A DNA stretch of 64,000 bases, from assembly GCF_039542385.1 (NCBI RefSeq), contig NZ_BAABIA010000013.1, positions 1 to 64,000 on the forward strand, read 5' to 3'. This DNA comes from Prosthecobacter algae (GTDB taxonomy: Bacteria > Verrucomicrobiota > Verrucomicrobiia > Verrucomicrobiales > Verrucomicrobiaceae). The notes under the pieces were generated by a model. It saw only the letters and a list, made by a program, of their open reading frames with translations. It had not been told where the DNA came from and made no database searches. Made by a program: the position numbers and the translations under genes. This document shows positions 1 through 64,000 of this stretch, piece by piece. The first letter of the stretch is position 1, and the number at the start of each line of letters is the position of its first letter.

Positions 1-2928
1 CCTGGTAAGGTGACTTACCTGGGGGCCTTGAACAACACGGTTTCGCGCACGCTCACGGTGAGTGTATCAGACGGCAGCCTGAGCACCTCCACCACCAGCA
101 CGATCCATTTGGCACCGGTGAATGATGTACCTACGGACATCGCCGTCACGCCTTCAAACGTTCCAGAAAATAATGAGCCAAACGTCGTTGTGGGCACCCT
201 CAGCACCACCGACCCAGATGTGGGGGATACCTTCTCCTACAGCCTTGTGACAGGTGCTGGCGATACGGACAATGGCAGCTTCTTCATCGTCGGAAACATC
301 CTGCGGATCACTCCCGGGGTGGACTTTGAAACCAAGCCTTCTTACTCGATCCGGGTGCGTTCTACAGAGGCGAGCACTGCTTTTATTGAAAAGGCTCTAA
401 CCATCAACGTCAGAGACTTGCTGGAACAAGAGATTGCCTATGACGACTTCCGCAGGCCTAGCGACTCGGGCAATGGCTGGTCCACCAACTGGAGTGTGGC
501 TAATCCAGCCGTGGCCAATCTGGTCTATCCGCCTTTGAATTCGGGCGGACAGGCGGCAGGCAGCGGTGCGGGGCAGAGATTCCGTACCTTGGGTGTGGCC
601 CAGACGACTGGGGTGGTCTATGTCTCTGCGCTGCTGAAAGGCGGCGGCTACTGCAACATTGCACTTTTTGATAACAGCCTGGAAAAAGTCTCCTTTGGGG
701 TGGTCTATGATCCTCTGCGGGGAACGTTCAATCCCAACTTTGGCTTGTTCGATGAAACGCGACGATTCGAAGGAGGGGCAGCGATGGTTCCAACCGCCGT
801 GCCTATCGATTCGGCGACCCATTTGATCCTTGCTCGTGTGGATTTAGATCTCAATACCGTGGAAATGTGGCTGGATCCGAATCTGGCTTTGCCTCTGGGA
901 GCGCCGAACTGCACCAGCCGCGCTGGGGTGGCGTCCGGTGGTAACTACGACTTTAACCGAGTGCGGCTCGAAGTGACAGGCACGGCAGTGATGGACGAAC
1001 CACGCATCATGGCCGGAGATCGCCGGTTTGTGGCAGAGCGTGTGACGAGTGCGTCTATCGCTTCCCCTAGCGTGACCAATGTGAAAAATACCCGGGCCAC
1101 CCTGGGCGGCGATATCTCTCAGACGGGCGGCACGGCCATCCTGGAACGTGGCGTGGTCTATTCGGCCACCGCCGTCAACAGCAACCCGGAAGTGGGTGGA
1201 ACCGGTGTTTTCCAGGCCACGGCCAGCGGCACCTCCACAGGCACGTTTACGGTCAATGTGGCGGGCTTGGTCGCGGGTACCAATTACAGATTTAAGGCCT
1301 ACGCACGCAATGCCATCGGCACGACTTACACCTTAACGACGGGCAGCTTCCAAACGCTTTCCGTGCCTGAATCGATCCCCGGCGACAGCGGTGATGTGAT
1401 CAGCAATAGCTTAGCCACCGGCGCTGATGGAACATCCACCATCGGCAACTACGGTGTGCTGCGTCGCGGAGGTTTCTTGGCCGAAAATGGTGTGTTTGCC
1501 TACCCAGGTTATCTGCTGATGGGTAGCGGCAGCCCTCCGGTCACCACCGCAAACAATTCTGGCATCTGGAAAGTGCAGGGGGGAAATCCTCTCCTGGTCG
1601 CCCGCACGGGCACCACAGTGCCTGACGTGCCCGGCGCTTTGTTTGCCACGGTGCCAGAGGTGCCTGGGCTGAGCGAATCTGGCGATGTTTCGATGCTCTC
1701 CACCTTGGTTATTGGCAGCGGTGGCGTCACCACGGCGAATGATACAGGTCTGTGGAGTGAAATCGGCGGTGGCGGCCTGCGCCTGCTGCTGCGTGAAGAT
1801 GACAACATTCCCTCGTTGCCAGGCGTCAAAGTGGGCTCATTTGCCTCTGGCGTGTATGCCACTGCCAGGACTGGAGCCAGCACGGGCGAAGCGGTCTTCT
1901 CCGTCACTTACAAAGGAGCCAGCACCAAAACGGCCCTGCTGCGCACCAGCGTCAGCGGTGCTACCACCACCGTCAGTGTGGTGGCGCAGGAAGGCGAGGT
2001 CGCTCCTGGTGCCTCACCTGCTGCGAACTATGTGAGTGTGGCTGGTAGCTACAGCGACCCAGGGCGCATGGATGCGCAGGGCAACTTCGTGTATGCAGCC
2101 CTGACCACCCCCGGCAACAAAGAAGGTATTTGGTATCAGCCCGTGACTGGCGGCACCCCTAACAAAGTGTTCTTTGCAGGTGAAACGGCTCCTGGCACAG
2201 GCGGTGCCACCTTCGCCCGTCTGCAGCGCCCGTCCATGGGCAGCAATGGATTCATCAGCTTCCGCGCCACACTGAACCGCGATGGTGACAATGCCGCCAA
2301 TGCCCGTAACGACGGTATTTGGAATGGCAGTGCATCGAATCCGGCCAGCTTCACCTGCGTGCTGCGCCGTGGAGATGGCGTGGCGAAAGTGTCGAACCTG
2401 CCGGTGGGCAGCTTGGTGGGGAACCCGTGGGGCGGCTGGCTGACCAACAGCAACCTGGGAGCCTGGAGAGCCTGGCTGGACGTGGATGGAGATGGCATCA
2501 GCTCGACAGCGGATGGAGACGTGAATGCGATCTTTGCGAACTTGTCAGGAGCGATGCAACTGGCTGTGAAAGTGGGCGATGCGGCCCCGGGAACCGCCGG
2601 AGCGAGCTTCAGTGGATTTGACCTACCGATGGTGGGAGGCAACAACCAGTATGCAATCCTGGGGAACCTCACGGGAGGTGACACGGTGACAGGGAATAAC
2701 CAAGGACTGTGGAAGAGCGGCCCGAATGGAGGAGCGCTGACGCTGGCGATCCGAAAAGGCGCGACCATCACGACCACGGAAGGCCCGAAAGTGGTGACGA
2801 AGATCGACGTACCGGGATCCAACCAGACGGACCGCCGCTGGGAACAGCCGGTGATGGACAGCGCAGGCCGGATGGTGGTGTACGTGACGTTTGCCGATGG
2901 CAGCACGAGTCAGGTGATCATCCCCTAA
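1..2928 (+). CDS. Large extracellular protein with cadherin-like, LamG-like and N-x-x-G-[IL]-W repeat regions (5' partial)
   Basis: The reading frame is open to the first base of the window, so the start lies upstream and only about 975 residues of the C-terminal part are visible. In order I see: a cadherin-like segment in the first 130 residues (VNDVPTDI, then an acidic TDPDVGDTFSY stretch); a LamG/concanavalin-like segment from about 138 to 300 that opens with a YDDF motif; a fibronectin-III-like segment from about 350 to 450 (ERGVVYS, YRFKAYARN); then a tandem array to the end. Each array unit carries a motif such as NNSGIW, NDTGLW, NKEGIW or NNQGLW about 60-90 residues apart. These are building blocks of secreted adhesion or surface proteins. 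No PEP-CTERM tail or membrane anchor is visible, so surface attachment, if any, must lie elsewhere. Ligand unknown. Confidence 0.8.
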   Translation, partial: PGKVTYLGALNNTVSRTLTVSVSDGSLSTSTTSTIHLAPVNDVPTDIAVTPSNVPENNEPNVVVGTLSTTDPDVGDTFSYSLVTGAGDTDNGSFFIVGNILRITPGVDFETKPSYSIRVRSTEASTAFIEKALTINVRDLLEQEIAYDDFRRPSDSGNGWSTNWSVANPAVANLVYPPLNSGGQAAGSGAGQRFRTLGVAQTTGVVYVSALLKGGGYCNIALFDNSLEKVSFGVVYDPLRGTFNPNFGLFDETRRFEGGAAMVPTAVPIDSATHLILARVDLDLNTVEMWLDPNLALPLGAPNCTSRAGVASGGNYDFNRVRLEVTGTAVMDEPRIMAGDRRFVAERVTSASIASPSVTNVKNTRATLGGDISQTGGTAILERGVVYSATAVNSNPEVGGTGVFQATASGTSTGTFTVNVAGLVAGTNYRFKAYARNAIGTTYTLTTGSFQTLSVPESIPGDSGDVISNSLATGADGTSTIGNYGVLRRGGFLAENGVFAYPGYLLMGSGSPPVTTANNSGIWKVQGGNPLLVARTGTTVPDVPGALFATVPEVPGLSESGDVSMLSTLVIGSGGVTTANDTGLWSEIGGGGLRLLLREDDNIPSLPGVKVGSFASGVYATARTGASTGEAVFSVTYKGASTKTALLRTSVSGATTTVSVVAQEGEVAPGASPAANYVSVAGSYSDPGRMDAQGNFVYAALTTPGNKEGIWYQPVTGGTPNKVFFAGETAPGTGGATFARLQRPSMGSNGFISFRATLNRDGDNAANARNDGIWNGSASNPASFTCVLRRGDGVAKVSNLPVGSLVGNPWGGWLTNSNLGAWRAWLDVDGDGISSTADGDVNAIFANLSGAMQLAVKVGDAAPGTAGASFSGFDLPMVGGNNQYAILGNLTGGDTVTGNNQGLWKSGPNGGALTLAIRKGATITTTEGPKVVTKIDVPGSNQTDRRWEQPVMDSAGRMVVYVTFADGSTSQVIIP

Positions 2929-2941
2929 CGACTAGAATGTC

Positions 2942-2976
2942 AAAAGGCGCGGCCTTCACGGGTCGCGCCTTTTTTT
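2942..2976 (+). terminator. Rho-independent terminator after the large repeat protein
   Basis: The arms AAAGGCGCG and CGCGCCTTT enclose a 12-base loop and run into seven T's, 14 bases after the stop codon of the upstream gene. Confidence 0.85.
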
Positions 2977-3177
2977 GTGCAGCGAAGGCTCACTCTGAAA
3001 ACAGCAGCCATGAGGGTGACTCGGGCCAGGGGCGCGAAAGCAGAATTTGGGCCATTTGGACCGAAGTTAATGCGAATTTGTATTTTGTTGACGATTTACG
3101 CTTGTCTTCTCGCTCGAAAACACCTTTCATTGTGTAGGATAAAGAGAAACTAAGCGTCAGTGATAGCTGTCATACCG

Positions 3178-3321
3178 ATGAAAATTCGTAACGTCTCGTT
3201 GAAAATGTTGTTCATCATGGCCGTTTCTTATGGCCCGTCACCTCTTCCGCTGGTCGCTCAGACAGCGGAGATGAAGCCTAGGGGCGGTGAACTGGAATTG
3301 AAGGCGGAGCGCCTGCCTTAG
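3178..3321 (+). CDS. Possible 47-residue secreted peptide or gene remnant
   Basis: An ATG-started frame of 47 codons reads as a basic start (MKIRNVSLK), a hydrophobic core (MLFIMAVSY) and a plausible signal-peptidase site (PLVAQ), followed by only 17 residues. It ends in TAG, overlapping the 3' end of mog by four bases on the other strand. It lies in the 389-base interval 2929-3317, which otherwise holds only the terminator at 2942. No Shine-Dalgarno sequence precedes the ATG. It could be a small secreted peptide, the stub of a larger secreted protein cut off by a rearrangement, or chance. I do not recognise it. Confidence 0.3.
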   Translation: MKIRNVSLKMLFIMAVSYGPSPLPLVAQTAEMKPRGGELELKAERLP

Positions 3322-3803
3322 CAGCTCGTCGGCACGCGCTGGGCCAGCTTCACAGCATGGGGAATGGCCCCGATGACAAAACTGAGGCATTCGACGGCTC
3401 CCTGGGGTTTGCCCGGGAGGGCGATGACGAGGGCACGATCCACAATCGCCGCCAAGCTGCGGCTGAGGATAGCATTGGGTGTGATGTCGATGGAGCGCAT
3501 GCGCATGAGTTCACCAAAGCCGGGGATTTCCACCCGCATGATGCCGCGAATGGCCTCCGGGGTGACATCGCGTACATCCACGCCGGTGCCACCGGTGGTG
3601 AGAATGAGGCCACAGCCCTGGGTATTGAGGGAACGGATGGCGGACTGGATGCGCTCCAGGTCATCTGGAACGATGACTTCACCCACGACCTGCCAGCCAT
3701 AGCCCTCGGACGCTTGGCGCAGGGCGGGGCCGCCGAGGTCTTCATAAACGCCTTGGCTTGCGCGATCGGAGACAGTGATGATGCCGACGGGGATGCTGGA
3801 CAT
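3318..3803 (-). CDS. mog: Molybdopterin adenylyltransferase, MogA/MoaB family
   Basis: A 161-residue protein covering the whole MoaB/Mog fold. It should adenylylate molybdopterin before metal insertion, in the cytoplasm, as a late step of molybdenum cofactor synthesis. Visible family signatures are SDRASQGVY near the start, the nucleotide-binding TTGGTG followed by DVTPEA, PGFGELMR, and LPGKPQGAVECL near the end. The PGFGE..R and ECL blocks resemble MogA more than MoaB, but the two are close and the symbol is a judgement. It lies eight bases downstream of moaC on the same strand, so the two are almost certainly one transcript. Its stop overlaps the end of a short plus-strand frame. Confidence 0.9.
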   Translation of the reverse strand: MSSIPVGIITVSDRASQGVYEDLGGPALRQASEGYGWQVVGEVIVPDDLERIQSAIRSLNTQGCGLILTTGGTGVDVRDVTPEAIRGIMRVEIPGFGELMRMRSIDITPNAILSRSLAAIVDRALVIALPGKPQGAVECLSFVIGAIPHAVKLAQRVPTSC

Positions 3804-3811
3804 GGGAGAAA

Positions 3812-4288
3812 TCAGGGGAGGGGAGTTTTGGTTTTGGAAAGAAGGCCGATGTCGGTGATCTGCATGGTTTTATCCACGGCCTTGCACATGTCATAAATGG
3901 TGAGGGCGGCGATGCTGACGGCGGTGAGGGCCTCCATTTCCACCCCGGTGGCGGCGGTGGTCTTGACGGTGGCGGTGATGTGCACGGCCTGGGCCTGGAG
4001 ATCAAAATCCACCGCGACTTTGCTGAGGGGAATCTGGTGGCAGAGTGGGATGAGGTGCTGGGTCTGCTTGGCGGCCTGAATAGCGGCGATGCGGGCCACG
4101 GCGAGGACATCGCCCTTTTTGAGGCCGTTTTCCTGGATCAGCCGCAGGGTTTCGGGCAGCAGGAGGATGCGGCCTGTGGCGACGGCTTCGCGCAGGCAGG
4201 GCGTTTTGTCAGAGATGTCCACCATGCTGGCTTTTCCAGCATCGTCCAGGTGTGTGAGGGAGGGCATACTTTGATGATGGCAAGACAT
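3812..4288 (-). CDS. moaC: Cyclic pyranopterin monophosphate synthase MoaC
   Basis: MoaC converts the MoaA product into cyclic pyranopterin monophosphate, the first stable intermediate of molybdenum cofactor synthesis. Recognisable blocks are the N-terminal [16 protein letters not shown], the [10 protein letters not shown] loop, [23 protein letters not shown] and the C-terminal KAVDKTM. Length (about 151-158 residues) is normal. The start is uncertain: the frame opens at 4288 with MSCHHQS, but the family normally begins at MPSLTH, which would put the start at 4267. An AGGA lies only two bases before the first ATG, and nothing lies before the second. It is upstream of mog in a two-gene operon. 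No moaA, moeA or moaE is in the window. Confidence 0.93.
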
Positions 4289-4362
4289 TGTCCTGTGCTC
4301 AAATGGAACTCTCGGGGGCTGGAGTAGATAGAGCGGCCTGGCCTGGGCCGTAATTTGCTATC

Positions 4363-5769
4363 ATGGCCCCCGCTTTTGAAAATCGCTTGAATCGCCGCCT
4401 CATGCTTCAGCGCTCAGCGGCGGGTTTTGGTGCCCTCGCGCTGCGCGGTCTCCTGAGTGCCAGCGAGACAGCCGATCCGCTGGCGGCCAAGAAGCCACAT
4501 TTCCCGGCGCGGGCTAAGCGGGTGATCTTCCTCTTCATGAAAGGCGGGCCGTCTCATGTGGACACCTTTGATCCGAAACCTTTGTTAGACCGGGATCATG
4601 GCAAGCCGCTGCCCTTTGCCCTGCCAAGGGTGACCTTTGCGAAAACCAGCACGCTGCTGAAGTCGCCCTGGAAGTTTAAAAACTATGGCGAAAGTGGCCT
4701 GCCCGTGAGCGACCTCTTCCCGCATGTGGCGAAGTGTGTGGATGATCTCTGCATCATGCGCTCCCTGCATGGGACGAATCCGGCCCATGGTGGTGCGCTG
4801 CTGAAACTGCACACCGGGAGTGACACCTTTGTGCGCCCGAGCCTGGGCGCCTGGGTGAGCTATGGACTGGGGACGGAAAATTCGGACCTGCCCGCCTTTG
4901 TCACCATCTGCCCCACCCTGGCGCATGGTGGCGTGAACAATTGGGGCTCGGCCTTTCTGCCTGCCTGGGCTCAGGGGACGCCGATGGGCAATGCGAGCGT
5001 GCCTGCGGACCAGGCGGTGGTGCGCCACATTCACAGCCCGCTGAAGGTGCCGGAGTTGCAACGTTTGCAGTTAGACCTGGCCAGCCGCATGAATCGTCAG
5101 CACCTTGGCAGCACGGGCGAGCACGCGGACCTAGAGGCGCGGATCAACTCCTTTGAACTGGCCTTCCGCATGCAGTCGGCCATGCCGGAGCTGCAAGACA
5201 TCGGCGGTGAAACGGAGGCCACGCTCAAGCTGTATGGCCTGGATGATCCGGTGACGCAGAATTTTGGTCGCCAGTGCCTGATGGCCCGCCGCTTTGCGGA
5301 ACGCGGGGTGCGTTTCATCCAGGTGACGCATAGCGATGCGAATGTGCAGTGGGACCAGCATGGAGATCTTTTCAAAGGCCACACGAAGAACGCGGCGGAG
5401 GTGGACAAGCCCATCGCCGGGCTGCTGCATGACCTGAAGTCACGCGGCCTGCTGGAGGATACCCTGGTGGTCTGGGGCGGAGAGTTCGGCCGCACGCCGG
5501 TGGCGCAAGGTGGCGACGGGCGCGACCACAACCCCGAAGGCTTCACCATGTGGATGGCGGGCGGCGGGGTGAAGGGCGGCATGGCCTATGGTTCCACGGA
5601 TGACTACGGCTATTTCGCTACGGAGAACAAAGTCCACATCCACGATTTCCACGCCACCATCCTGCACATCCTGGGGCTGGATCACGAGAAGCTGACCTAC
5701 CGCTATGCGGGCCGCGACTTCCGCCTGACGGATGTGCATGGGCATGTGGTGAAGGATATTTTGGCCTGA
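4363..5769 (+). CDS. DUF1501 domain-containing protein
   Basis: A 468-residue protein with the typical DUF1501 beginning: basic residues [22 protein letters not shown] forming a Tat-like or hydrophobic leader, then [18 protein letters not shown]. Other alkaline-phosphatase-superfamily-like motifs are GGEFGRTP and [15 protein letters not shown], which probably carry metal ligands. The domain is abundant in Planctomycetes and Verrucomicrobia, where it usually sits beside a DUF1549/DUF1553 cytochrome protein. Here that partner is absent and the neighbours are moaC (divergent) and an acyltransferase-like membrane protein. The substrate is not established. By fold it may be a sulfatase-like hydrolase acting outside the cytoplasm. 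Confidence 0.88.
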
Positions 5770-5866
5770 TGGGGGAGGGGCATTTGAGAACTCCCGAAGT
5801 GGGTTCGTGAGGACTTTGTGCGTCGCGGCGAAAGCCTCGCGATGAATGGTCCGTTTGTTCCCGGCC

Positions 5867-7030
5867 ATGTCTCCTAACCAACGCCTCGTTTCCCTGGATG
5901 CCTTCCGGGGTTTTATCATGCTGCTGATGGCCTCTTCGGGCTTTGGGCTGGCGCAGATGGCCAAGGCGAATCCGGAGTCCTGGTGGTGGCAGCAGATCGG
6001 CTACCAGGTGTCGCATGTGGAGTGGGTGGGCTGCGCGCTGTGGGATCTTATCCAGCCGGCGTTCATGTTCATGGTGGGGGTGGCGGTGCCGTTGTCGCTT
6101 CTCCGCCGCAAGCAGGACGGGCAGGGGTTCTTTGGCCGTTTTGCCCATGCGCTGCTGCGGGCGTTGGTGCTCATTTTGTTAGGCGTGTTGCTTTCGACGA
6201 AGGTGGGGGATCCGCAGACAAACTGGATCTTTCCCAATGTCCTGGCGCAGATCGGCCTGGGGTATGTGTTCCTGTTTGTGCTGGCCTCTCTGGGCTGGGA
6301 GTATTGTGCGGCGGCGGTGGTCATCCTTTTGGTGGGGGACTGGTACTGGTTTTTCCAGCATCCGCTGCCTGCAGCGGGATTCGACTTTGCGGCGGTGGGG
6401 GCCAGGCCCGAAGATCTGATGGACGGACGTTTTGCCCAGTGGAGCAAGCACCTGAATGTGGCGGCAGACTTTGACCGCTGGCTGCTGAACCTTTTCCCGA
6501 GAACGGAGCCTTTCATCACCAATGCGGGCGGCTACACGACGATGAACTTTGTGCCTGCGCTGGCGACGATGCTGATGGGGGCGATCACGGGTGAGCGGCT
6601 GCTGCGGAGCCCAAAGACGCATGGGCAAAAGGCGGCCATCTTGCTGACGGCGGGCATCGTGTGCCTGCTCATCGGAACGGTGCTGGACATTGTGGCGGTG
6701 CCCATGGTGAAGCGTATCTGGACGCCTTCGTGGGGGATGTTCAGCGGCGGCTGGGTCTTCCTGATGCTGTCGTTCTTTTACTGGCTGGTGGAGGTGGCGG
6801 GTCAGAGAAAGATCGTCTTCCCGCTCGTGGTGGTGGGGATGAACAGCCTCTTCATCTACGTGATGCACAGTCTGGCCGCAGGGTGGATCCGCGATGCCAT
6901 TAAAACTCACGCAGGAGCCGGGTTTTTCAGCGGAGCCTGGGCACCGGTGATCGAGCGGTGCAGCGTGTTGGCGGTGCTTTGGTTGCTGTGCTTTTGGTTA
7001 TACCGCCAGCGTGCCTTTCTGCGTGTCTAA
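5867..7030 (+). CDS. Multi-pass acyltransferase-like membrane protein (HGSNAT/DUF5009 type)
   Basis: A protein of about 387 residues with many hydrophobic segments. It opens with RLVSLDAFRGFIMLLM, the hallmark of DUF5009 and the heparan-alpha-glucosaminide N-acetyltransferase-like family. A membrane segment PAFMFMVGVAVPLSLL, a loop, an IFPNVLAQIGLGY helix and a C-terminal GMNSLFIYVMHSL helix follow the family pattern. By analogy it moves an acyl group across or at the membrane onto a sugar, but its substrate cannot be told. I prefer the second ATG (MSPNQRL, 5867) because homologous proteins start a few residues before the SLDAFRG motif. A longer frame opens at 5846 and neither start has a convincing ribosome site. 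It follows the DUF1501 gene by about 100 bases. Confidence 0.8.
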   Translation: MSPNQRLVSLDAFRGFIMLLMASSGFGLAQMAKANPESWWWQQIGYQVSHVEWVGCALWDLIQPAFMFMVGVAVPLSLLRRKQDGQGFFGRFAHALLRALVLILLGVLLSTKVGDPQTNWIFPNVLAQIGLGYVFLFVLASLGWEYCAAAVVILLVGDWYWFFQHPLPAAGFDFAAVGARPEDLMDGRFAQWSKHLNVAADFDRWLLNLFPRTEPFITNAGGYTTMNFVPALATMLMGAITGERLLRSPKTHGQKAAILLTAGIVCLLIGTVLDIVAVPMVKRIWTPSWGMFSGGWVFLMLSFFYWLVEVAGQRKIVFPLVVVGMNSLFIYVMHSLAAGWIRDAIKTHAGAGFFSGAWAPVIERCSVLAVLWLLCFWLYRQRAFLRV

Positions 7031-7032
7031 AC

Positions 7033-7067
7033 AAAAACGGCGGTCTGAACCTGGGTTCAGACCGCCG
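7033..7067 (-). terminator. Strong minus-strand terminator between convergent genes
   Basis: The perfect 14-base arms CGGCGGTCTGAACC and GGTTCAGACCGCCG are separated by two bases. On the minus strand the hairpin is followed by TTTTTG, so it ends transcription of the Dabb gene. It may also block plus-strand read-through from the acyltransferase-like gene. Confidence 0.85.
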
Positions 7068-7080
7068 CTGGAAAGCAGGG

Positions 7081-7389
7081 TCAATGAATCGGTGAGGTGT
7101 CGTAGACCTTCACCTGGTCAAAGAACGGTTTGCAGACGTCCACGAAGTGAAGGTGCTTGGGGCATTCCTTCTGGTAGAATTCATGGTCCTGCAGGTTTTT
7201 GAAGTGCAGGGTGAGGGAGTAGTTGAAGCTGTGGTCGGTGACGGGCCGCTCCTCGGTGGGGGCGGGTTTGCCGACGAAGCCGTGCTCCAGGTAATCAATG
7301 GTCTTGAGGGCGATGAGCTCGTTCTCAAAGGTTTCGACCTGCTCGGCGCTCAGGTCCTTTTTCAGCCAGAAATAGACGTTGTGAATCAT
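7081..7389 (-). CDS. Dabb (stress-responsive A/B barrel) domain protein
   Basis: About 102 residues when started at MIHNVYFWLK, which is the standard beginning of the small alpha/beta-barrel Dabb domain. The frame runs further upstream to 7428, but those 13 residues are not part of the domain. Features typical of the family are the initial strand MIHNVYFWLK, a central FNYSLTLHFKNL strand followed by the DHEFYQ helix region, and a final KVYDTSP strand. Members form dimers and are cytoplasmic. Some have enzymatic roles in polyketide or aromatic metabolism, but most are uncharacterised, and no role can be assigned here. It is followed by a strong terminator and stands alone. Confidence 0.85.
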   Translation of the reverse strand: MIHNVYFWLKKDLSAEQVETFENELIALKTIDYLEHGFVGKPAPTEERPVTDHSFNYSLTLHFKNLQDHEFYQKECPKHLHFVDVCKPFFDQVKVYDTSPIH

Positions 7390-7446
7390 GGTGGTGGCAT
7401 GATGGCACTCCGGGAGGGTGGCCGTCAATAAGCAAGCGCCTTTAGT

Positions 7447-7617
7447 TCAGGACTTGTCGGCTGTCTTGGCCGCAGGCTCAGGCGGCAGCTTTTCAAAAAC
7501 CGTCAGCTTGGCCAAGCCATAATAATAACCAAAGACACTGCCCAGCAGGAGAAGAAACGCCACCATGGGCCAGAAGCCTGGAAGCCAGGGCGGGGAAAGA
7601 CGGCGGCGGCGTGACAT
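7447..7617 (-). CDS. Small single-span membrane protein (56 residues)
   Basis: A 56-codon frame from ATG at 7617: basic N-terminus MSRRRRLSPP, one clear membrane helix (MVAFLLLLGSVFGYYYG) and a charged, proline-containing tail ending PEPAAKTADKS. The arginine-rich start places the N-terminus in the cytoplasm by the positive-inside rule. It lies 62 bases downstream of the fused ABC permease on the same strand and is likely co-transcribed with it. No family recognised. Small membrane proteins next to transporters sometimes act as subunits or stabilisers, but this is only an inference from position. Confidence 0.55.
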   Translation of the reverse strand: MSRRRRLSPPWLPGFWPMVAFLLLLGSVFGYYYGLAKLTVFEKLPPEPAAKTADKS

Positions 7618-7679
7618 GGCTGGCAATGATGGCGAGGAGAGGGAAAGGGAAAGCGAAAAATGCGGGCAGAGCCTGAAGG

Positions 7680-9371
7680 CTAACGGAAGAGAGCGCCGAG
7701 TTTTTTGCCCAGCAGCAGGGCCGCACCGACGATGGTGATGGTGAGGAAGATCATGGCCCAGACCCCGAGGGCGGAGGCGAGGCTGGGGCCATTGCCCAGA
7801 CCCATGACCAGGAAGTAGATGGCCTTGGTGATGGGAAAGTGGGAGGACTGCTGCGCGAGAATCATCGAGTCGCTGACCTCCAGCATGGCAAAGGCAAAGG
7901 CGAGCAGTCCGCCCGCGAGGAGATTCGGAGCGACCAGGGGTAGCGTGATGCGCCAGAGGGCACGCTCCGGCGTGGCCCCGAGGTTTTGCGCGGCCTCCTC
8001 CAGGGCGGGGCTGACCTGCTGAAAGCCGGCGGAGGCGGAGCGCACGATGTAGGGCAGGCGACGCACGGCATAGGCGATGACGAGAATGAGGAATGGATCC
8101 TCGCCCAGGATGAGCCAATCGAACTGCCGGCCAGGTCGGGTCATGGCCAGATAACCAAAGGCCATCACGACACCCGGCACCGCCAGCGGCAGCATGGCCA
8201 TGGCATCCAAAAGCTGCCGACCCCAGAGGCGCGTGCGCACATTCACATAGGCCACGCCGATGCCCAGCACCAAGGCGAAGCCGATGGCGAAGACGGAGTA
8301 CTTCAGGCTGTTGGCGATGGAGCTCAAGGTGAGCTCATGCCCCAGGGCCTGATGAAAATGGTCCAGCGTGTAGGCCTGGGGCAGCACGGTGGCGTACCAG
8401 TCATCGGCAAAGCTGAGGAGCACGACACCGAGATGCGGCATCACGGCCAGGAAGGTGACGAAGGCAAAGGCTGCCGTGCAAAGCAGGCCGATGCCGAGAG
8501 GCAGGCGAACGGTCTCCCGTGCTGTGGTGGCACGGCCACCCCCGGTGGAACTGGCACGGCCAAAGAACAGTTTGCTGAGGGTGTAAATCAGCGTGCTGAA
8601 AACCAGCATGACCACCACAAGGGCATAAGGGAAGGGATTGTCACTGAGGTCATTCAGCGAGCGGAAAATCTGCACGGCAGTGACGCGGTCGTAATCAAAC
8701 ACCAGGGGCACGCCCAGTTCTGTAAAGGCCCAGATGAAAACAATGGTGCCGCCAGCAAAGATGCCCGGCATGATGAGGGGCACGGTGATGCGCCAAAAGC
8801 GCTGCCAAGGCGGGCAGCCGAGACTGGCCCCGGCCTCCTCCATGGCGGGGTCGAGATTCGCCAGCACGGCGGCGATGTTCAGGTAAAGAATGGGGTAGAG
8901 ATGCAGCACCTCCATGACCACAATGCCCAGCATCTGTCCCTCGCCCAGCCAGTCGGTGGGGCGCTGGGCATTCATGAGGCCTAACTGAATGAGCATGGAA
9001 TTTAGCGCCCCGGCCTGCCCGAGGATGGCCTTGATGCCGATGGCCCCGACGAAAGGTGGCAGCACCATGGGTGTGAGCACCAGGCTGTTGAGCAGGGTCT
9101 TTCCAGGAAAGTCATAGCGCACAAACATCATGGCCAGAGGCATGGAGATGACCAGGCAGCCCAGCGTGGTCCAGATGGCGATGATGAAGGAATTGACCAG
9201 CCCTTCGCGATAGAGCGGATTGAGAAACACCTCCGTAATGAACTCCAGCGTGAAGCGGTGGTCAGGCGTCTCAAAGGCCAGCTTCACCGTCGTCCAGATG
9301 GGATAGATAAAAAAGCAGCCGAAGAAGACGGCCATGATGCCAAACACAAGGAGGGCGAGGGAGCGGGACAT
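7680..9371 (-). CDS. ABC importer permease with two fused permease domains (iron/aminoethylphosphonate type)
   Basis: A 563-residue protein made of two tandem binding-protein-dependent permease domains (about 1-280 and 290-563), each with about six membrane helices. Each half carries an EAA-type coupling loop: EEAGASLGCPPWQRFWRI in the first and EEAAQNLGATPERALWRI in the second. This fused layout is characteristic of the FbpB/SfuB iron(III) and 2-aminoethylphosphonate transporter group. It lies 35 bases downstream of a binding-protein gene and ahead of a 56-residue membrane protein. No ATP-binding subunit is found next to it, so the ATPase must be encoded elsewhere or shared. Substrate not determined. 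Confidence 0.88.
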   Translation of the reverse strand: MSRSLALLVFGIMAVFFGCFFIYPIWTTVKLAFETPDHRFTLEFITEVFLNPLYREGLVNSFIIAIWTTLGCLVISMPLAMMFVRYDFPGKTLLNSLVLTPMVLPPFVGAIGIKAILGQAGALNSMLIQLGLMNAQRPTDWLGEGQMLGIVVMEVLHLYPILYLNIAAVLANLDPAMEEAGASLGCPPWQRFWRITVPLIMPGIFAGGTIVFIWAFTELGVPLVFDYDRVTAVQIFRSLNDLSDNPFPYALVVVMLVFSTLIYTLSKLFFGRASSTGGGRATTARETVRLPLGIGLLCTAAFAFVTFLAVMPHLGVVLLSFADDWYATVLPQAYTLDHFHQALGHELTLSSIANSLKYSVFAIGFALVLGIGVAYVNVRTRLWGRQLLDAMAMLPLAVPGVVMAFGYLAMTRPGRQFDWLILGEDPFLILVIAYAVRRLPYIVRSASAGFQQVSPALEEAAQNLGATPERALWRITLPLVAPNLLAGGLLAFAFAMLEVSDSMILAQQSSHFPITKAIYFLVMGLGNGPSLASALGVWAMIFLTITIVGAALLLGKKLGALFR

Positions 9372-9406
9372 CGGGAAAAGGCAGGGTGCTCGTGGATGGA
9401 ATGACG

Positions 9407-11071
9407 CTATTCCCCTTTGCGGGCCAGGGTGTGGGCGAGCTCGTAATTGTTGCGGAAGGTGTCGCCCAGGGCGCGGGCGAGCCTTGTTTCGGCGACCTTG
9501 TCGCGGGAGCGGACAACCTTGGTGATGTCCCCCACGGCGAGGTCATAACGGATGCTGGTGAGCTCCTGGAACACCTCGGTGGCGCGCGGCGGCTGCTGGC
9601 GTGTGATGAGGGTGTGCCAGGCTTTCCGCTGTTCCTGATGTGTGTCCACACACATCACGCGGATGAGGAAACGCAGCGTGCTGAAGGCGGAGGCCGTCCA
9701 CTCCGGGTGATAGGTGAAGGCCTTGGCCTTTTCATAAGGCATCTCGGCGGCATCGCTCATCAGCAGCAAGTTTTCAGGCTTATAAAAATCCTTTCGGGCG
9801 GCGAGGCGACGCAGGGCGCTGCGGGTAGGGCCGCCCGGTGTTCCGCTGCGGTAGGCCCAGATCTTTTGCCCGGCATCGCTGAGGACGAACTCGATGAAGG
9901 CCGTGGCCAGCCCGGCCTCCGGGGCACCCCGGAACATGGCGATGGGGTCCACACTCACCGAACTGCCGCCCACAGGCATGATGAAACCGATGCGGGAACT
10001 GCCATCCGGACGGCGGGTTTCCTCCTCGGTGGAGCGGCCATAGTAGTCAATGCACATGCCGGCTGCGGCATCGCCACGGGCGACGTCCAGAGGGATCTTG
10101 CTGGAGCTGTCGCTGAAGTAGCGGGCATTCGCGCTGATGCGCTGGATGAGGTTCAGCCCACGGGTCCACCCCTCCCGCACTCCGGCGGCCTCAATGTCCT
10201 GGGGCGTTTTGAGTTGGCCTGGGTTCTGGGTGAGGCGGGCGATGGCTTCCTGCATCTCCTGCTGGATGAGCATTTCAAAGGCCTTCGTCACCGTGGCGCT
10301 GCGCCCTGGATCTGCGAGGGCGAGCTGGCCATAGAGGCGGGGATCTGCCAGGTCGCGCCACTGGGCAGGGTCCTTCTCGATGCCAAGACGGCGCAGCACA
10401 TCGCGGTTGAAGACGATGCCAAAGCTGGACAGGCAGCAGGCGATCCACCGGTCCTTGCCATCGCGAAAAGGTTCTCCGCTGACCATCTCGGGGATACCCT
10501 CGTCACCGAACCAGGCCGGGTGTTTTTGCCGCAGGGCGGCGATGCCAGTGCCGGGGCCGTTTTGGGCCACCAGGGTGCCTGATTCGGCCTGGATCTGAAA
10601 GTCATACGCGCCGCCTCCGAAGAACACATCCAGCCCCACGCCCGTATCGGACTTCAGAAAAGCCTGCCGTGCGGCGTCACTGGCCGGGGCCTTGGGGTTC
10701 ATGAAATTTTGGGCGATGGCAGGTGTCCACGTTTGGCCGAGGGCCTGAGTCCAATGAAGCTGAAAGGCGGCACTGAACTCGGACTTCAGCATCACGGCAA
10801 TCTCGGAGGTGCCGCCGGGCACACGCCAGTCCACGGCGACAGTTTCACCGGTTGTCTCTTTCCAATGGCGGACGAAGGCTTGGCCGAATTCGGCCCGCAG
10901 GCGCTCGGGATGCGGGGTGATGATGACGAGCTTGCGCTCTGCTTTCGATGAAGCGGTGGACTGGCCGGGCTTCAGCAAAAAGGGGCCGAGCAAGGTGACA
11001 AGCAGGGCACTAACGATGGCGATTTCTTTGCACCAGCGTCGGAGAAAAGATGGAGCGGCGGCTTCAGACAT
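9407..11071 (-). CDS. ABC transporter extracellular substrate-binding protein
   Basis: A 554-residue protein. Residues about 16-35 form an uncleaved-anchor or signal sequence (IAIVSALLVTLLGPFLLK). The mature part begins LVIITPHPERLRAEFGQAF, as in family 1 binding proteins for iron or phosphonates. The usual domain of about 330 residues ends near GTPGGPTRSALRRL. The C-terminal 150 residues (YHPEWTASAFSTLRFLIRVM and on) are an extension, making it much longer than FbpA-type proteins. It is the first gene of the minus-strand importer operon and is divergent from a DUF1232 gene across a perfect inverted repeat at 11142-11161. Substrate unknown. Confidence 0.85.
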   Translation of the reverse strand: MSEAAAPSFLRRWCKEIAIVSALLVTLLGPFLLKPGQSTASSKAERKLVIITPHPERLRAEFGQAFVRHWKETTGETVAVDWRVPGGTSEIAVMLKSEFSAAFQLHWTQALGQTWTPAIAQNFMNPKAPASDAARQAFLKSDTGVGLDVFFGGGAYDFQIQAESGTLVAQNGPGTGIAALRQKHPAWFGDEGIPEMVSGEPFRDGKDRWIACCLSSFGIVFNRDVLRRLGIEKDPAQWRDLADPRLYGQLALADPGRSATVTKAFEMLIQQEMQEAIARLTQNPGQLKTPQDIEAAGVREGWTRGLNLIQRISANARYFSDSSSKIPLDVARGDAAAGMCIDYYGRSTEEETRRPDGSSRIGFIMPVGGSSVSVDPIAMFRGAPEAGLATAFIEFVLSDAGQKIWAYRSGTPGGPTRSALRRLAARKDFYKPENLLLMSDAAEMPYEKAKAFTYHPEWTASAFSTLRFLIRVMCVDTHQEQRKAWHTLITRQQPPRATEVFQELTSIRYDLAVGDITKVVRSRDKVAETRLARALGDTFRNNYELAHTLARKGE

Positions 11072-11141
11072 CGTCCCTCATCCAAGCGGAAGGCGGGGCA
11101 AACGGCAACTCGGCATTCTCCTGGTGGCCATCTTTTTCGCG

Positions 11142-11161
11142 CCGTGACAGGTCTGTCACGG
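11142..11161. promoter_or_regulatory. Perfect inverted repeat in a divergent promoter region, candidate operator
   Basis: Nine-base arms CCGTGACAG and CTGTCACGG are separated by GT. It lies 70 bases upstream of the binding-protein start and 60 bases upstream of the DUF1232 start, with no T-run, so a dimeric-regulator site is more likely than a terminator. The regulator is unknown. Confidence 0.4.
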
Positions 11162-11220
11162 TCATGCGATTGCAAAAAAGCCGTGTTTTCGTCATCGCCA
11201 CCGTGCTGGAAAACCGCATA

Positions 11221-11613
11221 ATGATCCCTATGCCCGCCCCTGATAATCAGCACGATATTGACATCGCCAAGGTCACCCAGCGTGCCAAGGACATCGAGGA
11301 CAAGCTGCCCAAGCTGCGCCAATGGATGGAGCAGGGGCAGGTGATCCTTTCGATGGTGAAGGACTACTGGGCTGGCAACTACCGCGAGGTGCCCTACTGG
11401 GCCATCAGCGCGGGGGCTTTGTCCTTGCTTTATGTGCTGAATCCGGCGGATGTGATACCGGACATGATCCTGGGTGTGGGCTATCTGGATGATGCCACGG
11501 TGGTGGCCTTTTGCCTCAAGCTCATCGAACGAGAGCTGGTGAAGTATAAGGAATGGCAGGCCGCTCGGAAACCTTCCCCACCTGCCAAGGCGGGGAAGGT
11601 CATTGATGTCTGA
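11221..11613 (+). CDS. DUF1232 (YkvA-like) small membrane protein
   Basis: About 130 residues. The DUF1232 core is visible from about residue 45: YREVPYWAISAGALSLLYVLNPADVIPDMILGV, then LDDATVVAFCLKLIEREL. That is one or two short hydrophobic segments around the conserved Y-x-x-x-P-x-D-x-I-P-D motif. The family is widespread and of unknown function. I start it at the ATG at 11221; a second ATG three codons on is equally possible, and the longer frame from 11050 runs through the divergent promoter region. It faces the beta-oxidation operon tail-to-tail, with only two bases between the stop codons. Confidence 0.8.
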   Translation: MIPMPAPDNQHDIDIAKVTQRAKDIEDKLPKLRQWMEQGQVILSMVKDYWAGNYREVPYWAISAGALSLLYVLNPADVIPDMILGVGYLDDATVVAFCLKLIERELVKYKEWQAARKPSPPAKAGKVIDV

Positions 11614-11615
11614 CT

Positions 11616-13478
11616 TTAGTCAGCGGCGGCGGGCATCAGATCCCGGCTGACCTGACGGGCCTCCGGTTCCAGCGTTTCCTTCAGGGCCTTGTAGTGGCTG
11701 CCGAGGCGGGTGCGGGTGAGCTTGCCAAAGTAGCGAACCTTGCGCAGCAACTTCTCTGTCTCGGAGGAATTGGCCGCCGTGCCTTTCATCAGCGAGCCTG
11801 CATAGGCAAGCGTTGTGGACCAGACAAAGAGCTCTGCGCCGATGTCTACGATGCGGCCTAACAAGATCTGCCGACGTTCAAGTGCCGGACCATTGAGCAC
11901 CATGGCGTGGAAGAGGGTGCGGGCCAGCTTGTGGCTTTCCCGGGCGATGGCGTTCATGTCGCGGCGGAGCTGCGGGTGCAGGTGATGGGCGGCATGGCCT
12001 GCCCCACCTGGCAGCCACATGCGTGGGTACCAGGTGGCGTAGGTTCGGCCTGCGCGGAGGGCGGCCATCGCTCTCTGTTTCAGCGGCAGGGTGGAGTTCA
12101 CCACTTCGGCACCGATTTTCAGGTGCGGATCCAGTACCTCGCGGGCGATGAAGAGGCGCATGATTTCGCTGCTGCCTTCAAAGATGGTGTTGATGCGGCA
12201 GTCGCGGAAAAGGCGCTCCACCGGGTCGGGTCTTTCGCCACGTTCACGGAGGGAATCAGCCGTTTCATAACCACGGCCACCACGGATCTGCATGGTGTCA
12301 TCTACGATGGCCCAGGCGCGCTCGCTGCCCCAGAGTTTGGCGATGGCGGCCTCCAGTCGCACATCTGCATGTTTGTCGCGGTCCACCAGGGCGGAGACGT
12401 AGCGCACCATGGCCTCCATGGCGAAGCTGTCGGCAGCCATGCGAGCCAGCTTGTCCGCGATGGCAGCATGTTTGCCCACGGGCTGGCCCCACTGCACGCG
12501 CTCCGCAGCCCAGCGGCTGGAGATTTCTACACAGCGTTTGGCCAGGCCGGTGCAGGCGGCAGGCAGGGTGATGCGTCCGGTGTTCAGGGTAGTGAGGGCC
12601 ACCTTCAGGCCACGGCCTTCACCTCCCAGGATGTTGGCGCGTGGCACTCGCACGTTATGAAAATGGACCACGCCATTGTAGAGCGCGCGCAGGCCCATGA
12701 AGTGGCAGCGGTGGACGATCTCCACCCCTGGCCATGAGGTTTCGACAATGAAGGCGCTGGTGGCATGCGGCTTCTCCGGAGTGGGAGTGCGGGCCATCAC
12801 AACGATGATGCCGGCCTTGAGGCTGTTCGTGCACCACAGCTTCTCGCCATTTAGCAGGAAGTGGTCTTCTCCATCCGGTGTCGCCACGGTGGACATGCGG
12901 GCAGGGTCGCTGCCCACATTGTTTTCTGTCAGGGCAAAGGCGCTGATGATGCCGCTGGCGCACAGAGGTAGATACTTCGACTTCTGCTCCTCCGTGCCGA
13001 ACAAAATGAGCGGCTGCGGAGCACCGATGGACTGGTGGGCGGAAAGCAGGGCTGCCAAGTTCCCGCATTCACCACCGAGCAGCATGGCACTGCGGGAGTA
13101 GTTGGTCTGGGAGAGTCCCAGGCCGCCGTACTTGGTGGGGATCTTGATGCCGAAGGCCCCGAGGTGGGCCAGTTCATCCAGCAGGGTTTCGGGGATCTCT
13201 CCCGTGCGGTCGATTTCGTCAGGATCGGCATGCTCATCCAACACCTTTTTCAGGCGGGAGAGGAAGGCATCGCCCTGATCATGATCCTCCACCGACTGTT
13301 CTGGGAAGGGGAGAAGTTTGTCGAAATCCGGTGTGCCGAAAAACAGACCTGCGGCGAGGCCAGCGTTGTTGCGTTCATCACGCGCAGCCTCGGCCATTTC
13401 GAGCGCCGCCTTTTGGCCAGCGGACATTTTTGACATGTCAATGAGGGCTGCGGGGGGAGGGGTGAGTTCGGTTTTCAT
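11616..13478 (-). CDS. Acyl-CoA dehydrogenase
   Basis: A 620-residue flavoprotein that introduces the trans-2 double bond into acyl-CoA, the first oxidative step of beta-oxidation. Family motifs in order are the N-terminal helical domain with GAFGIKIPTKYGGLGLSQ, the FAD-binding ALTENNVGSDPARM and GEKLWCTNS blocks, and a C-terminal helical domain with QIRGGRGYE and RDCRINTIFEGSSEIM, which includes the catalytic-base Glu of the VLCAD type. About 150 residues beyond that form an extra C-terminal helical extension, as in very-long-chain enzymes. It is the last gene of the operon, 44 bases after the FadB-type gene. The electron acceptor ETF is not encoded in the window. Confidence 0.92.
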   Translation of the reverse strand: MKTELTPPPAALIDMSKMSAGQKAALEMAEAARDERNNAGLAAGLFFGTPDFDKLLPFPEQSVEDHDQGDAFLSRLKKVLDEHADPDEIDRTGEIPETLLDELAHLGAFGIKIPTKYGGLGLSQTNYSRSAMLLGGECGNLAALLSAHQSIGAPQPLILFGTEEQKSKYLPLCASGIISAFALTENNVGSDPARMSTVATPDGEDHFLLNGEKLWCTNSLKAGIIVVMARTPTPEKPHATSAFIVETSWPGVEIVHRCHFMGLRALYNGVVHFHNVRVPRANILGGEGRGLKVALTTLNTGRITLPAACTGLAKRCVEISSRWAAERVQWGQPVGKHAAIADKLARMAADSFAMEAMVRYVSALVDRDKHADVRLEAAIAKLWGSERAWAIVDDTMQIRGGRGYETADSLRERGERPDPVERLFRDCRINTIFEGSSEIMRLFIAREVLDPHLKIGAEVVNSTLPLKQRAMAALRAGRTYATWYPRMWLPGGAGHAAHHLHPQLRRDMNAIARESHKLARTLFHAMVLNGPALERRQILLGRIVDIGAELFVWSTTLAYAGSLMKGTAANSSETEKLLRKVRYFGKLTRTRLGSHYKALKETLEPEARQVSRDLMPAAAD

Positions 13479-13522
13479 AAGGAGGGTGGGCTGAGGTTTC
13501 GGGTGGGATGTTCCATCATTGG

Positions 13523-15652
13523 TTAGGTCTTAGGTATGGCGTCGGGCTCAAAGGCATTGGGCTCGGGCGTGCTGTGCTGGAGCATGCGCAGCTCCACGGC
13601 GGCGTTGTCTTCGCCCAGATCATGCATCCAGGACAGCGGCCCGCCGCGGAAGGGCGGGTAGCCGGTGCCCAGGATCATGGCTAGATCAATGTCGGAGGGG
13701 TCGCGGGTGAGGCCTTCCTTGGCGCAGCGTGCGGCCTCATTGGCCAGCAGCAGGGCAAGGCGGTGCTGCACGTGCTCGACCACGGCCGGGTCATGGATGA
13801 CGGGGCATTTTTTGCGCCCGCCTGTGCCGTGCGTGTAGAAACCCTGGCCGGACTTTTTGCCCAGCTTGCCTTCGGCGACCATGCGCTCCAGCAGGGGAGA
13901 GGATTGCAGCCTGTCCGGGAAGGCGGCGCAGAGCGTGTGGCCGACGTGGACGGCGACATCCAGGCCGATCTCATCCAGCAGGCGCAAGGGGCCCATGGGC
14001 ATGCCAAACTCCAGCATGGCTTCGTCAATCGTCTCCGCTGGGATGCTGCTGGCATGCAGGCGCACGGCCTCCATGAGGTAGGGCATGAGGATGCGGTTCA
14101 CCACAAAGCCGGGGCTGTCCTTCACCACCACGGGTACCTTGCCCAGCTTCTGCACAAAGGCCACGGCGGTGGCGATGACATCGTCGGAGGTGTGGTGGGT
14201 GATGATCACCTCCACCAGCGGCATGCGATGCACGGGATTGAAGAAGTGCAGGCCGATGACGCGTTCAGGATGCGGCAGGGTTTCTGCCAGTTCCGTGATG
14301 GAAAGGGCGGAGGTGTTGGTGGCCAGAATGGTGTCGGGACCGCTGCGCGCGGCGAGATCGGCAAAGATCTTTTTTTTCAGCCCCATGTCCTCCGTGGCGG
14401 CCTCGATGACGATGGGGTAGTGGCTCAGGGGCACACGGGTGTGCTCGGGCTTCAGGCGATCCAGCGTATCATGATGGTCACGGCGGGTGATGGCTCGGCG
14501 CTTCAGGCCTTCATTGAGGAGATCATGCACACGGTGCATGCCACGGGCCAGAGCATCCATGCTGACATCCTGCATGAGGACCTGATTGCCACGGCTGGCG
14601 ACCCAGTGGGCGATGCCTGCGCCCATCACGCCGGCACCGATGACGGCCACGTCATGCACATGCAGGGCGATGCCGCGAGGGAAGGGTTTTTTGGAGGCCT
14701 CCTCTTTGCGGAAGAACAGGTCGATGAGATGCTCCGTCTGTGGAGTCAGGGCGAGGTCCAGAATGGCATGGCGTTCCAATTCGAGGGCCTTGTCCAAGGG
14801 CAGCACCGCAGCCTCTGTCGCGACCTCAATGGCACGCAAGGGGGCCTGATAAAGGCCGCGTGTTTTTTCCATGACCTGACCGCGCACCCGGTGGGCCAGG
14901 GCATTGCGGATGCCGGGCAATTTCCAGAAGCTGTGGCTGATAGGTGGCTCGCGCTCAGGCAGTCCGGAGGCCAGCATTTCGAGGGCGGCTTTTTCGAGCT
15001 GTTCACGAGGCACGACTTTGTCCACCAAGCCGTTGCGTTTGGCGGCGGAGGGTTTCAGCAGCTTGCCCGTGATGATCATTTCCAGGGCCGCAGGCAGGCC
15101 GAGCAGGCGCGGCAGGCGGGTGGAGCCGCCCCAGGCGGGGATGAGGCCGATCTGGGTTTCCGGTAGGCCGAGGCGTGTGGACTCGGCATCGCTGGCGATG
15201 CGGGCATCGCAGGCCAGGGTGAGCTCCAGCCCGCCGCCGAGGCAGGCCCCGTGAATGAGGGCGATCTTTGGCTGGGGCAGGGCGGCAAGGCGGTTGAACA
15301 CATCTTGGCCTAACGAAATGAGCGTCTCCACCCGGCGGATGGGGGAGCTGCGCACGGCCTTGAGATCGGCCCCAGCGATGAAGATCTTGTCCTTGCCAGA
15401 GCGGATGACGAGGGCCTTGACGGAGCTGTCGCGATGGAGGCTCTCCAGGCAGAGGTCAAACTCGCGCAGAGTGGATTCGTTCCAGACGTTGGCTGCGCTG
15501 CCCTGCATGTCGAAGGTGATCCAGGCGGTGCCGTTTTCATCCACCGTCAGCCGGAAATGGCAGAGGGACTGGATGCGGCCGGTGACCGTGGGCGGCTTGG
15601 GGAAAAAGGCATCTTTCTCCGCCGCGAGGGTGTCGAGCAGATGAGTATTCAT
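13523..15652 (-). CDS. Bifunctional enoyl-CoA hydratase / 3-hydroxyacyl-CoA dehydrogenase (FadB/FadJ type)
   Basis: A 709-residue two-domain enzyme of beta-oxidation. The N-terminal crotonase domain (about 25-290) carries the oxyanion-hole segments AGADLKAV and HGACLGGGLELTLACD and the LPETQIGLIPAWGGSTRLPRL block. The NAD-binding half begins near residue 335 with GAGVMGAGIAHWVASRG, followed by ATNTSALSITELAETL, HFFNPVHRMPLVEVI, and two C-terminal dehydrogenase domains (KDSPGFVVNRILMPYLMEA; GYPPFRGGPLSWMHDLG). The domain order matches FadB, FadJ and the mitochondrial alpha subunit. I do not choose between fadB and fadJ. It is flanked in the same operon by thiolase and acyl-CoA dehydrogenase. 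Confidence 0.93.
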   Translation of the reverse strand: MNTHLLDTLAAEKDAFFPKPPTVTGRIQSLCHFRLTVDENGTAWITFDMQGSAANVWNESTLREFDLCLESLHRDSSVKALVIRSGKDKIFIAGADLKAVRSSPIRRVETLISLGQDVFNRLAALPQPKIALIHGACLGGGLELTLACDARIASDAESTRLGLPETQIGLIPAWGGSTRLPRLLGLPAALEMIITGKLLKPSAAKRNGLVDKVVPREQLEKAALEMLASGLPEREPPISHSFWKLPGIRNALAHRVRGQVMEKTRGLYQAPLRAIEVATEAAVLPLDKALELERHAILDLALTPQTEHLIDLFFRKEEASKKPFPRGIALHVHDVAVIGAGVMGAGIAHWVASRGNQVLMQDVSMDALARGMHRVHDLLNEGLKRRAITRRDHHDTLDRLKPEHTRVPLSHYPIVIEAATEDMGLKKKIFADLAARSGPDTILATNTSALSITELAETLPHPERVIGLHFFNPVHRMPLVEVIITHHTSDDVIATAVAFVQKLGKVPVVVKDSPGFVVNRILMPYLMEAVRLHASSIPAETIDEAMLEFGMPMGPLRLLDEIGLDVAVHVGHTLCAAFPDRLQSSPLLERMVAEGKLGKKSGQGFYTHGTGGRKKCPVIHDPAVVEHVQHRLALLLANEAARCAKEGLTRDPSDIDLAMILGTGYPPFRGGPLSWMHDLGEDNAAVELRMLQHSTPEPNAFEPDAIPKT

Positions 15653-15680
15653 AATCGTGGTGGGTTTGAAGGTTCATGAG

Positions 15681-16958
15681 TTAAACTCGTTCCAGGATGG
15701 CTGCGCCGCCCTGGCCCCCGCCGATGCAGAGGCTGACGAGCGCGTGGCGACCCTTGCTTTCATGGAGCTGATCCAGCGCGGTGAGCACCAGACGTGCCCC
15801 GGTGGCACCCACGGGATGACCGAGGGCGATGGCACCGCCACGAGGGTTCAGCACCTCGTCGGGGATTTCTCCCAGCGGGGCTTCCAGCCCGGCACGGCGC
15901 GCACTGGCGGGGTCCTTGAGGCATTGCAGCACGGCCAGCACCTGGGCGGCGAAGGCTTCGTTGATTTCGACATGGTCCATGTCACTAAGCTTTTGGTTAG
16001 TCCGGTGCAAGACGGCATCCATGGCGCGGACAGGGCCCAGGCCCATGCGGCGAGGATCACAGCCGGTATAGGCATAGTCCACCAGGCGACCCAGAGGCTG
16101 CCAGCCGTGGCGTTTCACAGCTTCCTCGCTGGCCACCAAAAGGGCCACGGCCCCATCGGTGATCTGGCTGGAGTTGCCGGCTGTGACGGTGCCGTGATGG
16201 CGGTCAAACAAGGGTTTCAGACGGGCCAGTTTTTCCAGGCTGCTGTCATCGCGCACCCCATTGTCAGCGAGCACAGGCTCCACACCCCGCCCCATGATAT
16301 AGAGGGGGGATGTTTCCGCCTGCAGACGGGTGGCTGCGGCGAGGGCGCGCTGATGGCTGCGCAGGGCAAAGGCATCCTGCATTTCCCGGTTGATCTTGTA
16401 TTCGCGGGCGAGCAGCTCTGCCGTCTCGCCCATGTTCATCTCCACCACAGGGTCCGTGAGGGCCAGTTGCAGGCCGATGATGGGGGCGAAGTCCGCAGGG
16501 CGGAAGGCAGTCATGGCGCCGAGCTTTTGCCCCAGGCTGCGTGCCTTGCCAAGAAGGCCAAATTTGTCCGCCGCGCGGCGTGAGAAATAGAGCGGCGTGT
16601 TCGACATGCTTTCGGTGCCGCCGACGATGAAGACCTCCCCATGACCGCCGCACATTTTGGCATGGGCGGTGGTCAGGGCCTCAAGGCCGGAGGCGCAGTT
16701 GCGATGCACAGTCATCGCGGGCCGGGCCTCGGTTAAACCGGCACGCAGGGCGATGACGCGGGCGATGTTTTGCGCGTGGGCTGGCTGGCCCACACAGCCA
16801 AAGATGGTCTCATCTACCGCCTGGGGATCCAGACCGGTACGGGCCAGCAGGGCGGAGACGGCAGCCTTGCCAAGGTCCACCGCATCCAGCCCGGCAAGGC
16901 TGCTGCCAGCCCGGGTAAAGGGGGTGCGGATGGCGGAGATGATGTAGAGCGGTTTCAT
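15681..16958 (-). CDS. Acetyl-CoA acyltransferase (3-ketoacyl-CoA thiolase)
   Basis: A 425-residue thiolase that cleaves 3-ketoacyl-CoA with CoA to give acetyl-CoA. The nucleophile is Cys88 in HRNCASGLEAL. GGTESMSNTPL, NEAFAAQVLAVL, the GHPVGATGAR histidine loop near 376 and the second catalytic Cys in SLCIGGGQG near 412 are all present, so the active site is complete. It lies 28 bases upstream of the FadB-type gene, the usual partner of such thiolases (FadA or FadI). The start at 16958 (MKPLYIISAIRTPF) is typical of the family. Confidence 0.93.
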   Translation of the reverse strand: MKPLYIISAIRTPFTRAGSSLAGLDAVDLGKAAVSALLARTGLDPQAVDETIFGCVGQPAHAQNIARVIALRAGLTEARPAMTVHRNCASGLEALTTAHAKMCGGHGEVFIVGGTESMSNTPLYFSRRAADKFGLLGKARSLGQKLGAMTAFRPADFAPIIGLQLALTDPVVEMNMGETAELLAREYKINREMQDAFALRSHQRALAAATRLQAETSPLYIMGRGVEPVLADNGVRDDSSLEKLARLKPLFDRHHGTVTAGNSSQITDGAVALLVASEEAVKRHGWQPLGRLVDYAYTGCDPRRMGLGPVRAMDAVLHRTNQKLSDMDHVEINEAFAAQVLAVLQCLKDPASARRAGLEAPLGEIPDEVLNPRGGAIALGHPVGATGARLVLTALDQLHESKGRHALVSLCIGGGQGGAAILERV

Positions 16959-17006
16959 GAAAGGTGATGGGAGAAGGATTTCAAAAAGGGACGAGGCCGA
17001 TAGGCC

Positions 17007-18500
17007 CTAGTGCGTGGTCAGGCTGGTCTGGGCAGGCTGCGGGTTCTTGCGCTTATCGAGGATCTTGACCTCCTTGAGCAACCTGCCCACACCGAGCCGT
17101 TCGCGGAGGTCGGGCAGGTCGTGGAAGCAAATGGAGTTAGGATGTATTTCCGTGACTTCGGCGAAGCGGCGGTGAATGCGATGCTTCAGGTCTTCGAGGT
17201 TCATGCCCGCCTCGGGGGCCACGTGCAGCACCAGTTCGTCCACGTCATGCGGGTCGTTGTTGTGCTTGGCCAGCTCGATCTGCCAAGCGGCGACACCCTT
17301 CTGGTCATCGAGCAGGTGCTCGAGGATGTTGAAGTTGACGAGGGTGCCTTTGAGCTTGTCGAGAGTCAGTTCGCGGATCTCGCTGACGCGGCTGATGGGG
17401 CCTAGCAGGCGTGGGCAGGTGCGGCCGCAGTGCGGGCAGCGTTCCCAGGTTAGGCCACCTTCGGCAATGTCACCGGTGCGGTAGCGTAGCACCACGGTGC
17501 CACGTGCATCCAGCGGGGTGAAGACGATTTCACCGGGGTACCCGGCAGGCACAGGTTTGCCCGTGCGTGGATCCACCAGTTCCATGTAGGCGAGGTCCGG
17601 GCTGAGGTGGAAACCGCTGGCGCCGTTTTCAGCCGGGCACTCAGGGAAGGCCATCTTGGCCTCGGTAAAGCCATAGGTGCTGATGACATGCACCTCATCC
17701 CCGCCTAGATCATGCACCAGATCCACCAGGCGCGCGCGCAGCCCTTCGGCCACCTTTTCGCCACCGAGGACGACACGCTTGATGTTAGGCCAGTGTTTGC
17801 CCTCCTCCACAGCCTGGCGCAGCAGGTGGTAGATGAAGGTGGGCATGCCGATGAGGACATCGGGCTGGATCTTGTCCATGAGGTTCATGTTGCCCTCCGT
17901 GCCCAGCGTCTTGCCGCCACCGGTGCTCACCATGAAGGTGCCAAAACTCTGGCCCGCATGGTGCGTCTGCCAGAAGGCCAAGTGAGGGGCGAAAGGGAAG
18001 GCATTGATGTGGCGGAAATCCCGCTGGGAGCGCCCGCACTCCATGAGGCGGCGGCCAGCCGTGTCCAGGTTGGCCAGGTCGTGTTTGGTAAAAAGGAAGG
18101 GCACGGGATCTGAGGAGCGGCCCGTGGTGCTGGTGAGCATGATGGGGCGGAACTCGTGCTCCAAGGCCTCCTTGGCGGCGGTGCGACCGTGCAGCAGGGC
18201 ATTCATGATGACACCCCATTCGCGGCGCAGTTCGGCCTCGGCAGGCATTAGCACAAATTCGCGCTGCTGGTCGCGGGGCACGGTGAGGTCACCCTTGCTG
18301 GTGAAGGGGGCATTGGCCCAGTCATCGAATGAACGGATGTCATTCGGGTGGAGGTCATGTTCCTTGAACAGGCGCTGGTAATGCGCGCTGTAGGGCAGGA
18401 CACGATGGGTCAGGTAGTCACGGAGACGACGCAACTGCCATTGCTGCCAGAGCTCAGGCGGCGCAGAGTCCCACGCAGGGGGTGTGGACAGGATTTTCAT
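17007..18500 (-). CDS. Phenylacetate-CoA ligase-like AMP-forming synthetase
   Basis: A 497-residue adenylate-forming enzyme of the PaaK/coenzyme F390 synthetase family. Visible parts: an N-terminal LPYSAHYQRLF segment; the phosphate-binding loop region TSTTGRSSDPVPF near 130; STYGFTEAKMAFPEC; the core YRTGDIAEGGLTWERCPHCGRTCPRL with a possible metal-binding CPHC; and a C-terminal ligase domain (LRERLGVGRLLKEV). It should activate a carboxylic acid to acyl-AMP and then a CoA thioester. Its operon position, between a patatin lipase and thiolase, suggests it feeds acids into beta-oxidation, though the family is best known for aryl acids. Its start overlaps the end of the patatin gene by 47 bases, implying coupled translation. 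Confidence 0.82.
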   Translation of the reverse strand: MKILSTPPAWDSAPPELWQQWQLRRLRDYLTHRVLPYSAHYQRLFKEHDLHPNDIRSFDDWANAPFTSKGDLTVPRDQQREFVLMPAEAELRREWGVIMNALLHGRTAAKEALEHEFRPIMLTSTTGRSSDPVPFLFTKHDLANLDTAGRRLMECGRSQRDFRHINAFPFAPHLAFWQTHHAGQSFGTFMVSTGGGKTLGTEGNMNLMDKIQPDVLIGMPTFIYHLLRQAVEEGKHWPNIKRVVLGGEKVAEGLRARLVDLVHDLGGDEVHVISTYGFTEAKMAFPECPAENGASGFHLSPDLAYMELVDPRTGKPVPAGYPGEIVFTPLDARGTVVLRYRTGDIAEGGLTWERCPHCGRTCPRLLGPISRVSEIRELTLDKLKGTLVNFNILEHLLDDQKGVAAWQIELAKHNNDPHDVDELVLHVAPEAGMNLEDLKHRIHRRFAEVTEIHPNSICFHDLPDLRERLGVGRLLKEVKILDKRKNPQPAQTSLTTH

Positions 18501-19497
18501 GGTTGTACTCTTGGTTAGGTGTTGATTTTCCGGTCAGCGCCAGCAGGCGCGGGAGGGCTTCCTCCGCCGCACGGCGACCCGCGCGGATGTAGCGGTCGAA
18601 ATTTTCAAAGTCGAACCACGTGCTTTCGCAGAAGAAGGGATGGATCACGACATCGGCGTAGCGGCACTCCTTTTCAGCGAGGCCTAGCTGGGCGCACATG
18701 AGGGACCTGCGGAAAGTGTCCATCACGTTGCCGTAGGCCAGCAGGTTGATGGGCCTGAGCATGGCGTTCAGAAAGCGCAGCAGGGGGTTCTTTTTGGTGG
18801 TGGGTGGGACGAAGGCGGTGTCCTTGCAGTGCAGGATGTCCTGGGTGTTGGGCAGCACATTGACGGCGATGACGGCATCCAGCTTGAAGCGTTCCCGCAG
18901 TAAGGTCACGGGCAGGGGTTCCGCCGCACCGCCATCGGTGAATCGGCGGCCCTCGATGTGCACGGGGGCGCAGACACCGGGGATGGCGGCACTGGCGTGG
19001 ACGGCGACACCCACCGGGCCGCTGTCGAAGACATGGGCAGCCATGGTATCCAGATCGGTGGCCACGACGAGGAGGGGTTTTTCCAGTTCGGCAAAGGTGC
19101 GGGCACCCAGGGAGCGCTCCAAATGGCCGCGAATTTTGTTCCCACGGATCAGGCCGGTGGTAGGGGGGAAGATGGGGTCCAATAGCCGAAGCAGGGTGCG
19201 GCGATCCTTGATCTCTCGGGCCAGGGATTCCAGGTCCAGGGTGTTAAAGCCAGCCGCGTGCAGGGCACCGACATAGGCCCCCATGCTGGTGCCAGCAATG
19301 GCGGCGATGGGGATGTGATTTTCCTCCAGCACCTGCAGCACACCCACATGGGCGAGACCACGGGCACCGCCGCCGGAGAGTGCGAGACCGATGCGGGGCT
19401 GGTCCTGCCGGGGCAGGGTGGTGGAGCCACCGGCCATGCCGGGATCTTCCGCATTTCGCATCCATCCGGGGGGAGATGGATTCAAGTTGGGGTTCAT
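18454..19497 (-). CDS. Patatin-like phospholipase
   Basis: A 347-residue patatin domain protein. The glycine-rich oxyanion loop is LSGGGARGLAHVG, the nucleophile Ser is in GTSMG, and the catalytic Asp is in DGGAAEPLP, so the Ser-Asp dyad is intact. It would release fatty acids from membrane or storage lipids. There is no signal peptide, so it is probably cytoplasmic. I start it at ATG 19497 because a perfect AAGGAGGT lies eight bases before it; the frame runs on to 19620, but that would cover the promoter region shared with ribF. It is the first gene of the five-gene fatty-acid operon and its end overlaps the ligase gene. Confidence 0.88.
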   Translation of the reverse strand: MNPNLNPSPPGWMRNAEDPGMAGGSTTLPRQDQPRIGLALSGGGARGLAHVGVLQVLEENHIPIAAIAGTSMGAYVGALHAAGFNTLDLESLAREIKDRRTLLRLLDPIFPPTTGLIRGNKIRGHLERSLGARTFAELEKPLLVVATDLDTMAAHVFDSGPVGVAVHASAAIPGVCAPVHIEGRRFTDGGAAEPLPVTLLRERFKLDAVIAVNVLPNTQDILHCKDTAFVPPTTKKNPLLRFLNAMLRPINLLAYGNVMDTFRRSLMCAQLGLAEKECRYADVVIHPFFCESTWFDFENFDRYIRAGRRAAEEALPRLLALTGKSTPNQEYNHENPVHTPCVGLCAA

Positions 19498-19504
19498 ATA
19501 GGTT

Positions 19505-19512
19505 ACCTCCTT
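19505..19512 (-). promoter_or_regulatory. Perfect Shine-Dalgarno site fixing the patatin start
   Basis: AAGGAGGT on the minus strand is followed by seven or eight bases and then ATG at 19497. This is unusually strong for the window, where most genes lack a clear ribosome site. Confidence 0.8.
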
Positions 19513-19539
19513 CTTGCTATTTTTGACGGAGGCTGCTGC

Positions 19540-19550
19540 TGAACTGTTCA
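19540..19550. promoter_or_regulatory. Short palindrome in the patatin/ribF intergenic region, candidate operator
   Basis: TGAACTGTTCA is a perfect 5-1-5 palindrome, 43 bases upstream of the patatin start and between divergent operons. A fatty-acid-responsive repressor site is conceivable, but so short a palindrome can arise by chance. Confidence 0.25.
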
Positions 19551-19629
19551 ACCAGAGGGCGCAAATATAGGTCACTTTAAAAGGCATCCATTCTTTGCGA
19601 AAAGACGTACATTGCGCCACATCCCCACC

Positions 19630-20559
19630 ATGCTAAAATTGCGTTCCATCCAAGAGCTTTCCCTGGTGCCCGGTCCTGTGGCCCTGGCCATCGGAGTGTT
19701 TGATGGGGTGCACCTCGGCCACCAGGAAGTCATCCGTGCGGCGCAGGAACATGCCGCCCAGCACCAAGGGCAGGCGATCGTGATGAGCTTTGACCCGCAC
19801 CCCCTCAGCGTGCTGCGGCCCGAGGCCCAGCCGAAGCGGCTGTGCGGCGACCGCCAGCGTGCCCGGCTGCTGGCGGCCATGGGGGTGTCTGGCACGCTGA
19901 TGTGCCCCTTTACCCGAGAGGTGGCAGAGACCTCGGCAGAGGATTTTGTGAACTCATTGGTTCAGGCTTGTCGGCCGCTGGGCTGCATCTCGGTGGGCTA
20001 CACCTGGAGCTTTGGCAGGAACCGCAGCGGCAACATCCACTCCCTCATGGACCTGGGGCAGCGGCATGATTTTGCCGTCTATGGCGTGCCTCCCATCCGC
20101 CGTGACGGACAGGTGGTGAGCAGCACGCTGATCCGCGATGCTGTGGCCGTGGGCGATCTGGGCCGCGCCAGTGATATGTTGGGTAGAACATACTCTTTGT
20201 TAGGTGTGGTGATGGAGGGCAGGAAGCTGGCGCGCCAGCTTGGATTTCCCACCGCCAATGTGCAGCCGGAGGCCGAAGTGCTGCCGCCCTATGGCGTGTA
20301 TGCGGTGGAGGCCTGTGTGGATGGCGAGTGGCTGCCGGGCATCGCCAATCTCGGCGTGCGCCCCACGGTGGAGCAGGAAGGCGTGCGGCCCTCGCTGGAG
20401 GTGAACCTTTTTGACTGGAGCGGTGACCTTTATGGCCAGGACCTGGAAGTGCGGCTGAAGGCCTTTGTGCGGCCCGAGCAGAAGTTTGCGGGTGTGGAGG
20501 CGTTGCGCCTTCAGATCGCCCAGGATGTGGAGCAGGCGCGCCTACTTCTTTCTGCCTGA
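19630..20559 (+). CDS. ribF: Bifunctional riboflavin kinase / FAD synthetase RibF
   Basis: About 309 residues in two domains. The N-terminal nucleotidyltransferase domain has IGVFDGVHLGHQEVI (the H-x-G-H motif), SFDPHPLSVL, and GYTWSFGRNRSGN; residues SSTLIRDAVAVGDL end it. The C-terminal flavokinase domain starts GVVMEGRKLARQLGFPTAN, the conserved PTAN signature, followed by GIANLGVRPT and EVNLFDWSGDLYG. It converts riboflavin to FMN and FAD, which fits its position beside an operon with an FAD-dependent acyl-CoA dehydrogenase. I choose the ATG at 19630 (MLKLRS). A frame six codons longer exists, without a ribosome site. No FMN riboswitch is seen. The last 18 bases overlap the convergent gene. 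Confidence 0.95.
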   Translation: MLKLRSIQELSLVPGPVALAIGVFDGVHLGHQEVIRAAQEHAAQHQGQAIVMSFDPHPLSVLRPEAQPKRLCGDRQRARLLAAMGVSGTLMCPFTREVAETSAEDFVNSLVQACRPLGCISVGYTWSFGRNRSGNIHSLMDLGQRHDFAVYGVPPIRRDGQVVSSTLIRDAVAVGDLGRASDMLGRTYSLLGVVMEGRKLARQLGFPTANVQPEAEVLPPYGVYAVEACVDGEWLPGIANLGVRPTVEQEGVRPSLEVNLFDWSGDLYGQDLEVRLKAFVRPEQKFAGVEALRLQIAQDVEQARLLLSA

Positions 20560-21498
20560 GACCTTGCGCTGCGGATTCAGCGTCATCACGATGGGCCGGT
20601 GGTCGCTGGCTTTGTCAAAATCTGCCGCCGTGTGGATGTAGGTGCCTTTGGCCTCCACATAAGGACGCAGGTTGCGGCTAACAAAAAGGTAGTCAAGGCG
20701 GCCATACACATCCGCCGCGTCCCAGAAATGGGTCCACACCAAGCCATGCTTATCCTTTAGGTAGAGATCGATCATGTGACCGGGGCTGGAGCGCGAGCCG
20801 ATGATCTCACTGATGGCGGGTTCATTGCGATGCTCGTTGAAGTCGCCGTAGCTCACGACTTTGGCCTGCGGCTGCGCTTCAAAGATGCGGTCCAGGTGGC
20901 GGCGCAGGAGGTGGGCCTCATTCCGCCGCATCAGGGATTCGTCGGCCTCCGGGATGGCGCGTTTGGACTTCAGGTGCACACCTAGGCAGCGGACTTCAAA
21001 ACCGCCGCCCACATCCACGGTGGCATCCAGGATGCCCCGCTGCATGGGAAAGGTCTCGGCCCCCATCTGATAGCTGAGTTCCCGCTGGGAGTTCCGGGCC
21101 GTGATGGGAAAGCGGGAGAGCAAACCCAGGCTGCGGGAGGTATCGCCACCGGTGCAATGTTCCAGGTGTGGCAGATCCAGCCCTTCTTGGCTGAGCCGTG
21201 ACTGGAGATCTTTGAGGTCTTCCAGGCTGCCGATTTCGCAGATGCCAAGAATGTCTGGCCGGATGTCCTTTAAAAAGGCCACCACTTTGGCCTTCTCCGA
21301 TTCCGGTTTGGGTGAAAGCGGGCTGTCCTTTTCCCCAAAGGACCGCTGCATCAGCAGCCAGTTTTTGAGGTTGTAGGAACAAAAAACGACCGGTCCAGCC
21401 GTTTCCTGGGCCAGTGCCGGAAAGCAGGCGACCAGCAGGCAAAAGAAAACGGCGGGAACGAATCCCCGCCGTTTCATGGTGATTAAAGAGGCGTCCAT
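20542..21498 (-). CDS. Secreted endonuclease/exonuclease/phosphatase-family protein
   Basis: A 318-residue protein with a signal peptide (KRRGFVPAVFFCLLVACFPALAQ) and the metal-dependent EEP fold. The core motifs are present: SYNLKNWLL at the start, ICEIGSLEDL (metal-binding Glu), VSYGDFNEHRNEPA (catalytic Asp-Asn), and the final ASDHRPIVMTL (Asp-His pair). It should hydrolyse phosphodiesters such as nucleic acid or phospholipid head groups outside the cytoplasm; the substrate is open. The frame starts at 21498, where GAGG is seven bases upstream; a later ATG (MKRRG, 21477) would give a more conventional signal peptide. It lies 18 bases after tatA in the same orientation and overlaps the end of ribF by 18 bases. 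Confidence 0.85.
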   Translation of the reverse strand: MDASLITMKRRGFVPAVFFCLLVACFPALAQETAGPVVFCSYNLKNWLLMQRSFGEKDSPLSPKPESEKAKVVAFLKDIRPDILGICEIGSLEDLKDLQSRLSQEGLDLPHLEHCTGGDTSRSLGLLSRFPITARNSQRELSYQMGAETFPMQRGILDATVDVGGGFEVRCLGVHLKSKRAIPEADESLMRRNEAHLLRRHLDRIFEAQPQAKVVSYGDFNEHRNEPAISEIIGSRSSPGHMIDLYLKDKHGLVWTHFWDAADVYGRLDYLFVSRNLRPYVEAKGTYIHTAADFDKASDHRPIVMTLNPQRKVSGRKK

Positions 21499-21516
21499 CG
21501 GGCAGCCTCAGGCAAA

Positions 21517-21780
21517 TCAGACGTCTTGGGTGGAAGACACTGGCTGGCGCTTCTCGACCGTCTGAGGGATGGTTGGGCGCTGCACTTCTTCCTGGGCGTT
21601 GGTGAGCTCGTGCTCGAATTCTTCGCGGGCTTTTTTGAACTCGCCCATGCTCTTGCCCAGGCTGCGGGCGAAAGTCGGGAGCTTTTTGGCTCCGAAAAGG
21701 ACGAGAACGAGGATGGCGATGATGATCAGCTCAGGCGTGCCGAGGGGACCAAAGGCGGTGAAAAGGTGATGGGTGTTCAT
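21517..21780 (-). CDS. tatA: Sec-independent translocase subunit TatA
   Basis: 87 residues: a short periplasmic N-terminus with a membrane helix ([19 protein letters not shown]), the FGxKKLP hinge, an amphipathic helix ([20 protein letters not shown]) and an acidic, proline-rich tail. This is the TatA/TatE pattern, which forms the protein-conducting element for folded, twin-arginine-signal proteins. tatB and tatC are not in the window. It is followed by a secreted EEP-family protein in the same operon, whose signal peptide looks Sec-type rather than Tat-type. Confidence 0.93.
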
Positions 21781-21973
21781 GGCTAAGGATAGTTACGTTT
21801 GAATCAGCGACGGTGCAAGCCGACCTTTTCTCCACGTGGGTGGCGGGTTGCACAACTAGGCGGACGATTTGGGGGAAAGTCCGTTCAGGTGTTGTCATCG
21901 CTCGTTATGTGGGCTTTATTTCAAATCCGCTCAAAAAATATTCCGTAATTCCCATTTCATTTCCCCCCACGCA

Positions 21974-22915
21974 ATGATCTCCGTCCAAGACCTCACCAAG
22001 CATTATGCCGGACGCATGGCGGTGGATCACATCTCCTTTGAGGTGCAGCCGGGTGAGATTGTGGGTTTTCTGGGGCCCAACGGGGCTGGCAAATCCACCA
22101 CGATGCGAGTGCTGACGGGTTTCATGCCGCCCTCCTCCGGCCAGGTGACAGTGAATGGTTACGATGTCTTCCGCCAGTCGCTGGAGGTGCGCCGTTCCAT
22201 CGGGTACATGCCGGAAATGGCCCCCCTTTACACCGACATGAAGGTGAAGGAATACCTGCGTTTTCGCGGGGAACTCAAGGGCCTGCGTGGACGGGATATG
22301 CGCCGCCGCGTGGGCGAAGTGATGGATCTGTGCTCCGTGGCGGATGTGCGCCGCCGCTTGATCGGCAACCTCTCCAAAGGCTACCGCCAGCGTGTGGCCC
22401 TGGCGGATGCGCTTTTGCACGAGCCGCCTCTGCTGATCCTGGATGAACCGACCAGTGGCCTGGACCCCGTGCAGATCCGCCAGGTGCGGGAACTGCTGGC
22501 CAGCCTCCGCCCCAAGCATACCATCCTGCTTTCCACCCACATCCTGCAGGAGGTGGAGCAGATCTGCGACCGCGTGATCATGATCCATCATGGCCGCCTG
22601 CTGGCCAATGACACCCCGCTGAACCTCACCAAAAAGCTGCGCGCCCTGACGCAGGTGTTCGTGGAAGTGGAAGGGCAGGGGGATGTGGCCGCCGGACTGG
22701 AGTCCCTGACGGCGGTGCGCAAGGTCATCGAAGATTCCAAAGATGGCACGTGGACGCGCTACACCCTGCGGGTGGAGCCTGGGCACGATGTGCGCGAGGC
22801 GGTGATGAACCTGGCTGCGGCCAAAAACTGGAAGCTGCGGGAACTGCACCGCCAGTTGCCCAGCCTGGAGGATGTCTTTGTGGAACTGGCAGCCTCTGAA
22901 CCTGTGAAATCCTGA
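21974..22915 (+). CDS. ABC transporter ATP-binding protein (GldA-like)
   Basis: About 313 residues. Walker A is GPNGAGKST, the signature motif is LSKGYRQR, Walker B is LLILDEPTSGLDP, and the switch His is in LSTHILQEVEQ, so it is an active ATPase. After residue about 215 comes the extra C-terminal domain typical of exporters of the GldA/CcmA/DRA class. I start it at ATG 21974 (MISVQDLTKHYAG). It heads a tight four-gene cluster with an ABC-2 permease, a GldG-like protein and a DUF4340 protein; the first two genes are 19 bases apart. The cluster resembles the Bacteroidetes gliding ABC set GldA-GldF-GldG, but there is no other evidence for gliding here. Confidence 0.93.
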   Translation: MISVQDLTKHYAGRMAVDHISFEVQPGEIVGFLGPNGAGKSTTMRVLTGFMPPSSGQVTVNGYDVFRQSLEVRRSIGYMPEMAPLYTDMKVKEYLRFRGELKGLRGRDMRRRVGEVMDLCSVADVRRRLIGNLSKGYRQRVALADALLHEPPLLILDEPTSGLDPVQIRQVRELLASLRPKHTILLSTHILQEVEQICDRVIMIHHGRLLANDTPLNLTKKLRALTQVFVEVEGQGDVAAGLESLTAVRKVIEDSKDGTWTRYTLRVEPGHDVREAVMNLAAAKNWKLRELHRQLPSLEDVFVELAASEPVKS

Positions 22916-22934
22916 CCCCCGCCTGACCGACACG

Positions 22935-23693
22935 ATGAGAATTTTCTGGGTGCTGCTGAAAAAAGAACTGCGCGCGTTTTTCGTGTCGCCGATGGCCTAC
23001 ATCGTCCTGGCCTTGATCATGGTGCTAAACGGCTTTTGCCTGCGCGCCGCACTTTCCCTGCTGGAAAGTGCCCCCAGCGAAGGTTCCATCGTCACCTGGA
23101 CCTTTGATGCCATCTGGTTTTGGCTGTCCTACTTCTTTGTCTTCCCGCTGCTGACCATGAGGCTTTTCTCTGAGGAGAAAAAGATGGGCACCTTTGAAAC
23201 GCTCTTCACCGCCCCGGTCCGGGCCTGGCAGGTGGTGTGGGCCAAATATCTCGCCGCAGTCGTCATTTACTGCGTGCTGTGGGTGCCGAGCTACCTGAAC
23301 TTTGAGCTGCTGGACTGGATCACCGTGGGTCAGATCGAGATGCCACCTGGCGCGATTAAAGGCAGCTACCTCATCCTTTTTGCCATGGGCCTGTTCAATC
23401 TGGCCATGGGCTGCCTGGCCTCCGCCCTGACCTCAAACCAGATCATCGCGGCGGTCATGTCCTTCACGGCCAGCCTTTTGCATTTCCTGGTGGGCCTGTT
23501 CATCAGCGTCATCGGGCGCCAGGTGAATGAGACCTTTGTGGACATCACCAACTATTTCGCCAGCCGGGAGCACATCCGCACCTTCACCAGCGGTCTCATT
23601 GATACCCGGCCCCTGGTTTATTACTCCAGCCTGGCCCTCCTTTTCCTCGCCCTCACACATCAGGTGGTGGAATTCCGCCGCTGGAGGTCCTGA
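22935..23693 (+). CDS. ABC-2 type permease (GldF-like)
   Basis: A 252-residue membrane protein with about six helices. Features shared with ABC-2/GldF permeases are the start LLKKELRAFFVSPMAYIVLALIM, the cytoplasmic FSEEKKMGTFETLFTAPVRAWQVV loop (coupling to the ATPase) and a late YYSSLALLFLALTHQVVEFRRW. It is the membrane partner of the ATPase encoded 19 bases upstream. The exported substrate is unknown. Confidence 0.9.
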   Translation: MRIFWVLLKKELRAFFVSPMAYIVLALIMVLNGFCLRAALSLLESAPSEGSIVTWTFDAIWFWLSYFFVFPLLTMRLFSEEKKMGTFETLFTAPVRAWQVVWAKYLAAVVIYCVLWVPSYLNFELLDWITVGQIEMPPGAIKGSYLILFAMGLFNLAMGCLASALTSNQIIAAVMSFTASLLHFLVGLFISVIGRQVNETFVDITNYFASREHIRTFTSGLIDTRPLVYYSSLALLFLALTHQVVEFRRWRS

Positions 23694-23731
23694 GCCGCGT
23701 CGCAGACGATCCCCTTTGCCCTTTTGCCGCA

Positions 23732-25222
23732 ATGCCTGACACCCCGCCAGACTCCAGCCCCCCGCCCAAGCCCTCTCTGCCCAAGAGATGGGGCATCGGC
23801 CTGAACGTGGTCCTGCAGGTGATTCTGGTGCTGGCCATCTTCTTTGGCGTGAATCGCCTCAGCTACCGCTACCATGCCCGCTGGGATCTCAGTCCGCAGC
23901 AGAGCTTTACCCTGAGTTCGGCCACGCTGAACTATGTGAGCAAGCTGCCCAAGGACGTTTTCATTGCCAATGTCTTTGCCCGCGATTCAAAGATCTTCCC
24001 CGATGTGCAGGCCCTTCTGGAAGAGTACCGCATCAATGGCCGTGGTCGTGTCAAACTGCGCTCCATCGACCCCCTGCGGGACATCGAACGCGCCGAGGAA
24101 CTGAAGGCTGAGACAGGCTTGGCGCTGGACCAAAACGGCATCGTCATCCGGGTGGGCAGCCGCACCCGCTTCATCCGTGAAGAGGAATTGGTGATCCGCG
24201 AGACCGGCAACCAAGCGGTGCGGGCCATCAAGGAATTCCGTGGCGAAGACGCCGTCACCTCGGCCATGATCAACCTGATCGAAGGCGGCGAACGCAAATT
24301 TTATCTCGTCCTGGGCAAAGGTGCCCGCACGGAGACGGCACTGACGGATGTGATGGCTGCCCTAGGCGGGCTGGGCCGTCAGCAGAATTTCCAGCTTCTG
24401 CCGCTGAACTTGGCAGACATCAGCCGCGTCCCGGAGGATGCCGACGGGCTGCTTCTCATCGGTCTGCGCTACGATCTTTCCGAGCGTGAGGTGGAGATGC
24501 TGAAAGCCTACTGGGAGAGCAAGCGGGCCGGACTTTTGGTGATGCTGGATCCGGCCGGTGAAACCCCTCGCCTGCATGCTTTCCTCGGCATCAATGGAGT
24601 TACGCCGCGCGAGGACCGCGTCCTCTATGCGGAGAGCACCGGTACGGGTACCCGCAAAGAATTTTCCGTGCAGGCCATTTTTGACAACGAGTCCTCCATC
24701 ACCCAGCCGCTGGCCGCCTCCACCGTCACCATGCCGGGCCAGTCGCAGTCTCTGGACGTGCGTTTTGATGATGAGTATCTGCTGAATCAAAACATCACCG
24801 TTCGTGCCCTCATCGGGGCTTCAGACCGCTACTGGGGGGAGAAAAACTACCTCGAGGAGCTCCCTCTCGTGGATGAGGAAGATACCAAGGCCCCCATTTT
24901 CCTGGCGGCCTCGGTGGAGCGAGGCAGCGTGGCCGATGAACGTCTGCGAATGGATACCTGCCGCATGGTCGTGGTCGGTAATGCATCCATGCTGGACAAA
25001 AAGACCGCCCTGGGGGTCAACCGTGATTTTGTGGCCGGCTGCCTGAATTGGATCCTGAACCGGGAGAAACTTAGCGGTGCCCCGCCGAAGCAAAAGCACA
25101 GCTACCGCATCCAGCTCAATCCTCGGCAGAATGAGCTGATTTTCTGGATCACCACCATCGCCATGCCGGGCCTTGTTCTCGGTCTGGGCATGATGGTCTG
25201 GGCCTCCCGCCGCGCCGCCTGA
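23732..25222 (+). CDS. GldG-family ABC-associated membrane protein
   Basis: A 496-residue protein with an N-terminal membrane helix (IGLNVVLQVILVLAIFFGVN), a large extracytoplasmic domain and a C-terminal helix (LIFWITTIAMPGLVLGLGMMVW). After the first helix comes WDLSPQQSFTLSSATLNYVSKL, the diagnostic DLT/S-x-x-x-x-x-LS block of GldG-like proteins, and later a region predicted to fold like a small ligand-binding or glutamine-amidotransferase-like domain (LLLIGLRYDLSEREVEML). It is encoded between the ABC-2 permease and a DUF4340 protein and probably forms part of the same membrane complex. Confidence 0.87.
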   Translation: MPDTPPDSSPPPKPSLPKRWGIGLNVVLQVILVLAIFFGVNRLSYRYHARWDLSPQQSFTLSSATLNYVSKLPKDVFIANVFARDSKIFPDVQALLEEYRINGRGRVKLRSIDPLRDIERAEELKAETGLALDQNGIVIRVGSRTRFIREEELVIRETGNQAVRAIKEFRGEDAVTSAMINLIEGGERKFYLVLGKGARTETALTDVMAALGGLGRQQNFQLLPLNLADISRVPEDADGLLLIGLRYDLSEREVEMLKAYWESKRAGLLVMLDPAGETPRLHAFLGINGVTPREDRVLYAESTGTGTRKEFSVQAIFDNESSITQPLAASTVTMPGQSQSLDVRFDDEYLLNQNITVRALIGASDRYWGEKNYLEELPLVDEEDTKAPIFLAASVERGSVADERLRMDTCRMVVVGNASMLDKKTALGVNRDFVAGCLNWILNREKLSGAPPKQKHSYRIQLNPRQNELIFWITTIAMPGLVLGLGMMVWASRRAA

Positions 25223-25232
25223 CACCACCACC

Positions 25233-27080
25233 ATGCACCCGCGTACCACGGCTTTTTTGCTGCTTCTTGTTGTCGCCCTTGGCGCTGTCATCCTCGGGGT
25301 CGAACGTTACCTGCCCTCCACCCGTGAGCTTCGGGAAATGAAGAAGGGCCCGGTGAAGTTCAACAAGAGCGAGGTGACCCAGTTTGAGATTGATTCCAGC
25401 GGCGGCGATGGCGTCTCCCTGGCTCGTGACAAAGGCATCTGGTGGGTGCGCCGACCCTTCAATGACCATGCCGATCCTGATAAGGTGACCAAGCTGCTAG
25501 ATGAACTTCTGTCCATTGGCTGGATTGAGCGCGTGCATCGTGCGGAATTTGACGAGGCAGGCTGGGCCAAGACGGCCCTGGATCAGCCCCGGCAAAAGCT
25601 ACGGCTGATGGTGGGCAGCGATACCGTGCTGGAAGTCTGGCTGGGCTCCGCCGCCGCGATTGAGGGCAGCCATTATTTGGCCGTGCAAAAGTCAAACGAC
25701 AGCGAGGAGACCGCCTATTACGTGGCCAAGACCACCCTCCCGGACCTGCTCAAACCCACGCCGAAGGACTGGCGGGACAGCAAGCTGGTGCGCTTGGCGG
25801 CAGAGCAGGTGACTGGGATCAAGCTCGTCCAGGAAGGCGGGCAGATTGAGCTGGTCCGCGTGCCTGGAAAGGCAGGCTGGATTTTGGCCAAGCCGCTGAG
25901 CACCCGTGGCAGCAAGGAGAAGATCGGCGAACTGCTTTCCACCCTCCTCAATCTAGAGATCAAAGATGCGGTGGAAGTCACCACGGGGGCGGCCACCGCC
26001 ATCGAGGGCGGCACCGCCACGGCGGCCATCAATGGCCAGCCGCTGAAGATCACCCTCACGGCCCAGCAGGATGAAACCACCATCCAGACAGAGATCACCA
26101 TCACCAAGCCCCAGCCGGATTCGCTGGAGACAAAGGCCACTGTCAGCCACCGCCGCCCGATCTTTACCGTGCTTTCCAAATCGCTGGCGGATCTGTGGTC
26201 CCAGCCCAATGACCTGCGCGATCGCATGCTGGCCCGCATCGAGACGGAGGCCGTCGCTGCGGTCCGTATTGATTCGCAGGTGTTTGCCCCGGTGTTGCTG
26301 GAAAAGAAACAGGAGTCCTGGTTCCTGCGCCGCCACAACAAGCTGGAGCCTGCCAATGGCGACCGTGTGGCGCGTCTGTTTGAGGCTCTGAACTCCCACC
26401 CCATCCGCAGTTATGCCTCAGACTCCGCCGCCAATCTCGCCGGTTACGGCCTGGACAAGCCCTTTTTGACCCTCACGTTCAGTTCGGCCGATGGCCGGGC
26501 GATGAAGCTCTTTTTTGGGGCCAATGCAGAGCGCACGGAGTTTTTTGCCAAGTATGAGGCCGAGCCCAGTGTTTACCAGATTGATGCCTCGCTGCTGCCC
26601 AGCATTCCGCAGGATGGCATCAAGTGGAAGGGGCTGGGGGCCATACGCTTCACCCAGTTTGCCCTGCGGAAAATCAGCCTCGCCATGGGCACCCAGCCGC
26701 CTGTGGAGCTTTCTTATGACCCCACCACCGCGCAGTGGACCGGCGCACGCGCGGGCCGGGACATCACGGCCATGATTGATCGCGTGAAGGCCGACCGGCT
26801 GGCCGGATCGCTGGCGAAATTCAATGTTCAGGACTGGTCTGCCGATGCCACCAATGCCATCCAGGCGCTGAAGACACCGGCGCTGCGGGTGGTGGTGACG
26901 CTGGGCGAGCCCGGGACGAACACCGGGCCAACCCGGGACATCGAGATGAACTTTTCACCCACACAGCCCGACATGGATACCGCCCTGTATTTTGGCCAGG
27001 TGGACAAAGGGCCAGACGTTTTCTACGTCACCCGTTCGTCGCTGCTGGAACTGCTGGCTCCCGTGTTCAAGTCCGAATAG
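25233..27080 (+). CDS. DUF4340 domain-containing membrane-anchored protein
   Basis: A 615-residue protein with an N-terminal membrane helix (TTAFLLLLVVALGAVILGVE) and an otherwise soluble, presumably periplasmic body. Repeating units built like the DUF4340 domain are visible, each with a W-x-(L/V)-x-(R/K)-P pattern: KGIWWVRRPFNDHADPDKV near 70, AGWILAKPLSTRGSKEKI near 215, ESWFLRRHNKLEPANGDRV near 370. DUF4340 genes commonly end ABC/GldG clusters in diverse bacteria, as here, 10 bases downstream of the GldG-like gene. Function in the complex is unknown. Confidence 0.88.
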   Translation: MHPRTTAFLLLLVVALGAVILGVERYLPSTRELREMKKGPVKFNKSEVTQFEIDSSGGDGVSLARDKGIWWVRRPFNDHADPDKVTKLLDELLSIGWIERVHRAEFDEAGWAKTALDQPRQKLRLMVGSDTVLEVWLGSAAAIEGSHYLAVQKSNDSEETAYYVAKTTLPDLLKPTPKDWRDSKLVRLAAEQVTGIKLVQEGGQIELVRVPGKAGWILAKPLSTRGSKEKIGELLSTLLNLEIKDAVEVTTGAATAIEGGTATAAINGQPLKITLTAQQDETTIQTEITITKPQPDSLETKATVSHRRPIFTVLSKSLADLWSQPNDLRDRMLARIETEAVAAVRIDSQVFAPVLLEKKQESWFLRRHNKLEPANGDRVARLFEALNSHPIRSYASDSAANLAGYGLDKPFLTLTFSSADGRAMKLFFGANAERTEFFAKYEAEPSVYQIDASLLPSIPQDGIKWKGLGAIRFTQFALRKISLAMGTQPPVELSYDPTTAQWTGARAGRDITAMIDRVKADRLAGSLAKFNVQDWSADATNAIQALKTPALRVVVTLGEPGTNTGPTRDIEMNFSPTQPDMDTALYFGQVDKGPDVFYVTRSSLLELLAPVFKSE

Positions 27081-27188
27081 CGGAAAAAACCTGTCCCCAC
27101 TTGGTTTGCATCCGCAGTTGCGCACACGCACGTTGGTTCTACGTTCTGCGCCCTTTTTTATCGGCCTGCCGCAGGCCAAACCAACCCC

Positions 27189-28268
27189 ATGAGCACCCAC
27201 GTCAAACTCTACATCCCTGGTCCCGTCGAAGTCAGCCCCGCTACCTTCGCGGCCATGTCCCAGCCCATGATGGGCCACCGTGGCAAAGGCTTCCAGGATC
27301 TGTATGCGGAGATCCAGCCGATGCTGCAGACTCTCTTTGGCACCCAACAGCAGGTCTTTCTCAGCACCTCCTCCGCCTGGGGCGTGATGGAAGGCTCCAT
27401 CCGCAACCTGGTGAAAAAGAAAGTCCTCAACTGCTGCAACGGCGCGTTTTCTGACAAGTGGCTGGATGTCTCCAAGCGCTGTGGCAAGCAGGCAGAAGCC
27501 TACCAGGTGGAATGGGGCCAGCCCATCCTGGCCGAAGAGATCGACAAGCGTCTCGCCACCGGTGAGTTCGATGCCGTCACCTTCATCCACAATGAGACCT
27601 CCACAGGTGTGCTCAGCCCCCTGACAGAGATCGCCGCCCTGAAGAAAAAATATCCGGATGTCATGTTCATCACGGACTCCGTTTCCGGCTTCACCACCCT
27701 GCCGGTGAACTTCGACGAACTGGGCATTGATGTCCTGCTGACCGGCAGCCAGAAAGCCTTCGCTCTGCCTCCAGGGCTGGCTCTCTTCACCGCATCCGAA
27801 GCGGCCATGGCCCGCGCTGCCACGGTGGAAGACCGCGGCTACTACTTCGACTTCATCGAGTTCAAGGCCAATGGCGAGAAGAGCATGACGCCGAGCACTC
27901 CGTGCATCAGCCTCATCTATGGCCTGCGCCATCAGCTCAAGGCCATGTTTGCCGAAGGCCTGGAAAACCGTTACGCCCGCCACGCCCGCCTCAACGGCAT
28001 GGTGCATGACTGGGTGCGCCGAAACGGCTTCGAATTCTTCGCGCCAGAAGGCTACCGTTCCAAGTCGCTGACCTGCGTGGCCAACAACAAGGAGATTGAT
28101 GTCGCCGCCTTCATCGGCCTGCTGAAGAAGAATCACAGCCTCATCATTGATGGCGGCTACGGGAAGCTGAAGGGCAAGACCTTCCGCATCTCCAACATGG
28201 GTGATGAGACCGATGAAAGCATTGGTGCCGTTATCGCCGCTCTCGATGACAGCCTTGCCAAGCTGTAA
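27189..28268 (+). CDS. Class V aminotransferase (alanine-glyoxylate / serine-pyruvate type)
   Basis: A 359-residue pyridoxal-phosphate enzyme of the class V small-molecule aminotransferases. The protein opens with KLYIPGPVEVSPATFAAMSQPMMGHRG, the signature of the alanine-glyoxylate/serine-pyruvate group. FITDSVSGFTTLPVNFDELGID holds the PLP-contacting Asp, and GSQKAFALPPGLA carries the Schiff-base Lys. It is soluble, of normal length and complete. It sits alone between the ABC cluster and a zinc-ribbon gene. A short hairpin (GGCCTG...CAGGCC) lies 11 bases before its ATG. Serine-glyoxylate or phosphoserine activity cannot be excluded. Confidence 0.88.
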   Translation: MSTHVKLYIPGPVEVSPATFAAMSQPMMGHRGKGFQDLYAEIQPMLQTLFGTQQQVFLSTSSAWGVMEGSIRNLVKKKVLNCCNGAFSDKWLDVSKRCGKQAEAYQVEWGQPILAEEIDKRLATGEFDAVTFIHNETSTGVLSPLTEIAALKKKYPDVMFITDSVSGFTTLPVNFDELGIDVLLTGSQKAFALPPGLALFTASEAAMARAATVEDRGYYFDFIEFKANGEKSMTPSTPCISLIYGLRHQLKAMFAEGLENRYARHARLNGMVHDWVRRNGFEFFAPEGYRSKSLTCVANNKEIDVAAFIGLLKKNHSLIIDGGYGKLKGKTFRISNMGDETDESIGAVIAALDDSLAKL

Positions 28269-28352
28269 TCTGCGTTAAACTCTTTCGTGGCCGGCGGTTT
28301 TCTGAAATAAAGATCAGATCATCGCTGGCCATTTTTGCACCGACTTGCCGCC

Positions 28353-28646
28353 ATGTCTTTCAAGCCTCCTGGTCAATGTACCGCCTGCGGTGAATGGGTG
28401 CCCCGTGGAGCCGTGGCCTGCGATGATTGCGGGGCCTGTGCCAAATCGGGGTGGAAGGAGAACCGGGAAGTCTATGACGGGCTCGACCTGCCGGATGACG
28501 ACGACTTCGACTACGATGAATTTGTCAGCCGGGAATTCGGTGCCGCCAAACCGAGGCGCGGCATGAACCGCGAACTTTTCTGGCGCTGGGTGGCCGCGAT
28601 TGTCTTGGCCGTGATGGTGCTGGGCTATCTGGTGGCGGCGTTTTGA
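28353..28646 (+). CDS. Zinc-ribbon membrane protein (97 residues)
   Basis: 97 residues from the second ATG. An N-terminal four-cysteine zinc ribbon is clear (CTACGEWV, then CDDCGAC). A very acidic linker follows (DLPDDDDFDYDEF), and the protein ends in a single membrane helix (WVAAIVLAVMVLGYLVAAF). Zinc ribbons on short membrane proteins of this kind are common in Verrucomicrobia and Planctomycetes and lack a defined role. Codon use matches its neighbours. The frame begins six codons upstream at 28335, but the sequence before the chosen ATG is not conserved-looking. Confidence 0.7.
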   Translation: MSFKPPGQCTACGEWVPRGAVACDDCGACAKSGWKENREVYDGLDLPDDDDFDYDEFVSREFGAAKPRRGMNRELFWRWVAAIVLAVMVLGYLVAAF

Positions 28647-28743
28647 AACTTGCTCACAATGGGTGGAGAATCTGACTGCCCATGCCACGAATCCCCTGGG
28701 TTGTGCTCTGGTGAAGATGATTGTAAAAGAGGGCCAGCTTCGC

Positions 28744-29556
28744 ATGTCCCCCGATCTCTCCTCCATCGCCCTCATTGCCGGGAACGGCATTTACCCAGAG
28801 ACATTTGTCAAAGCCGCACGCCGGGCCGGGGTGCAGCGCCTGGTGGTGGCGGCTTTTGTGAATGAGACGAAGCCGGAACTCGCAGAGATGGTGGATGCCA
28901 TCGAGTGGTTCCGTGTGGGGCAGCTCAGTAAAATGATATCATTCTTTGTTAGGCAAGGGGTGAAGCAGACGGTCATGGTGGGGCAGATCGCCCCAAAGAA
29001 CCTCTTTGACCTACGGCCAGACCTGCGGCTGCTGATGATGCTGGCGCGGCTGAAGCAGCGGAATGCGGAGACACTTTTTGGTGCCATCAGCGATGAGATG
29101 ACCAAGGATGGTATTCACCTGCTGCCTGCCACCACCTTCCTGGAAGATCTCATGCCTGCCCGTGGCCATGTGGCAGGGCCAGCCATCAAGAAACGCCGCT
29201 GGGAAGATGCGGACTATGGATTCACGATTGCCAAGGAGAGCAGCCGGCTGGACATCGGCCAGACCGTGGTGGTGAAAAACGGCACCGTGCTGGCGGTGGA
29301 GGCCTTTGAGGGGACGAACGAGGCCGTGAAGCGTGGCGGGGCCATGGGCAAAGGCGGAGCCACGATGGTGAAAGTCTCCAAACCCAATCAGGACATGCGC
29401 TTTGATGTACCAGTTATCGGCCCGGACACCATTCGAACAGCGGCGGAGGCCGGGGTGGACTTGATTGCCGTGGAAGCAGGGAAAACCTTGTTGTTAGGCC
29501 TGGAAGAACTTCGCCAGGAATGCCAACAAAGGAAGGTGAGCGTGATCGCTTTGTAG
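28744..29556 (+). CDS. lpxI: UDP-2,3-diacylglucosamine pyrophosphatase LpxI
   Basis: About 270 residues of the DUF1009/LpxI family, which hydrolyses UDP-2,3-diacylglucosamine to lipid X and UMP in lipid A synthesis, replacing LpxH in many bacteria. Recognisable parts are IALIAGNGIYPETFVKAARRAG at the start, IEWFRVGQLSKMISFF, VKQTVMVGQIAPKNLF, and the C-terminal catalytic domain with GQTVVVKNGTVLAVEAFEGTNE, KGGATMVKVSKPNQDMRFDVPVIGP and LIAVEAGKTLLLG. It is cytoplasmic. I choose ATG 28744 (MSPDLSS), which has GAGGG about 10 bases upstream; longer frames start at 28663 and 28717. It occurs apart from lpxD, which lies near 53 kb. Confidence 0.92.
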   Translation: MSPDLSSIALIAGNGIYPETFVKAARRAGVQRLVVAAFVNETKPELAEMVDAIEWFRVGQLSKMISFFVRQGVKQTVMVGQIAPKNLFDLRPDLRLLMMLARLKQRNAETLFGAISDEMTKDGIHLLPATTFLEDLMPARGHVAGPAIKKRRWEDADYGFTIAKESSRLDIGQTVVVKNGTVLAVEAFEGTNEAVKRGGAMGKGGATMVKVSKPNQDMRFDVPVIGPDTIRTAAEAGVDLIAVEAGKTLLLGLEELRQECQQRKVSVIAL

Positions 29557-29691
29557 GACTCCCAGAGGGTTTCCTGAGCGGAATTTTCTAAAAAGAGCGG
29601 TAAAGTCTTGATTTATCAGGGTAAAACCGGAAAAAATGAGCGCTTCCCGCTGTGGCGGGTCAAAAACCGAGTTCTTCTTAACCAACCCCAT

Positions 29692-31320
29692 ATGTTACTC
29701 ACAGCCCTCAAAGTAAAACTGGCCGCCATGGTCGCCGTCGCCGGTCTCAACACCGACGAAATGGACAAGCCTAGCGACGCCTTCCAGGCCGTCCTCAAAC
29801 AGCTTGAAGCCGACCAGAAAGCCGCCTCTGAAAAGCCCGGTTCAGGACCCGACGTCAACGCCTCTTTCAACACTGCTCTGGCCAAGGTCAATGAACTGGC
29901 CAAAGCCGGTGACAAAGACGCACTGTATGCGCTCGCCCATTGGGGCGTGCTGAGCAACAGCAACGTCAACGAGATCGTCGAGCTGTACCGCAAGGCAGCC
30001 GCCCTCGGTCAGGTGCTCGCCAAGGCCGAACTGGCCCAGGTGCTCCTCCAGGCCGCCCAGCAGGATCCTGAACGTCTGGCCGAAGCCGTGAAGCTCATCC
30101 AGGAAGCTGAAGCCGCCAACAACAAGGTGGCCCGCCGCCTTCTGGCCAATCTCCACCTCTCCGGCATTGGCGGTGTGGAAAAGAGCGTGGCCAAGGCCAA
30201 GGCCCTGCTGGAAAAAGGCAGCGCTGAAGGCGATGGCGAAGCCACTCTGGGCCTCAGCCAGCTCTATGCAGCCGGCGTGGACGGTCTGCCGAAGGATGAA
30301 GCCAAGTCCCTGGAATACCTCATTAAAGCCACCGAGCAGAAAAATGCCGTGGCCATGAGCACCTACGCAGCCCGCCTTTTTGATGGCGATCCTGTCGTCG
30401 AAGGCAGCAAGCAGTTGGTAAAGAAAGACCCTGAAGCCGCCCTCAAAATGTTTGAGGACGCCGCCGCGACTGGTTTCGCCGCTGCTAACCGCCTCCTGGG
30501 CGCAATCTATGAAAGCGGTCTGGGTGGCAAGACCCGCGACCTGAAAAAGGCCGTGGAATACTTCACCAAGGCTGCCAACGCCAACGATGCCCAGGCCCTC
30601 TTCCGCCTCGGCAACTACTTCGAAGCCGGCCTCAATGAAGGTGAAGGCGAGAAGGCTGTCTCCGTGGTGCAGCAGAATGCCAAGAGCGCTCTGGACCTTT
30701 ACCGTCTGGCTGCCCAGAACGGCCTTTCCGAAGCCTTCTTCAACGTGGGTGTGTATTATGAAACCGGCACTGTGGTGGACAAGGATCCTGAAAAGGCTTT
30801 CACCTTCCAGCTTCGCGCTGCGAATTCCGGCCTGCCCCAGGCCCAGCACCGCGTGGCCACCTATTACCAGAATGGCACCGGCGTTGAGCAGGATCTCGTC
30901 GCCGCCATGGGCTGGTATCAGCGTGCCGCTGGTTCCAACTTTGCACTGAGCCAGATCGCTCTGGGACAGATGTATGAAATCGGTGCGGGCACCCGTGCAG
31001 ATCCAGCCGCTGCCGCACAGATGTACACCAATGCTGCCGAGCAGGGCGCACCGATGGCGATGCTTCGCCTCGCTAGCCTCAACGAGCGTGGTCTGGGCAC
31101 TGCCAAGAACGAGCCTAACCTCGCTCAGGCACTGGCCTACGCCAAGCTGGCCATGGACGCATCCAACAAGGCTGAACTGGCCGTCAAATACCATGACGAA
31201 CTGAAGGCCAAGATGACCGCAGCTCAGATCTCTGAAGCGACTAAGCTGTATGAGAGCAAGAAAAAGGCGGCCGCAGCTCCAGCCACGCCAGCTAAGCCCG
31301 CTGGTTCCGGCAAAAAGTAA
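29692..31320 (+). CDS. Sel1-repeat (TPR-like) protein
   Basis: A 542-residue protein built mostly of Sel1-like helical repeats of about 36 residues. Typical units are LLANLHLSGIGGVEKSVAKA, LLGAIYESGLGGKTRDLKKA and VGVYYETGTVVDKDPEKA, each with the G-x-G or A-x-x-x-Y pattern. The start is short and hydrophobic (MLLTALKVKLAAMVAVAG), possibly a signal sequence, and the end is lysine/alanine-rich (KKKAAAAPATPAKPAGSGKK). Sel1 proteins are scaffolds for protein-protein contacts; the partner is unknown. A frame 28 codons longer exists from 29608. The gene is followed by a stem-loop and then a terminator that abuts a tRNA gene. Confidence 0.87.
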   Translation: MLLTALKVKLAAMVAVAGLNTDEMDKPSDAFQAVLKQLEADQKAASEKPGSGPDVNASFNTALAKVNELAKAGDKDALYALAHWGVLSNSNVNEIVELYRKAAALGQVLAKAELAQVLLQAAQQDPERLAEAVKLIQEAEAANNKVARRLLANLHLSGIGGVEKSVAKAKALLEKGSAEGDGEATLGLSQLYAAGVDGLPKDEAKSLEYLIKATEQKNAVAMSTYAARLFDGDPVVEGSKQLVKKDPEAALKMFEDAAATGFAAANRLLGAIYESGLGGKTRDLKKAVEYFTKAANANDAQALFRLGNYFEAGLNEGEGEKAVSVVQQNAKSALDLYRLAAQNGLSEAFFNVGVYYETGTVVDKDPEKAFTFQLRAANSGLPQAQHRVATYYQNGTGVEQDLVAAMGWYQRAAGSNFALSQIALGQMYEIGAGTRADPAAAAQMYTNAAEQGAPMAMLRLASLNERGLGTAKNEPNLAQALAYAKLAMDASNKAELAVKYHDELKAKMTAAQISEATKLYESKKKAAAAPATPAKPAGSGKK

Positions 31321-31352
31321 TTGAAAAAAAGAGCAAAATCAACTTGCCAACA

Positions 31353-31368
31353 TTAGCGCAAACGCTAA
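31353..31368 (+). other. Small stem-loop downstream of the Sel1 gene
   Basis: TTAGCG and CGCTAA pair around a CAAA loop. It lies between the Sel1 stop and the terminator at 31372, four bases before it. It may be part of the 3' end structure of the mRNA. Confidence 0.4.
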
Positions 31369-31371
31369 GCT

Positions 31372-31404
31372 CCGGCTCCCCAAACCAGGGGAGCCGGTTT
31401 TCTT
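31372..31404 (+). terminator. Rho-independent terminator immediately before tRNA-Ala
   Basis: Ten-base arms CCGGCTCCCC and GGGGAGCCGG surround AAACCA and are followed by TTTTCTTTT. Its T-tract ends four bases before the first base of the mature tRNA, so any promoter for the tRNA must lie upstream of the terminator or overlap it. Confidence 0.85.
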
Positions 31405-31408
31405 TTCC

Positions 31409-31484
31409 GGGGCATTAGCTCAGTTGGTAGAGCGCCTGCATGGCATGCAGGAGGTCAGCGGTTCGAACCCGCTATGCTCCACCA
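31409..31484 (+). tRNA. tRNA-Ala (anticodon GGC)
   Basis: A 76-base tRNA with encoded CCA. The acceptor stem is GGGGCAT with ATGCTCC, giving the G3-U70 pair that identifies alanine tRNA. The D-arm is GCTCAGTTGGTAGAGC. The anticodon stem CCTGC/GCAGG encloses ATGGCAT, with anticodon GGC reading GCC, and the T-arm includes GGTTCGAACC. It is a complete cloverleaf with no intron. Confidence 0.97.
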
Positions 31485-31514
31485 AAAGGTGGTACATTAA
31501 TAAACCGCCTTTTA
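31484..31514 (+). terminator. Terminator after tRNA-Ala
   Basis: AAAAGGTGGT pairs with ACCGCCTTTT (one wobble pair), beginning at the CCA end of the tRNA, and finishes in four T's. It is a likely 3' end of the tRNA precursor. Confidence 0.6.
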
Positions 31515-31607
31515 CTCCACGGCCAGTGCACTGCATCACCCCTCTTTATTTGCATTGTGCAGCTTCATGGCCGATAGAGCCATCCTGACTCCCCAACTAA
31601 AAAAATT

Positions 31608-33305
31608 GTGAGCGAAACGAGACATTCCGAGCCCAAGAAAAAAGCGTCCCTGCTGAGCCGCCTGAAGACAGGCATCAAAAAAGCCATTGGGCTGGGCGAT
31701 AAAAAGAAGACACCGCAGGCTCCTGAAAAGGCCGAGCCTCACCGCATCGCCAAGATGTTTCCCCATGAGCCATCGGCTCCTGAGGGCAAGACGGGTGAAC
31801 GCCGCCGCGAACGCGATGGCCCTCGTCGTGAAAGGGGCCCACGCCCTGAGCGCAGTGGTGAAGAGCGCGGCCCGCGCCCGCCACGTGCCGAGCGTCCTGA
31901 AGGCCAGGGAGACCGTCCGCCACGTGAAGGCGATCGCCCTCCCCGCCGTGAACGCCCCGAAAGAGGTGACCGTCCAGAACGCGGCGGCGAACGCCCTCGC
32001 CGTGGTGAACGCCCCGCCCGTGAACGCGATGCTGGCGACTCCAAGCCCCGCGAAAACTTTGCTGCGCTGCCACCACCGCCTGCACCCCCTGTGCCGGAAG
32101 GTCCTTTCCCAGAAGCTTTCCAGGTCCTTGGCCTCAGTGATGCCGTCCTCGCGGCCATTCGTGAGACGGGTTATGAAAAGCCCACCCAGATCCAGGAACG
32201 TGCGATTCCTGTCGTGCTTGAAGGCAAGGATGTCGTCGGTGCTTCCCAGACCGGGACTGGCAAGACGGCTGCTTTTGCCCTGCCTACCCTGACCCGCCTC
32301 GGTGCTCCTGGCGGCTTCCGCTGCCTAGTGCTGGAACCGACCCGCGAACTGGCCGCCCAGGTGGTCGAGCAGTTTGAAAAATACGGCAAACATACCGGCT
32401 TGCGTGTGCTTTTGGTCCACGGCGGTGTTGGTTATGAAAAACAGCGCAGAGGCCTGCAGGAAGGCGTGGATGTGGTGGTGGCCACTCCAGGTCGTTTGCT
32501 CGATTTCATGCAGGATGGCACGGCCAATCTGAACAACCTGGAAGTGCTGATCCTCGATGAAGTGGACCGCATGCTGGACATGGGCTTCCTGCCCGATGTG
32601 CGCCGCATCGTGGAGCGCACACCCAAGTCGCGTCAGACCCTGTTCTTCTCGGCCACCATGCCGCCCCAGATCCAGACGTTGGCGGAGTTTGCCCTGAAGG
32701 ATCCGGTGAGCATTGAGATCGGTATCCGTTTCTCCCCTGCGGAGACGGTGAGCCATTACATGTATCCTGTGGCGAGCGATCAGCGCCAGGAACTGCTGCT
32801 GGCGATTCTGAAGCAGACTCACATTGACAGTCTCATGATCTTCACCCGCACGAAGGCGCAGGCAGATCAGATCTATGCGGCAGTGAAGGAACAGGGCACT
32901 TACAAAGTGGCTGTGATGCACTCCGACATTCGTCAGAGCGAACGCGAACGCGCTCTCAAAGGCTTCCGTGATGGTGAGTTTGAAGTCATCGTGGCAACGG
33001 ACCTCGCGGCCCGTGGTCTGGATGTCAGCGGCGTCACCCACGTCATCAACTACATGGTGCCGGAGAACTCCGAAGACTACGTGCACCGCATCGGTCGTAC
33101 CGGCCGTGCCCAGAAAGAAGGCGATGCCTACACCATGTTTAGCGCTGAGGAACTGCCCTACGTGGCCAGCATCGAACGCCTCATCAGCCAGAAGATCGAG
33201 CGCAAGAAGCTGGAAGGCTTCAGCTACAAATACACGACCGTGCTGGATGAAGAGGACAAGGCTCGCGCCATCCTTCATGGCCGTGGCAAGAAGAAGCGGA
33301 GGTAG
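31608..33305 (+). CDS. DEAD-box RNA helicase with an N-terminal Arg/Pro-rich region and a DEVD motif
   Basis: A 565-residue helicase. Residues about 60-150 are a low-complexity stretch rich in R, E, P, G and D (repeats of RPERGD-like units), which precedes the core instead of following it as in RhlE. The Q motif is around 175-197 (GYEKPTQIQ), motif I is ASQTGTGKT at 212-220, PTRELA lies near 244, motif II is DEVD at 317-320 in place of DEAD, motif III is SAT, and motif VI is HRIGRTGRA. The core is thus complete apart from the Ala-to-Val change in the name motif, which is within the normal range of this superfamily. It probably remodels structured RNA during cold growth or ribosome assembly. 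It starts with GTG at 31608 and follows the tRNA by about 120 bases. Confidence 0.9.
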   Translation: MSETRHSEPKKKASLLSRLKTGIKKAIGLGDKKKTPQAPEKAEPHRIAKMFPHEPSAPEGKTGERRRERDGPRRERGPRPERSGEERGPRPPRAERPEGQGDRPPREGDRPPRRERPERGDRPERGGERPRRGERPARERDAGDSKPRENFAALPPPPAPPVPEGPFPEAFQVLGLSDAVLAAIRETGYEKPTQIQERAIPVVLEGKDVVGASQTGTGKTAAFALPTLTRLGAPGGFRCLVLEPTRELAAQVVEQFEKYGKHTGLRVLLVHGGVGYEKQRRGLQEGVDVVVATPGRLLDFMQDGTANLNNLEVLILDEVDRMLDMGFLPDVRRIVERTPKSRQTLFFSATMPPQIQTLAEFALKDPVSIEIGIRFSPAETVSHYMYPVASDQRQELLLAILKQTHIDSLMIFTRTKAQADQIYAAVKEQGTYKVAVMHSDIRQSERERALKGFRDGEFEVIVATDLAARGLDVSGVTHVINYMVPENSEDYVHRIGRTGRAQKEGDAYTMFSAEELPYVASIERLISQKIERKKLEGFSYKYTTVLDEEDKARAILHGRGKKKRR

Positions 33306-33385
33306 TCTGCTTTCTTCCCAGGCGCGCCTCTTCCGGTGAAGACCGCGCTTGCATCATCGGTGGCTGGTGCGAATGCCTCCCGCCG

Positions 33386-34141
33386 ATGTTCGCCCATCTG
33401 ACACGACTTCGAGAATCCGCCACGGTGGCCCATGTGCTGCCGCTGGCGGTTTTTATGTTGTTAAACAGTGTCCCCGGCTGGTTCCGCATCGAGAACCCCG
33501 AGCTGCCCTGGTATCGGCAGGCACCTGAGCACTGGCTTTACCCCGTGCAGACGTTTTTGACGGGGGGCCTGCTCCTCTTTTTTGCGCGTCACTATCGGCT
33601 GGCACCGTGGCGTGGTTTGGGACTGGCTGCGGTGCTTGGCATCATGGGCATTGTCTTGTGGGTGGCTCCGGCCTGGCTGCATGAGCGGTTGGTAGCTTCA
33701 GGCACCCCTTTACCCAGTTGGGCAGAGTGGCTAGGCGTGGTGGAGCGGAAAGAGGGCTTTAATCCCGAAGTGCTCAGTGCCTGGCCAGCGTGGCAAGGGG
33801 CCTCCATCGGCATGCGCTTTGTCCGCATGGTCGTGGTGGTGCCGTTGATCGAAGAGATCTTCTGGCGGAGCTTCCTTATGCGCTACGTCGGGGCAGGGGA
33901 GCGTGACTGGCAGCAGGTGCCGTTTGGGCTGCACTCCTGGCGGGTCTTTGGTGTGGTGACAGTGCTGGTGATGCTGGCGCACAATCCGGTGGATTACCTG
34001 GGCGCGTTTGTCTGGGGTTCGCTGATGTATTTCGTGGCTGTGCGGACGAAAAGCCTGGGGGCCTGTGTTTTCATGCACGCGGTGGGAAATTTGGCCCTGG
34101 GGCTTTACGTATGCCAGACCCGCCAGTGGGGTTTTTGGTAA
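33386..34141 (+). CDS. CPBP-family intramembrane glutamic endopeptidase, exosortase-associated type
   Basis: A 251-residue multi-span protein. The Abi/CPBP catalytic motifs are present: EEIFWRSFLMR (the E-E-x-x-x-R type), LAHNPVDYLGAF with its His, and FMHAVGN. The N-terminal part, with WLYPVQTFLTGGLLLFFARHYR and ADxx-like helices, resembles the CAAX-protease-related proteins linked to exosortase/PEP-CTERM systems (TIGR03008), a family identification made from memory of the pattern. The window encodes one PEP-CTERM protein (54130) but no exosortase. Substrate unknown; it may process or sort surface proteins. Confidence 0.75.
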   Translation: MFAHLTRLRESATVAHVLPLAVFMLLNSVPGWFRIENPELPWYRQAPEHWLYPVQTFLTGGLLLFFARHYRLAPWRGLGLAAVLGIMGIVLWVAPAWLHERLVASGTPLPSWAEWLGVVERKEGFNPEVLSAWPAWQGASIGMRFVRMVVVVPLIEEIFWRSFLMRYVGAGERDWQQVPFGLHSWRVFGVVTVLVMLAHNPVDYLGAFVWGSLMYFVAVRTKSLGACVFMHAVGNLALGLYVCQTRQWGFW

Positions 34142-34197
34142 TTCTGCCATAAGACTTGCCACCGGGGGCTAAATGTTAAAAGCTCGCGCCCCAATTC

Positions 34198-35460
34198 ATG
34201 AGTCAGCCTGCCGCGCCCCAAGAAATCACCCGCCTGCGGGACCTGTCCTCGCACCAAAAAAAGTCAGGTCTCGCCGCCTGGCTCGGCTGGCTGTTCGATG
34301 GCCTGGACATGCACATCTACACGCTAGTGGCCACGCCTTTTGTCGCGGCCCTGCTGATGAAGGATGGCATTGCGGCCCCCTCGGGTGAAGTGGATACGAA
34401 GGCTTCCATCATCCAGGCTGCCTTCCTCGTGGGTTGGGCGCTGGGCGGCGGGGTTTTCGGCTGGATCGGTGATCGCCTGGGCCGCAGCCGCACGCTGGTG
34501 CTGACCATTCTTTTCTATGCGGGCTTTACCGGCCTCTCCTACTTCTGCACCGAGTGGTGGCACCTGCTGATCTGCCGTTTCCTGTCCGCCCTGGGCATCG
34601 GCGGTGAGTGGGCCGTGGGGGCCTCCCTGCTGTCTGAAACTTGGCCGAAGAAATGGCGGCCCTGGATTGCGGCCACGCTGCAAACGGCCGTCAATATGGG
34701 GGTGCTGCTGGCCTGTCTGGCCGGATGGCTGCTGAAGGATGATGAAAGCCATCGCACCATCTTCCTGGTCGGCATTTTGCCAGCCTTGCTGACTCTGTGG
34801 ATCCGCAAGGCTGTGCCTGAAACGGAGGAGTGGGAGGAAGCCCGCAAGGGGACCAAACCGCCGCGCATTGGAGAGCTCTTTGGCAAAAAGGTGGCCGGGA
34901 CGACGTGGCGCGTGATGATCATTTGTGCGGTGTCCCTCACGGCGCACTGGGCCTTCATGTTCTGGCAGCAGAGCCTCATCCGCGCCCTGCCCGAGGTCAA
35001 AAATCTCACGGGGCCGGAGCAAACGAACGCGGTGGTGGTGGCGCTGATGTACATCATGGTGGGCTCCATCATCGGCAACTATGTGGCCGGAGCAGCGGCG
35101 AAGATCATGGGTTATCGCCGGGCCATCACGCTGATGCTGCTGGCCTATGGGATCTGTATGTTGACGGCCTTTTCGCAGACATGGACGCACCAGCAGATGC
35201 TCTGGTGGTATGCCGTCATTGGTTTGTGCCAGGGCGTCTTCGGCCTCTTCACCATGTGCCTGCCGCCGCTCTTCCCCACGCTGTTGCGCACCACCGGGGC
35301 GGGTTTCTGTTACAACATTGGCCGCATCGTCGCCGCCGCAGGCACCGTGATGTTCAAGCTCTACGTCCCGGTGGGCGACTATCGTCTTGCGCTTTACTAT
35401 GCCGGCCTGCTCTTCATTCCCGCTGCCGCCATCGCGCTGCTGCTGCCGGAGGAGGAGTGA
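34198..35460 (+). CDS. Major facilitator superfamily transporter
   Basis: A 420-residue carrier with 12 predicted helices. The first helix region reads GLAAWLGWLFDGLDMHIYTLVATPFV, like the sialate/lactate/aromatic-acid:proton symporter branch. The loop 2-3 motif is GWIGDRLGRSRTLV, and there is a TM5 block GEWAVGASLLSETWPKKWRP. A cytoplasmic central loop of about 40 residues (VPETEEWEEARKGTKPPR) divides the two halves. The substrate cannot be predicted beyond an organic acid or similar anion. It ends 42 bases before the antitoxin gene and is not obviously in an operon. Confidence 0.85.
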   Translation: MSQPAAPQEITRLRDLSSHQKKSGLAAWLGWLFDGLDMHIYTLVATPFVAALLMKDGIAAPSGEVDTKASIIQAAFLVGWALGGGVFGWIGDRLGRSRTLVLTILFYAGFTGLSYFCTEWWHLLICRFLSALGIGGEWAVGASLLSETWPKKWRPWIAATLQTAVNMGVLLACLAGWLLKDDESHRTIFLVGILPALLTLWIRKAVPETEEWEEARKGTKPPRIGELFGKKVAGTTWRVMIICAVSLTAHWAFMFWQQSLIRALPEVKNLTGPEQTNAVVVALMYIMVGSIIGNYVAGAAAKIMGYRRAITLMLLAYGICMLTAFSQTWTHQQMLWWYAVIGLCQGVFGLFTMCLPPLFPTLLRTTGAGFCYNIGRIVAAAGTVMFKLYVPVGDYRLALYYAGLLFIPAAAIALLLPEEE

Positions 35461-35502
35461 GGTGGAGATTGATTTTTGGGATTGAGTGACTAGGTTCTCC
35501 CT

Positions 35503-35733
35503 ATGCCTGTGACTTTGGACACTCTCTACGCCTCCGCACGCGGGCTGCCTGTCATGGATCAGGGGCAACTGGTCTCGTTGCTGTTGGCCGATCTCTCCAC
35601 GGGCTTGGTCGAAACTCAAGACGCCGAACTGGAAGCGATAGCGGATGAGCGTGAGGCCGAAATGGACACGGATCCGACTGCCACACTTTCCCATGAGGGC
35701 ATGATGCATTTCATCAACAGTCGCCGTCGGTGA
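35503..35733 (+). CDS. Antitoxin of a ParE-type toxin-antitoxin pair
   Basis: A 76-residue acidic protein, similar to the addiction-module-component antitoxins (PF09720/TIGR02574 group) that pair with RelE/ParE toxins: VTLDTLYASARGLPVMDQGQLVSLLLADL, then an acidic DAELEAIADEREAEMD segment. Its stop codon TGA overlaps the toxin start (GTGA) by four bases, a standard coupling of such pairs. It would neutralise the toxin and probably repress its own promoter. No mobile element is visible next to it. Confidence 0.75.
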   Translation: MPVTLDTLYASARGLPVMDQGQLVSLLLADLSTGLVETQDAELEAIADEREAEMDTDPTATLSHEGMMHFINSRRR

Positions 35734-36020
35734 AGGTTGTTTATCACAGGCTTGTGCAGGCCGATCTTGATCAGGCCTGGCACTACTATGAGGAGGCCTC
35801 CTCTGGCTTGGGTGATCAGTTTTTCAAAGAGTTTTTGGAGATGATTGCGGCCATTCAGCGGCACCCTCAGCGCTGGGGTTTTGCCAGCCGAGGGCGTCGT
35901 CTGGCCCAGTTCAAACGCTTCCCATACAAAATGCTGTACCGCGTGGAGGCTGAGCGGATTAAAGTGCTCGTCGTAAAGCATCAAAAGCGTCGTCCTTCGT
36001 ATGGAGATGGACGTCACTGA
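35730..36020 (+). CDS. RelE/ParE-family toxin
   Basis: A 96-residue protein that starts at GTG overlapping the antitoxin stop. It shows the ParE-type plasmid-stabilisation fold: VVYHRLVQADLDQAWHYYEEASSGLGDQFFKEF, a central IQRHPQRWGF and the strand-rich FKRFPYKMLYRVEAERIKVLVVKHQKRRP. ParE toxins poison DNA gyrase; RelE relatives cleave mRNA. The sequence is nearer the ParE group (R-x-F-P-Y-K-x-x-Y). Confidence 0.8.
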   Translation: MKVVYHRLVQADLDQAWHYYEEASSGLGDQFFKEFLEMIAAIQRHPQRWGFASRGRRLAQFKRFPYKMLYRVEAERIKVLVVKHQKRRPSYGDGRH

Positions 36021-36049
36021 TTTTCCGCTGACTTCTCTTCTGCCACCTC

Positions 36050-36484
36050 ATGTTCAAACTCCTCCTTCATCTTCTCTTCGGCAGCGTCTTCGTCTATGCC
36101 GGAGCTGTGAAGGCTTGGGATCCGGGGTTGTTTTTGATGGATGTGCGCAGCTTTGATCTGCTGCCAGATCCGTATGCGGCTTGGTTGGCCATGTTTCTGC
36201 CCTGGCTGGAGATCTTCTCCGGCTTGGCGGTGATCACGGGTGTCTTGCGCAAGGGAGGTCTGTTGGTCTTGAATGCCAGCCTGCTGGCCTTTCTGGTGGC
36301 CATTGGCATCTCCTGGTATCGGGGCATCGACATCCAGTGCGGCTGCTTCGGCAGCAGCGAGGCCAGCAGCAACTATGTGGAACTCATCGTTCGCGATGTG
36401 GTCCTGCTGGCCCTGGGGCTTTATCTGCAAATGAAAGGTGGCCAGAAGATCACTTCGCCGCCTTCTTCTTCGCCGGTGGTTTGA
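36050..36484 (+). CDS. MauE/DoxX-type membrane protein
   Basis: A 144-residue protein with four helices: LLLHLLFGSVFVYAGAVKAW, the LAMFLPWLEIFSGLAVITG region, LLVLNASLLAFLVAIGISWY and YVELIVRDVVLLALGLYL. The loop IQCGCFGSSEASS carries a closely spaced cysteine pair, as in MauE-like proteins thought to supply or shuttle disulfide reducing power. Its C-terminus overlaps the convergent serine hydrolase by 35 bases. Partner enzyme unknown. Confidence 0.8.
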   Translation: MFKLLLHLLFGSVFVYAGAVKAWDPGLFLMDVRSFDLLPDPYAAWLAMFLPWLEIFSGLAVITGVLRKGGLLVLNASLLAFLVAIGISWYRGIDIQCGCFGSSEASSNYVELIVRDVVLLALGLYLQMKGGQKITSPPSSSPVV

Positions 36485-37625
36485 CCTCCACGCCGGCGGC
36501 TTCCATGACGATTTTTTGGAAGGCATCGCGGGGTTTGCCACTATCGGGAACGAGGACGTTTTGCACTAGGAAGACAGTGACGATCTGGCGCTCCGCATCC
36601 ACCCAGCCATTGGTGGCGAAGGCACCGCCGTGGCCAAAGCTGCCCACGGGCATGGCCCCGCACACGCGTTGGTCCTGGCGGTTCACCTGCCAGCCAAAGG
36701 CATAGGGCAGTGGCCGACCACCGGCAGAGGTCGGCGTGGTCATTTCTTGAATGGATTTGGCGGACAGCAGGCGCACGCCTTCCAGTTCACCTCCGGCGGC
36801 GATCAGGGCATAAAAGCGGCCCATATCCGCAGCGGTGGAAAACAGGCCTCCGCCCGGCTCCGGCGTGCGATGGACCTCGGCATCGCTGGTGACAAAGGGA
36901 TTGTAGGCGCGCTGCAACTCATGCGTGTCCTCATTCATCGTGTAGGTACCGGGAATGCGGGCGCGCAGAGTGTCATCCGGATAAAAGTCGGTGTCCTTCA
37001 TGCCCAGGGGCTCAAAGATGCGCGTGCGCAGAAAGTCGGCGTAGCCCATGCCTGATGCGATCTCGACGATGCGACCAGTCACCGTGGGGCCAAAGCCGTA
37101 CTCGTAGTCACTGCCGGGCTGAAAGGCCAGGGGTGCTTTGAGCAGCTCGTTCACATAAGCCTTCAGGGACGAGGCACCGTCCGTCGCCTTGCGCGGTGGG
37201 AAGGCGATGCCTGCCGTATGGCTCAGCAGGTGCCGCAGGGTGATGGCTTTCTCCGGGGTCGTGCCATCGGCCAGCTTGGCTTCACCCAGGGCAGGCAGCC
37301 ATTTGGAGGCTGGTTCATCCAGCGACAGCTTGCCCTCTTCCACCAGGATCATGACGGCAGTCGCGTTGATGGACTTGGTCATGGAGGCGATCCAGAACAA
37401 CGCATCTTTGCCCATGGCCTTGCCCTGGGAGATATTGGCCAGCCCAACAGCTTCGTGATGCACCACCTTCCCCTTTTCCATCACCAGCGTGACGATGCCT
37501 GCGGCTTGTTTGGCCTTCACTGCTTGTTCCATGGCAGGCTTGATGGCGTCAAGCTTGGGGGTGTCGAGAGCTGGGAGGAGGCTGGGGAAGAGGGCGATGG
37601 AGACTAGAAGGAGGGAGCGGAGCAT
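36450..37625 (-). CDS. Secreted serine hydrolase of the beta-lactamase/penicillin-binding fold
   Basis: A 391-residue protein with a signal peptide (MLRSLLLVSIALFPSLLPAL) and a class-C-beta-lactamase-like domain. The catalytic Ser-x-x-Lys is SMTK at 81-84, the second motif near 175 reads YEYG (in place of Y-x-N), and the C-terminal GHGGAFATNGWVD corresponds to the K-T-G-like strand region. Relatives are esterases, D-aminopeptidases and peptidoglycan-related hydrolases; a true beta-lactamase is less likely. It ends KPPAKKKAAK and overlaps the end of the MauE-like gene. Confidence 0.87.
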   Translation of the reverse strand: MLRSLLLVSIALFPSLLPALDTPKLDAIKPAMEQAVKAKQAAGIVTLVMEKGKVVHHEAVGLANISQGKAMGKDALFWIASMTKSINATAVMILVEEGKLSLDEPASKWLPALGEAKLADGTTPEKAITLRHLLSHTAGIAFPPRKATDGASSLKAYVNELLKAPLAFQPGSDYEYGFGPTVTGRIVEIASGMGYADFLRTRIFEPLGMKDTDFYPDDTLRARIPGTYTMNEDTHELQRAYNPFVTSDAEVHRTPEPGGGLFSTAADMGRFYALIAAGGELEGVRLLSAKSIQEMTTPTSAGGRPLPYAFGWQVNRQDQRVCGAMPVGSFGHGGAFATNGWVDAERQIVTVFLVQNVLVPDSGKPRDAFQKIVMEAAGVEVKPPAKKKAAK

Positions 37626-37689
37626 GGGGTAAGAACGTGGAGGAAGAACAGGCTGTTACAGGGATGCCCATTCAGGGTGAAACTTTCGG

Positions 37690-38739
37690 TTATTCAGGCT
37701 TCTGATGGAAGCTGTCTGCGGCTTTGAGCCACTGCGACAATTCACGGGTACAAAGCTCGATGTTGACTGAACTATTGAGCACCCAAAGGCAGTTTTTGGA
37801 GCTGTCCAACCAGGCGCTGCTGCCAAGCGGTGTGCTTAGACCATAGCCTTTCAGCACGGTCTGCGTTGAAGCCATAAAAGGCTGGATCTTGCCAGCCGAA
37901 ATGAGGTGTTTTGACAATGATTTGGTTTGATCTTTGGTTAGGTGGAAGGCTTTCAACTGCAGAGAGTTGCCTCCTTCGTCTATTTTGGTCGTCTGACTGT
38001 CTCTTAGCTGTTTGATCATTTCTTCGGCCTCACTTTCCTCGATTCTTGTCTCCAGCATGCTGAGAGCGACCGGATAATGAACCACCAGTAAAGCGCGTTT
38101 GTTCGGCAAGTATTCTGCATAGCATCCCGCTGGAAAGATGAGGCCGTGTCGCTCCAAGTCACTTTCGACAGCATGCCATTGATCGGGATCGGCCTTGGTC
38201 TTGGCAAACCAATGCTGGTGCAGGGAATCACTCAAAAGCCAAAGTTGATAGCGAGTCGGGCGGTCTTTGAGTGTGGGATCACGGAAGGCGATCAAAAAGT
38301 CTTCGTTGCTGATATTGACCACCATTTGTGCCTCGTCGCAGAGCTGCTTTAAGACGCTGGCTGCAGTCTGCCCTTTTTCCCGGCAGACCAAGGACACCGT
38401 CTTTCCTGTGACTTCGTTGGAAACAAACAAAGAAGGCCTCAAGCCCTCTTTCGAGCAAAAATTTGCCCAAAGGTTTAGAGCCTCAGTGACGGGCATCTTG
38501 TTCACCTCAAATGAAGACATGGGTAGGGTCTGAATTTTGGTGACCTGTGAAGAGCCGGGAACGGGGCGACGAAAAACAGGCTTCTCATGGTCTCGTTGTT
38601 CTAGCATCCTTTTTTGGTATGCCTTCCAGTCAGCATCCGAATGGAAAGGATCGAGACCCCTCAGATCATTGTTAGGCACCACAAATGCCAGGATCAGATA
38701 GAGAGAGGCTAAAAAGCTAGGGTGTGGGCGAATCAGCAT
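37690..38739 (-). CDS. Secreted protein with an STN-like region, function unknown
   Basis: About 349 residues starting at ATG 38739, where AGGT lies about 10 bases upstream; the frame opens three codons earlier with TTG. A hydrophobic leader (HPSFLASLYLILAFVV) suggests export. Residues about 75-150 resemble a secretin/TonB short N-terminal-type fold: LPMSSFEVNKMPVTEALNLWANFCSKEG, then VSLVCREKGQTAASVLKQLC and VVNISNEDFLIAF. The C-terminal half (AWLDSSKNCLWVLNSSVN) is not recognised. Base composition appears a little lower in G+C than the neighbours. It stands alone between a hydrolase and an aminotransferase. Confidence 0.6.
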   Translation of the reverse strand: MLIRPHPSFLASLYLILAFVVPNNDLRGLDPFHSDADWKAYQKRMLEQRDHEKPVFRRPVPGSSQVTKIQTLPMSSFEVNKMPVTEALNLWANFCSKEGLRPSLFVSNEVTGKTVSLVCREKGQTAASVLKQLCDEAQMVVNISNEDFLIAFRDPTLKDRPTRYQLWLLSDSLHQHWFAKTKADPDQWHAVESDLERHGLIFPAGCYAEYLPNKRALLVVHYPVALSMLETRIEESEAEEMIKQLRDSQTTKIDEGGNSLQLKAFHLTKDQTKSLSKHLISAGKIQPFMASTQTVLKGYGLSTPLGSSAWLDSSKNCLWVLNSSVNIELCTRELSQWLKAADSFHQKPE

Positions 38740-38821
38740 TAAAACCAACCTACCTTTTTTGAAACCCTGCTGTCCAGGTCTTGGTTTATGTGAAATCTGA
38801 ATATCGGCTGATAGGCAGCAT

Positions 38822-38855
38822 AAAAAGAGGTGTCACTGCTGAGCAATGACACCTC
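38822..38855 (-). terminator. Terminator for the Lrp/aminotransferase operon
   Basis: Nine-base arms GAGGTGTCA and TGACACCTC enclose an 11-base loop. On the minus strand the hairpin is followed by TTTTTA. It lies 32 bases downstream of the aminotransferase stop. Confidence 0.8.
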
Positions 38856-38886
38856 CTTGAATGTATAAACTGAGTTCTACCTTTGG

Positions 38887-40059
38887 CTACTTCCGCACCT
38901 CGTTCACGAACTCTTCCATGAGGTCCATGGCTTTGACGATGAGCTCTGGGGCGGTGGCGTAGCAGCAGCGGACGAAGCCTTCACCGGCGGCGCCAAAGGC
39001 GGTGCCGGGGACGACGGCGACGCTCTTTTTCTCGAGCAGGCCGATGGCGAATTCCTTGCTGGTGAGGCCGGTGCTGCGGATCTCCGGGAAGACGTAGAAC
39101 GCCCCGCCGGGATTGAAGCAGTGCAGGCCCATGCCATTGAGGCGGCTAACGATGACATTGCGGCGCTGCTCGTAGCTTTGACGCATGTCTTCATAGGCAC
39201 TGGCACCCATTTTCAGGGCTTCGATGCCGGCCACCTGGCTGAGGATGGGGGCGCAGAGCATGCAGTACTGGTGCACCTTCATCATGGCCTCGATGAGCGG
39301 GGCGGGGGCGCAGGCATAACCGAGACGCCAGCCCGTCATGGCAAAGGCCTTGCTGAAGCCGTGCAGGAGCACAGTGCGCTCGCGCATGCCGGGATACTCG
39401 ACAATGCTCTTGTGCTGCTGGTTGTCGTAGAGTAGCTCGCAGTAGATCTCGTCGGTGAAGACTAACAAATCATGCTTCACGGCCAGGGCGGCGATCTTCT
39501 CCAGCTCCTCGGGCGGCATGACGCCGCCGGTGGGGTTGGTGGGAAAGTTCAGGGCAATGACCTTGGTCTTCGGCGTGATGGCTTTCTCCACATCCGCCGC
39601 CATGAGGGCGAATTTGTTTTCCTCCCGCGTCTCGACGACCACGGGCACGCCGTAGGCCATCTTGATGCTGGGGGAGTAGGAGACGTAGCAAGGCTCGTGA
39701 TAGATGACTTCGTCGCCGGGGTTCAGCATCGCGCGGAAGGCGATGTCGAGGGCTTCGGAGACGCCGACGGTGACCAGGATCTCTTTTTTGGGATCGTAGC
39801 TCGTGCGGAACTGGTTCTCCACGTAACCGCTGATGGCGATGCGCAGGGATTCCAGCCCGAGGTTGGAGGTGTAGCTGGTCTGTCCCTTTTCCAGCGAGCG
39901 GATGGCTGCTTCGCGGATGGGCCAGGGGGTGGGTTTGTCCGGCTCACCGACACCCAGCGAAATCACATCGCTGCGGCCGATGACCAGCTCGAAAAAGTCC
40001 CGGATGCCAGAGCGCGGGAGTTCGCGGATCTGGGTCGAAATTTTGCTGTTGTAATCCAT
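38887..40059 (-). CDS. Class I/II aminotransferase (alanine/aspartate type)
   Basis: A 390-residue PLP enzyme of the aspartate-aminotransferase fold. The N-terminal ISLGVGEPDKPTPWPIREAA, the GLESLRIAISGY substrate segment, LNFPTNPTGGVMPPEELEKI, the Asp of FTDEIYCELLY and the Schiff-base Lys in LHGFSKAFAMTGWRLGYA are all present. It lies 24 bases after an Lrp-family gene in the same orientation. The pair resembles the alaR-alaT arrangement of Bacillus, so alanine synthesis or utilisation is a reasonable guess, but substrate preference cannot be read from sequence. Confidence 0.9.
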   Translation of the reverse strand: MDYNSKISTQIRELPRSGIRDFFELVIGRSDVISLGVGEPDKPTPWPIREAAIRSLEKGQTSYTSNLGLESLRIAISGYVENQFRTSYDPKKEILVTVGVSEALDIAFRAMLNPGDEVIYHEPCYVSYSPSIKMAYGVPVVVETREENKFALMAADVEKAITPKTKVIALNFPTNPTGGVMPPEELEKIAALAVKHDLLVFTDEIYCELLYDNQQHKSIVEYPGMRERTVLLHGFSKAFAMTGWRLGYACAPAPLIEAMMKVHQYCMLCAPILSQVAGIEALKMGASAYEDMRQSYEQRRNVIVSRLNGMGLHCFNPGGAFYVFPEIRSTGLTSKEFAIGLLEKKSVAVVPGTAFGAAGEGFVRCCYATAPELIVKAMDLMEEFVNEVRK

Positions 40060-40083
40060 TTGGTTGGGCCTCTCAGACTAAGG

Positions 40084-40563
40084 TCATGGACTGACGGGCA
40101 GACGTTCTTCGTCGTCCCCGGAATTCGCGAGGAATCCGGACTGCTTGTAGGCCTTCAACTGGAAGTGGGTGGCCGTGGAGAGCACACCGCCGAGGGTGCT
40201 CAGTTTTTCCGCCACAAAGTTCGCCACATCGAGGAGGTCCTTGCCCTCAACGAGCACGGCGAGGTCATAGCCGCCGCTCATGAGGAAGCACTCACGCACC
40301 TGGTCGAATTTGGCAATGCGCTTCGCCAGACGGTCAAAGCCGCCTTCGCGCTCGGGGGTGATGCGCACCTCGATCAGAGCCGTGACGCCGCGATGGCCAG
40401 CCTTGTGTTTGTCCACAACCGCGTTGTAACCCAGGATCGTCTTGTCCGCCTCGGCCGCTCGCATCCTGCGCACGACTTCGTCTTCAGTGAGGCCCAGAAT
40501 TTGGGCCAGCTCGCTGGTGGAGCGGTTTGAATTGATTTGGAGGAGTTGAATCAGGGGATCCAT
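40084..40563 (-). CDS. Lrp/AsnC-family transcriptional regulator
   Basis: A 159-residue protein with an N-terminal winged helix-turn-helix (LLQINSNRSTSELAQILGLTEDEVVRRMRAAEADKTI) and a C-terminal RAM ligand-binding domain (TALIEVRITPEREGGFDRLAKRI, FLMSGGYDLAVLVEGKDLLDV). Members form dimers or octamers that bind amino acids and regulate their own neighbours. The adjacent aminotransferase is the likely target, so the effector may be alanine or another amino acid. The C-terminal tail after ATHFQLKAY is unusual in being acidic and short. Confidence 0.9.
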   Translation of the reverse strand: MDPLIQLLQINSNRSTSELAQILGLTEDEVVRRMRAAEADKTILGYNAVVDKHKAGHRGVTALIEVRITPEREGGFDRLAKRIAKFDQVRECFLMSGGYDLAVLVEGKDLLDVANFVAEKLSTLGGVLSTATHFQLKAYKQSGFLANSGDDEERLPVSP

Positions 40564-40627
40564 GGGAAGCGCAATTTAACGCACCTCTGATATCCTGCAC
40601 AAAGTTTGTTTAACTTCTCACGGTTGC

Positions 40628-41728
40628 TTACTGGCAGCACGCGGTGGAGTGGGCCGGTAGCAGCAGCACCACCAGGGCGGGGGCTGCGACGGCGATGTCT
40701 GCCCAGACGCGAAAGGCCTCCGGCGACAGGCGGTGGCGGTTTTGCCAGACGATCTCTGTGGCGATGAGCCCTGCGCCGATGGCGAGGCTGAGGGGCAGCA
40801 GGGTGGCGGGCAGGTAGTCCAGCGGGATTGCCAAAAGCGCCACAAGGCAGAGGGCGATGGAGCCGCGCAGGGTGCTCTGGGCGCGGCGGCGGTTTTCCTC
40901 AGAGTTGGCTTCACGGGCATTGATGGTGGCCAGATTGCTGATGAAAAGCAGGCCCAGGAGGATCAGTTGCACCCAGTTTTCAGGGCCCTCGCTGCCCAGG
41001 GTGTGAAAACGGGTCCAGGTGGTGCAGCCGAAGGCAAAGAGCAGCCCGGCGGCGAGCTCCTTGCGGAAGTAATTTTCCAGATTTTCATGCCAGCGCAGGC
41101 TGATGAGGATGAGGGTGCCGGTGGCGATGAGCAGCGAGATGGTCACCCGCACGGAAAGCGGGATGGGCAGGGCATTGATGAAGAACAGGAGAAGCAGGAT
41201 GCCAGCCTGCAGCAGCCAGCGGCGCACGCGGATGCTGGTGACGGAGTAGAGCACCAGGTAAAGTGCGATGGGCAGCACCTGGGTGAGGGAGTGGGCCAGC
41301 AGGCCGGAGGGCACCACCCAAAGGGCCAGCCACAGCAGATAGGCCGTGCCTGTGGGGATGACACCCAGCACCAGCGGCCAGCGAAACCGGCGGTAAAACA
41401 GGTGGCGCATGCTCAGTGCCGCCTCGGGCACGCCCCAGGCATCCAGCACGCGGTCTGCCAGGTAGATAAGCCACACGGCGAGGCCCAGGCCGGGGAGAAC
41501 CCCAGGCATGAGGGCCAGGTCATCCATCCGGGCCAGCGCCGCCAGCCACAGCATGGCCACCAGCGGGGCCTCCAGGCTGAGCGTGTGCGGCCACAGCCAG
41601 GCGGGGGTGCGTGGGGAAGGGGAGGGATGAGTGGACGCAGCAGGCAAGGGGAGACATGAAGGCTGCTGGCGACGGATTGCAAACAGAGAGACTTTTCCGT
41701 TTTCATTTTGCCATTCCTCCTCTTCCAT
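40628..41728 (-). CDS. Multi-pass membrane protein, possibly UbiA-like
   Basis: About 366 residues from ATG 41728, placed there because a GGAGGGGGG run stands directly ahead of it and because earlier starts run into the divergent glycosyltransferase. Some eight or nine hydrophobic segments are visible, with the charged pair LADRVLDAWG at about residue 90 and a run of basic residues after it (MRHLFYRRFRWPL). The D-R-x-x-D element is faintly reminiscent of UbiA-type prenyltransferases, but their second Asp motif is not clear, so this is only a possibility. It lies 12 bases from the divergent start of a WaaE-like glycosyltransferase. Confidence 0.6.
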   Translation of the reverse strand: MEEEEWQNENGKVSLFAIRRQQPSCLPLPAASTHPSPSPRTPAWLWPHTLSLEAPLVAMLWLAALARMDDLALMPGVLPGLGLAVWLIYLADRVLDAWGVPEAALSMRHLFYRRFRWPLVLGVIPTGTAYLLWLALWVVPSGLLAHSLTQVLPIALYLVLYSVTSIRVRRWLLQAGILLLLFFINALPIPLSVRVTISLLIATGTLILISLRWHENLENYFRKELAAGLLFAFGCTTWTRFHTLGSEGPENWVQLILLGLLFISNLATINAREANSEENRRRAQSTLRGSIALCLVALLAIPLDYLPATLLPLSLAIGAGLIATEIVWQNRHRLSPEAFRVWADIAVAAPALVVLLLPAHSTACCQ

Positions 41729-41740
41729 CCCCCCTCCGAC

Positions 41741-42535
41741 ATGCCGTACCCGCTTTCCATCGCCATCATCTCCAAAAATGAGGAGGCCAATCTGCGCCGC
41801 TGCCTGGCCAGTGCGGTGGGGCTGGCGGAGGAGATCGTGATCGTGGACAGTGGCAGTACCGATGGCACAGCCGCCGTGGCGGCGGAGTTTGGCGCACGCT
41901 TTGCCCACCAGGAGTGGCTGGGTTTTTCCGCGCAAAAAAACCTGTGCAACAGCTTCTGCACCCAGCCCTGGATCCTGGCCCTGGACTGTGATGAAGAGCT
42001 GTCGCCCGAGCTGCTGGCCTCCATCCGAGCCTTTTTTGACCAGGGAGATGCTGGTCGTTTTGACGCGGCCTGGATGGCGCGGCGGGTTTGGTTCCTGGGC
42101 CGCTGGATCCGCCATGGCGACTGGTACCCGGACAAAAAAGTGCGCCTCTTTCGCCGCGACAAAGGCCGCTGGGAAGGCCACGCCAATAGCCAGGTGCATG
42201 AGCGCCTGGTGGTGGATGGCCCCCACACCACGCTGAAGGGGGATCTCTACCACTACTCCTTCACCGATATGGCACACTACCTGGACAAACATGTGGTTTA
42301 CACGGATGTCTTTGCCGATCATGAAAAGGCCTCTGGCCGCGGCTGGTCCGTGGTGGCCGTGGCCTTCCGGCCCTGGTGGCGCTTTGTCCGCGCTTACATT
42401 TTTCGGCGCGGGTTTCTGGATGGGTTTCCTGGATTTTGGATCGCGGTGGCCACGGCTTTTTTCACCTTCATGCGCTACAGCCGGGCCTATGAGGCGAAGG
42501 TGAGCCGCAAGGCGAGAGATCAGAAAGTCTGTTAA
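41741..42535 (+). CDS. Family 2 glycosyltransferase (WaaE/KdtX-like)
   Basis: A 264-residue cytoplasmic glycosyltransferase with the GT-A fold. Visible motifs: PYPLSIAIISKNEEANLRRCL at the start, the nucleotide-sugar binding VDSGSTDGT, the DxD-like DCDEELSP, and GRWIRHGDWYPDKKVRLFRR, typical of the lipopolysaccharide core transferases that add a glucose or heptose. A C-terminal hydrophobic segment (FWIAVATAFFTFM) suggests membrane contact. It probably takes part in outer-membrane glycolipid synthesis. It starts 12 bases from a divergent membrane protein gene. Confidence 0.85.
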   Translation: MPYPLSIAIISKNEEANLRRCLASAVGLAEEIVIVDSGSTDGTAAVAAEFGARFAHQEWLGFSAQKNLCNSFCTQPWILALDCDEELSPELLASIRAFFDQGDAGRFDAAWMARRVWFLGRWIRHGDWYPDKKVRLFRRDKGRWEGHANSQVHERLVVDGPHTTLKGDLYHYSFTDMAHYLDKHVVYTDVFADHEKASGRGWSVVAVAFRPWWRFVRAYIFRRGFLDGFPGFWIAVATAFFTFMRYSRAYEAKVSRKARDQKVC

Positions 42536-42638
42536 AAAGTTTGTTAGAATGTGCGCTGGGAGTGATACCTGGAAGCCCCTTCAGGGATTCTCTTGAGTGA
42601 GGGCTGTCGTTTGGGCCGCCTGCCAGGATTTCTGACCT

Positions 42639-44384
42639 ATGAAAACGCTGCCTCTTCCAACGTCTGTTTTGGAATCACTCGAACCTCGGCTAGCTCCGGC
42701 CGGCATTGTGAATATCACCGTTTCTGGAGGCGTGCTGACGCTGACTGGGGACGCAAGTGCGAACAACATCGAGGTGGTGGATACGGGTTTTGGCGCCTGG
42801 ACCATCAGCGGCGTAGGCACACAGTTCACTCTGAATGGCACGGGGGCGCCTTTCAGCTCCACCACGATTGCCGTGCAAAATTCGATCAAGGCCAACCTGG
42901 GCGGTGACAATGACAACCTGCAACTGAACGGCCTGGAAATGAGAGGCACCGTTTCCATCCTTGGCGGAGATGGCAACGATACGCTGAGCCTGTTCCAATG
43001 CAGCACGTTGGGGGCCGTCACCTTCGATGGGGGCAACGCCAACGATGACCTCAGCATCGCCGAAGGATTCCACGGCGGCATCACCTTCAAAGGTGGCATC
43101 GGGGTGGATACGGTGACGCTGGTGGACTCCACCTTCACCAAAGCGCTGAACCTGAATTTCGGTTCAGGCAACAGCGCCTTCAGCCTTTCTGGTGACACGA
43201 CACTGCATGGCGGTCTGGCCATCCTGGCCACTGGCATTGCCGGTGATAGTCACAACTATGATGTCTCCAACACCGAACTTATCATCGAGGGATCTGTTTC
43301 CATCAAGGCCACGGGGGCTGGCGCGATGAGCCTGCGTCTGGGCAACTTCGTCACCGATAGCATCCGTGTGGCCGGAGGGTTCGCGGTGACAGGCGGCAAG
43401 GGGGCGGATTCCGTCATCTTTTCACGGGAGGTGATGATCGGCGGTGCGTTCGCATTCAATGCGGGCGCAGGTGGCAATGGCATCTCATCTTTCGATGTTT
43501 CACTGCTGACCTTGGGCAGCTTCAGTTACACAGGCACCACGGGCACCGATGCCCTCAGCCTGACCTCCTCGGGTGGGCAGATCGCCATAGCGAAAGGATT
43601 GACGGTCAAGGCGGGTGACGGCTTCAACAGCCTGAATGTCATGGCTCCGTCCGTCACCATTGGCGGGGCTGTCAATCTCGCTGGTGGCGGCGGCGGGGAC
43701 AGTTTTGCTATCGGCGGTGACTTTGCCTCCATCAACGGAGCTCTCACCTTCAAGCTCGGCAATGGCTACAACACAGGCACTTTTAACCCCGTCGTCGGCA
43801 GGGTGGGCAATGTCAGCTACACTGGCGGGACCGCCGAAGATCTTCTGGATATCGGAAAGTTTGACGGAACCTCCACGGCGATCACCGTGCTGGGCAATAT
43901 CACCAGCGTCATGGGAACGGGCAATGCAGACCTGTCCATCCGCGATGCCTCGGTCCTTGGAAGCATCCTGCACTCCAGCAATGCCACAGTGACCGATAAT
44001 TTTTACATCCGGGAATCCTATGTCCAGGGCAAGGTGACGGGCAACCTTTTGGGGTCCGCAGGGGCCTATGTCCAGGTGCAGGATAGCATTCTTGACATGG
44101 CCTACTCAGTGTCCACCGGAGCCGGTGGGGATGAAGTGGTGCTGGATACGGTCGCTGGCAGCAAAGTCTCCATCTTCAGGGGCGCGGTGAAGATCCTCCT
44201 CGGGGCAGGTGATGACATCGTGACCGCTGGGGGGACCGGTGCGGCGGTTAACCGGGGCAGCTTCTTTGAAAGCACCATCCTGATTGATGGCGGGGCGGAC
44301 AATGACATCGCCAATCTCGAGACCGGTTATTTCAATAGCTTTGCCTTCCCGCTCCAGACGGTGGCGGTGGAGACGGTGAACTGA
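42639..44384 (+). CDS. LEPR-type secreted beta-repeat protein
   Basis: A 581-residue protein. Residues about 9-22 (VLESLEPRLAPAG) match the LEPR N-terminal motif found on large secreted proteins of Planctomycetes and Verrucomicrobia. The rest is an extended beta-helix-like repeat with glycine- and aspartate-rich turns such as LGGDGNDTLSL, GGNANDDLSI and GGKGADSVIF, related to hemolysin-type calcium-binding nonapeptide repeats in general style but not matching GGxGxDxUx strictly. It lacks a conventional signal peptide: the LEPR segment may itself be the export signal. A clear terminator follows at 44411. Role as surface or matrix protein is likely; ligand unknown. Confidence 0.75.
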   Translation: MKTLPLPTSVLESLEPRLAPAGIVNITVSGGVLTLTGDASANNIEVVDTGFGAWTISGVGTQFTLNGTGAPFSSTTIAVQNSIKANLGGDNDNLQLNGLEMRGTVSILGGDGNDTLSLFQCSTLGAVTFDGGNANDDLSIAEGFHGGITFKGGIGVDTVTLVDSTFTKALNLNFGSGNSAFSLSGDTTLHGGLAILATGIAGDSHNYDVSNTELIIEGSVSIKATGAGAMSLRLGNFVTDSIRVAGGFAVTGGKGADSVIFSREVMIGGAFAFNAGAGGNGISSFDVSLLTLGSFSYTGTTGTDALSLTSSGGQIAIAKGLTVKAGDGFNSLNVMAPSVTIGGAVNLAGGGGGDSFAIGGDFASINGALTFKLGNGYNTGTFNPVVGRVGNVSYTGGTAEDLLDIGKFDGTSTAITVLGNITSVMGTGNADLSIRDASVLGSILHSSNATVTDNFYIRESYVQGKVTGNLLGSAGAYVQVQDSILDMAYSVSTGAGGDEVVLDTVAGSKVSIFRGAVKILLGAGDDIVTAGGTGAAVNRGSFFESTILIDGGADNDIANLETGYFNSFAFPLQTVAVETVN

Positions 44385-44410
44385 CCTTCGTCTGCACGCA
44401 TGCTTTCCTG

Positions 44411-44438
44411 GCGCTCCGGTTTTCCGGAGCGCTTTTTT
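44411..44438 (+). terminator. Terminator after the LEPR-type protein
   Basis: Nine-base arms GCGCTCCGG and CCGGAGCGC surround TTTT and lead into six T's, 27 bases after the stop codon. Confidence 0.9.
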
Positions 44439-44495
44439 GTTACAGTCCTGCTTCTAAAGCACTTGCTCTGCGGGCCGCCCATCCCACCATCCGGG

Positions 44496-46145
44496 GTGCT
44501 CTCCCGCCACATTCTCTGTTTCTGTGCTCCTCTATTGCTCCTCGCTAGCTGCATCGGCCCGCCCAAGGCCCCGCGGGTGCGCGAGCCCGCATGGACCTGG
44601 CCCGGCCTGACGGAGCGGCGCGTGAGCGTGAATCTGGAGCGTGCGGCGGAGGCCTGGGATGCGATGCAAGATCCACGTGCCAGCCGCCAGGAAAAGCAGC
44701 AGGCCGAGGCCGCCTATGAGCGTGCGCTGGGCTTCATGCTGAAGGACTGGGCGCGCGGGGAACTGCCGCGTGATTGGGAAACCGGAACCGTTTTTGAAGG
44801 CAAGAAAGGCAGCTATGCGGTGAACCTGCAGCCGGGACCTGGAAATCCCCTGGAGGTGTCGCCCGCGAGCCTAGACCGCCTCATCCTGGCGGATAGGGTG
44901 CGCATCTCACGGGATTGTGAACCGGTCATCGAGCCTGGGCTGGGCGTGCCTGTTGTCGGGCAGGTGCTGCATTCGGAAGAACTGGCCGCGAAGTACCCGA
45001 TGATGCCGCTGAACGGCGCGCAACTGACGCTGACGGCGGTGCTGGAATTTGACCCGCCCCAGGCCGACCAGCCGCGTGCCTGCCACCTGCATTTTTACAA
45101 TCCTCTGCGCCAGCCCAAAGCGACCGTGGCCGGGCGCAGCACCACGCTGGCGGCGAACTACACGGCCTCGAAGGAGCTGGCGCTCAACGATGGTTTCCTA
45201 CGCCGTTTTTCCCTCACCGGCCTGCTGTTTCCAGACAAGGTGCTGGACGATGCCGAGCTTTATCGCCTGGAGATTTATGATCCCAACCGCATCCCCGTGG
45301 TCTTCGTGCATGGGCTGATGTCAGACCCCCACATCTGGTACAACACGATCAACGCCATCTACTCCGATCCTGAACTGCGGGCGCACTACCAGCCCTGGTA
45401 CTTCCTTTACCCCTCCGGCATGGCCGTGCCCGCCACCTCCTGGCAGCTCCGTCAATCGCTGGAACAGGCCCGCGCGAGGCTGGACCCGGAGGGCGATGAC
45501 CCTGGCATGAACCGCATGGTCATGGTGGGCCACAGCATGGGCGGCCTGCTCAGCCGGATGCAGACCATCGACAGCGGCGATGGCCTGTGGAACGCCTACT
45601 TCAACTGCGAGGCGGAAAAGCTCATGGTTTCCAAGTCCACCCTGCAACGGCTGAAGGAAACGCTGCGCTTTGAAAAGCAGCCTTACATCAAGCGGCTCAT
45701 CTTCATCGCCGTGCCGCATAAGGGCAGCTCCATGGCAGATCGCGGCATCGTCTCGCGCCTCTCCACCCTCATTCGTCTGCCCACAGATTCCATGGTGCTG
45801 GCGAAGGAGATCGTCACCGGGAACATAGATTCCCTCACCCCGCAGATGCGGGACTGGGGCACCTTTGGGTTCGTCAGCCTGGGCACGCTGTCGCCCCGGC
45901 ACCCTTATTTGAAGGCGCTGAACGCACAGCCCATTCCGGTGCCGCATCACAGCATCGTCGGCCAGTTTGGCAAAGGCCCGCTGGAGGACAGCAGCGATCG
46001 AGTCGTACCCTACACGAGTTCCCACCTCGCCACCGGGACCGAGGTGGTGGTGCCCTACTGGCATGGCTGCGTGGAAAAACCCGAGGTCATCGCCGAGGTG
46101 AAACGCCGCCTGAAACAGCACCTGCGCGAAAGCGGCAAGCTGTGA
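44496..46145 (+). CDS. Predicted lipoprotein with an alpha/beta-hydrolase domain
   Basis: About 549 residues when started at GTG 44496. That start gives a textbook lipoprotein signal (LSRHILCFCAPLLLLASC, lipobox LASC) and leaves the terminator at 44411 outside the gene; the open frame reaches back to 44400 through the terminator. The C-terminal half is a hydrolase: VFVHGLMSDPHIWYNTI, HYQPWYFLYPSGMAVPA, the nucleophile elbow MVGHSMGGLLSR, and IFIAVPHKGSS. It is probably an outer-membrane-anchored lipase or esterase. Family exact assignment (lipase class 2 / PGAP1-like) is uncertain. Confidence 0.82.
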   Translation: MLSRHILCFCAPLLLLASCIGPPKAPRVREPAWTWPGLTERRVSVNLERAAEAWDAMQDPRASRQEKQQAEAAYERALGFMLKDWARGELPRDWETGTVFEGKKGSYAVNLQPGPGNPLEVSPASLDRLILADRVRISRDCEPVIEPGLGVPVVGQVLHSEELAAKYPMMPLNGAQLTLTAVLEFDPPQADQPRACHLHFYNPLRQPKATVAGRSTTLAANYTASKELALNDGFLRRFSLTGLLFPDKVLDDAELYRLEIYDPNRIPVVFVHGLMSDPHIWYNTINAIYSDPELRAHYQPWYFLYPSGMAVPATSWQLRQSLEQARARLDPEGDDPGMNRMVMVGHSMGGLLSRMQTIDSGDGLWNAYFNCEAEKLMVSKSTLQRLKETLRFEKQPYIKRLIFIAVPHKGSSMADRGIVSRLSTLIRLPTDSMVLAKEIVTGNIDSLTPQMRDWGTFGFVSLGTLSPRHPYLKALNAQPIPVPHHSIVGQFGKGPLEDSSDRVVPYTSSHLATGTEVVVPYWHGCVEKPEVIAEVKRRLKQHLRESGKL

Positions 46146-46238
46146 GCGAATGCGAGGCTGCCTCCAGAAACCATTGCCAACGCCCGCAAACGACTGCAAA
46201 CAACGGCCAACCCTGCTTTTCCTCCCCCCCCTCACCGC

Positions 46239-46598
46239 ATGTTTACCACCGGCCAAAAAGTCGTCTGCATCAACGATCAATTCGAGCCCTGGGTCTATGA
46301 CCTCTACCGCGCCCTGCCCAAAAAAGGCCGCGCCTACACCATCCGGTCCATTTCCGTGGGGCGCTCGAATCCGAAGTTCAGCGTCAATGACGATGCGGAG
46401 CTGAAGCTGACCGATGCCGAATTCGACATCCTGGTGCTGCTGAAGGAACTGCAAAATCCCGAAGACCCGCACTCCTCCGTGAAGCAGGAACTCGGCTTCC
46501 GGTCCGAGCGCTTCGCCCCGCTGGAAGAAGACAGCGAGGAAGTGGAAGACGAAGCCGAAGAACTCATCGGCGCAGGTGCCGCCACCAAAGGCTGGTAA
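46239..46598 (+). CDS. Hypothetical protein, small SH3-like N-terminus and acidic tail
   Basis: A 119-residue soluble protein. The N-terminal 45 residues (FTTGQKVVCINDQFEPWVYD, then PKKGRAYTIRSIS) look like a small beta-barrel of the type found in phage and bacterial KOW/SH3-like hypothetical proteins. The central region continues LKLTDAEFDILVLLKELQNP, and the tail is strongly acidic (LEEDSEEVEDEAEELIG). No catalytic motif. It is preceded by about 90 bases and followed after 21 bases by an ArsC/Spx-like gene in the same direction. Confidence 0.6.
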   Translation: MFTTGQKVVCINDQFEPWVYDLYRALPKKGRAYTIRSISVGRSNPKFSVNDDAELKLTDAEFDILVLLKELQNPEDPHSSVKQELGFRSERFAPLEEDSEEVEDEAEELIGAGAATKGW

Positions 46599-46619
46599 CT
46601 TTTAGCCCTCTCTTTTTGT

Positions 46620-46982
46620 ATGCTGAAAGTCTATGCCTATCAGGGCTGCTCCACCTGCAAGAATGCCCTCAAGTGGCTGAAGGCCCAGGGCATCGCCCAT
46701 CAGGAAATCGCCATCCGCGAGACCCCGCCGACGGTGCCCGAACTGCGCTCCATGCTCGCCGCCAAAGGCGATGACCTCCGCCCCCTTTTCAACACCTCCG
46801 GCCAGGACTACCGCGCCCTCGGCATGAAGGACAAACTGCCCACCCTGTCCACGGACGAAGCCCTCTCCATGCTCGCGGAGAACGGCAATCTCGTGAAACG
46901 CCCCTTCGCGCTGGATGAGACGGCGGGTGTGTATTTGGTCGGTTTTAAGGAGGCGGAGTGGGGGATGGCGTTGAAGACATAA
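46620..46982 (+). CDS. ArsC/Spx-family protein
   Basis: A 120-residue thioredoxin-fold protein of the arsenate-reductase/Spx/YffB family. The redox motif is GCSTCKNALKWLK, with Cys10 and Cys13. Other blocks are ETPPTVPELRSML, DYRALGMKDKLPTLSTDEALSMLAENGNLVKRPF and VGFKEAEW. With the second Cys and no Arg-rich arsenate site obvious, it may be a glutaredoxin-dependent reductase or regulator rather than a true arsenate reductase. It lies in a run of short same-direction genes. Confidence 0.85.
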   Translation: MLKVYAYQGCSTCKNALKWLKAQGIAHQEIAIRETPPTVPELRSMLAAKGDDLRPLFNTSGQDYRALGMKDKLPTLSTDEALSMLAENGNLVKRPFALDETAGVYLVGFKEAEWGMALKT

Positions 46983-46998
46983 CAGAACCTTTAATTCG

Positions 46999-47313
46999 AT
47001 GACCCTCGAAACCTTGCAATCCTGGTATGCGGCCCATTGTAACGGAGACTGGGAACATTCATACGGAGTCCAGATCACCACTCTCGATAACCCCGGCTGG
47101 CTGGTTACCATAGACCTTACAGGCACAGATCTTGAGCACCTGACCTGTAGCCACAACGAGGACCGTTCCGAATCGGATTGGATGACCTGCAGTGTCGAGA
47201 ACAAAAAGTTTACAGGATGTGGTGACGTGAATTCTTTGCGCCGGATTCTGGATTTTTTTGGCAGCCTTATCGCCGGAAAGAACCGCCCAACTCAACCGAG
47301 TCCCGGACTATGA
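46999..47313 (+). CDS. Imm53-family immunity protein
   Basis: A 104-residue protein whose pattern LQSWYAAHCNGDWEHSYGVQ, then TLDNPGWLVTIDLTGTDLEHL, matches the Imm53 family of polymorphic-toxin immunity proteins. No toxin gene is seen next to it. Its stop overlaps the next gene's start (ATGA). This gene and its neighbour look lower in G+C than the surrounding core genes, suggesting acquisition. An orphan immunity gene can protect against toxins of competing cells; that is inference. Confidence 0.75.
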   Translation: MTLETLQSWYAAHCNGDWEHSYGVQITTLDNPGWLVTIDLTGTDLEHLTCSHNEDRSESDWMTCSVENKKFTGCGDVNSLRRILDFFGSLIAGKNRPTQPSPGL

Positions 47314-47732
47314 ACACGAAAGCCAAACTGACTCTCGCTATTATGCTGATGCTCGTCTTGCTGCCTGCGTCTTGGATTACATACTCACGCCATGCAGCAA
47401 GGGTTTATCTTTCTGATGGCGACACGAGTTTAAAGGATATTGGCTTCTTCCCAGCTTCGGGTGAGATGTATGCTGAGGGGGTTGGATTCGTTGACTCTAC
47501 ACTCTATTATCAGGCGAGTGTCACACCAGAAGAAGTTACCTGGCTTGACCGTATCCCGGCTGTGACCTCCATTGAGGCTCCACCATCGAGTCCATTGTGG
47601 TGGCGCTTAGCCCTTTGGTGGCATGGTCGCTCATCAAGCATCAGATACTTCCGCACAGCCGAGAAGTGGCCTTGTATTTACGCCTACAGCAAAGAGGCTG
47701 GCATCATATTCGGAACGGTGGAGTATGATTAG
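47310..47732 (+). CDS. Hypothetical membrane-anchored protein coupled to the Imm53 gene
   Basis: A 140-residue protein with an N-terminal helix (LTLAIMLMLVLLPASWITY) and a mostly extracytoplasmic body containing no recognised domain (notable: SSPLWWRLALWWHG). It overlaps the Imm53 gene by four bases, so it is probably translated with it. It could be an additional immunity or an accessory protein, but there is no direct evidence. Confidence 0.55.
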   Translation: MNTKAKLTLAIMLMLVLLPASWITYSRHAARVYLSDGDTSLKDIGFFPASGEMYAEGVGFVDSTLYYQASVTPEEVTWLDRIPAVTSIEAPPSSPLWWRLALWWHGRSSSIRYFRTAEKWPCIYAYSKEAGIIFGTVEYD

Positions 47733-47759
47733 CGCAATGAACACCCTCCACGGAAATCT

Positions 47760-47793
47760 AAAAAAGTAAGGAGAACGGTCTACCTGCTTTTTT
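47760..47793 (+). terminator. Possible terminator after the Imm53 gene pair
   Basis: AAAAAAG-TA-AGG pairs with CCT-G-CTTTTTT across an 11-base loop, 27 bases after the stop codon. The stem has an internal mismatch, so the call is weak. Confidence 0.35.
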
Positions 47794-47836
47794 AAACCCA
47801 CTTTCTCTGGGTTCCGCTTGCTGCGCAGACCTCAGA

Positions 47837-48072
47837 TCACTTTGCCAGCGGCCCAATATTCAGCGCTTTGTCGGCAGGAATGTTGGGCAGGGGAGGGACG
47901 GGGGGCGGCGAGGTGGAATCATCAGGCTTTCAAAGCCCACTTTCAGCTCCACATCGCGGTTTTTAGGCATCGTGTATTTGTAGAACTTCGGGATGTACAG
48001 CACGGGGCCGCTGTTTTGGATGAATCCCCATCGGCGCAGCGATTCGGCACCGCTGGAAGGTTTCTCGGCACC
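47837..48072 (-). pseudogene. C-terminal remnant of an unrecognised gene with a frameshift
   Basis: Directly after the TAG that ends the truncated hydrolase, the same frame continues as coding-like sequence for about 50 residues: ESLRRWGFIQNSG, then PVLYIPKFYKYTMPKNRDVELKVGFE. The frame then loses sense, while the neighbouring frame reads KPDDSTSPPPVPPLPNIP and ends PADKALNIGPLAK-stop. The two join without loss if one A is restored in the GAAAG run, so this looks like a single-base deletion in the end of a once longer protein. I do not recognise the protein. It is the lower half of the rearranged locus and lies in the gene-free stretch 47733-48072. Confidence 0.5.
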
Positions 48073-49104
48073 CTAGGGTGTCCAGGGTTCGAGGGTGGAA
48101 GGCTGGCGGCACCAAGCGTTGGGCTTGGGTTTGCCCTTGTAGTCCGGTGGATACTTCGGGCGGTCCCAGTCCATCACCCCGCCATTCGGCACGGCAGCGG
48201 CGATTCGCGGGTCAAACGCGGCGGCGAAAAGTGTGATGTGCCCACCATAGGACCAGCCCGTGCAGCCGATGCCCTGGGGGTTCACATAGGGCAGGGACTC
48301 CAGGTAGTCCACCGACCGCATCACATCCCAGATGCACTTGCCGATGATGGACCAGGCATCGTCGGCCATGATGTCCGGGTAGCGCTTGTAAAACTGCCGG
48401 GTGTCCAGCGGACGTTGTCCGGGCTCGATGCGGTCGCCATCGCCCACCAGGTCAATGCTCAGGGTGACATAGCCCTGCCGGGCAAGCAGCAAGCCCGAGG
48501 CGCGCCCTCCGGCAAGGTAAGCCTGCATGGCCTCAGGGTCATTCGGATCGGGCAGGCCATTGTTATACCGTGGGTCCTGACCCACCAAATCGGGCCGACC
48601 GACAAAGCCGGTTTTCGGTTCGGAGGCAAAACGTCCCGCCACACCCGCAGGGCTGCTTTTCCCCGCGCCATAGGTGGTGCTGTGCAAGCAGATGACGACA
48701 GGTGCCTTGAGGCCCTTTTTCTCATAGGCGTCCGTCGCGCTCTCCGGCACCAGCAGCCAGCCGTAAATCCAGATGTCCGACTGCGATCCACCACAATCGT
48801 CCACTTCCGAGCGGAACTTCACTTTGTAGCGCGTGATGTCCCCGGCCTGCACCGGATAATTGGGATCAGTCGCTGAAGCAGGAAGGATTTCCGTGGAGAG
48901 GATTTGCGCGTCCAGCGGCGGTTTGGTGGTGGGAAAGGGACCCAGGATTTTCAGCCATTCCGCCTCCAGCTGTTTCCTTTTGGCGGGCCATTTATCCCCG
49001 GCATCCAGCGCGGGGTTCGGCGGCGGTGGCGCATCCGCTTTTGCGGCCTGCGGGAGGAATGAACTCACCACGAGAGCGAGAAAGCAGAGGAAAGGCCTTT
49101 TCAT
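48073..49104 (-). pseudogene. Truncated secreted alpha/beta hydrolase (acetyl-xylan-esterase-like)
   Basis: A 343-residue frame from ATG 49104. The signal peptide is MKRPFLCFLALVVSSFLPQAAKA. Family elements present are VVICLHSTTYGAGK, GYVTLSIDLVGDGDR, a helix with DDAWSIIGKCIWDVMRSVDYL and the nucleophile elbow GCTGWSYGGHITLF, so the Ser of the triad is visible. The frame stops at WCRQPSTLEPWTP, where members of this family normally run on for about a hundred residues with the catalytic Asp and His. The missing end has been replaced by the remnant at 47837-48072. It is probably non-functional, unless the short form has another role. Confidence 0.7.
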
Positions 49105-49267
49105 GAAATCAGAGGCGAATGGTTGATTGCAGGAGCTTGGATCCAGTCTGGCTGTTGGGTGGGAGAATGTGTCACTCAGCATAAGGGCTGTGATGGGAGG
49201 AGAAAAGAACAGGTTATGGTTTAGCGCTTGCCATTAGCACCCGAAATGGAGTGTGAATCATGCTGCC

Positions 49268-49903
49268 ATGAAAAAAGCTCTTTTATGTGTCTTCCTGTTC
49301 TTCACTTCTATTCGAGGCAGTGTCGCAACCTATCTTGAGCTGGTAGAAGCTGGCCAAATGGATCTCACACTGGATCGGACAGGCGTGATGCATGGCATTG
49401 TGAGTGAAATTTCAGCCTATGGCCTCTTTGGGGCCTGTGTGGTGCGTGAGGTTCGTCCGGTGGTTTTTACGGCGGTGTACTTAGAAGAGGCAGTTTTTGA
49501 ATACGCTTTATGTCATGTGATTATTGAACTTACTCTCAAAGAGGACCTTCAAAAGGCTGGGGAATCTCGACAAGAATATCTTATCCTCGTTTGCAGGGAC
49601 AAGTATCGACAAGACAGTCTTTGGGAACTGCGAACCCGAACGGGGGATTACAGCTCCAAGTTTAGCAATGTGGGGGTATTGCCACTAGAAAAGGGATCAA
49701 CGAACCTGCAACCACTGTGGGAGTTTCTGGTGCACTGGGATGTTTTGGAGGGGTTTCGGAAACCGCCGACTAAAAAAGAATCCGTTGGGCTTTGCTTCAA
49801 AGTGTACAAGGAAATTTATGCCCAGATTCTCAAGGGAACAGCAGAGAAGGACTTTTTTAACTACATCAAAGATCATTTTCCAGATGTGAGCCTTCCTCAA
49901 TAA
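49268..49903 (+). CDS. Hypothetical secreted protein
   Basis: 211 residues from ATG 49268 (the frame extends five codons to a GTG at 49253). The N-terminus KKALLCVFLFFTSIRGSVA is a signal peptide. The rest has no recognised domain; charged and aromatic segments such as EYLILVCRDKYRQDSLWELRTRTGDYSS and GLCFKVYKEIYAQIL suggest a small folded domain. The base composition is visibly lower in G+C than neighbouring genes (for example near 49500-49900), consistent with horizontal origin or weak constraint. Followed by a 208-base region (49904-50111) in which I see nothing. Confidence 0.55.
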   Translation: MKKALLCVFLFFTSIRGSVATYLELVEAGQMDLTLDRTGVMHGIVSEISAYGLFGACVVREVRPVVFTAVYLEEAVFEYALCHVIIELTLKEDLQKAGESRQEYLILVCRDKYRQDSLWELRTRTGDYSSKFSNVGVLPLEKGSTNLQPLWEFLVHWDVLEGFRKPPTKKESVGLCFKVYKEIYAQILKGTAEKDFFNYIKDHFPDVSLPQ

Positions 49904-50111
49904 GTTGGTGGAAAGAAGGCGATGACGCGGTGTGGTCCTCAGACTCCGAGGGCGGCTGGGGGGCTAAGGGAGAGGCTCGTCAACTAAGACGGAGAACACC
50001 GCATCCTCCACATGCAGCCCCGCCTCGGCACAAATCATTCAAACGCGATCTGGCGCTGCAATCCGATAGACAAGTTCCGGGTGGCACGTTACAACGGGCC
50101 ATTCTCCAACC

Positions 50112-50834
50112 ATGAAAGCACGTTTCCTCATTCCTGCCTTTGCCGCGCTGGCCTTCGCCGTCTCCGCTGCTGAACCTGTCCAGATTTTTAATGGCAAAGA
50201 CCTCACGGGCTGGGAGGGGAACAAGGACCTCTGGAGTGTGCAGGAGGGGACCATCACGGGCATCACGCCACCGGACCCGGCGGACCCGACCAAGGGCATC
50301 ATCAAGCACAACACCTTCCTCGTCTGGAAAGGCGGCACGGTGGGAGACTTTGAGCTAACCTTCAAATATCGCATCGAGAAGGGCAATTCCGGCGTGCAGT
50401 ATCGCAGCAAGGAACTCGCCGCCGGTGCCTTTGGCCCGGTGCTCAGCGGTTACCAGGCCGACTTTGAAGCGGGCAAGAAATACAGCGGCATCCTCTATGA
50501 GGAAAAGGGCCGTGGCATCCTGGCCCTGCGCGGGGAAAAGACGGTGATCAAGCCGGCGGCTGACGGTGGCAAAAAGACCGTGGTCGAAAAAGCCGGCACG
50601 GTGGGCGATAGCGAGGCGATCCAGGCCAGCATCAAAAGCGAAGACTGGAACGAGTACAAAATCGTCGCCAAGGGCAACCACGTGCAGCATTTCATCAATG
50701 GTCAGCAGACCATCGACGTGACGGATGAAGACGCCGCCAATGCACCGAAGGAAGGCCTGCTGGGTCTGCAGATCCACCAGGGTCCGCCGATGAAGGTGCA
50801 GTTCAAGGATTTCAACCTGGTCCCCCTGAAGTAG
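50112..50834 (+). CDS. DUF1080 (3-keto-disaccharide hydrolase domain) protein
   Basis: A 240-residue secreted protein. The signal peptide MKARFLIPAFAALAFAVSAA is followed by a concanavalin-like jelly-roll domain: PVQIFNGKDLTGWEGNKDLW, VWKGGTVGDFELTFKYRIEKGNSGVQYRS, and GLLGLQIHQGPPMKVQFKDFNLVPLK. These match the DUF1080 family, now linked to 3-keto-disaccharide and related glycoside hydrolysis in Planctomycetes, Verrucomicrobia and Bacteroidetes. The substrate in this organism is unknown. The start has no strong ribosome site. It stands alone but lies just ahead of another secreted protein gene in the same direction. Confidence 0.9.
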   Translation: MKARFLIPAFAALAFAVSAAEPVQIFNGKDLTGWEGNKDLWSVQEGTITGITPPDPADPTKGIIKHNTFLVWKGGTVGDFELTFKYRIEKGNSGVQYRSKELAAGAFGPVLSGYQADFEAGKKYSGILYEEKGRGILALRGEKTVIKPAADGGKKTVVEKAGTVGDSEAIQASIKSEDWNEYKIVAKGNHVQHFINGQQTIDVTDEDAANAPKEGLLGLQIHQGPPMKVQFKDFNLVPLK

Positions 50835-50873
50835 GCATTGCCTATGCTGCCGGGCTGTCTTTAATCTACCGCC

Positions 50874-51608
50874 ATGTCCACACGCCCCCATTTGGTCAGA
50901 GCCGCGCTTCTCCTCCTGGTGACCTTGGTGCTTTCCTGCACCGCTGCCCAGGCCCAGAATGAATACATCATCTGTTCTGGCGGCCCGGCTTTGAGAAAGT
51001 GGGAGGACCTGCGCCAGCCCGCGCAGCAGCATGACCGCTGGTGGGGAAACTTCGTCCGCCCGGCCCGTGTGCGTATGCAGGAACTGCAGCGCACCCAGCC
51101 GAAGGGCACCATCATCACCTGGCTGGTGTATCGGGATGCCTACCTGCGCCGTGCGGGGGAGGATCGCGATCCGCTGACCAGCCACGTGGAGTCGGTGCAG
51201 AGCACCTATGGCATCAATCTGGTGTGGTTCCGCACGAAGGAAGACGTGATCAATTACATCAACCGGGGCGGCGGTTCCGTGTCCCGTGCCCGCAGCAAGA
51301 TCTCGGGTTTCGAGTTCTTCGGCCACTCGAACAAGTATTGTTTCCTGTTTGATTACAGCTCCGACGTGTATGCGGCCTCCACCACGTGGCTGCATGAAAA
51401 CGACCTGCCAAGGCTGAACCGCAGCGCCTTTGCCCGTGGGGCCTACTGCCAGAGCTGGGGCTGCCACACGGGGGAAAGCATGAGCCGGGCCTGGAAGAAG
51501 GCCACCGGGGCACCGATGATCGGCGCGATCGGCAAGACGGACTACTCCTTCATGCACCTGCGCGGCTGGAAGGTGGCGCTGGGGCAGGGCGGACGCTGGA
51601 CGCAGTAG
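50874..51608 (+). CDS. Secreted hypothetical protein with a possible His/Cys dyad
   Basis: A 244-residue protein with a signal peptide (VRAALLLLVTLVLSCTAAQAQ); VLSC could also be a lipobox. The body resembles no family I can name. Two blocks look like the caspase-type layout: a strand with ISGFEFFGHSNKY (His151) and, 46 residues later, AYCQSWGCHTGESMSRAW (Cys197), each after a hydrophobic strand. Near the end, SFMHLRGWKVALGQ is conserved-looking. A cysteine-peptidase or related hydrolase activity is possible but unproven. It lies 40 bases after the DUF1080 gene and before bioB. Confidence 0.6.
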   Translation: MSTRPHLVRAALLLLVTLVLSCTAAQAQNEYIICSGGPALRKWEDLRQPAQQHDRWWGNFVRPARVRMQELQRTQPKGTIITWLVYRDAYLRRAGEDRDPLTSHVESVQSTYGINLVWFRTKEDVINYINRGGGSVSRARSKISGFEFFGHSNKYCFLFDYSSDVYAASTTWLHENDLPRLNRSAFARGAYCQSWGCHTGESMSRAWKKATGAPMIGAIGKTDYSFMHLRGWKVALGQGGRWTQ

Positions 51609-51702
51609 TGCCTGGGCAGATTTCGGGCAACGGAGGCGGAAATCCCAAATTCGTTTTGCCCTCGCGGCGGTTTCGTGGCAAAGGCGTCACAGCATTTAGC
51701 GC

Positions 51703-52713
51703 ATGAACTACGCCGACCTCCATCGCATCTACCACCAGCCTTTTTTTGACCTCATCAAGCAGGCCCGTGCCGTCCATGAAGAGCATTGGACCGGCAACGA
51801 GGTGCAGCTTTGCACCCTCCTGAGCATCAAGACCGGTGGTTGCAGTGAAGACTGCGGTTACTGTGCCCAGAGCGCCCGCTACAGCACAGGTGTGCAGGCG
51901 GAGAAGCTGATGGAGAAGGCCGATGTCATGGAGCGCGCACGGGCAGCCCGGGCCAGTGGCTCCACCCGCTTTTGCATGGGCGCGGCCTGGAAGGGCGTGC
52001 GTGTGGGCACCCAGAAGTTTGACCAGGTGGTGGACATCGTGAAAGACGTGGCCACCCTGGGCATGGAAGTGTGCGTGACCCTGGGCCAACTTGGCGCTGA
52101 AGAAGCCGCCGTTCTGAAGGAAGCCGGCGTCACCGCCTACAACCACAACATTGACACGAGTCCGGAACACTACCCGAACATCGTCAGCACCCACACCTTT
52201 GAAGACCGCCTCAGCACCATCCGCCATGCGCAGGATGCGGGCATGTCCGTCTGCGCTGGTGGCATCCTCGGCCTGGGCGAAACCATCGAGGACCGCCTGA
52301 AAATGCTGGAAGTGCTCAGCAACTTCAATCCGCATCCAGAGAGCGTGCCGATCAATGCCCTGATGCCCATGAAGGGCACCCCGCTGGGCGGCAATGTGCA
52401 GGTGGATAGCTTCTCGCTCGTGCGCATGATCGCCGTCACCCGCATCGCCATCCCGCGTGCAAAGGTGCGCCTCAGCGCAGGTCGCACGAATCTGAGCCGC
52501 GAAGCCCAGGCCCTGGCCTTCTTTGCCGGTGCCAACTCTATCTTCTACGGTGACAAGCTGCTGACCGCGGCGAATCCGCAGGCTGAGGAAGATCTGGCGC
52601 TCATCCAGGCACTGGGCCTCAGCGCCCAGCAGCCGAACCCCGACATGAGCGCCCCGGTGGCAGACGAAGTGCGGGAACTGGCCCCGGCCTGCCACGTCAC
52701 TTGTGGTGCGTGA
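51703..52713 (+). CDS. bioB: Biotin synthase BioB
   Basis: A 336-residue radical-SAM enzyme that inserts sulfur into dethiobiotin. The [4Fe-4S] cluster motif is GGCSEDCGYCAQSARY (C-x-x-x-C-x-x-C). Further family blocks are AYNHNIDTSPEHYPNIVSTHTFEDRL, CAGGILGLGETIEDRL, VPINALMPMKGTPLG, VRLSAGRTNLSREAQALAFFAGANSIFYGDKLLT and the ligand positions for the second cluster. Length is typical. It is monocistronic, with a terminator 35 bases downstream. Other biotin genes are not in the window and no BirA operator is visible upstream. Confidence 0.96.
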   Translation: MNYADLHRIYHQPFFDLIKQARAVHEEHWTGNEVQLCTLLSIKTGGCSEDCGYCAQSARYSTGVQAEKLMEKADVMERARAARASGSTRFCMGAAWKGVRVGTQKFDQVVDIVKDVATLGMEVCVTLGQLGAEEAAVLKEAGVTAYNHNIDTSPEHYPNIVSTHTFEDRLSTIRHAQDAGMSVCAGGILGLGETIEDRLKMLEVLSNFNPHPESVPINALMPMKGTPLGGNVQVDSFSLVRMIAVTRIAIPRAKVRLSAGRTNLSREAQALAFFAGANSIFYGDKLLTAANPQAEEDLALIQALGLSAQQPNPDMSAPVADEVRELAPACHVTCGA

Positions 52714-52747
52714 TCACGCTTTTCATCGCACTGTCATGAAACATGAG

Positions 52748-52774
52748 AGGCCTTCCTTCGAGAAGGCCTTTTTT
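52748..52774 (+). terminator. Terminator after bioB
   Basis: Eight-base arms AGGCCTTC and GAAGGCCT enclose CTTCGA and are followed by five T's. Confidence 0.88.
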
Positions 52775-52885
52775 GTAGGCTGCGCCCAGAGTCCTCAAAT
52801 CGCCGTTTGGCAGGCAGAAAAATCCACGCTTCAAGATCAACTCGCCCTCGCCTTTCTGGCCAGATTGTGAGAAAGGGCGGGCCTC

Positions 52886-53923
52886 ATGAACATCGCCCTT
52901 TCCGAATTGGCTGAACTTTTGGGAGGTCAACTTCTCACTGGCAGTCCAGACACCCGCATCACCGGCTTCGCTTCTCTTAAAGAAGCCGCAGCCGGGGACC
53001 TGAGCTTTTTTTATGATGCCCGTTATCGGGATAAGCTGGCGGCCACCCATGCCACAGCGGTACTGGTGCCCAAGGGGCTGGAGGGCTGCCCGGAGAAGGT
53101 GGCCTGCATCGCGGTAGAGGATCCTTCCCGCGCCTTTGAAAAAGTGGTGGATACCTATGGCTTCCACGCAGCGGCTTTTGAGGCAGGCATTCATCCTCGT
53201 GCCGTCATTGCGGAAGGTGTGAAGGCGGACCTCAGCAAGATCTCCGTGGCAGCCTGTGCGGTGATCGAAACCGGGGCCGAAATTGGCGATGGGGCGGAAA
53301 TTGGTGCGGGCTGTTTTGTCGGTCGCAATGCCGTTATCGGCGCTGGGACGAAGCTGTTTGCGAATGTGACCGTGCATGAGGCCTGCGAACTGGGCGAGCG
53401 TGTGATCCTGCACTCCGGCGTGGTCATTGGTGCGGATGGTTTCGGCTACGAATTTGAAAAAGGCCGTCATCGCAAAGTGCGTCAGGCGGGCATTGTACAG
53501 ATCGACAACGATGTGGAAATCGGTGCCGGGACCATGGTGGACCGCGCTCGTTTTGGCCGCACCTGGATCGGTGAAGGCACAAAGATTGATAACCTGGTGC
53601 AGATCGGTCACAACGTGGTCATCGGGAAGCATTGCATCCTCGTCGCCGGCACGGCCATTGCAGGCAGTGCGATCATTGGCGACTACGTCGTCATTGCCGC
53701 GCAGTCCGGCGTGGCGGGGCATGTGAGTGTGGGCTCCTTTGTGACCTTGGGCGGGCGCAGTGGGGTGACGAAAGACATCCCTGCGGGCAAGGCCACCTAC
53801 ATGGGCTTCCCGGCGGTGCCGGTGATGGATGAACGCCGCCGTCTGGCCAGCATCAATCGCCTGCCGCATCTCTCCGCCCGTGTGAAGGCCCTGGAGAAAG
53901 ACGGTGCCGAGGAAGAAAGTTGA
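52886..53923 (+). CDS. lpxD: UDP-3-O-acylglucosamine N-acyltransferase LpxD
   Basis: A 345-residue left-handed beta-helix acyltransferase that adds the N-linked acyl chain in lipid A synthesis. The N-terminal uridine-binding domain (SELAELLGGQLLTG, LSFFYDARYRDKL) is followed from about 110 by hexapeptide repeats (IGDGAEIGAGCFVGRNAVIGAG and on). Catalytic and binding sites are GADGFGYEFEKGRH, the His of NLVQIGHNVVIG, and GAGTMVDRARFGRTWIGEG. The C-terminal coiled helix is DERRRLASINRLPHLSARVKALEK. With lpxI it shows that the organism makes lipid A. No other lipid A genes adjoin it. Confidence 0.96.
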   Translation: MNIALSELAELLGGQLLTGSPDTRITGFASLKEAAAGDLSFFYDARYRDKLAATHATAVLVPKGLEGCPEKVACIAVEDPSRAFEKVVDTYGFHAAAFEAGIHPRAVIAEGVKADLSKISVAACAVIETGAEIGDGAEIGAGCFVGRNAVIGAGTKLFANVTVHEACELGERVILHSGVVIGADGFGYEFEKGRHRKVRQAGIVQIDNDVEIGAGTMVDRARFGRTWIGEGTKIDNLVQIGHNVVIGKHCILVAGTAIAGSAIIGDYVVIAAQSGVAGHVSVGSFVTLGGRSGVTKDIPAGKATYMGFPAVPVMDERRRLASINRLPHLSARVKALEKDGAEEES

Positions 53924-53970
53924 TCCCCAATGGGGCGAAGCTGCGAGGCCCTGACGGTTATTGATACGAA

Positions 53971-54017
53971 TGTGCCGGATGTGGCCTCGTGGAACGAGGA
54001 CGTCACATCCTGGCACA
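53971..54017 (+). other. Long imperfect hairpin upstream of the giant PEP-CTERM gene
   Basis: TGTGCC-GGATGTG pairs with CACATCC-T-GGCACA (one bulged T), and an inner stem CCTCGT with ACGAGG closes on a three-base loop. No T-run follows. It could be an RNA structure, an operator, or a terminator of lpxD lacking a T-tract. Confidence 0.5.
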
Positions 54018-54028
54018 GGCGCTGCTTA

Positions 54029-54052
54029 ACAGTTGGTTAACCCCCCAACTGT
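54029..54052 (+). other. Second inverted repeat upstream of the giant PEP-CTERM gene
   Basis: ACAGTTGG and CCAACTGT flank TTAACCCC, 12 bases after the preceding hairpin and 78 bases before the start codon. No T-run. Regulatory or structural role unknown. Confidence 0.4.
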
Positions 54053-54129
54053 CACACTCGCGAAAGCGGCCATTCCGGCTCAGGGATGTCCACGGTCACG
54101 AGGGACGGAAAGGGAACCCACCGTGACCC

Positions 54130-57100
54130 ATGAAGCGCCTTTTTTTGACCCTGCTGATGAGTTTTTCCGTGCCCTCTTTGGGGCAGCTCGTCTTTGACGG
54201 CAATACCGGATTAAACGGAGTGCAAAACGGGGCTGGCGTGTGGGATACTGGCACGGCGAACTGGTGGAACCCGACGCTCCTCTCTAACACCACCTGGAAT
54301 GATGGGCTGGCCCAATTTGGCAGTTCCTCCAGTGCCGTGGGCGGCACCATCACGGTCAACTCGGCCATCAATGCGACAGGTCTGGATTTCCTGCCACTGA
54401 GCGCCGCTCCCACCACCACGAACCAAGCCTATCATTTCAGTGGCACCGGATCGCTAAACCTCACCGGACCCGCGCCGATCATCAACATCGGTAATTTGAG
54501 CACCTCAGGGAGTAGCACAGCCGTCTCGGCGGTGAACTTTTTACTGCCCGTGAATGCCAACAATCTGACAATTCAGAAAAGCAGTGGCACGACGACTGGC
54601 TTCGTTCGCTTCACGGCGAACAACACCGGCCTCACGGGTCTGCTGACGTTGAAGGGGGATGCGGGCGGGATCTTTCTAGGCTTCGGTTCCCAGACCATTT
54701 TCCCCAATCTTACCGCGGTGGTGGTGGAGTCCAACTCGGTGGCGCAACTGTTAGGCACGGATGTTACTTACAATGTGCCTTTTCGCATTGCCGGCGGTGG
54801 CGGCACGACCAACTGGGGGGCCATCCGCATGGACTCCAGCGTGACCCTCGCAGGTGGTGTGGCCCTCATTGGTGATGCGCGCATCCACACGCACACCAAC
54901 GTCATCAATTCCTTCATCACCTCGCCGATCACGGAGATGGGCGGCAGCTACTCCTTCACCCGCACAGCGCTGCTGCCCACCACCGCCACGGCGGCACTTT
55001 CCATGACCTACACGGCGGCAAATACCTACACGGGGTCGACGAACTTTGGCCGTGCCGTGGTGCCTGCTTTCCCCACCTTTCCAGTCTCGGCAGAGGGGGG
55101 ACTTAACGTGCTCGATTTTGCTGCGGCGGGCGCACCCGCTTCAAACATCTTCTACAATGGGGTCACCCCGGGGGCGCTGAATCTCTTCGGCGGTCACGCG
55201 CTGACCACGGTGATGCGGCTGCGAGGCAAGGCTGGCGAAACCAGCAGCCAGACCTTTGGCGATGTGACGGTGGCGCAAAACCGCTCTGAGATCGAACTCA
55301 TCTCTGGGGCAGGGGGCACCATGAATCTGGCCCTGGGAGCACTGGGCCGCACGGGCAACGGCGTGCTTTCCATCAAGGAACCTGTTTCTGGCAGCATCAC
55401 GACGACGGTGCCCACCCCTTTCCTAGGGGCCTGGGCCACCTTCACCAGTGCCAGCGGCAGCAGCTCCTGGGCAGCCGCGCCGACGGGCACGCTCACGGGT
55501 TTCACCGGCGATACAGTGCATGCTACGGGCACCGTCCAGGCCGATGCCCCGGCGGCGAACCTGCAAGTAGGCAATGCTTCCACCCAGGCGGTGACCTTTG
55601 GCCCCGGCACAACGAACCTGAACACCGTATCCATGACGGATACCTGGTTAGGCCGTTCTCTGGACATGGGTGCTGGGCAGACCCTGCGGCTGGGGGCTGT
55701 GGGCGGCTTTCAGGCGGTCAGCGGTGCCTATGGACTTACGGTGAACGGGGGGAAGCTGACAGCAGGTGGGGCGGATAACACGGTGGGGCAGGTGATCCTA
55801 ACCAACTTTTCCACATCGGATATGACCGTGAATTCTGTCATTGAAAACAATGGAACCGGAGCTGTGAGTGTGCTGCTGAACGGCCCCGGCAAGACGGTGC
55901 TGGCAGGGGCCAATAGCTACACGGGCCAGACGACGGTGAACAGTGGCAGCCTGGAGATCCGCCACGGTACGGCCCTGGGCACTGGGGCAGGTTACACCCA
56001 GGTCCTCACCGGGGCTTCGCTGCTGCTTTCTGGTGGCATCAGCACGGCGGAGCAAATCATTCTTTCAGGCCGTGGTGTGGACCTGGCCGGGGCATTGCGG
56101 AATGTCAGCGGCACCAATACCGTCACCACGCAGATGGTGGCCATCACGAATACGCGCATTCATTCGGATGCGGGGGAGTTGATCCTGAGTCCCGCAGGCG
56201 GTGCGACGGCGGTTTCCATCTCCGCCGCCACAGTGCCCATCACCTTTGGTGGCGCAGGCAACATCACGGTGACCGGGCGGGTCAATACCACCACCTCTTC
56301 TTCAGCCATCACCAAGGAGGGAACCGGCACCTTGGTCCTGGGGGGAGATAACATCTTTTCGGGCACGGTGACGATCTCGGCAGGCACGCTGCGCATCACG
56401 CATAACAATGCGTTAGGCACCGTGGGAACGGGCGCGACGACGACGGTGAGCAGCGGGGCTGCCCTGGAGTTGAGCGGTGGAATCACTACGCCTGAAAGCA
56501 TGAACGTCAGCGGGACGGGGGTGGGGAATCAGGGTGCGATCCGCAGCGTGAGCGGTAGCAACACGATGTCTGGAACGGTGACTTTGGGGGCCAACCTGCG
56601 CCTCCAGGCCGAGTCCGGCAGCACGCTGAACTTCGATGTGGCCAGCGGGAACTCGATCCTGCATTCCGGCACGGCCAGTATCTCAGTCACCTTTGCTGGC
56701 AATGGCACCATCAATGTGGCAGATCCCATCGCCAAGACAAGCACAGGCACGCTGGGCGTGACCAAGAGCGGCAATGGCAGCGCAAACATTCGCGGGGCCA
56801 GTCCTACGGTGAATGGCAGCATCACGGCAAATGGCGGCATTTTGAATCTGGACTTTGCCAACGCCCCAGTGGCCTCGGTGGACAATCTTTTGGGTTCGGG
56901 CGTGCCTGCCATTTTCAGCGGCGGGGTGCTGCAGGTGACGGGCCGCAGCGGCGGTACGGTGGGCCAGGCTTTTGGCGCGGTGACCGTCAGTCCCGGCAGC
57001 GGTGAACTGCGGGTGGTGCAAAACGGCGGGACGAATGTGAATGTGGCCCTGGGAGCCATCAGCCGTCCCTCCGCCGCAGCCATGCTGCGTTTCACCCCCG

Positions 57101-59340
57101 GCAGCAGCGGTGCGCTGACCACCACGGGCGGGGCGGACAATGCGGTGCTGACCAGTGACAGCATGGCCTTTGCCACCGTGGGTGCCAGCGACTGGGCCGC
57201 CACGGGCGTCTTGAGCGGTGGTGTGCGCAGCATTGTGGGCCTCTCCAGCATCGCTGGTGGTTATACGAATACTTCAGGAGGGGCACTTGCAGGCCACGCC
57301 GATGTGACCACGGCGACCGTGAGTGTGCCGGATAACCTAACCACAAGCACGGTGCGCTTTAATACAGCGGGTGGCAGCGCGGTGACGATTGCTGCGGGGA
57401 AGATTCTCTCGACAGGAGGCATCCTCGTCGGGGAGGGGGCCGGAGCCACCGATGTGACCCTCAGCGGCGGCATCCTGCGCAGCAGCTCCACCAACATCTC
57501 TTCTTCTGTGGCAGATCTGATGGTAATCCAGAACAACACGGCGGCGGGTTTGATCATCAGTTCCGTCATTGCCAACAATGCCACCGCCAGTTCCACCACG
57601 GGCTTTACTAAAACGGGTCCGGGCACGGTGTATCTCGATACGGTTTCCCACACTTACACGGGCACCACACGGGTGGTGAATGGGATGCTCCATCTGCGCT
57701 CGGGCAACATTTCGGCCAGCTCGGAAGTGACCCTGGGGGCGGGCAGCACCAGTGGGGTGCTGAAGCTGGGTAGCGGCAGCACGGCCGTCTCATTGGCAGT
57801 GGACTGGCTGCGCACGGATGGCACCGGCACGGGCAATGCCGTGGTGGGCGGTGCCACGGCGTACTCCACTTTCACCCTGGATAACAACACCGTGGCCAGT
57901 GACTTCCGTGCAGGCATGCTCGGCGGGACCGGGGTGAATGAAGATAACTTAAACTTCCGCCTCACCACAGGCGGTTCGCTGGTGGCGACTCTCGGGCCTG
58001 CCAATACTTACAAAGGCAAGACGACCATGCTGGCCGGGGTCATTGAAGCCACCCTGCTGGCGAATGCCGGGCTGCCCAGCTCCCTGGGACGTGGCGATCA
58101 GAATGCGGAATCCGCCATCATTGACATGACCGGGGCCACGGTGACTGGAGCAACTGTGCAGGCTGTCTCAACATTGCGTTACATCGGCAGTGTGGATTCC
58201 GTGACGGACCGCATCATTCGCATCACCAATTCGGATGTGATCGGCGATACTTTTTCCGTCTTGGCGAATCTGGAAAACAACGGCACAGGCACGGTGAAGT
58301 TCACCAGTCAGTTCCTTTCAGAAGGCAGCAATACAGCGCCACGCACGCTGCGCCTGGGCGGCACCCAGGTCGGCGCGAATGAGATCGCCGGCATCAGCAA
58401 TGCCTCTGTCGCAACGACGAGCCTTGAAAAATATGGCACCGGCTCATGGACCATCACTGGCGACAGCCCGCACACGGGCAGCACCACCGTGAGCAATGGC
58501 CTGCTCCAGCTTGGCAATGGCGGCACGACAGGCAGTGTGGCCAGCACAGAGATTTTTCTGAGTGCCCCCACCGCGATCCTCAGCACCAAACGCAGCGACA
58601 CCCTCACGATGCCGCAGGCCATCACGGGCACGGGCACTCTGCGGATTGACAACACCACGACGGGTGTCACTCGCCTAACCAGTGATGCCAATGCCTATGC
58701 CAATACGGTGGTGCAAAGCGGCAGCCTTTTGGCCAATAATGTTGCTTCCCTCAGCTCGGCTACTGGCACGGGACCGGTCTTGGTCAATCCAGGGGCGACT
58801 CTCGGCGGCACTGGGCGCATGGCCCCGGCATTGAACAACTCCATCACGATTGTGGCAGGCACGCTGAGCGTGGGGGACTTCACCTTATCGAGTCCAACGG
58901 CGGCGGATCTAATCCTGACCACCAGTGGCACTGGCAGCCTGTCCTTGCAGGCGGGTTCCGTCTTTGCCTTTGATCTTTTCAGTGGCGCGGGTTTGGGCGA
59001 CAACACGCTGACGAGCACGGCGGCAGACCTGGCGGTGATCCTGGGCCGGGTCAGCCTCGGCACGGACATCACCCTGCGGGTCAGCAATCCGAACGGGATG
59101 ACGGGTTTTGCCGCAAATGATTCCTGGAAAATCTTCGACTGGTCAGGCCTTACAGAGCCTGTCAGCGGCAGCTTTACAGCTATGGATCTGCCAACTTTGA
59201 GCGGTGGCCTGACCTGGGATCTCAGCGAGCTTTACACCGGTGGCATCCTCAGCATCGCCCTGGTGCCTGAGCCTTCACGGCTGGTGCTGGTGATGCTCGG
59301 TTTTGCGGCTTTGTTGGTTAGGCGTCGGCGGGTTGCCTGA
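54130..59340 (+). CDS. Giant autotransporter-type beta-repeat protein with PEP-CTERM tail
   Basis: A 1736-residue secreted protein. The signal peptide is MKRLFLTLLMSFSVPSLGQ. The body is a long parallel beta-helix made of autotransporter-associated beta-strand repeats, with recurring units of the form GTGTLVLGGDNIFSGTVTI and NSYTGQTTVNSGSLEIRHG ending in GTL or GSL. No beta-barrel translocator is present. The C-terminus is a PEP-CTERM sorting signal: VPEPS, a membrane helix (RLVLVMLGFAALLV) and RRRRVA, the target of an exosortase that would anchor or release it. Some repeats carry Asn/Gly-rich turns. It is probably a surface or matrix protein. Its end overlaps the convergent gene by 23 bases. 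No close repeat copies were found elsewhere in the window. Confidence 0.9.
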   Translation: MKRLFLTLLMSFSVPSLGQLVFDGNTGLNGVQNGAGVWDTGTANWWNPTLLSNTTWNDGLAQFGSSSSAVGGTITVNSAINATGLDFLPLSAAPTTTNQAYHFSGTGSLNLTGPAPIINIGNLSTSGSSTAVSAVNFLLPVNANNLTIQKSSGTTTGFVRFTANNTGLTGLLTLKGDAGGIFLGFGSQTIFPNLTAVVVESNSVAQLLGTDVTYNVPFRIAGGGGTTNWGAIRMDSSVTLAGGVALIGDARIHTHTNVINSFITSPITEMGGSYSFTRTALLPTTATAALSMTYTAANTYTGSTNFGRAVVPAFPTFPVSAEGGLNVLDFAAAGAPASNIFYNGVTPGALNLFGGHALTTVMRLRGKAGETSSQTFGDVTVAQNRSEIELISGAGGTMNLALGALGRTGNGVLSIKEPVSGSITTTVPTPFLGAWATFTSASGSSSWAAAPTGTLTGFTGDTVHATGTVQADAPAANLQVGNASTQAVTFGPGTTNLNTVSMTDTWLGRSLDMGAGQTLRLGAVGGFQAVSGAYGLTVNGGKLTAGGADNTVGQVILTNFSTSDMTVNSVIENNGTGAVSVLLNGPGKTVLAGANSYTGQTTVNSGSLEIRHGTALGTGAGYTQVLTGASLLLSGGISTAEQIILSGRGVDLAGALRNVSGTNTVTTQMVAITNTRIHSDAGELILSPAGGATAVSISAATVPITFGGAGNITVTGRVNTTTSSSAITKEGTGTLVLGGDNIFSGTVTISAGTLRITHNNALGTVGTGATTTVSSGAALELSGGITTPESMNVSGTGVGNQGAIRSVSGSNTMSGTVTLGANLRLQAESGSTLNFDVASGNSILHSGTASISVTFAGNGTINVADPIAKTSTGTLGVTKSGNGSANIRGASPTVNGSITANGGILNLDFANAPVASVDNLLGSGVPAIFSGGVLQVTGRSGGTVGQAFGAVTVSPGSGELRVVQNGGTNVNVALGAISRPSAAAMLRFTPGSSGALTTTGGADNAVLTSDSMAFATVGASDWAATGVLSGGVRSIVGLSSIAGGYTNTSGGALAGHADVTTATVSVPDNLTTSTVRFNTAGGSAVTIAAGKILSTGGILVGEGAGATDVTLSGGILRSSSTNISSSVADLMVIQNNTAAGLIISSVIANNATASSTTGFTKTGPGTVYLDTVSHTYTGTTRVVNGMLHLRSGNISASSEVTLGAGSTSGVLKLGSGSTAVSLAVDWLRTDGTGTGNAVVGGATAYSTFTLDNNTVASDFRAGMLGGTGVNEDNLNFRLTTGGSLVATLGPANTYKGKTTMLAGVIEATLLANAGLPSSLGRGDQNAESAIIDMTGATVTGATVQAVSTLRYIGSVDSVTDRIIRITNSDVIGDTFSVLANLENNGTGTVKFTSQFLSEGSNTAPRTLRLGGTQVGANEIAGISNASVATTSLEKYGTGSWTITGDSPHTGSTTVSNGLLQLGNGGTTGSVASTEIFLSAPTAILSTKRSDTLTMPQAITGTGTLRIDNTTTGVTRLTSDANAYANTVVQSGSLLANNVASLSSATGTGPVLVNPGATLGGTGRMAPALNNSITIVAGTLSVGDFTLSSPTAADLILTTSGTGSLSLQAGSVFAFDLFSGAGLGDNTLTSTAADLAVILGRVSLGTDITLRVSNPNGMTGFAANDSWKIFDWSGLTEPVSGSFTAMDLPTLSGGLTWDLSELYTGGILSIALVPEPSRLVLVMLGFAALLVRRRRVA

Positions 59341-59809
59341 TCAGGGCGGCTTTTGCAGCCCTGCGTGGTCGGCATGTTTCCCAAAGACACAGCAGCCAGC
59401 CTGAGACAAGCAGGTAAAGCATGAAGCCTGAGTTGAGGCGAAGAGTGTCTGGGCCGGATTCGGAAGTGGCCTGTTGCAGAAGTTTCGGGCCCAAATGATA
59501 CAGTGCCATAGAAAGGGCGATGATGCCTGTCATGAGCACCAGGGTGACGAGGCGTGTACGCCTTTCCATCCAGATGTAGACCGCTGCGGCATACACCACT
59601 AGGCAGGGAAGAACAGGTGTCACCAGAGCCAGTGAGACCGCCCAAGTCGGGGAACCGGATCGAGATGACCAGGGACTCATCATGAACATCATCAACCAAA
59701 AGCCCAAAGCTGTCATGGCGCAGGGGGCAATGATGAGGATCGTCACGGCCGACTTCCAGGCCACAACAGGGTAGGGCAGGTGGGGAGGACTTGGAGAACG
59801 GTGAGGCAT
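59318..59809 (-). CDS. Hypothetical membrane protein (163 residues)
   Basis: A protein with about four hydrophobic segments: ILIIAPCAMTALGFWLMMF, LALVTPVLPCLVVYAAAVYI, LVTLVLMTGIIALSMALYHL and GFMLYLLVSGWLLCLW. It lies six bases downstream of the large VWA-domain gene in the same direction, so they form one operon and may work together in the membrane. No domain was recognised. The end overlaps the convergent PEP-CTERM gene. Confidence 0.65.
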   Translation of the reverse strand: MPHRSPSPPHLPYPVVAWKSAVTILIIAPCAMTALGFWLMMFMMSPWSSRSGSPTWAVSLALVTPVLPCLVVYAAAVYIWMERRTRLVTLVLMTGIIALSMALYHLGPKLLQQATSESGPDTLRLNSGFMLYLLVSGWLLCLWETCRPRRAAKAALIRQPADA

Positions 59810-59815
59810 GGTGTG

Positions 59816-62398
59816 CTACTTTTTTTGCGGAACAACCAGTTCCCAGATGCCCTGCACATGCTCCCAACGGCGGATGGCCAGATCCACCAGGAAGAGGAAC
59901 AGCAGGGTGAGGATGAGTGAGGGCCAGAGCTCAATGTACTGCACCGCACGGGTCTGGCTGAGATCGGGCACCTGGCCGGGCTGCAGCACCTTGCCACCGG
60001 TGATTTGCGTGGCCTGCTGGAGGAGGGATTCATTGACGGTGCCCAGGCTGGCCTCGCTGCCGGGATTGTGGACAAGACCTGCCGAGACCATCTCGGCCCC
60101 GCTTTGGGCGCGGATGAGGTAGACGCCGGGTTGGTCGGGGCGAAAGCTGCCTTCGTACCTGCCGGGGCCCGTTTGGCCTAACGAAAGGTTTTGCACGGGC
60201 TTCAAAGGGGCACCCAGGGCGTCTGCCGCCACAAAGAAGACTTCCGCCTGCACACGGGCATCATTGGCACGGGTGCCTGCATCTTCTTCCAGGTCCACTT
60301 GCAGCAGGGCATCATCCCCGCGCATCTCGGTGGCCAGATCCATGTGGCGGCCCTGCGGCGGGCGGGCGGTCTCGCGGAGGAGCTGCGACCAGAAGCGGCT
60401 GAAGTCCGGCCAGCGCACGATCCACAGGGAGGCCCAGCGGCTTTTCGCATCGCTGGTGAAGGCGGTCACCTTGCCCAGGCCAAAGCGCCAGTGCGCCAGC
60501 AGCGGATCGCCCATGTCGGTCAGCAGGGGGACCTGGGCGGTGGATTTGCGGATGGTTTTGACGTAGCCCAGCAAGTCTGGCGAGGTCCATTTGTCAAAGC
60601 CGGCCAGCATGGGGTGCTTTTCCACCAAGTTTGGGATGAAAGGTTCCTCGCGCATCATGCGGCCCGTGTGCATCAGGGTGTCCTGGGTGAAGATGCGGGT
60701 GATGCTGGCGGCATCCGTGGTGGTGTAGGACTGGCCGCCACCGCTGCTGGCGATGGCTTGCAGCAGGGCCACATGCGACCCTTCACCGATGGAGACGGTG
60801 GAAATGGTGATGCCCTCGCCACGGCACTGGGAGGCCATGGCCTCATAACCCGTGCCGGAGGTCTGGCCATCGGTGAGGATGATCATGTGCTTCACCTTGG
60901 CCTTCACCCGCCGCAGGGCATCGCGGGCCTGCTCCAAGGCGGGCTGCAGATTCGTGCCGCCGCCTGAGGCCACGGAGGAAATCTGTCCCGCGATGGTGGC
61001 GGTGGAGGTCAGCCGGGTCATCGGGGCCACCACATGGGCCTCGCTATCGAAGGCATAAATGCCGATGAAGTCATTCCGCCCAAGCACCTCGGCGGTGGCG
61101 ATGGAGGCGCTTTTGGCCATCTCCAGCTTTTCACCCGCCATGGAGCCGGACCGATCCATGACGATGGCCACGGCGGCGCTTTGTTTTTCCTCTTCATCGG
61201 GCGCTTTCAGCCTAACGGGAAGGATGTCATCAATGGGCGTCTTGTAGAAACCACCGAGGCCGAAGCTGTTGGGCCCGCCGAGCATGAGAAAGCCGCCGCC
61301 CAGCTTGTCCACATAATCACGCATCGCATTCATGGCCCCTTCGCCGATCTGGTGGGCGGGCACGTCGCTGAGGATGATGCCGTCGTAACCGGAGAGTTGA
61401 TCGAGCGTGCTGGGGATGTTGCCCGGCTGGCGGAGATCCAACTCGATGCCTTCTTTGGCCATGGCCTGCTGGAGGTAGGCGGCCTCGCCCGTTTCGCTGT
61501 CCAGGTAAAGCAGGCGCAGGCGGCCGCGCACATCCACCAGGGTCAGGGCGCTGTTGTTGGCCGGGATGGAATCCGCCGCGATGCCTTCCAGCACGGCGCG
61601 ATATTTGAAGGTGTCGCGTGTTCCCGGGGTGCGGGTGAAGGTTTCCGCCAGGGGCTGTCCAGGCCTCAGGGTCACGGGCCGTTGCTCCACCTGAATGCCA
61701 TTTTCGAAAAGCTTCAGCGTGCCCTGCGTCTCCAGGGTGGACTCCAGGTGGGCGGTGAGTTTCAGCGTCGCACCTTCATTCAGGCGGTTACGGCTGGCCA
61801 CCAGCTCGCGCACTCGGGCATCGGGCTTGCGCGGCCCTGCCACTGGCAGCGCATGGATGCGCACGCCCGAGACACTGGCCTGGCGCGCCGCCTCCAGCAG
61901 ACGACCACGAGTTTCATGCCCGTCGCCAATGAGCACGATGTCGCGGCTGGCCCCGGCGGGGAAAAGCGCCTGCGCATAGTCCACGGCGGCGCTGTAGTGG
62001 CTGTCGCCTCCGTGGGTGGTGAGAAAGGTGGCCACGTCCGGCTTCGGGCCTTCGGGCAGCAGGGCAGGCTCATCACCCAGCAGCACCACAAAGCTTTCCG
62101 CCTCTGCGCCCAGGCTCCCTTGCAGACGGCGTGCCTCCGCGAGGCCTTTTTCGATCCCTTCCGCCCCCATGCTCTGGCTGGCATCCAGGATGATGCCCAG
62201 GGCCTTTTTGCCCGTTTGGGAAACCCGCGCTGGACCGGCCAGGGCTGCGAGTGCCAGCAGGATGCCCACCGCCCGCACCACCAGCAGCAGCCGCTTCCGC
62301 AGGCCCTCCATGGGGTGCGCGGACTGGCTTTCAAACCACAGCAGCAAAGCCAGGGCGGGCAGGGCCAGCAGCAAGAGTTTCGGTGATTCCCAATCCAT
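59816..62398 (-). CDS. Membrane protein with two VWA-type segments and a glutamine-amidotransferase-like domain
   Basis: An 860-residue protein anchored at both ends. N-terminal helices (LLLLALPALALLLWF and LLLVVRAVGILLALAALAG) are followed by a first VWA-like segment (LGIILDASQSMG) near 70. An Ig-like region with periplasmic features leads to a Rossmann-like stretch (LRLLYLDSETGEAAYLQQAM to GGGFLMLGGPNSFGLGG) typical of glutamine-amidotransferase-like domains in such proteins. The main VWA domain near 400 has the MIDAS motif IVMDRSGSMAG and HMIILTDGQTSGTG. A C-terminal helix LWPSLILTLLFLFLVDLAI ends it. Relatives in Planctomycetes and Verrucomicrobia are of unknown function; it probably senses or binds a partner outside the cell. 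A small membrane protein gene follows in the operon. Confidence 0.85.
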   Translation of the reverse strand: MDWESPKLLLLALPALALLLWFESQSAHPMEGLRKRLLLVVRAVGILLALAALAGPARVSQTGKKALGIILDASQSMGAEGIEKGLAEARRLQGSLGAEAESFVVLLGDEPALLPEGPKPDVATFLTTHGGDSHYSAAVDYAQALFPAGASRDIVLIGDGHETRGRLLEAARQASVSGVRIHALPVAGPRKPDARVRELVASRNRLNEGATLKLTAHLESTLETQGTLKLFENGIQVEQRPVTLRPGQPLAETFTRTPGTRDTFKYRAVLEGIAADSIPANNSALTLVDVRGRLRLLYLDSETGEAAYLQQAMAKEGIELDLRQPGNIPSTLDQLSGYDGIILSDVPAHQIGEGAMNAMRDYVDKLGGGFLMLGGPNSFGLGGFYKTPIDDILPVRLKAPDEEEKQSAAVAIVMDRSGSMAGEKLEMAKSASIATAEVLGRNDFIGIYAFDSEAHVVAPMTRLTSTATIAGQISSVASGGGTNLQPALEQARDALRRVKAKVKHMIILTDGQTSGTGYEAMASQCRGEGITISTVSIGEGSHVALLQAIASSGGGQSYTTTDAASITRIFTQDTLMHTGRMMREEPFIPNLVEKHPMLAGFDKWTSPDLLGYVKTIRKSTAQVPLLTDMGDPLLAHWRFGLGKVTAFTSDAKSRWASLWIVRWPDFSRFWSQLLRETARPPQGRHMDLATEMRGDDALLQVDLEEDAGTRANDARVQAEVFFVAADALGAPLKPVQNLSLGQTGPGRYEGSFRPDQPGVYLIRAQSGAEMVSAGLVHNPGSEASLGTVNESLLQQATQITGGKVLQPGQVPDLSQTRAVQYIELWPSLILTLLFLFLVDLAIRRWEHVQGIWELVVPQKK

Positions 62399-62525
62399 GT
62401 GTATCTAACGTGAATGCTAGGGGGGAATGAGACACTTCCAAGCAGCAAGTACAGGCAGATGAGGGAATAAGCTTGGGCGGGTTCCCTGCTTGCCCAAGCC
62501 TGCCGGGACGGTTTATTCTCGGCCC

Positions 62526-63758
62526 ATGCACATTCCCTCCCTCATCGAATCCAAACGCGAAGGGGGCGAACTGTCGCGTGAGCAGATCTCTGGCCTCATC
62601 ACGGCCTTCACCCGAGGGGACATGCCGGACTACCAGATGAGCGCCCTGGCGATGGCCATCTTTTTCAAAGGCATGACCGGGGCGGAAACGACCGCGCTGA
62701 CGGAGGCCATGCTGCACAGCGGCTCCGTCCTGCAATGGCCTGCGGATGCACCCATGCGGGTGGACAAGCACTCCACCGGCGGCATTGGCGACAAGACCTC
62801 CCTCGTCCTCGCCCCCTTGCTGGCCTGCGATGGTGTGTGGGTGCCCATGATCTCCGGGCGCGGCCTGGGCATCACCGGCGGTACTTTGGATAAGCTGGAT
62901 TCCATCCCCGGCTTCCGCACCCAGTTCAGCGAATCCGAAATCTACAAGACCCTGCCCATCACCGGCTGCCTCATGGTGGGCCAGACGGCGAACATTTGCC
63001 CGGCAGATAAGAAACTCTACGCCCTGCGCGATGTCACCGGCACGGTGCAGAGCATCCCGCTCATCACCGCCAGCATCCTTTGCAAAAAGCTGGCCGAGGG
63101 GCTGAACCGGCTGATCCTGGATGTGAAGTATGGCAGCGGGGCCTTCATGAAGACGGAGGCCCAGGCCCATGAGCTGGCGCAGAGCATGGTCACCGTCGGG
63201 CGGTCGCTGGGGGTGCGGTCCAGTGTCCGGCTCAGCCGCATGGATGAGGCCACGGGCGAGTCTGCGGGGAATGCCCTGGAAGTCATCGAATGCGTGCGTT
63301 GTCTCCAGGGCCAGGGGCCACCAGATTTGGAAGCCATCGTCTTGGACCTTGCGTGTGCCGTTTCCATCTCCCCTCGGGCGGAGCTGGCGCGCATGCTGCG
63401 GGACGGGCGGGCCTGGGCGAAGTTTCAGCACATGGTGGAGGTCCAGGGCGGCCAGGTGGACAGCCTGGAGCGGCTGCACCTCATCCACCGTGCCCCGGTC
63501 ATTCATGAAATGAAGGCCCCAGCCAGCGGCAGGCTGGCGAAGCTGGATGCGGGCACTCTGGGCCGTGCCGTGCTGGAGCTCGGCGCCGGGCGGGCCAAGG
63601 CCAGCGATCCGGTGGACCCCGCCGTGGGGGTGGACCAGATGCGCAAAGTGGGGCAGGAAATCCGTGCTGGCGAGGTGCTGCTGCGCATCCATGCCCGCAG
63701 CCAGGCCGCAGCGGAGGCGGCGGAAAAAGCCATCCTGGCAGGGCTGGTGGTGGAGTGA
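62526..63758 (+). CDS. deoA: Pyrimidine-nucleoside / thymidine phosphorylase
   Basis: About 410 residues starting at MHIPSL (the frame extends 12 codons upstream). It cleaves thymidine or uridine with phosphate to release the base, in the cytoplasm. Family blocks: the N-terminal LSREQISGLITAFTRGDMPDYQMSALAMAI, the phosphate-binding DKHSTGGIGDKTSL, MISGRGLGITGGTLDKLDSIPGF, DVTGTVQSIPLITASILCKKLAEGL and VKYGSGAFMKT. The C-terminal beta domain has APASGRLAKLD, and residues RAKASDPVDPAVGVD follow the DP-V-D-P pattern. It is complete and of the usual length. A short hairpin lies downstream. Confidence 0.92.
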   Translation: MHIPSLIESKREGGELSREQISGLITAFTRGDMPDYQMSALAMAIFFKGMTGAETTALTEAMLHSGSVLQWPADAPMRVDKHSTGGIGDKTSLVLAPLLACDGVWVPMISGRGLGITGGTLDKLDSIPGFRTQFSESEIYKTLPITGCLMVGQTANICPADKKLYALRDVTGTVQSIPLITASILCKKLAEGLNRLILDVKYGSGAFMKTEAQAHELAQSMVTVGRSLGVRSSVRLSRMDEATGESAGNALEVIECVRCLQGQGPPDLEAIVLDLACAVSISPRAELARMLRDGRAWAKFQHMVEVQGGQVDSLERLHLIHRAPVIHEMKAPASGRLAKLDAGTLGRAVLELGAGRAKASDPVDPAVGVDQMRKVGQEIRAGEVLLRIHARSQAAAEAAEKAILAGLVVE

Positions 63759-63782
63759 GCAGGGGGCCCTTCTCGAAAATGA

Positions 63783-63800
63783 GGGACGGCCCCCCGTCCC
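63783..63800 (+). terminator. Possible hairpin after deoA
   Basis: GGGACGG and CCGTCCC flank CCCC. A second pairing, GGGGGCC (63762) with GGCCCCC (63788), is mutually exclusive with it. There is no T-tract, so termination is uncertain. Confidence 0.3.
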
Positions 63801-63855
63801 AGTTGGAGAAATCATTCGCCCTGAACGCTTTGTGTTCTATGCTGACTAACCCCTA

Positions 63856-64000
63856 ATGCACACGGAGTACGATATCCAATACGCCCTGGAAAACACCCAG
63901 GTGCTGCACGAGCCCGACCGCCGGATAGACACCTTTGGTTCCACCCAGTTTGAGTTTCAACTGGTGACCGAACTCATGGACAGCGTGAACACCACCCGTG
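63856..64000 (+). CDS. Start of an unidentified gene (3' partial)
   Basis: An ATG-started frame open to the end of the window gives 48 residues: MHTEYDIQYALENTQV, then LHEPDRRIDTFGSTQFEFQL and VTELMDSVNTTR. It shows no signal peptide and no membrane helix, but looks like real coding sequence. I do not recognise the family. It starts about 97 bases after deoA in the same direction. Confidence 0.55.
   Translation, partial: MHTEYDIQYALENTQVLHEPDRRIDTFGSTQFEFQLVTELMDSVNTTR

Follow-up and report, generated by a model that had tools for sequence, protein, structure and literature searches.

The stretch of Prosthecobacter algae DNA that we analysed, 64,000 nucleotides long and hereafter called the window, contains an intact open reading frame with an ATG start that is predicted to encode a small exported protein with a caspase-like fold. 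The gene, its features and its immediate neighbours are as follows:

50112..50834, + strand: 3-keto-disaccharide hydrolase-like gene, directly upstream (PF06439, E 4.5e-37)
50874..51608, + strand: coding sequence of the predicted secreted caspase-fold protein, 244 aa
50874..50957, + strand: N-terminal hydrophobic segment, residues 1–28, likely a Sec signal peptide (helix 5–20 in the model; putative cleavage site)
51030..51053, + strand: HDxxWxNF block, residues 53–60, before the first long helix, a putative part of the substrate pocket
51324..51326, + strand: His151, predicted catalytic histidine, in GFEFFGHSN
51462..51464, + strand: Cys197, predicted catalytic nucleophile, in QSWGCHTGES
51531..51545, + strand: GKTDY loop, residues 220–224, after strand 215–219, a putative pocket loop with a conserved aromatic
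51703..52713, + strand: bioB (biotin synthase; Radical SAM and BATS domains), directly downstream

The reading frame at 50874–51608 is real and under purifying selection; dN/dS against four close relatives was 0.037–0.13. It is separated by 39 bases from the sugar hydrolase-like gene and by 94 bases from bioB, which is followed by lpxD. On the plus strand, no terminator-like site turned up in a consensus scan between the caspase-fold gene and either neighbour. We surveyed this gene order at 66 loci, comprising 40 from named relatives (L032–L071), 20 wide loci from other genera (L100–L119) and 6 short loci partly from the same genomes (L072–L077); as some loci stop soon after the caspase-fold gene, the counts are lower bounds. 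The sugar hydrolase-like gene adjoined upstream at 28 of the 40 named, 2 of the 6 short and 0 of the 20 wide loci, and bioB came next on the same strand at 5, 2 and 6 of them, respectively, with 17–257 bp between the alignment ends of the two genes. No universal neighbour gene pointing to a substrate was found among the 66 loci. The order is thus real but not universal, and we draw no role for the caspase-fold protein from its neighbours, setting aside an operon function via bioB or the sugar hydrolase. This part of the window encodes two other products: one of 216 aa (49253–49903, + strand), which by inspection appears to have a signal peptide and which has no Pfam match, and one of 581 aa (44400–46145, + strand), whose alpha/beta hydrolase-like domain resembles PGAP1 weakly, below curated cut-offs.

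The original prediction could not place the 244-residue protein in a known family, and searches with Pfam, NCBIfam, PHROGs, PADLOC and the PDB sequences returned nothing credible either. The queries were 32 family members for Pfam, PHROGs and PADLOC, and for NCBIfam the window protein and the relatives borne on Rhs proteins described below. At E ≤ 1, the 32 members matched eight Pfam families at chance level, none of them of the caspase clan, and we attribute these and the unrelated PHROG matches (the best with E 0.0089, in 1 of the 32 members) to chance. The Pfam library scanned does hold models for C13, C14 and CHAT and, presumably, those for C11, C25 and C80. Still, PF01650 (C13) matched neither the 32 members at E ≤ 1 nor the window protein at E ≤ 10, PF00656 (C14) matched neither the window protein nor the 32 members, and the curated CHAT, C11, C25 and C80 models found nothing among the 32. 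The profile search against the caspase clan, proposed as a check of the original prediction, therefore came out negative, and as far as curated models go the protein belongs to none of these families. The PDB sequence search gave no match to solved clan CD enzymes. A photosystem chain, ACPI-s (E 0.056), was rejected: it pairs a Cys with Cys197 but no His with His151, and the match was not reproduced by the family profile. Comparison with a local C14 profile by hhalign gave 0.2%, and 3.2% (score 23.5) with two Rhs-borne relatives added. A C13 Pfam match over the cut-off occurred in just 3 of 145 genomes. Because Pfam, NCBIfam, PHROGs and PADLOC offer no credible match, the protein looks like a member of an undescribed family inside a known superfamily. 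Among the open-access papers listed by our searches we found none on the family.

To describe conservation we used a first alignment of 98 relatives, leaving out one candidate (L031, E 0.184) that had no tblastn hit, and an enlarged one of 118 rows, to which 20 stretches from other lineages (19 family members and 1 Rhs-borne domain) had been added. The 118 rows represent 97 distinct sequences and 72 clusters at 90% identity; the aligned rows are a subset of the genome matches given below. Among the 98 relatives, E44, H53, D54, W57, F60, R67, R93, N130, H151, C197 and others were invariant. In the enlarged alignment G36, H53, D54, F60, R93, H151, Y161, C197 and W242 were found in 118 of 118 rows, W57 and N59 in 117, and Gly150, beside His151, likewise in 117, being replaced once. 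Within the GKTDY loop, T222 was kept in 117 rows, D223 in 108, and position 224 was Y or F in all 118. Conservation of H151 and C197 among homologues had been named as a test of the catalytic pair; invariant in 98 of 98 and then 118 of 118 sequences, the pair is, as judged from the alignments, far beyond chance.

The structural evidence came from an AlphaFold2 model of the window protein with mean pLDDT 91.6 and pTM 0.86. The original prediction had proposed from the letters that hydrophobic strands lead to GHSN and GCHTGES with the setting of caspase-fold catalytic residues, and the model indeed places strands 141–149 and 186–194 so that they end just before H151 and C197. Clan CD enzymes are described as having an alpha/beta core in which the catalytic His and Cys end two equivalent strands, a glycine beside the catalytic His, and an aromatic residue conserved in the loop that follows the fifth strand (PMC4357240). 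In the model H151 follows strand 141–149 and C197 follows strand 186–194; the glycine corresponds to G150, and the aromatic at 224 would, if our topology-based assignment is correct, lie on the fifth-strand loop. We then ran VIA-align on the best 1000 PDB chains of Foldseek, treating Z differences within 1 as ties. Ranks 1–13 were all clan CD (caspase-fold) proteins with Z 12.1–10.2, the first other row having Z 9.0. The top match was chain K of GPI transamidase (Z 12.1, rmsd 3.7, 177 residues aligned), and further rows included legumain (11.5), asparaginyl endopeptidases and ligases, Tce1 (10.7) and SAVED-CHAT (10.3). Dehydrogenases appeared from Z 9.0, with gingipain K (8.2), a coral caspase (8.1) and a metacaspase (7.8) interspersed among them. 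Contrary evidence came from Foldseek alone: its PDB search yielded nothing at E ≤ 0.001, dehydrogenases headed the list, and the best 50 rows listed held 0 clan CD chains. The clan CD signal comes from the VIA-align re-ranking and from viral caspases in BFVD. The four best BFVD viral models, all from pithovirus-type viruses, were caspases or caspase-like; their E values ran from 1.2e-3 to 1.5e-2, and no row reached E ≤ 0.001.

A caspase (clan CD) fold with a catalytic-type His/Cys dyad is thus well supported for the window protein by the predicted model, and the structural comparison suggested with the original prediction bears it out. The protein could instead be catalytically dead, or bind a ligand via its conserved residues, the likeness to clan CD being structural only. 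The lack of a significant Foldseek match in the PDB and of any known activity would fit this reading, but the dyad is invariant in 118 of 118 rows and is retained also in Rhs-borne copies at about 25% identity, and we regard it as very improbable. According to PMC4357240, the substrate pocket of clan CD enzymes is formed by residues of the first helix or loop and of the loops that follow strands four and five; on the basis of this topology we infer that the HDxxWxNF block and the GKTDY loop belong to the substrate pocket of the modelled protein.

The legumains, asparaginyl endopeptidases and GPI transamidase of C13 occupied 11 of the first 13 VIA-align rows (Z 12.1–10.2) and share the placement of His and Cys after core strands; the CxxGxSM-like sequence that follows the Cys in the window family also resembles, we presume, the legumain motif. 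On the other hand, the window family has no PF01650 match and shows 8–14% identity to C13 enzymes in the structural alignments, and the window protein is bacterial, 244 aa long and without a pro-domain or C-terminal extension. With the C14 metacaspases and caspases it shares the superfamily fold, the coral caspase and metacaspase standing among dehydrogenases of like Z, yet the family lacks a PF00656 match. The window genome also encodes a separate C14 domain in a 505-aa open frame (G000 C1:317759–318442, − strand, L202; E 1.9e-36). Tce1, a putative cysteine protease effector of a type VI system (PDB 9qpe, the chain being taken as Tce1 from its residue range), aligned over 147 residues. Its catalytic domain is described with a His and a Cys, but Tce1 is loaded into Hcp and injected (PMC13323088), whereas the window protein has an export signal and no PDB sequence match.

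The original prediction had the protein secreted or lipid-anchored, and for the family the first of the two is supported and the second is not. A crude hydropathy measure picked out a strongly hydrophobic segment ahead of the first strand in 94 of the 98 relatives. As for the other four, inspection placed the segment of L099 further upstream, before a proline-rich linker, and L006, L034 and L035 have no hydrophobic segment in frame. The window protein contains a weak lipobox, VLSC, but lipobox-like matches were found in only 6 of the 98 relatives, the window protein included. Judged from these segments, an export signal is usual in the family and lipid anchoring is not a family trait.

The gene is widespread in the class. 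Of 56 close genomes, counting that of the window, 52 had a match, as did 42 of the 43 of good quality. Phylum-wide, the single sequence found matches in 51 of 288 genomes; within the class, the profile search did so in 122 of 237, representing 51 of 123 genera. The relatives with names come from Prosthecobacter, Brevifollis, Terrimicrobiaceae, Akkermansia and other Verrucomicrobia, mostly as metagenome-assembled genomes. There was one match each in 119 of the 122 matching class genomes; the surplus comes from Rhs-borne copies in G268 and G495 and, in G456, from a fragment at a contig end that probably belongs to the gene already counted. Within the same order, 48 of 49 genomes carry the caspase-fold gene, G035 being the exception among the genomes listed; a C14 caspase domain is, however, encoded in that genome, whose completeness is 99%. 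Both genomes of 0.9 Mb (group f11) have the gene with the dyad intact. The profile search found no match in 115 of the 237 class genomes, so the function must be dispensable or replaced in many lineages. A mobile-element origin was rejected, with relatives absent from the records searched: none of the 20 pattern matches in viral contigs was a relative, 72,556 plasmids contained no relative of the window protein or the Rhs-borne domain, and 50,697 phage records contained none of the window protein, the sole query there.

The family profile also found three C-terminal domains of Rhs/YD-repeat proteins, all retaining the His and Cys, with identity to the window protein down to about 25%. These were in L173 (G495; E 1.8e-27, hhalign 99.2%), L131 (G268; E 1.4e-18, 98.5%) and L130 (G205; E 1.5e-8, 94.6%), against a maximum of 2.4% among 262 null open reading frames that were picked mechanically by length from the neighbourhoods, some of them not genes. 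The Rhs-borne features are the following, the two membrane-type frames being assigned by inspection:

L173:673–1755, − strand: Rhs-tip protein ending in the caspase-like domain
L173:295–639, − strand: 114-aa membrane-type open reading frame behind the Rhs-tip protein
L131:5074–6144, − strand: Akkermansia-like Rhs C-terminal caspase-like domain
L131:4577–5050, − strand: 157-aa membrane-type open reading frame behind the domain
L130:2785–3849, − strand: Rhs C-terminal domain bridging DUF4347 and the window family (PF14252, E 1e-6, over the Pfam cut-off)

In L173 a further Rhs-tip piece comes after the 114-aa frame, and the array looks like a polymorphic-toxin cassette array. The 157-aa frame of L131 has a relative at L132:3113–3673 (+ strand; BLASTP E 9e-14), which in G054 lies behind a copy of the domain that is truncated. 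An immunity protein would be expected to recur in this way, and the frame is a candidate immunity family. The Rhs core and the C-terminal domain of L131 are in different frames, and the gene may be inactive. Only four of 76 genomes of its genus reach E ≤ 1e-6, with a full-length match in one, which makes the Rhs-borne domain a rare accessory there. A model of the L131 domain, with family members in its alignment, had mean pLDDT 78.2; in VIA-align, ranks 1–14 were clan CD (Z 10.6–9.3) and dehydrogenases followed from Z 9.0, tied with rank 14, and Foldseek alone placed unrelated folds first.

The Rhs-borne copies thus look, from their arrangement, like polymorphic-toxin cassettes. Caspase-like toxin domains (Tox-Caspase) of polymorphic toxins have already been described (PMC3482391), and the Rhs-borne relatives agree with them in having an intact His/Cys domain C-terminally, two of them with a small membrane-type open reading frame behind. 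The window protein differs from that architecture: it has an export signal, no Rhs part, and a stand-alone reading frame between the sugar hydrolase-like gene and bioB. Reuse of the domain at the end of Rhs/YD-repeat proteins, together with the toxin domains of PMC3482391, could mean that the window protein is itself an antibacterial effector, or a secreted protease for scavenging or defence, and not a housekeeping processing enzyme. The stand-alone gene is, however, usually single-copy, slowly evolving and kept in the two 0.9 Mb genomes, and there was no Rhs protein among the neighbours looked at around it. We give this explanation only a small chance of being right.

The L130 domain also linked the window family to DUF4347 (PF14252), which has the same motif order of strand-HG, strand-YGCN or YGCD, and then a conserved strand, but which has no match in the window protein or the 32 members. 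The direct profile comparison gave 3.9% and a score of 23.0 against a maximum of 22.6 in the 262 frames, and 17 single DUF4347 sequences compared with the family gave 0.2–2.5%. With two Rhs relatives added and L130 left out, the comparison reached 15.9% and a score of 27.9 against ≤21.3 in 60 column shuffles, a single reversal serving as a further control. When L130 was included, the comparison through A6 reached 60.6%, a value that is partly circular. The window family may thus be tied to DUF4347 through the L130 bridge, the direct tie being weak.

Taken together, we consider the protein to be quite probably an exported, stand-alone clan CD cysteine enzyme, in the first place an envelope endopeptidase or else a transpeptidase. 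Its activity, its preference for a basic P1 residue, its specificity and its cellular role are here inferred. The protein would be exported and its signal peptide removed, after which Cys197, activated by His151, would attack a peptide bond. The HDxxWxNF block and the GKTDY loop would choose the P1 side chain, and the acids D54 and D223 weakly suggest a basic residue there. As there is no room for a pro-domain, the enzyme would have to be constitutively active and act on a narrow substrate, or else depend on a partner for its control. The gene being usually single-copy and kept even in the two 0.9 Mb genomes, we favour a conserved specific envelope substrate, that is, maturation of an envelope protein, over bulk nutrition. 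The toxin-cassette-like setting of the Rhs-borne copies suggests that such activity can harm a bacterial cell.

The enzyme could also be purely a transpeptidase or ligase, joining the new C-terminus of its substrate to an amine instead of hydrolysing the bond. GPI transamidase as the best single structural match and peptide ligases such as VyPAL2 among the top VIA-align rows are consistent with that, but the tied rows mix hydrolases and ligases and the fold cannot tell hydrolysis from ligation. Nor does the sorting partner that we tested, exosortase (PF09721), share the phyletic pattern of the gene. That partnership was considered because of the GPI transamidase match and a PEP-CTERM-like autotransporter in the window (54130–59340, + strand). 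The latter is an autotransporter-like product of 1736 aa that carries PATR repeats and whose weak PEP-CTERM end scores below the cut-off. The caspase-fold gene is present without exosortase in 6 of 6 genomes of group f8, 2 of 2 of f11 and 1 of 1 of f19, and genomes of f9 and f7 have exosortase but no caspase-fold gene was found in them; an exosortase/PEP-CTERM partnership is ruled out by this pattern. We think a ligase without hydrolase activity unlikely, and retain the envelope endopeptidase as the leading explanation.

Bacterial caspase-fold enzymes are mostly multi-domain regulators, virulence proteases or parts of toxins. The setting found here is unusual: exported, stand-alone, without a pro-domain, usually single-copy and distributed class-wide. 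In a survey of Akkermansia peptidases based on MEROPS, the examples given of cysteine peptidases of the genus ancestor are C26 and C82A (PMC10540074). We tentatively suggest, and with less confidence than in the enzyme itself, that this new clan CD family may provide Verrucomicrobiae with a widespread, single-copy enzyme for processing a conserved envelope substrate, and may have a common origin with Rhs toxin warheads, as either a weaponised housekeeping protease or a domesticated toxin. The Rhs-borne copies provide a direct experimental handle on the activity. Many members of the class keep the gene, usually as a single copy, and the four family libraries scanned give it no name; a small exported caspase-fold enzyme so widely kept would point to a seemingly unstudied envelope processing step in Verrucomicrobiae, including Akkermansia-like gut bacteria.
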